Assembly (NCBI GenBank): GCA_019057735.1 | Contig: JAHLWV010000030.1 | Location: 1 to 15,285 of the forward strand | Direction: 5' to 3' | Length of the DNA: 15,285 nt | Source of the DNA: Promethearchaeota archaeon | GTDB lineage: Archaea; Asgardarchaeota; Lokiarchaeia; Sigynarchaeales; SOKP01 | Shown: positions 1-15,285 of the stretch, one piece after another | How the letters are laid out: every line of letters starts with the position of its first letter | How positions within the stretch are numbered: the stretch's first letter is position 1 | Translations under genes and position numbers: made by a program | The notes under the pieces: generated by a model | The model's database searches: none | Seen by the model: only the letters and a program-made list of their open reading frames with translations | What the model was told of the DNA's origin: nothing

Positions 1-392
1 AGACGGAAGCTCATCATCCCTTTGGAGGAAAACTCTTGTTTACAGCTCACGCTGTTGCTGCGGGGTTAGGAATAATGGGGCGGAACGGGTTAATTATTAG
101 TCCCGAGTTCGGTCCGAGACAAAGGTGGAGCGCTATCACTACGGATGCCGATATCCCCGAAACAAGGAAAGTAGATCTTAACGATATGGAAGATTTTTGC
201 GAGAATTGCGGTGTTTGTATAGAAAAATGTTTAGGTGGCGCTACTTACGAAGAACCGATTGAGAAAGTAAAAGGTTCTGGCATTTTTACTCATATAGATC
301 GTTCAAAGTGTATGGAAAGTTTATTGAACAATAATTATTGTTCTTATTGTTTAAAAATATGTCCCCAAGGGCATAAAAAAGTTAATTTGTAA
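1..392 (+). CDS. QueG-like iron-sulfur/cobalamin reductase family protein, 3' part (5' end outside window)
   Basis: The reading frame is open to the left edge (frame of base 3), so the gene begins upstream and only about 130 C-terminal residues are visible; the TTG at base 36 is not needed as a start. The visible part has the GLGIMGRNGL and SPEFGPR segments, which resemble the HAAVAAGLGWMGKNGLL region of epoxyqueuosine reductase (QueG) and related cobalamin/reductive-dehalogenase-type proteins. It then has a CxxCxxCxxxC cluster motif (CENCGVCIEKC) and a second cysteine group ending CSYCLKICP, the usual two-[4Fe-4S] tail. The family transfers electrons through the clusters to a cobalamin. Whether this one makes queuosine or is one of the many uncharacterised archaeal relatives cannot be told from the tail. 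It is convergent with the next gene, with 7 bases between the stop codons. Confidence 0.7.
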   Translation, partial: TEAHHPFGGKLLFTAHAVAAGLGIMGRNGLIISPEFGPRQRWSAITTDADIPETRKVDLNDMEDFCENCGVCIEKCLGGATYEEPIEKVKGSGIFTHIDRSKCMESLLNNNYCSYCLKICPQGHKKVNL

Positions 393-399
393 CAAAATT

Positions 400-3129
400 C
401 TATTTTTTATCTAAATATTTTTCTTGCAAATACTTATCTATTGCATGTGCAACCATTTTTCCCGCTCCCATCGCTGTAATGACAGTAGCAGCCCCAGTTA
501 CAATATCTCCACCAGCAAAAACACCTTTAATATTTGTCTGACCATTCTCATCTGTTTCGATGTAGCCCCATTTATTTAGTTTTAAGTCGGGGATTGATTT
601 GGTTAAAATAGGATTAGCTCCTGTTCCGATTCCGATGATAATCGTGTCTGTGTCTATCACATATTCAGAACCTTCAATTCTAACTGGTCTTCTCCTACCT
701 GATTCGTCAGGTTCTCCTAATTTCATTTTAATAACCTCCATTTGAGTTACATTCTCGTTGTCGTCGCCAATAAATTGAACTGGGTTAGTTAAAAATTGAA
801 ATTCTATACCCTCTTCTAATGCATGATGATATTCTTCTTTTCTTGCAGGCATTTCCGTCTCTGATCTTCGATAAACAATAAATACTTTTTCAGCACCTAA
901 CCTTAATGCAGTTCTCGCAGAATCTAAAGCAGTATTTCCTCCACCTATAACAGTCACGATTTTTCCAACTTTAACGGGAGTATCGTAATCTGGAAATCGA
1001 AATGCTTTCATTAAATTTGATCTCGTAAGAAATTCATTCGCTGAAAGGACACCGTTTAAAGATAATCCAGGCACTTTCAGGAAAATGGGAAGTCCAGCCC
1101 CAACTCCAATGAAAAATGCTTTAAAACCCATGTCTCTTAAATCCTCGATAGTTAATGTTTTTCCAATGATGGAGTTGTATTTCATTATAACATTGAGCAT
1201 TTCTAGAGTCTCTATTTCGCTCTTGATTATCTCTTTAGGGAGTCTGAACTCTGGTATTCCGTAGATTAAAACACCCCCTCCGGCATGAAAAGCTTCGAAA
1301 ATTGTCACATCATAACCATTCATTGCCAGCTCTCCAGCACAAGCTAGTCCCGCGGGTCCAGCACCAATTACAGCTATTTTAATTCCTTTAGGTGCTGCGC
1401 ACTCAGGACATTCCTTAAGCTTATTTTTCCTTTCCCAGTCAGCTATAAAACGCTCTAGTTGGCCGATTACTATTGGTTCTCCAAGACCATTCAAAATACA
1501 CGCTTGTTCGCATTGAGATTCTACGGGACAAACTCTCCCACATATAGCAGGTAACAAATTATCTGCCTTAATCTTATAGAGAGCTTCAATGTATTTTTTT
1601 TGTTTTAGTAATTTGATAAATTGAGGGATTTTAATGTTAACGGGGCACCCTGTAACGCAGAGAGGATTACCACACTGTAAGCATCGTTTAGTTTCAATTT
1701 CAACCATTTCCTCGGTTAAACCGAGTGGAACTTCTTTAAAGTTTGTTATCCTTGTGATTGGATCCTGTTGTGTCATTTCTACAGGGTGAAGTTCTTCGTA
1801 GCTTTTTAATTTGAATTTAGCTATTCTACTGAGTGATTTGAAACTTTTACTATCTTCTTCGATCTTTTTACTCACAATCATATTAAGGTTTAAAGCTCTT
1901 TGAAAGAACTCAGCTCCCTTCTCTGTCCGTATAAACACAGTTGACCAACCAACCTCGGAACCGATCGAGCCTACTGAAATATCTGTGTGTATAGCTGTTA
2001 AATCCTCACAGAAAAAACAACCTAACCGACCATATTTCTTAATATTTTTTATAGGGATATCTAAAGCGGTACCATCGTTTTTATAGATGAAAAAACGACC
2101 CTTATTGATATCCATTTTTTTAACATCAAAGGGAGTGGATTGAAATTCATTCTTCAATAATTTAGCAATTTCTGAGTAATCAAACGACTCAGAACACAAC
2201 AGACCGATTTTAATGGCAATATTATCGTAAAACGGGTTGTGCAGGGGGTAAAAAGATAACTTCTTAAGAGCTTTCATAATACAAGGAGTTCCAACTACAG
2301 CGATTTTTTTACAATCTCTGTACTTGTAAAATTCTTTTAAAATAGGCGAATTGGTGTATTTTGTTCCCGCTGTTTTTAGAAGGTCCTCTTCTCGCTCTAT
2401 AAATACGGGTACAGGGTTCAAAGGCTCTAATCCCTCAGTTACGACCAAAGCTCCATCAATTAGATTTTGATGGAAAGCCATCTTCAGGAGAGTTGTAACT
2501 ATCCCACCATCTTGAGCAAATTGAGTAATCTCAGTATTAGTGGTCTGAGCAGTAATTATTTCACGATAATAGTTAAACTGCTCTGAAAATTTAGTGGTTT
2601 CATGGTCTTCATCCTCAGAAGCATTTAAAGCTTTTGGGAAAAAAGATCTCGGACAACATGTATAACACAAACCGCAACGGATGCATACTTCTTCGTCAAT
2701 CTCGAATGTTCCCTTTGAATATGTTATTGCATTAACAGGGCAAAAGGACACACACGATCCGCACCCGCAACATAAATTGCTGTCTCTTATAATTTTTACA
2801 TTTGGAAGAATGCCATACTGTTTCAAATTTTGAATTTCCGCGTTAAAAAATCGCGGTAACTCCCCATAAGCGTCTAAATATCCAAATTCTTTAAGATATT
2901 CGAGTGTACAATCAATATTTTTTTTTGAAGTTCCTAATTCTGATAACAACCGAGGATTATCTATGGTTCCATATTCTTCGATGCTTTCAATAATTCTTCT
3001 TTGGAAAAGTTCGACAACAGATAAATCATCAATTAATTTGTTAAATTCAGCTTCTTTGAATTTCCCTGCTTTTAAAATTTTGTCCTTGTTCTCTGTTAAT
3101 TTTCTAACTGTAGATCTTTTTATCTCCAT
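400..3129 (-). CDS. Ferredoxin–FrhB–NfnB fusion flavoprotein (candidate F420/NADPH/ferredoxin oxidoreductase)
   Basis: About 909 residues combining parts usually encoded separately. Residues ~38-95 look like a small winged-helix-like helical domain. Residues ~119-160 hold two [4Fe-4S] motifs (CCGCGSCVSFCP, CIRCGLCYTCCP). Residues ~187-430 are an FrhB/FdhB-type domain (QDGGIVTTLL, GTKYTNSPIL, VVGTPC, GRLGCFFCEDL), the fold that binds FAD and often F420. From ~465 onward it is an NfnB/GltD-type module: N-terminal clusters (CLQCGNPLCVTGCP, CGRVCPVESQCEQAC), FAD loop IGAGPAGLA, NADPH loop IGGGNTALDS and the GVFAGGDIVTGAATV tail. The ATG at 3129 is preferred: it follows the nfnA-like stop by one base and has GAGGGTG seven bases upstream. 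A GTG at 3138 would add three residues. The partner is the adjacent NfnA-like subunit, suggesting Nfn-type electron bifurcation with an added F420 or flavin port. Domain calls are firm; substrates are inferred. Confidence 0.85.
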   Translation of the reverse strand: MEIKRSTVRKLTENKDKILKAGKFKEAEFNKLIDDLSVVELFQRRIIESIEEYGTIDNPRLLSELGTSKKNIDCTLEYLKEFGYLDAYGELPRFFNAEIQNLKQYGILPNVKIIRDSNLCCGCGSCVSFCPVNAITYSKGTFEIDEEVCIRCGLCYTCCPRSFFPKALNASEDEDHETTKFSEQFNYYREIITAQTTNTEITQFAQDGGIVTTLLKMAFHQNLIDGALVVTEGLEPLNPVPVFIEREEDLLKTAGTKYTNSPILKEFYKYRDCKKIAVVGTPCIMKALKKLSFYPLHNPFYDNIAIKIGLLCSESFDYSEIAKLLKNEFQSTPFDVKKMDINKGRFFIYKNDGTALDIPIKNIKKYGRLGCFFCEDLTAIHTDISVGSIGSEVGWSTVFIRTEKGAEFFQRALNLNMIVSKKIEEDSKSFKSLSRIAKFKLKSYEELHPVEMTQQDPITRITNFKEVPLGLTEEMVEIETKRCLQCGNPLCVTGCPVNIKIPQFIKLLKQKKYIEALYKIKADNLLPAICGRVCPVESQCEQACILNGLGEPIVIGQLERFIADWERKNKLKECPECAAPKGIKIAVIGAGPAGLACAGELAMNGYDVTIFEAFHAGGGVLIYGIPEFRLPKEIIKSEIETLEMLNVIMKYNSIIGKTLTIEDLRDMGFKAFFIGVGAGLPIFLKVPGLSLNGVLSANEFLTRSNLMKAFRFPDYDTPVKVGKIVTVIGGGNTALDSARTALRLGAEKVFIVYRRSETEMPARKEEYHHALEEGIEFQFLTNPVQFIGDDNENVTQMEVIKMKLGEPDESGRRRPVRIEGSEYVIDTDTIIIGIGTGANPILTKSIPDLKLNKWGYIETDENGQTNIKGVFAGGDIVTGAATVITAMGAGKMVAHAIDKYLQEKYLDKK

Positions 3130-3130
3130 C

Positions 3131-4015
3131 CTATACACCCTCTTTCTTTAATTGTTCTAATGCTCTACATTCTTCGTCGTAACATTCTAAAGACACTCTC
3201 TCTTGTTCAAGAAATCGATCAGCGCGCTTTAATAAGTTATCAAAATCAACGATATGTCCATCGACATCTGGACCGTCTACACACGCAAACTGAATATCGC
3301 CTTCTAGCGTAGAAAACCGACAACACCCGCACATACCAGTCCCGTCGATCATAATTGTGTTTAGAGAAACAAAGGTTTTTACTTTGGGCAAATCTCCAGA
3401 TCCATTAGTAGTAAGAGCAACAAATTTCATCATAATTAACGGACCGATAGCGATTACAAGACTTATTTTCCTCTTTTGCATAATTTCTTTAAGCGGATCT
3501 GTAACAACTCCCTTTATTCCCTCGCTTCCGTCGTCAGTAGTGACAATTAATTCGTCGCTCACAGTTTCCATTTTTTCTTTCCAAATAAGAAGATTTTTAT
3601 TTCTGGCTCCTAAAATGGAAATGATTTCATTTCCTGCGTCTCTGAGCTCTTTTGCTTGAGGAAAGCAAGGAGCTATACCGATTCCACCCCCAATAACTAC
3701 TATTGGATTATCATACTTTTTAATATGTATTTCGTTTCCTAGAGGGCCTACGACATCAAGTATTTGATCTCCAACACTTTGATTGCAGAGTAACTTAGTA
3801 CTCTTACCCACCACTTGAATTACCAGCGTTATGGTCCCTTTCTCTCGATCGTAATCGGCTATAGTTAATGGAATCCTTTCTCCAGTTTCATTGATTCTTA
3901 TTAGAACAAAATTTCCAGCGTGAGCTTTCTTAGCAATTAATGGAGTGCGTAATACCATTTCATAAATAATTCCACTATTTCCTAGTTCCTTTTTCTCTAA
4001 AATCTCATACGGCAA
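3131..4015 (-). CDS. nfnA: NfnA/SudB-like FAD and [2Fe-2S] oxidoreductase subunit
   Basis: A 294-aa protein of the PyrK/NfnA (ferredoxin:NADP+ reductase alpha, sulfide dehydrogenase beta) family, of normal length. Residues ~1-100 form the FAD-binding barrel (RIPLTIADYD), ~104-200 the NAD(P)-binding half (VVIGGGIGIAPCFPQAKEL), and ~222-260 carry the family [2Fe-2S] signature DGTGMCGCCRF ... FACVDGPDVDGH, with likely ligands D224, C229, C232 and C245 (C231 replaces the common alanine). In NfnAB this subunit binds NAD(H) and pairs with NfnB, the bifurcating-flavin subunit. Here the next gene is an NfnB fusion, one base away if its ATG is used, so the two are translationally linked. The start is a TTG: there is a stop two codons upstream and no earlier option. 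AGGTG lies 12 bases ahead, a rather long spacing. NAD versus NADP preference is not visible. Confidence 0.88.
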   Translation of the reverse strand: MPYEILEKKELGNSGIIYEMVLRTPLIAKKAHAGNFVLIRINETGERIPLTIADYDREKGTITLVIQVVGKSTKLLCNQSVGDQILDVVGPLGNEIHIKKYDNPIVVIGGGIGIAPCFPQAKELRDAGNEIISILGARNKNLLIWKEKMETVSDELIVTTDDGSEGIKGVVTDPLKEIMQKRKISLVIAIGPLIMMKFVALTTNGSGDLPKVKTFVSLNTIMIDGTGMCGCCRFSTLEGDIQFACVDGPDVDGHIVDFDNLLKRADRFLEQERVSLECYDEECRALEQLKKEGV

Positions 4016-4027
4016 TGTTTATCAAGA

Positions 4028-4078
4028 CACCTATTTAATTAAGATATTGTTACCTTATTTCAATTTGATTTAAAGTAC
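4028..4078 (-). promoter_or_regulatory. Possible internal promoter and ribosome binding site before the nfnA-like gene
   Basis: On the minus strand the 143-base gap between the upstream fusion gene and the nfnA-like gene contains a TTTAAAT box (complement of 4068-4074). It sits roughly the expected distance for a TATA element, giving a leader of about 28 bases. AGGTG (complement of 4028-4032) follows. The complement of 4124-4139 is pyrimidine-rich, as archaeal termination zones are. The gap may therefore let the last two genes be transcribed separately. Read by eye in AT-rich DNA, so weak. Confidence 0.3.
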
Positions 4079-4158
4079 AAGAATTAATTAAGGTTGTTAT
4101 AATTGGGGGGAAAAGAATGGGTTTAGAAAAGAAATAAAGATTAATGACTGGTAAATAC

Positions 4159-6921
4159 TTACTGCATAAAGAGCATTTTACCTATAAAGCTTAGTAAATC
4201 GGTTACCTTTATTTTGTTTTTAAGTTCCTTATTTTCATTCAAATAGCAGTTAAAATGCGTTAAACACTTCGGACAGGTAGTAATTAAATAATCCGCCCCA
4301 GTTTCAATTGCTTGTTTTATTCTTGACGCTTGTAGTAGTTTGGAATTTTGATTGCATGAAATGTAGGCCGAAACGCCGCAACAATCAGCATCTACCCGAT
4401 TATTTTCCATTTCTAGTAGTTTTATTCCTGGTATTTTATTCAAAACTTCACGAGGGGCGTCGTAAACTTTACTCATCCTACCGAGTCTACAAGGATCGTG
4501 ATAAGTAACCTTTACCTCTCCCAAATTTGGAAAAGATATATCTTCTAGAAGATTTTCTTTCAAGATATATTCGGAAATGTGGTAAATCTCAAAATCGAAT
4601 TCTTCGCTTTTTTTAAACAGTTTTTTATACTCATTTTTCCACGTATAATACCCTTCAGGGCAGCTGAATACAATTGTTTTGACACCAGCATCTTTAAACA
4701 ACTTGACATTATACCTCGCTAATTTCTCAAAGGATTCCACATCGCCTTGCCAAATTATATCGTGACCACAACATTTTTCTTCAAGTAAAACAACTGGCAC
4801 AATATCGTTCTGATTTAAGATTCCGATTACGCTTTTAGGGATTGTTAAATAATCTGGAGAGTTATAAGAGGACATATTAGCTTGGTTTCCATAGTTTGCA
4901 ATCATTACTCCCGAGGAATCTAAAGCTGCGTTATAATCTTCAGGGATTTGATCGCTATTACTACAACAATTACAATTTAAGCAACGATTTGCCTCTTTTA
5001 TTGCTTGTTCTTCAGTATATCCTAGCTCCATTTCATCAAAACATACCAATCTTTCCTTTCCGGGCATGAAATTCATTTCTTGACAAGAATTTACTTGAAT
5101 GTATTTTTTAGGGATAGTAGAACGCTTTAATTCCTTCATTCTAATCCTACTTTCTTTTAAATCAATTCCACGGAAGAAGCGATCGATTGAGTACGCTGCT
5201 TCTCTACCATTTCCTATAGCATCAACGGCACACATAAGCGAATTATTAATGATATCTCCACCCGCAAAAACTCCGGGAATGTTAGTTTCAAAAGTTACTT
5301 CATCAACTATAATTCTGCCTCGATCAATTTTTAACTTGTTTTCAGTTGCTGCATTAATAGGGACAACATCAAGTCCTTGCCCGATAGCAGTAACGACATA
5401 ATCTACAACGATCTTAAAATCAGAATCTTCCACTTTATTCAAAGGTCTTCTTCCTGTTTCAGGATCTGGTTCTCCCCATTCAATTTTATAACAATTTAGG
5501 GCTAATTTTCCATTAGGTTCTTGGGTTATGTTTTTTGTCGAAGTAGTAAAATGATATTCCATTACCTCTCTCTCGGCTTCGTGCAAATCTTTAAGCACAT
5601 TTTTAAGCGCTTCCTCAGTTAATATATCTACGAAATCAGCTTTTGTAGCACCTAACCTTACAGCGGTTTCGCCTACATCAACGGCGACTGCGCCTCCCCC
5701 GATAATTCCAAAAGTTTTACCCTTAAATTCTTCGGGGTCTTCTACACAACCATATTTTCGATCCAAGAGAAAATCTATAGCAACATGAACGTTAGGTAAA
5801 TCCTCACCTTCGAGTCGCAAAGTTTTTGGTACATACAGACCTACCGCAATAAAAACAGCTTCAAACCCTCCTTTTTTAATATCATCTAGAGTAAAATTAG
5901 CACCAAACTCTTTGTTTAGTACAATTTCAACGCCCATACTTTTTATGAAATCTACATCGTGGTCTAAAGCCTCGTCAGATAGCCTATATTGAGGGACACC
6001 ATACCTTACGACTCCACCAGTTTTGTCACCTTTTTCATAGATTGTTGGTTTATACCCCATTCTCGCGAGGTAGTAAGCTGCAGATAAACCTCCTGGTCCT
6101 GCCCCGATTATAGCTACTTTTTCTTTGGTTTGTTTAACTGGTTTTATTTTGCTATTGTTTGGATTTGAAGCTTCATAGTCAGATACAAAACGTTTTAATT
6201 CTCGTATTGCAACAGGATCATCGTGATGTTGACGATTACAATTCAAAGCACACTGAGCTGTGCAAATTCTTCCACATAAATAAGGTAAGGGGTTCATTTC
6301 TCTTATCAAATCGATAGATTCTTGAAATTTTCCTTCAGAGATTAATGACACATATCCTTGAACATCCACTCCAGCGGGACAGCCTACAACGCAAGGTGCA
6401 GTCCCAGTTAAAAATGGTACGCAACCCATAAAGTAAGCGAGTTCCCCTTCGCTTTTTATTTTCAATCCGGTTCCTTCTAAGAATCCAAGCTTATTGGTGA
6501 ATTTTATCTTATCGTCTGCCATTAATTTTGGTATACTGGAATATACCCTATCGTGATTACAACTTCGTAGAGTCTCTTGTAAAGGCTCGTATTCCGAAGT
6601 CAATGTTCGAAGTTCCTTTATAATCTCAGTGAAGTTAACACCAGTCTTACCTTTAGTCATTGGGCAATATTCGGTGCACAACCCACATGTTAGACAGTCC
6701 CAAATATTATTATTCTTTAGTGCTTCCTCAGGTGATAAGAATGATAAATCTGTAATCAAATTTCTAGGATAAAATAGGTCTAAGTAAGACACTGGACATA
6801 CATTTACGCACCGATTGCAATTATAACAATAGTTTGCGTTAGCAATGACATTTTTTATGATATCGCTAGAGCGTATCTTATCGGCTTTCTTATTTTGTGT
6901 TGTATCCGTAGTTTCAGTCAT
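4159..6921 (-). CDS. HdrC–NfnB–HdrD-type fusion (flavin module nested in a CCG domain)
   Basis: A 920-aa multidomain redox protein. Residues 32-86 are an HdrC-type ferredoxin (CYNCNRCVNVCP, CLTCGLCTEYCP). ELAYFMGC at 160-167 is the opening strand and cysteine of an HdrD-type CCG domain. Residues ~172-670 are an NfnB/GltD-like module: clusters APCVVGCP and CGRICTAQCALNC, FAD loop IGAGPGGLS at 272-280, NADPH loop IGGGAVAVD at 407-415, GVFAGGDI at 550-557, and an extra cysteine group CLNCNCC at 647-653. From ~680 the CCG fold resumes (EEKCCG at 717-719, SCPEG at 753-757, the last Cys of CxxC missing). A complete second CCG domain follows (C811, CCG 847-849, CPKC 883-886). CCG domains in HdrB/HdrD hold noncubane clusters that reduce disulfides. 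The start ATG has no clear Shine-Dalgarno; the transcript may be nearly leaderless. First gene of the minus-strand operon. Substrate unknown. Confidence 0.85.
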   Translation of the reverse strand: MTETTDTTQNKKADKIRSSDIIKNVIANANYCYNCNRCVNVCPVSYLDLFYPRNLITDLSFLSPEEALKNNNIWDCLTCGLCTEYCPMTKGKTGVNFTEIIKELRTLTSEYEPLQETLRSCNHDRVYSSIPKLMADDKIKFTNKLGFLEGTGLKIKSEGELAYFMGCVPFLTGTAPCVVGCPAGVDVQGYVSLISEGKFQESIDLIREMNPLPYLCGRICTAQCALNCNRQHHDDPVAIRELKRFVSDYEASNPNNSKIKPVKQTKEKVAIIGAGPGGLSAAYYLARMGYKPTIYEKGDKTGGVVRYGVPQYRLSDEALDHDVDFIKSMGVEIVLNKEFGANFTLDDIKKGGFEAVFIAVGLYVPKTLRLEGEDLPNVHVAIDFLLDRKYGCVEDPEEFKGKTFGIIGGGAVAVDVGETAVRLGATKADFVDILTEEALKNVLKDLHEAEREVMEYHFTTSTKNITQEPNGKLALNCYKIEWGEPDPETGRRPLNKVEDSDFKIVVDYVVTAIGQGLDVVPINAATENKLKIDRGRIIVDEVTFETNIPGVFAGGDIINNSLMCAVDAIGNGREAAYSIDRFFRGIDLKESRIRMKELKRSTIPKKYIQVNSCQEMNFMPGKERLVCFDEMELGYTEEQAIKEANRCLNCNCCSNSDQIPEDYNAALDSSGVMIANYGNQANMSSYNSPDYLTIPKSVIGILNQNDIVPVVLLEEKCCGHDIIWQGDVESFEKLARYNVKLFKDAGVKTIVFSCPEGYYTWKNEYKKLFKKSEEFDFEIYHISEYILKENLLEDISFPNLGEVKVTYHDPCRLGRMSKVYDAPREVLNKIPGIKLLEMENNRVDADCCGVSAYISCNQNSKLLQASRIKQAIETGADYLITTCPKCLTHFNCYLNENKELKNKIKVTDLLSFIGKMLFMQ

Positions 6922-6950
6922 AATAACAACATTAAAGTCTTTATTCTGTT

Positions 6951-6982
6951 GTTAAATATAATTAAAACCACTTTAAATATGC
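6951..6982 (-). promoter_or_regulatory. Candidate archaeal TATA boxes for the minus-strand operon
   Basis: Read on the minus strand, two TATA-like boxes precede the start at 6921: CATATTTAAAG (complement of 6972-6982) and TATATTTAAC (complement of 6951-6960). The nearer one would give a nearly leaderless transcript, matching the absence of a Shine-Dalgarno motif. The farther one would give a leader of about 28 bases. Sequence composition makes chance matches likely. Confidence 0.35.
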
Positions 6983-7093
6983 TATTATTATTGTTAAAAA
7001 GCATTTGATTAGAAAATTATGAGTGTTGAAATAAAATCAATCGATCAAAATGTTTAAAGAAACTTTTTCGGAACTATATTCAGGGGAGTTTTG

Positions 7094-7150
7094 ATGAAGA
7101 GAAAAATTATATTCTTAATTATGGTTTTAACTTTGGGTAAATTAGGATAG
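7094..7150 (+). CDS. Possible 18-residue hydrophobic peptide (very uncertain)
   Basis: An ATG preceded by GGGGAG (six bases between) opens an 18-codon frame, MKRKIIFLIMVLTLGKLG, ending TAG. The lysine/arginine head and hydrophobic core look like a signal peptide or membrane anchor. It may be a leader peptide of the downstream operon, the remnant of a decayed gene, or chance. There is no homology argument; only the Shine-Dalgarno-like motif and peptide character support it. Confidence 0.15.
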   Translation: MKRKIIFLIMVLTLGKLG

Positions 7151-7186
7151 AGGTTGTTTACATTAACAAATAACCTAATAAATTAT

Positions 7187-7201
7187 TAATAATAATAATA
7201 A
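7187..7201 (+). repeat. (TAA)5 microsatellite
   Basis: Five tandem TAA triplets lie within an AT-rich stretch about 50 bases ahead of the AOR start. Such runs are common in AT-rich genomes, but a slippage-prone tract in a promoter or leader could affect expression. Confidence 0.6.
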
Positions 7202-7253
7202 AATATTAACTCTCTATACTAAAAAAATCAAAAATAAAAATTAGTGAAAAACA

Positions 7254-9182
7254 ATGAGTAAGGCAAAAAAAATTGAAATTACCTTACCGGACGATGTAAA
7301 GGGATACTCCCAAGTGAGACTCGACGTCGACTTAAGCAGTGGAAAAATTGGTAAATCTACTTTATCTGGAGAATTCTGCCGCGACTGGATTGGTGGTTAT
7401 GGATTTGGTGCAAAAATCCTCTGGGACGAATTAAAACCAGGTATAGATCCATTAGGTCCAGAAAATGTATTTGTTTGGTCTATAGGCCCTTTTCCAACTA
7501 CTATATTACCTACTAGTTCAAAGTACGGCGTATTTGCTAAATCACCGTTAACAGGTATGTTTGGTATGGCTATTTCCTCAGGCTCGGTTGGAGCGCAAGC
7601 ACGACGCGCTGGAGTCAACGCGATCGTGATCAAAGGAAAATCTTCTGAACCCGTTTACTTGGTTGTAGATGACGATGATTACTACTTAGAGCCATGTGAG
7701 AAAACTGTTTGGGGAAAAGGAAATTTTGAAACGGAAGAAATTCTTAGAGAAGAATTCCAGGATCAGAGATTAGCTGTTATGTCAATTGGACCGGGAGGAG
7801 AACGATTAAGTAAAATGGGATGCATAACGAACGATAGAAACAGACAAGCTGGTCGAACTGGTATGGGGGCAGTAATGGGTAGTAAAAATCTGAAAGCAAT
7901 AACATTTCGGGGCACGAAAGGCCTTAAAGTTGCATATCCTCAAGAATTTTACAAGATAGCAAAGAAATTAATCAAAATCGCTAATGGTCCTGCAACCGCC
8001 AAATATCGTGATTTAGGCACTCCTGCAGGAATAACTAGCTACAATAAACTCGGAATGATGCCTACCATGAACTATCGGGAAGGTACTTGGGAAGAGATTG
8101 ATAATGGAGCCTTTACAGGAGATACACTTAATGAAGACTGGGTTGTTAAAAAAGTTGCTTGCTCTCAATGCTCAATCGCTTGCGATCACCTCGCGAGAGT
8201 ACCTAAAACTCACCCTGAATATCCAAATTTAGTCGCTTCAATTGATGTAGAGATGTGCTATTCCTTTGGTACTAACACTGGATGCGCTGATTGGCCAACA
8301 ATTTTCAAATGCATCTCCTTATGCGATGATTTAGGAATTGACGCCATTAGTGGAGGTGTAACAGCAAGTATGGCTTGCGAGTTATACGACCTTGGACTTA
8401 TAACGAAAAAAGATCTCGGATTCGAACTACCATTCGGCTCTACCACTAATCTAGTACGATTTACGGAGGAAATGATTCTTGGAAAGGGTTTTGCTGGTGA
8501 GATTTTTGGAGATGGTTGCAGACAAGCTGGTATAAGATTAGAAGAAAAAGGAATAAAGAACGCTGGTTTCTATGGAATGCATATAAAAGGCTTAGAAATG
8601 CCTGCTTTTGACCTTCACGGGATGACGAGTTTTGCTGTTGGAGAAAGCGTATCTATTAGAGGAGCTTGCCATTTAAGGAATGGTGCCTATGGACTTGACG
8701 CTAAAGGTAAATTCGATAGATTCGGATACGACAAACCACTTGAACGCGGTAAGGCAATCATAGGGCTTGAAGATATCTATTGTATTATCGATTCGTATAT
8801 AATTTGTAAGTTCACTCGTGGAATTTATGAAAACGATGCCGAATTGGCGAAAGTCTATGAGTTAGTTACTGGTATTCCACACACCGAAGAATCGATTAAT
8901 AAAAGAGGAGCTGCTATCTTAAACCTTTCAAAATGTTTCAACATTCGAGAAGGGTGGACCAGAGCAGACGATCATCCTCCAGAAAGGTTCTTCAAAGAAG
9001 CACACACAAGAGGTCCTGCTAAAGGTGTCACCTTAAAAGAAGAAGGATATCAAAAACTTCTTAGCGGATACTACGAAGCTCGAGGTTGGGATACGAAAAC
9101 GGGGATTCCTACGGATGCAACTCTAAAGAGTTTGGGTTTGGATTTTGTAATTGGTAAATTAAAACCAGCTGGGGGTAAATAG
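7254..9182 (+). CDS. aor: Tungsten-dependent aldehyde:ferredoxin oxidoreductase family protein
   Basis: A 642-aa AOR-family enzyme, slightly longer than the usual ~600-620. These cytoplasmic enzymes oxidise aldehydes to acids (or the reverse) at a tungstobispterin centre and pass electrons to a [4Fe-4S] cluster. The N-terminal pterin-binding fold is clear (GGYGFGAKILWDELKPGIDP, then SGSVGAQARRAG). Cluster ligands are C303, C306 and C310 (CSQCSIAC), with C518 in D513-SYII-C518 matching the D489/C494 arrangement of Pyrococcus AOR. E333 and H473 (RGACHL) match the catalytic Glu/His. DDLGIDAISGG is also present. Active-site residues are intact, favouring a real AOR over the divergent benzoyl-CoA reductase BamB, though substrate is not readable. 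It leads a run of electron-transfer genes and ends four bases before the next ORF, so its electrons probably go into the HdrA complex rather than only to free ferredoxin. Confidence 0.93.
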   Translation: MSKAKKIEITLPDDVKGYSQVRLDVDLSSGKIGKSTLSGEFCRDWIGGYGFGAKILWDELKPGIDPLGPENVFVWSIGPFPTTILPTSSKYGVFAKSPLTGMFGMAISSGSVGAQARRAGVNAIVIKGKSSEPVYLVVDDDDYYLEPCEKTVWGKGNFETEEILREEFQDQRLAVMSIGPGGERLSKMGCITNDRNRQAGRTGMGAVMGSKNLKAITFRGTKGLKVAYPQEFYKIAKKLIKIANGPATAKYRDLGTPAGITSYNKLGMMPTMNYREGTWEEIDNGAFTGDTLNEDWVVKKVACSQCSIACDHLARVPKTHPEYPNLVASIDVEMCYSFGTNTGCADWPTIFKCISLCDDLGIDAISGGVTASMACELYDLGLITKKDLGFELPFGSTTNLVRFTEEMILGKGFAGEIFGDGCRQAGIRLEEKGIKNAGFYGMHIKGLEMPAFDLHGMTSFAVGESVSIRGACHLRNGAYGLDAKGKFDRFGYDKPLERGKAIIGLEDIYCIIDSYIICKFTRGIYENDAELAKVYELVTGIPHTEESINKRGAAILNLSKCFNIREGWTRADDHPPERFFKEAHTRGPAKGVTLKEEGYQKLLSGYYEARGWDTKTGIPTDATLKSLGLDFVIGKLKPAGGK

Positions 9183-9222
9183 GAAAATGTCAAGATCATC
9201 CATGAAGAAACGTGGTGGGAAG

Positions 9223-9744
9223 ATGCATCAATTCATAATAATTGACCCCGATTTATGTACCGGATGCGAAACATGCGAATCAGTATGCTCTTTTGTCCAC
9301 GATGGTGAATTTAACCCTATTAACACCCGAATTCATAGAGTCCGAATTGAACCGGTTTTTAACATCGCTCTAGCGTGCCAGAAGTGCGAAGACGCACCAT
9401 GCATTCGAAGTTGTCCAGAAAAAGCATTGACGAAAAATGAAGAGACTGGATCTATAATTGTAGACGACGATAAATGCAATGGATGTGCGTATTGCATCAG
9501 AGCTTGTAGTTTTGGAGTAATAAATTTACACATTGACAGCCAGAATGCTCTTATTTGTGACCTTTGCGATAATATGAAAGAAGATTTCATTGATCCTGAA
9601 GTTGGTAAGACCGAACCTCAATGTATCGCAGTTTGCCCAAAAGAAGCCATAAGTTTGAAAAATGTCGAGCAAATTGGAGAGGAAACCAGAATAGACGCTG
9701 TGAGGCGCTTATTTGGGGACGTTTCTGAATTTGGTGGAAAATAA
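9223..9744 (+). CDS. HycB/BamC-like four-[4Fe-4S] electron-transfer subunit
   Basis: A small iron-sulfur protein of the HycB/CooF/DmsB type, which wires a molybdenum or tungsten enzyme to its partners. Sixteen cysteines form four cluster motifs in the standard order (numbered from the upstream ATG at 9187): C24/27/30/34 (CTGCETCESVC), C64/67/72/76 (CQKCEDAPCIRSC), C97/100/103/107 (CNGCAYCIRAC) and C124/127/146/150. The frame can start at 9187, 9202 or 9223. I prefer 9223 (about 173 aa): the protein then opens MHQFIIIDPDLC like its relatives, and GGTGGG sits just ahead; the 9187 start adds a basic 12-residue head. Its position directly after the AOR gene marks it as the AOR electron-transfer subunit, comparable to BamC beside BamB. 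A T-rich termination zone follows. Confidence 0.88.
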   Translation: MHQFIIIDPDLCTGCETCESVCSFVHDGEFNPINTRIHRVRIEPVFNIALACQKCEDAPCIRSCPEKALTKNEETGSIIVDDDKCNGCAYCIRACSFGVINLHIDSQNALICDLCDNMKEDFIDPEVGKTEPQCIAVCPKEAISLKNVEQIGEETRIDAVRRLFGDVSEFGGK

Positions 9745-9750
9745 TTATTA

Positions 9751-9780
9751 ATTTTTTTATCTATTTTTATTTTTTTATTC
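9751..9780 (+). terminator. T-tract transcription termination zone
   Basis: Three runs of five to seven T residues on the coding strand begin within ten bases of the ferredoxin-subunit stop codon, with no hairpin. This is the usual form of an archaeal intrinsic terminator. It would separate or attenuate AOR plus ferredoxin from the hdrA unit. Confidence 0.5.
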
Positions 9781-9865
9781 AATATATTAAATATTCTGTT
9801 ACTTTATTTTAAGAGTAAATGTTATAATAATCGATTTAAAACTGATAATAATTGAATTTTAATAA

Positions 9866-9908
9866 TAAGAACTATTTTACTACATAATTAAATTGTATTA
9901 AGAACTAT
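9866..9908 (+). repeat. 10-bp direct repeat TAAGAACTAT in the hdrA upstream region
   Basis: TAAGAACTAT occurs at 9866-9875 and again at 9899-9908, 33 bases apart (about three helical turns). The second copy overlaps the candidate TATA box of hdrA. It could be a regulator binding pair, or chance in AT-rich DNA. Confidence 0.3.
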
Positions 9909-9912
9909 ATAG
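9905..9912 (+). promoter_or_regulatory. Candidate TATA box of hdrA-mvhD (CTATATAG)
   Basis: CTATATAG lies 62 bases ahead of the hdrA start, so initiation about 25 bases downstream gives a leader near 40 bases. The same octamer precedes the methyltransferase-like gene at 14617-14624. It follows a T-tract terminator, consistent with hdrA-mvhD being its own transcription unit. AGGAGG at 9947-9952 is 22 bases from the ATG and too far to be the working site; AAGGTG at 9964-9969 is correctly spaced. Confidence 0.4.
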
Positions 9913-9974
9913 AAGCTATTAGAAAAGTATAGACTCTTGAATTATTAGGAGGATATATAAACCAAGGTGTAATA

Positions 9975-11951
9975 ATGTCTGGAAATCAGACCAAGGATAA
10001 AAATGAAATAAAAAAAACAGTTGTTGGTGTATTTGTTTGTCGCTGAGGTATCAACATAGCTGGAATACTAGACGTACCTGGAATTGTCGAAGAACTCAAT
10101 AAATTAGAAGGTGTTAAAGCTTTCGAGTATATGTCTATGTGAACTGAGGGTGGATCAGAGTATATCAAGGAACAGATCGAGGAATTTAGACTCGAAAGAA
10201 TCGTTGTTGCCGCTTGTACTCCAAAAACTCATCAACCTGTCTTTCACGCAATTTTAACTGAAGCAGGCATCCCCCCAAGATATTTAGAATTTGTGAATAT
10301 CAGAGAACACTGTAGTTTTGTTCACCAAGCTCTTGAAGTAAGAGAAAAAGCTGTTAAAAAAGCTATCGAACTTATAAGGGCGGGAATAGCGCGATCAAGA
10401 CTATTAGAAAACGTACCCACTAAAACCGTTCCTGTAACACCTGCTGCTTTAGTAGTAGGTGGAGGCATTGCAGGGTTGTCAACTGCTATAGATTTAGGAG
10501 ACAAGGGATTTAAAGTGTACTTAGTTGAAAAGAAAACTACCATTGGCGGAAGAATGAGCCAGTTAGATAGAACTTTCCCAACTGACGATTGCTCTATATG
10601 AATTCTCGGTCCTAAAATGTTGGAGGCGAACCGTCATCCAAATATCGAGATCCTATCATACTCAGAAGTCGTGGAAGTCGATGGATACATTGGAAACTTC
10701 AGAATAAAAGTTAAAAGGAACTCCCGATTCGTAAGTGAGAAAACATGTACCGGATGTGGAGCTTGTACTGAGGTTTGCCCAATTTTCATCCCTAACAGTT
10801 TTGACGAAGGATTATCTGCGAGAAAATGTATTGACATCGCTTTTGCTCAGGCAGTTCCTGCGATTTATGATATAAATCGAGAGACTTGTGTGGAATGTTT
10901 TGCTTGTGTTGATGCTTGCGAAGAGGATTCAATCGATTTTAGCATTCAAGATGAGTATATTGATCTGGAAGTTGGAACAATAGTAGTGGCAACGGGATGG
11001 GATATTTACGAAGGAGATGATTATGGATATGGAACGTACGAGAATGTAATCAACCAAATTCAACTGGAAAGAATATTAGCCCCCAACGGGCCGACATTCG
11101 GACACTTAAAACGACCATCTGACGGAAAACGCCCTACAAAAATCTTGTTTATTAATTGTGTAGGGAGTAGGGATGTATCGAAAAACGCTTATTGCTCGGT
11201 TATATGCTGCAATCTATCGCTTAAAAACTCTAAATTAATTAAATCGGAGTATCCTGATTCAAATATCGTATGCACATATATAGATATGAGATGCGCTGGT
11301 AAAGATTACGAAGAATACTATAGACGTTCGAGAGAAGCGGGAATAATATTTCTTAAAGGATTAGTTGGAGAAATCCAAGAAGATCCATTAACGAAGAATT
11401 TAACGGTTAAGTTTGAACCAGTTGGAACAGATACAGTAGTTACCATGGAAGCTCATATGGTAGTTCTATCGTCAGCATCGCTCCCTTCTAAAGGTACCTT
11501 AGAAATCGCTAAAATAATGAAGATGGAGAAAAGTCCTGATGGATTTTTAAAGGAATTTCACCCTCGATTAGATCCAATTAGCACAAAAACTATGGGTGTT
11601 TACATCGCAGGCTCGGCTCAAGGACAAAAAGAAATTGATAAAGCCGTAAGTCAAGCAAGAGGTGCTGCATCTGCTGCCAGTATTCCTATGGGCAGAGGCG
11701 AACACACGATGGAATTAATTCGTGCTACTCCAATAGATGAGAGATGTGCGAAATGTTATAAATGCATTGAGATCTGTCCATATTACGCAATTTCTGTAAA
11801 CGAAATTGGTGCGTTAGTTGTTGACATCATTAAATGTCGTGGTTGTGGATCTTGCACAGCAATTTGTCCATCGAAAGCAATTGAACTGACTTATTTTAGA
11901 GACGATCAGTATATGGCATTAATTGACGAATTACTTCCAATGGAGGAATAG
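9975..11951 (+). CDS. hdrA: HdrA, heterodisulfide reductase subunit A, selenoprotein with three Sec residues
   Basis: One continuous 658-aa frame interrupted only by three TGA codons, at residues 24, 56 and 209. Each replaces a family cysteine: VCRUG for VCHCG, YMSMUTEGG for the YxxMCS-type site, and DDCSIUILGPKM for DCSICILAPKM. Reading through restores a full-length HdrA. Domains: N-terminal domain (~15-145); FAD-binding thioredoxin-reductase-like domain (VVGGGIAGLS at ~160); an inserted ferredoxin (C258-C268, C305-C315); an inner cysteine group (C407, C411, C412); and a C-terminal two-[4Fe-4S] ferredoxin (C591-C601, C621-C631). HdrA is the flavin-based electron-bifurcating subunit of Hdr complexes, in the cytoplasm. 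The start ATG has AAGGTG five bases upstream. mvhD follows after 13 bases. No HdrB or HdrC gene adjoins it, unlike methanogen operons. Sec is inferred from codon position, not proven. Confidence 0.93.
10044..10046 (+). other. In-frame UGA, predicted Sec24 of HdrA
   Basis: Falls at the second cysteine of the family VCxCG motif, giving C22-R-U24-G. The flanking protein is collinear with HdrA on both sides, so it is neither a stop nor a frameshift. It is probably a ligand or redox partner of the N-terminal iron-sulfur site. Confidence 0.88.
10140..10142 (+). other. In-frame UGA, predicted Sec56 of HdrA
   Basis: Replaces the single cysteine that follows the YxxM segment of the HdrA N-terminal domain (here YMSMU). 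Together with Sec24 it converts two of the three N-terminal domain cysteines to selenocysteine. Confidence 0.85.
10599..10601 (+). other. In-frame UGA, predicted Sec209 of HdrA
   Basis: Replaces the second cysteine of the DCSIC motif next to the FAD domain. This is the site where some methanogen HdrA proteins also carry Sec, so it is the best precedented of the three. Confidence 0.92.
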
Positions 11952-11964
11952 AGAGGTAATAGAA

Positions 11965-12411
11965 ATGGCAGAAGAACAAGACATTAAAATTATAGCATTT
12001 CTGTGCTGGAAATGAGGTTATGGTTCCGCTGATATGGCTGGAACTATTCGCGCTCAGTATCCCTTATCTATCAGAGTGGTTTTAGTTCCGTGTTCCGGTA
12101 GAATTGGTTCCGATATGGTCATGCGATCGTTTGGTAGAGGTGCTGATGGCGTAATGATTGTTGGATGATACCCTAAAGAATGCGATTATGAAACGGGGAA
12201 CTATGTTGCTTACCGGCAAGTTGAGTATTTAAAAGAAGTGCTCAAATCTATGGGGCTCAGTGAAGAACGTATAATGTTTGGGTATTGTACGGCAGCCGAG
12301 GGACAAAAGTTTCAACAAGAAGCGATAAAATTCGATAAACTTATACAAAAATTAGGACCTAATCCACTAAAAACTAAAGACTCACCAACAACAAAAAAAG
12401 CGAAAGCTTAA
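11965..12411 (+). CDS. mvhD: MvhD/VhuD-like [2Fe-2S] adaptor, selenoprotein with two Sec residues
   Basis: A 148-aa MvhD family protein visible only when two TGA codons (residues 17 and 68) are read through. Family landmarks: AFLCWKU replaces the AFCCNWC opening, followed by GYGSADMAGTIR; PCSGR at 42-46; GADGVMIVGU with YPKECDYETGNY, replacing GCHPGDCHY...GNY. The remaining family cysteines C14, C43 and C73 are kept. MvhD carries a [2Fe-2S] cluster and passes electrons from a dehydrogenase or hydrogenase to HdrA; in methanogens the Sec form is VhuD, and BamF is a related selenoprotein. The ATG has AGAGGT seven bases ahead and lies 13 bases after hdrA, so the two are cotranscribed. No hydrogenase genes adjoin it, so here the donor is probably the AOR module or the FrhB-like protein. 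The last ~15 residues are a lysine/threonine-rich tail. Confidence 0.92.
12013..12015 (+). other. In-frame UGA, predicted Sec17 of MvhD
   Basis: Occupies the last cysteine of the N-terminal CCxxC-type motif, the site that is Sec in the methanogen selenoprotein VhuD. A normal TGG tryptophan codon stands two codons earlier, which argues against UGA being read as tryptophan. Confidence 0.93.
12166..12168 (+). other. In-frame UGA, predicted Sec68 of MvhD
   Basis: Occupies the first cysteine of the family GCxPxxC motif (here GUYPKEC). Together with Sec17 it places selenium at two of the five conserved cysteine positions thought to surround the [2Fe-2S] cluster. Confidence 0.9.
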
Positions 12412-12416
12412 AATTA

Positions 12417-12489
12417 ATGTGTTAACTGATGAAGCTGAGTTAAAAAAACGAGAACTCAGTTGAAGAGATGGAAGCACCATACAACACAT
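12417..12489 (+). promoter_or_regulatory. SECIS-like RNA hairpin of eukaryotic type in the mvhD 3' UTR
   Basis: It starts six bases after the mvhD stop. Outer helix: ATGTGTT (12417-12423) with AACACAT (12483-12489), 7 of 7 pairs. Core: ATGA (12429-12432) on the 5' side and TGA (12461-12463) on the 3' side, allowing tandem sheared G·A/A·G pairs (G12431·A12463, A12432·G12462), the kink-turn hallmark of eukaryotic SECIS. Inner helix: 12433-12441 with 12453-12461, nine pairs including one G·U. Apical loop: 11 bases at 12442-12452, beginning with seven A residues where eukaryotic SECIS have the conserved AA. It lacks the classic archaeal GAA/A arrangement with a short GC helix. The location downstream of the Sec codons fits archaeal and eukaryotic practice. 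The inner helix is shorter than in eukaryotes and the 3' side of the internal loop is long. Confidence 0.78.
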
Positions 12490-12512
12490 AAAAGAAATTT
12501 TAAAAAGTAATA

Positions 12513-12527
12513 CTTATTTAAAATATA
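12513..12527 (+). promoter_or_regulatory. Candidate TATA box ahead of the FrhB-like gene
   Basis: CTTATTTAAAATATA lies about 65 bases before the ATG at 12588, followed by long A and T runs. If used, transcription starts near 12550 and the SECIS-bearing mRNA ends around here. The surrounding DNA is nearly all A and T, so the call is weak. Confidence 0.3.
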
Positions 12528-12587
12528 AAAAAAAATTTAAAAAAAAAATTTGAACAAAAGTTTTTATTAATTTGAGATTGAAATAAC

Positions 12588-13727
12588 ATGGATGCATTAG
12601 ATGAATACTTAATTAAGATTGAAGATTTTCCTAAGCTATTAGCTACGCTCTTGCAAGAAAAATTCGTAGATAAGATTATTGGAGCAAAACTAAAAGTGGA
12701 TAAGAAATCTGGCGCTATAGATAGATTTACGGTATCTCCAGTAATTGTTGAAAAGCCAGAAGACCTTACAACTTTTCCTTTAACAAATTTAATTGCATAT
12801 GGATACGCTAGAACTGATACAGCTGCGAAATTCTTACATAAATCAGTTGATGGGGCTAAGAACGAAAAAGTCGGAGTTATTGCTCGTCCCTGTGATACTC
12901 GCGGAATAATTGAGTTAGTAAAGATTAGACAAATTAACATGGATAATCTTTTCATTATTGGCTTTGAGGATAGAGGAATGGTAATAAATGCTTCGCGTCA
13001 ATTGAAGAAAATAGAAGGACTCGATTTAACTAAAGTGGTTAAAGAAAAAGTAGGCGATAATGGATTAATTCTTAAATTTGAAGATGGTAGCACTAAAGAA
13101 GTTGGATTAGATATAGCAGAGAATTGTACTCGTTGTATTAGGAAAGTTCCCGTTGTTGCTGATATAAGTGTTAGCGATCTTGTATTACCTATTGATTCAG
13201 ACGAAATTCTCCTAATAGTGTATTCAGATAAAGGCGCAGATCTCGTAGAAAAATCAAAGATCAACAAAAAACCATTACCAGAGGATATGAGAACAAAACA
13301 CGCCGAAGCTCTTAAAAAAATCAAAGACACTGCTTTAGCAAAGAGAGCAAAGGATTTAGAAGAATGGGACAAGCTTTCTCAGGAAGATAAATTGGAAAGG
13401 TTCCAAAAATGTACAATGTGTAATATGTGCATTCGTGGATGTCCAGTATGCTACTGCGTTGATTGTATTCTAATGAAGAAACGGAAGGAGAAGATCATTA
13501 ACAAGGAATCTTATCAATTAACAAGAATTGCTCATGTCGCAGACCGGTGCATAGAATGTGGCAACTGTGATAATAACTGCCCACAACACCTTCCGCTATC
13601 ACTTTACTTCCAATCGTTAAACGAATCCTTTAAGGAAAAATTTGGTTATAGCGCTGGTGAGAATCTAGAAGACATACCGTTTAGGTCTGGTAAAGCGATT
13701 AGTCAAATGGAATTAGAAAAAACATAA
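12588..13727 (+). CDS. FrhB/FdhB-like iron-sulfur oxidoreductase subunit
   Basis: A 379-aa protein. Residues ~90-220 resemble the C-terminal part of F420 hydrogenase/dehydrogenase beta subunits (VGVIARPCDTRGIIELVK, then FIIGFEDRG), followed by an extra pair NCTRC at 179-183. Residues 275-331 form a ferredoxin-type region: C275/278/281/285 (CTMCNMCIRGC) and C321/324/327/331 (CIECGNCDNNC), with three further cysteines at 288, 290 and 293 between them. The GGxxTxLL opening of canonical FrhB is absent, so F420 binding is uncertain; a flavin is likely. A long charged helix at ~228-275 joins the halves. Its position after mvhD suggests an electron input or output subunit of the HdrA-MvhD assembly. 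ATG start with a weak GAGATT upstream; no alternative start nearby. Function beyond electron transfer is not readable. Confidence 0.75.
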   Translation: MDALDEYLIKIEDFPKLLATLLQEKFVDKIIGAKLKVDKKSGAIDRFTVSPVIVEKPEDLTTFPLTNLIAYGYARTDTAAKFLHKSVDGAKNEKVGVIARPCDTRGIIELVKIRQINMDNLFIIGFEDRGMVINASRQLKKIEGLDLTKVVKEKVGDNGLILKFEDGSTKEVGLDIAENCTRCIRKVPVVADISVSDLVLPIDSDEILLIVYSDKGADLVEKSKINKKPLPEDMRTKHAEALKKIKDTALAKRAKDLEEWDKLSQEDKLERFQKCTMCNMCIRGCPVCYCVDCILMKKRKEKIINKESYQLTRIAHVADRCIECGNCDNNCPQHLPLSLYFQSLNESFKEKFGYSAGENLEDIPFRSGKAISQMELEKT

Positions 13728-13793
13728 TTCTAAATTCTTAAAAATACAAAAAAATATTTTCAATTAAAGAAAGAAAAATAAAAGTGAAGGATT

Positions 13794-14570
13794 ATGTCAT
13801 TACCAGCTAAGAAAACAATTGAGATTGACGAGAATATTACTCATTATGTCTATAAAATGCTCTCGCATGAAAGTATCCTTAAATATGACGAAAGTAAGTG
13901 CGTTGAGTGCGGATTTTGTCATAGAGTTTGTCCTGTAACCATATCTATTTACGACGAACCATTAAAAAGAACGGCTATCGGAACACCAGAAGAAATGAGG
14001 GTCGAATCCGACAAGAAGATTGTCGTAGATACAGAAAAGTGTATTTGGTGCGGTAGTTGTACTTGGATATGTCCAGGATATACTCTAGAACTGCTAATTA
14101 ATGGAGAAAATAAAATCCTATTAGTAGAAAATGGGTCTCTTGCAGAATTTCACGAAGAGGTTCGCACTTTAGAAAACGGTCAGAAAGTCCGAAAAGTGGT
14201 TCACGGTTCAATTAAATTTAATTGCACTGAAAAAGATGCCAAAGTAATTGACGCTTTTACTAAGGAGTGTGCTGTGGACGCTATGTCGCGTGAAGAAAAG
14301 GACATAGCAGTAGACATAGATAAATGTATTTTGTGTTTTAAATGCACAGACGCTTCCAAAAACTACGACAATATTAGTGTTGATATTCACAGAGACCAAT
14401 TCATGAAAGTTAAAGGTAATCCTTCCTCCGTATGGAATGGTATTATGTTACGCGTTCTTGGAAAAGAGGGGAAGATTAAGGGAATAATGAGTCGTAGCCA
14501 AAATAAGCTTGCTGATTCCGTTATGCGCTTGTTAGGAAGGGAATCTATCGAGGAAGACGATAAAACCTAA
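13794..14570 (+). CDS. Polyferredoxin-like 4Fe-4S protein
   Basis: A 258-aa soluble iron-sulfur protein. Two full [4Fe-4S] motifs are clear: C36/39/42/46 (CVECGFCHRVCP) and C83/86/89/93 (CIWCGSCTWICP). A third site is split: C178/181/184 (CILCFKC) lacks the usual fourth cysteine downstream (N190 region), but C159 in ECAVDAM, the CPxxAI-type position, could supply it. Residues ~100-145 hold a mixed alpha/beta insert without cysteines except C144. The basic C-terminal 50 residues have no cluster motif. It starts 66 bases after the FrhB-like gene behind GTGAAGG, so it is probably in the same transcript and serves as an electron conduit. It does not match MvhB or another named polyferredoxin well enough for a symbol. 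Confidence 0.75.
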   Translation: MSLPAKKTIEIDENITHYVYKMLSHESILKYDESKCVECGFCHRVCPVTISIYDEPLKRTAIGTPEEMRVESDKKIVVDTEKCIWCGSCTWICPGYTLELLINGENKILLVENGSLAEFHEEVRTLENGQKVRKVVHGSIKFNCTEKDAKVIDAFTKECAVDAMSREEKDIAVDIDKCILCFKCTDASKNYDNISVDIHRDQFMKVKGNPSSVWNGIMLRVLGKEGKIKGIMSRSQNKLADSVMRLLGRESIEEDDKT

Positions 14571-14614
14571 TTTTAGTAATTTTTATTTTCAACATATTTT
14601 TTATTCTTTTGTTT
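14571..14614 (+). terminator. T-rich termination zone after the redox cluster
   Basis: Directly after the polyferredoxin-like stop the coding strand has repeated T runs of four to six with no hairpin, the archaeal intrinsic terminator form. It probably ends the plus-strand redox cluster, as the next gene is functionally unrelated and has its own TATA-like box. Confidence 0.5.
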
Positions 14615-14616
14615 CT

Positions 14617-14624
14617 CTATATAG
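14617..14624 (+). promoter_or_regulatory. Candidate TATA box of the methyltransferase-like gene (CTATATAG)
   Basis: CTATATAG lies 39 bases before the ATG at 14664, predicting a leader of about 20 bases. It is identical to the box ahead of hdrA. Confidence 0.4.
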
Positions 14625-14663
14625 ATCAGCAAATTACAATTGCAGTATGATGAGAGAATAAAA

Positions 14664-15285
14664 ATGAAAGATATTAGTAAAAAAATCTTACTATTTTTAA
14701 TACTTCAGATTACCTATCCAAACATATTCTATATTCTACTTGTTCCAGAAGTTTATACAGTATCCATTTATGTTTTATATTTGCTAATGAATTATGTAAT
14801 TGCTCTTGCAGATACATTGATACGCCCTCTAACGAAGGAAAGAAATCCTTCAAAAATATATGATTTCTTGATATTATTGATGTTTTTGTTATCACCATTC
14901 TTGTTGATTGCTGCTTTTTATGAGAATAAGCTACTAATATCATTGATACTACCATTCTGGGATAATCTTGTTGTTAGTTATATTGGGTTTGTCATTTATC
15001 TTTCAGCAGGCATCTTAGTAATTGTTGGACGAGTACAGCTTGGCAAGTTCGGTTCAGGTGAATTAATAACGGAGGAAGACCATAAACTCTATACCGAAGG
15101 AGTTTACAAATATATTCGGAATCCAATGTATTCTGGGGCATTAATTGCTGTTATTGGGTTCGGTTTAGTCTTTAGAAGTATAATTACGCTATTATTCGTT
15201 TCGATTTTCTATTTTATTTTGTTTAAAATGAGAATAAATGAAGAAGAAAGACTTCTTTTTGAGGTTTTTGGAGAAGAATTCACTA
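14664..15285 (+). CDS. Isoprenylcysteine carboxyl methyltransferase/phospholipid methyltransferase-like membrane protein, 5' part
   Basis: 207 codons are visible and the frame is open at the right edge. Several hydrophobic segments indicate an integral membrane protein: residues ~8-30, ~30-48, ~72-90, ~95-127 and ~160-185. The diagnostic stretch LYTEGVYKYIRNPMYSGALI matches the G-x-Y-x-x-x-R-H/N-P-x-Y core of the ICMT/PEMT family, which binds S-adenosylmethionine at the membrane surface. EEERLLFEVFGEEF then resembles the family's E-E-x-x-L-x-x-x-F-G-x-x-Y tail, so only the last residues are missing. The family methylates prenylated cysteine carboxyls in eukaryotes and lipids or other substrates in prokaryotes; the substrate here cannot be told. 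It looks unrelated to the redox cluster and has its own promoter-like box. Confidence 0.75.
   Translation, partial: MKDISKKILLFLILQITYPNIFYILLVPEVYTVSIYVLYLLMNYVIALADTLIRPLTKERNPSKIYDFLILLMFLLSPFLLIAAFYENKLLISLILPFWDNLVVSYIGFVIYLSAGILVIVGRVQLGKFGSGELITEEDHKLYTEGVYKYIRNPMYSGALIAVIGFGLVFRSIITLLFVSIFYFILFKMRINEEERLLFEVFGEEFT

Follow-up and report, generated by a model that had tools for sequence, protein, structure and literature searches.

The first report of the Asgard SECIS element is credited to Mariotti et al. (2016), and Huang 2024 (PMC11227280) describes type I "eSECIS-like" elements that are common to Asgard hdrA and frhD genes, drawn as two-stem models and including AUGA_AA variants. 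A 2022 review (PMC9499178), citing Mariotti 2016, gives two apical loops to most archaeal SECIS and only one to those of Lokiarchaeota. A lokiarchaeal SECIS was non-functional in M. maripaludis (PMC11881835). Up to now the change in SECIS architecture from archaea to eukaryotes has been told mainly through two characters, the GA core and the apical adenines. The comparison also draws on PMC9723677, PMC9622424, PMC13188914, PMC2746813, and PMC11291895.

In this work we have analyzed a stretch of 15,285 nt from a lokiarchaeal genome (Promethearchaeota archaeon, GCA_019057735.1, contig JAHLWV010000030.1), hereafter the window, in which positions 12417–12489 very probably form the SECIS of an hdrA–vhuD pair, a three-way junction that would recode three UGA of hdrA and two of vhuD as Sec. 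The element is of the published kind, Asgard type I eSECIS-like, and not new as a kind. A second hairpin, however, is a constant part of this element class and is absent from the published two-helix picture.

The hdrA–vhuD pair and the fold behind it

On its forward strand the window carries, in this order, genes for an aldehyde ferredoxin oxidoreductase, a ferredoxin-type protein, hdrA, vhuD, and two more iron-sulphur proteins. With TGA translated as U, the frame of hdrA is open over 658 codons (UGA at codons 24, 56, and 209) and that of vhuD over 148 codons (UGA at 17 and 68). Both products match their families once UGA is read through, and the frames are open only then. The vhuD product reaches 140.8 bits with Pfam FlpD, above the cut-off, and the hdrA product 749 bits with the HdrA2 model, below the curated cut-off of that model (1100). 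The closest match in the VhuD scan (91% identity) belongs to the Lokiarchaeota isolate bin41, and no VhuD relatives were found in viral contigs. Together the two genes hold five in-frame UGA, with the SECIS element behind the pair, starting 5 nt past the end of vhuD (Table 1); its core starts 18 nt past the vhuD stop. The sequence 3′ of the element is AT-rich, and at 14640–15284 an open frame with a match to isoprenylcysteine carboxyl methyltransferase (ICMT) is truncated by the edge of the window.

Table 1. Positions of the genes and element parts in the window, and of candidate selenoprotein loci in relatives.
Feature	Position	Strand	Remarks
hdrA	9975–11951	+	in-frame UGA at 10044–10046, 10140–10142, 10599–10601; stop TAG
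vhuD/frhD	11965–12411	+	in-frame UGA at 12013–12015, 12166–12168; stop TAA
SECIS outer helix, 5′ arm AUGUGUU	12417–12423	+	MFE; clade A, 92.5% of cells paired, 3/7 pairs changed on both sides
SECIS core AUGA	12429–12432	+	AUGA or GUGA placed in all relatives (placement demanded [AG]TGA)
Upper hairpin	12433–12461	+	9-bp helix 12433–12441/12453–12461, one G-U; 11-nt loop 12442–12452; MFE
SECIS core GA	12462–12463	+	faces 12431–12432 for tandem G-A pairs; sequence
Second (side) hairpin AUGG/CCAU	12468–12480	+	stems 12468–12471/12477–12480, loop AAGCA; MFE
SECIS outer helix, 3′ arm AACACAU	12483–12489	+	MFE; clade A covariation; perfect 7 bp with 12417–12423
S3 candidate loci	L136:1078–1554 (-), L238:239–709, L246, L249, L127, L138, L117, L134		
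S1 candidate loci	L213:510–704, L179:181–438 (-), L201, L211, L108, L119, L098, L175 and others		
S2 candidate loci	L236:210–320 (-), L223:1657–1773 (-), L122, L133, L209, L242, L244, L247		

The minimum free energy of 12412–12500 is -16.9 kcal/mol, whereas its shuffles average -8.6 (z -3.78) and none of 200 comes as low; for the wider segment 12400–12510 the z value was -2.82 and 3 of 200 shuffles were as low. The first-pass annotation, made from the sequence, had described an ATGA/TGA core able to form tandem G·A pairs, a 9-bp helix, an A-rich loop (here AAAAAAACGAG), and a separate perfect 7-bp outer helix, and both the sequence and the recovered fold bear it out at every one of these positions. 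The helices it named are real, but its two-helix description omitted the second hairpin, which lies within the outer helix and is present in the minimum free energy structure, making the element a three-way junction.

Relatives, covariation, and UGA-free paralogues

A protein scan for VhuD yielded 104 loci, the best 80 of which were kept and together with the window make 81. Among these best 80 of 104, UGA is found at the first vhuD site in all 80 and at the second in 79. A full-length hdrA frame with one to five UGA ends 11–37 nt before the vhuD match in 75 of the 81 loci (three UGA in 47). Behind 67 of the 81 VhuD genes, window included, we found a structure satisfying a loose descriptor (AUGA or GUGA, helix of 7–13 bp, loop of 8–20 nt, GA), compared to 5% of dinucleotide shuffles, and in the 14 misses the layout is present with mismatches or a bulge, as seen by a relaxed scan and by eye. 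The core was placed as AUGA_GA in 80 loci and GUGA_GA in one; placement demanded [AG]TGA and GA, so that 81/81 shows only that each locus allows such a placement. At the placed core, 8 or 9 of the 9 helix positions are paired in 67 loci, 7 in eight, and 4–5 in six, the latter having either a bulge that shifts the helix or a divergent element. In eight loci the first stop of the vhuD frame is the UGA of the core itself, and in four the frame runs into the upper helix (L027, L029, L030, L034, L050–L052, L058, and others).

By sequence, the elements split into clade A (41, including the window) and clade B (40). A joint MAFFT alignment misaligned the two clades and each was therefore modeled separately (R1 for clade A, R2 for clade B). 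With R1 there was no full match in clade B and one partial match (L054, E 0.24), and with R2 none at E 1 in clade A or the window. Since the models barely cross, the likeness between the clades rests on their shared layout and not on a single model. At one locus (L063, about 6455–6560) a clade B vhuD has a clade A element inserted after what remains of the clade B start, namely the stop codon and AUGA, and the flanks resemble those of L067; the SECIS seems to have been swapped there as a whole.

Within clade A (40 distinct rows) both sides changed in 7/9 pairs of the upper helix and 3/7 of the outer helix, with a covariation score of 0.225 against 0.137 for shuffled alignments and at most 0.071 for slid ones. 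The side hairpin is nearly invariant in this clade and is thus backed there by conservation, not by covariation. In clade B (39 rows) the changes affect 9/9 pairs of the upper, 2/5 of the outer, and 2/4 of the side helix (score 0.423, 0.177 shuffled, at most 0.108 slid); the 5′ arm of the outer helix is off by one in part of the rows of this alignment. With RNAalifold alone the outer helix went uncalled in both clades; the upper helix was called in both, and the side hairpin in clade A but not in clade B.

A further 85 elements from 80 fetched loci, having no 50-nt core in common with the training rows, were realigned with R2. Their cells are paired at 92.9% in the outer, 93.4% in the upper, and 84.6% in the side helix, the fourth pair of the side hairpin having letters in few of the 85 rows. 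Changes on both sides occur at 18/18 pairs, a count also reached by 26 of 500 shuffles and hence not telling alone, and the score is 0.772, with 0.196 for shuffled alignments and no more than 0.171 for slid ones. The helices are therefore conserved and covarying in homologous loci, the opposite of the outcome that the first-pass annotation had named as evidence against it, and its proposal of a SECIS-type element in an archaeal 3′ UTR holds.

The control was a set of 20 VhuD paralogues without in-frame UGA, from 17 genomes, among the matches listed. They represent a more distant VhuD type (42–48% identity to the VhuD of the window), and the UGA form is also found in at least 16 of these 17 genomes, among the matches listed. 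Where the UGA form has CWKU the paralogues have CNWC, so the first vhuD UGA faces a Cys. No element was detected behind any of the 20 at E 1 with either R1 or R2, and the loose descriptor was satisfied behind one, which is the chance rate.

Genome-wide search, second hairpin, and candidate selenoproteins

SECISearch3 gave no significant result according to Huang 2024 (PMC11227280), and other papers used it and report elements; a covariance model of the element type now provides a search model. We ran R2 on six and then 22 genomes, all chosen for holding a VhuD locus of the protein scan, and every one of them had matches at E 0.001. Six of the genomes contained 3–10 elements each at E < 0.001, training-set VhuD members included. 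A wider draw of 148 Asgard genomes, under stricter filters, gave matches in 40. The upstream gene was read with UGA as U for 49 of 50 matches in the six genomes (four of them weak, E 0.008–0.5) and for the 115 top-scoring of 150 in the 22. Among the 162 parsed elements, 112 stand behind known selenoprotein types (VhuD, two further FrhD types, HdrA, PrxL, VhuU, and one SelD), 46 behind candidates, and four behind neither, a sorting done partly by eye. Their core is AUGA_GA in 119, AUGA_AA in 40, and GUGA_GA in three (the parser demanded GA or AA). In the best fit, which favored no loop length, the helix measures 9 bp in 154 elements and the loop 11 nt in 139. One locus (L223, G017:C10:33396–35727) packs three SECIS matches into about 1.5 kb, the genes ahead of them being of the zinc-ribbon miniprotein and PrxL types.

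What sets the second hairpin apart from chance is its loop. Any hairpin of at least 4 bp in the 24 nt past the core comes cheap (156 of the 162 elements, 85% of shuffles), and its mere presence was consequently dropped as evidence. A side hairpin with the G-Y loop motif, by comparison, occurs in 97% of the 162 elements versus 38% of shuffles. All 85 realigned elements have the side-loop G, and the next base is C in 75 of them and U in 10; the apical loop has AAA in 85/85 with G as last loop base in 84. As R2 both chose and aligned these 85, the protein-found set gives a fairer count: 80 of the 81 VhuD loci have a side hairpin with a G-[CU] loop, versus 27% after dinucleotide shuffling of the same 22 nt (67 distinct segments). 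All three helices appear in the unconstrained minimum free energy fold of 56/81 loci, compared to 64/405 with shuffled flanks. No description of this hairpin was found in the searchable literature. With the conserved second arm there is a third character besides the GA core and apical adenines, and it offers mutagenesis a concrete target.

When the element type is used for searching, it leads to candidate selenoproteins not included in the published family lists as excerpted, one of them with adjacent Sec-Sec. The latter (S3), of about 160–175 aa, has an adjacent UGA-UGA (GCUU or ADUUAD) in eight loci, followed by the same SECIS type. It has 104 database relatives; of the 23 read, 15 end at the UGA-UGA site and eight pass it with W W, which we take to be UGA read as Trp by the source. 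All 15 alignment rows that pass the site keep RL..FK..GK..F.HY, which argues that it is translated through. Three members tested had no Pfam or NCBIfam match, and the fold, predicted with confidence (pLDDT 85), had no match in the PDB at E 0.001 or better.

The candidate S1 proteins (about 50–90 aa), putative small membrane proteins, have one hydrophobic helix and an acidic or Gly-rich (Gly/Asp-rich) linker, then U, and their genes precede this type of SECIS; in layout they presumably resemble eukaryotic SelK/SelS. Their Cys is at U+2 in 13 and at U+4 in four of 19 core members, six further members being looser. One member has 31 database relatives, which are mostly about 47 aa long; five were read, of which three stop short of U and two continue through it with W. 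Beyond UGA, 51 of 151 differences fall at the third codon position, no excess, and the tail beyond U-x-C is thus unsupported by this test. The putative S2 family consists of zinc-ribbon-like miniproteins of about 40 aa with two Cys knuckles, which end in K-UGA-stop in 8/8 loci; in L223 a UGA takes the place of a knuckle Cys. A weak candidate family, S4, consists of four miniproteins of two helices each, with U in between (L194, L216, L124); at L194 two such genes stand in tandem, each with its own element. None of S1–S4 appears in the text of Huang 2024 (PMC11227280) or in what the excerpts of a May 2026 review list as archaeal families.

A broader reading, to which we give about equal chances of being right or wrong, is that the lokiarchaeal SECIS is two-armed, with a eukaryote-like kink-turn hairpin and a second hairpin whose invariant G-Y loop would dock the Sec machinery. 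Eukaryotic SECIS would then have arisen by loss of the second arm, and the single apical loop reported for Lokiarchaeota would hence be wrong. In the same reading the element type would also mark undescribed selenoprotein families, namely the tandem Sec-Sec protein, the small membrane-anchored U-x-C proteins, and the zinc-ribbon miniprotein ending in Sec.

Proposed decoding of UGA and comparison with known SECIS types

In the mechanism we propose, hdrA and vhuD would share one message whose 3′ end folds into the three-way junction, the outer helix closing both the kink-turn-like hairpin (AUGA_GA core, 9 bp, A-rich loop) and the small hairpin with the G-Y loop, which may itself have a role. A kink-turn binder would sit on the core, most likely a protein of the L7Ae/L30e family replacing the absent SBP2 (no sbp2 gene in Asgard genomes according to Huang 2024, PMC11227280), and would recruit EFSec, carrying Sec-tRNA(Sec), to ribosomes that have reached a UGA. 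The three UGA of hdrA and two of vhuD would then be read as Sec, with the element acting across the hdrA stop over up to 2.4 kb. Both L30 and L7A of eukaryotes are SECIS binders, and the domain of SBP2 groups with L30 (PMC2746813); by analogy, L30e as reader is weakened by the M. maripaludis L30, which did not bind the methanogen SECIS (PMC9499178). L7Ae family members number two in five of six relatives' genomes and three in the other, so there is no clear extra SECIS binder. Above the Rfam cut-off, tRNA-Sec was found in two of the six, and the closest relative's genome had no match at all in this model search, which matched in all 14 control genomes (five above the cut-off) and thus carries little weight.

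That the element serves both genes is the most likely arrangement. It might instead serve vhuD only, the UGA of hdrA, 1.8–2.4 kb upstream in another cistron, being decoded via another signal; the farthest one, 2.4 kb from the SECIS core, does exceed the range of 70–1,500 nt given for archaeal SECIS by the review (PMC9499178). We regard this as unlikely, given the adjacency of hdrA and vhuD in 75/81 loci and the result that R1 and R2 found no second element ahead of the two genes or between them in the 81 sources, a search that elements of another type would escape. Huang 2024 (PMC11227280) likewise concludes that one element is common to hdrA and frhD.

Recoding itself could be doubted if the structure were a terminator-like or chance hairpin, with UGA as stops and the genes broken. 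A position just past the last gene and ahead of AT-rich sequence would suit such a hairpin, but not the near-fixed geometry in 162 parsed elements, the covariation in clades A and B and in 85 other elements, or the first UGA kept in all 80 relatives (best 80 of 104). The absence of the element behind the 20 UGA-free paralogues already contradicts this explanation, which we rejected on that control and consider highly improbable. A changed code, with UGA meaning an ordinary amino acid and the RNA being incidental, would also leave the frames open once UGA is read through. It can hardly be credited, since UGA faces Cys in the paralogues, the element stands behind UGA-bearing genes and not behind the 20 UGA-free ones, and some relatives' vhuD frames meet UGA as a likely stop beside the core; the Sec/Cys pairing with the paralogues led to its rejection.

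With SECIS recoding as the preferred reading, the element can be set beside the known types. Methanogen SECIS (eaSECIS) are similar in their 3′ UTR location, kink-turn-like motif, and use of one element for several UGA, but have a GAA_A bulge with G-C clamps, placed just beneath a short, G-C-rich upper stem, and an unconserved loop. In the window GAA (12462–12464) is separated from the AUGG side stem by GAG, and the methanogen type was rejected by eye for want of GAA_A at a G-C stem. Eukaryotic type I SECIS share the AUGA_GA core, apical adenines, and 3′ UTR location (PMC11227280, PMC2746813). The window element differs in its second hairpin and 9-bp upper helix. In eukaryotic SECIS, 11–12 nt lie between the core and the apical AA. 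No Rfam SECIS family matched at gathering score, nor at E up to 10 for 11900–12700. The earlier statement that the core is exactly the eukaryotic one must therefore be softened: GA core and apical adenines are eukaryote-like, but there is no Rfam SECIS match and the second hairpin is constant. The question of how the eukaryotic Sec system arose, which the element raises, has already been argued by Huang 2024 and, by citation only, by Mariotti 2016.

The Asgard eSECIS-like type I (Huang 2024) is the closest described system, being the same in place, in the core GA_[G/A]A, and in the sharing by hdrA and frhD. Its limits are an upper stem of 7–15 bp with at most two mismatches, a loop of 8–20 nt without ministem, an energy below -5 kcal/mol, and a position from 30 nt before to 600 nt after the point where a selenoprotein gene ends (3′ end). 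The window element has GA at 12431–12432 opposite GA at 12462–12463 for the core 5′-GA_[G/A]A-3′, 9 bp with no mismatch, an 11-nt loop, -16.9 kcal/mol, and its core 18 nt past the vhuD stop. The published model consists of two stems and an internal loop, whereas here a G-Y hairpin lies within the outer helix throughout the examined set.
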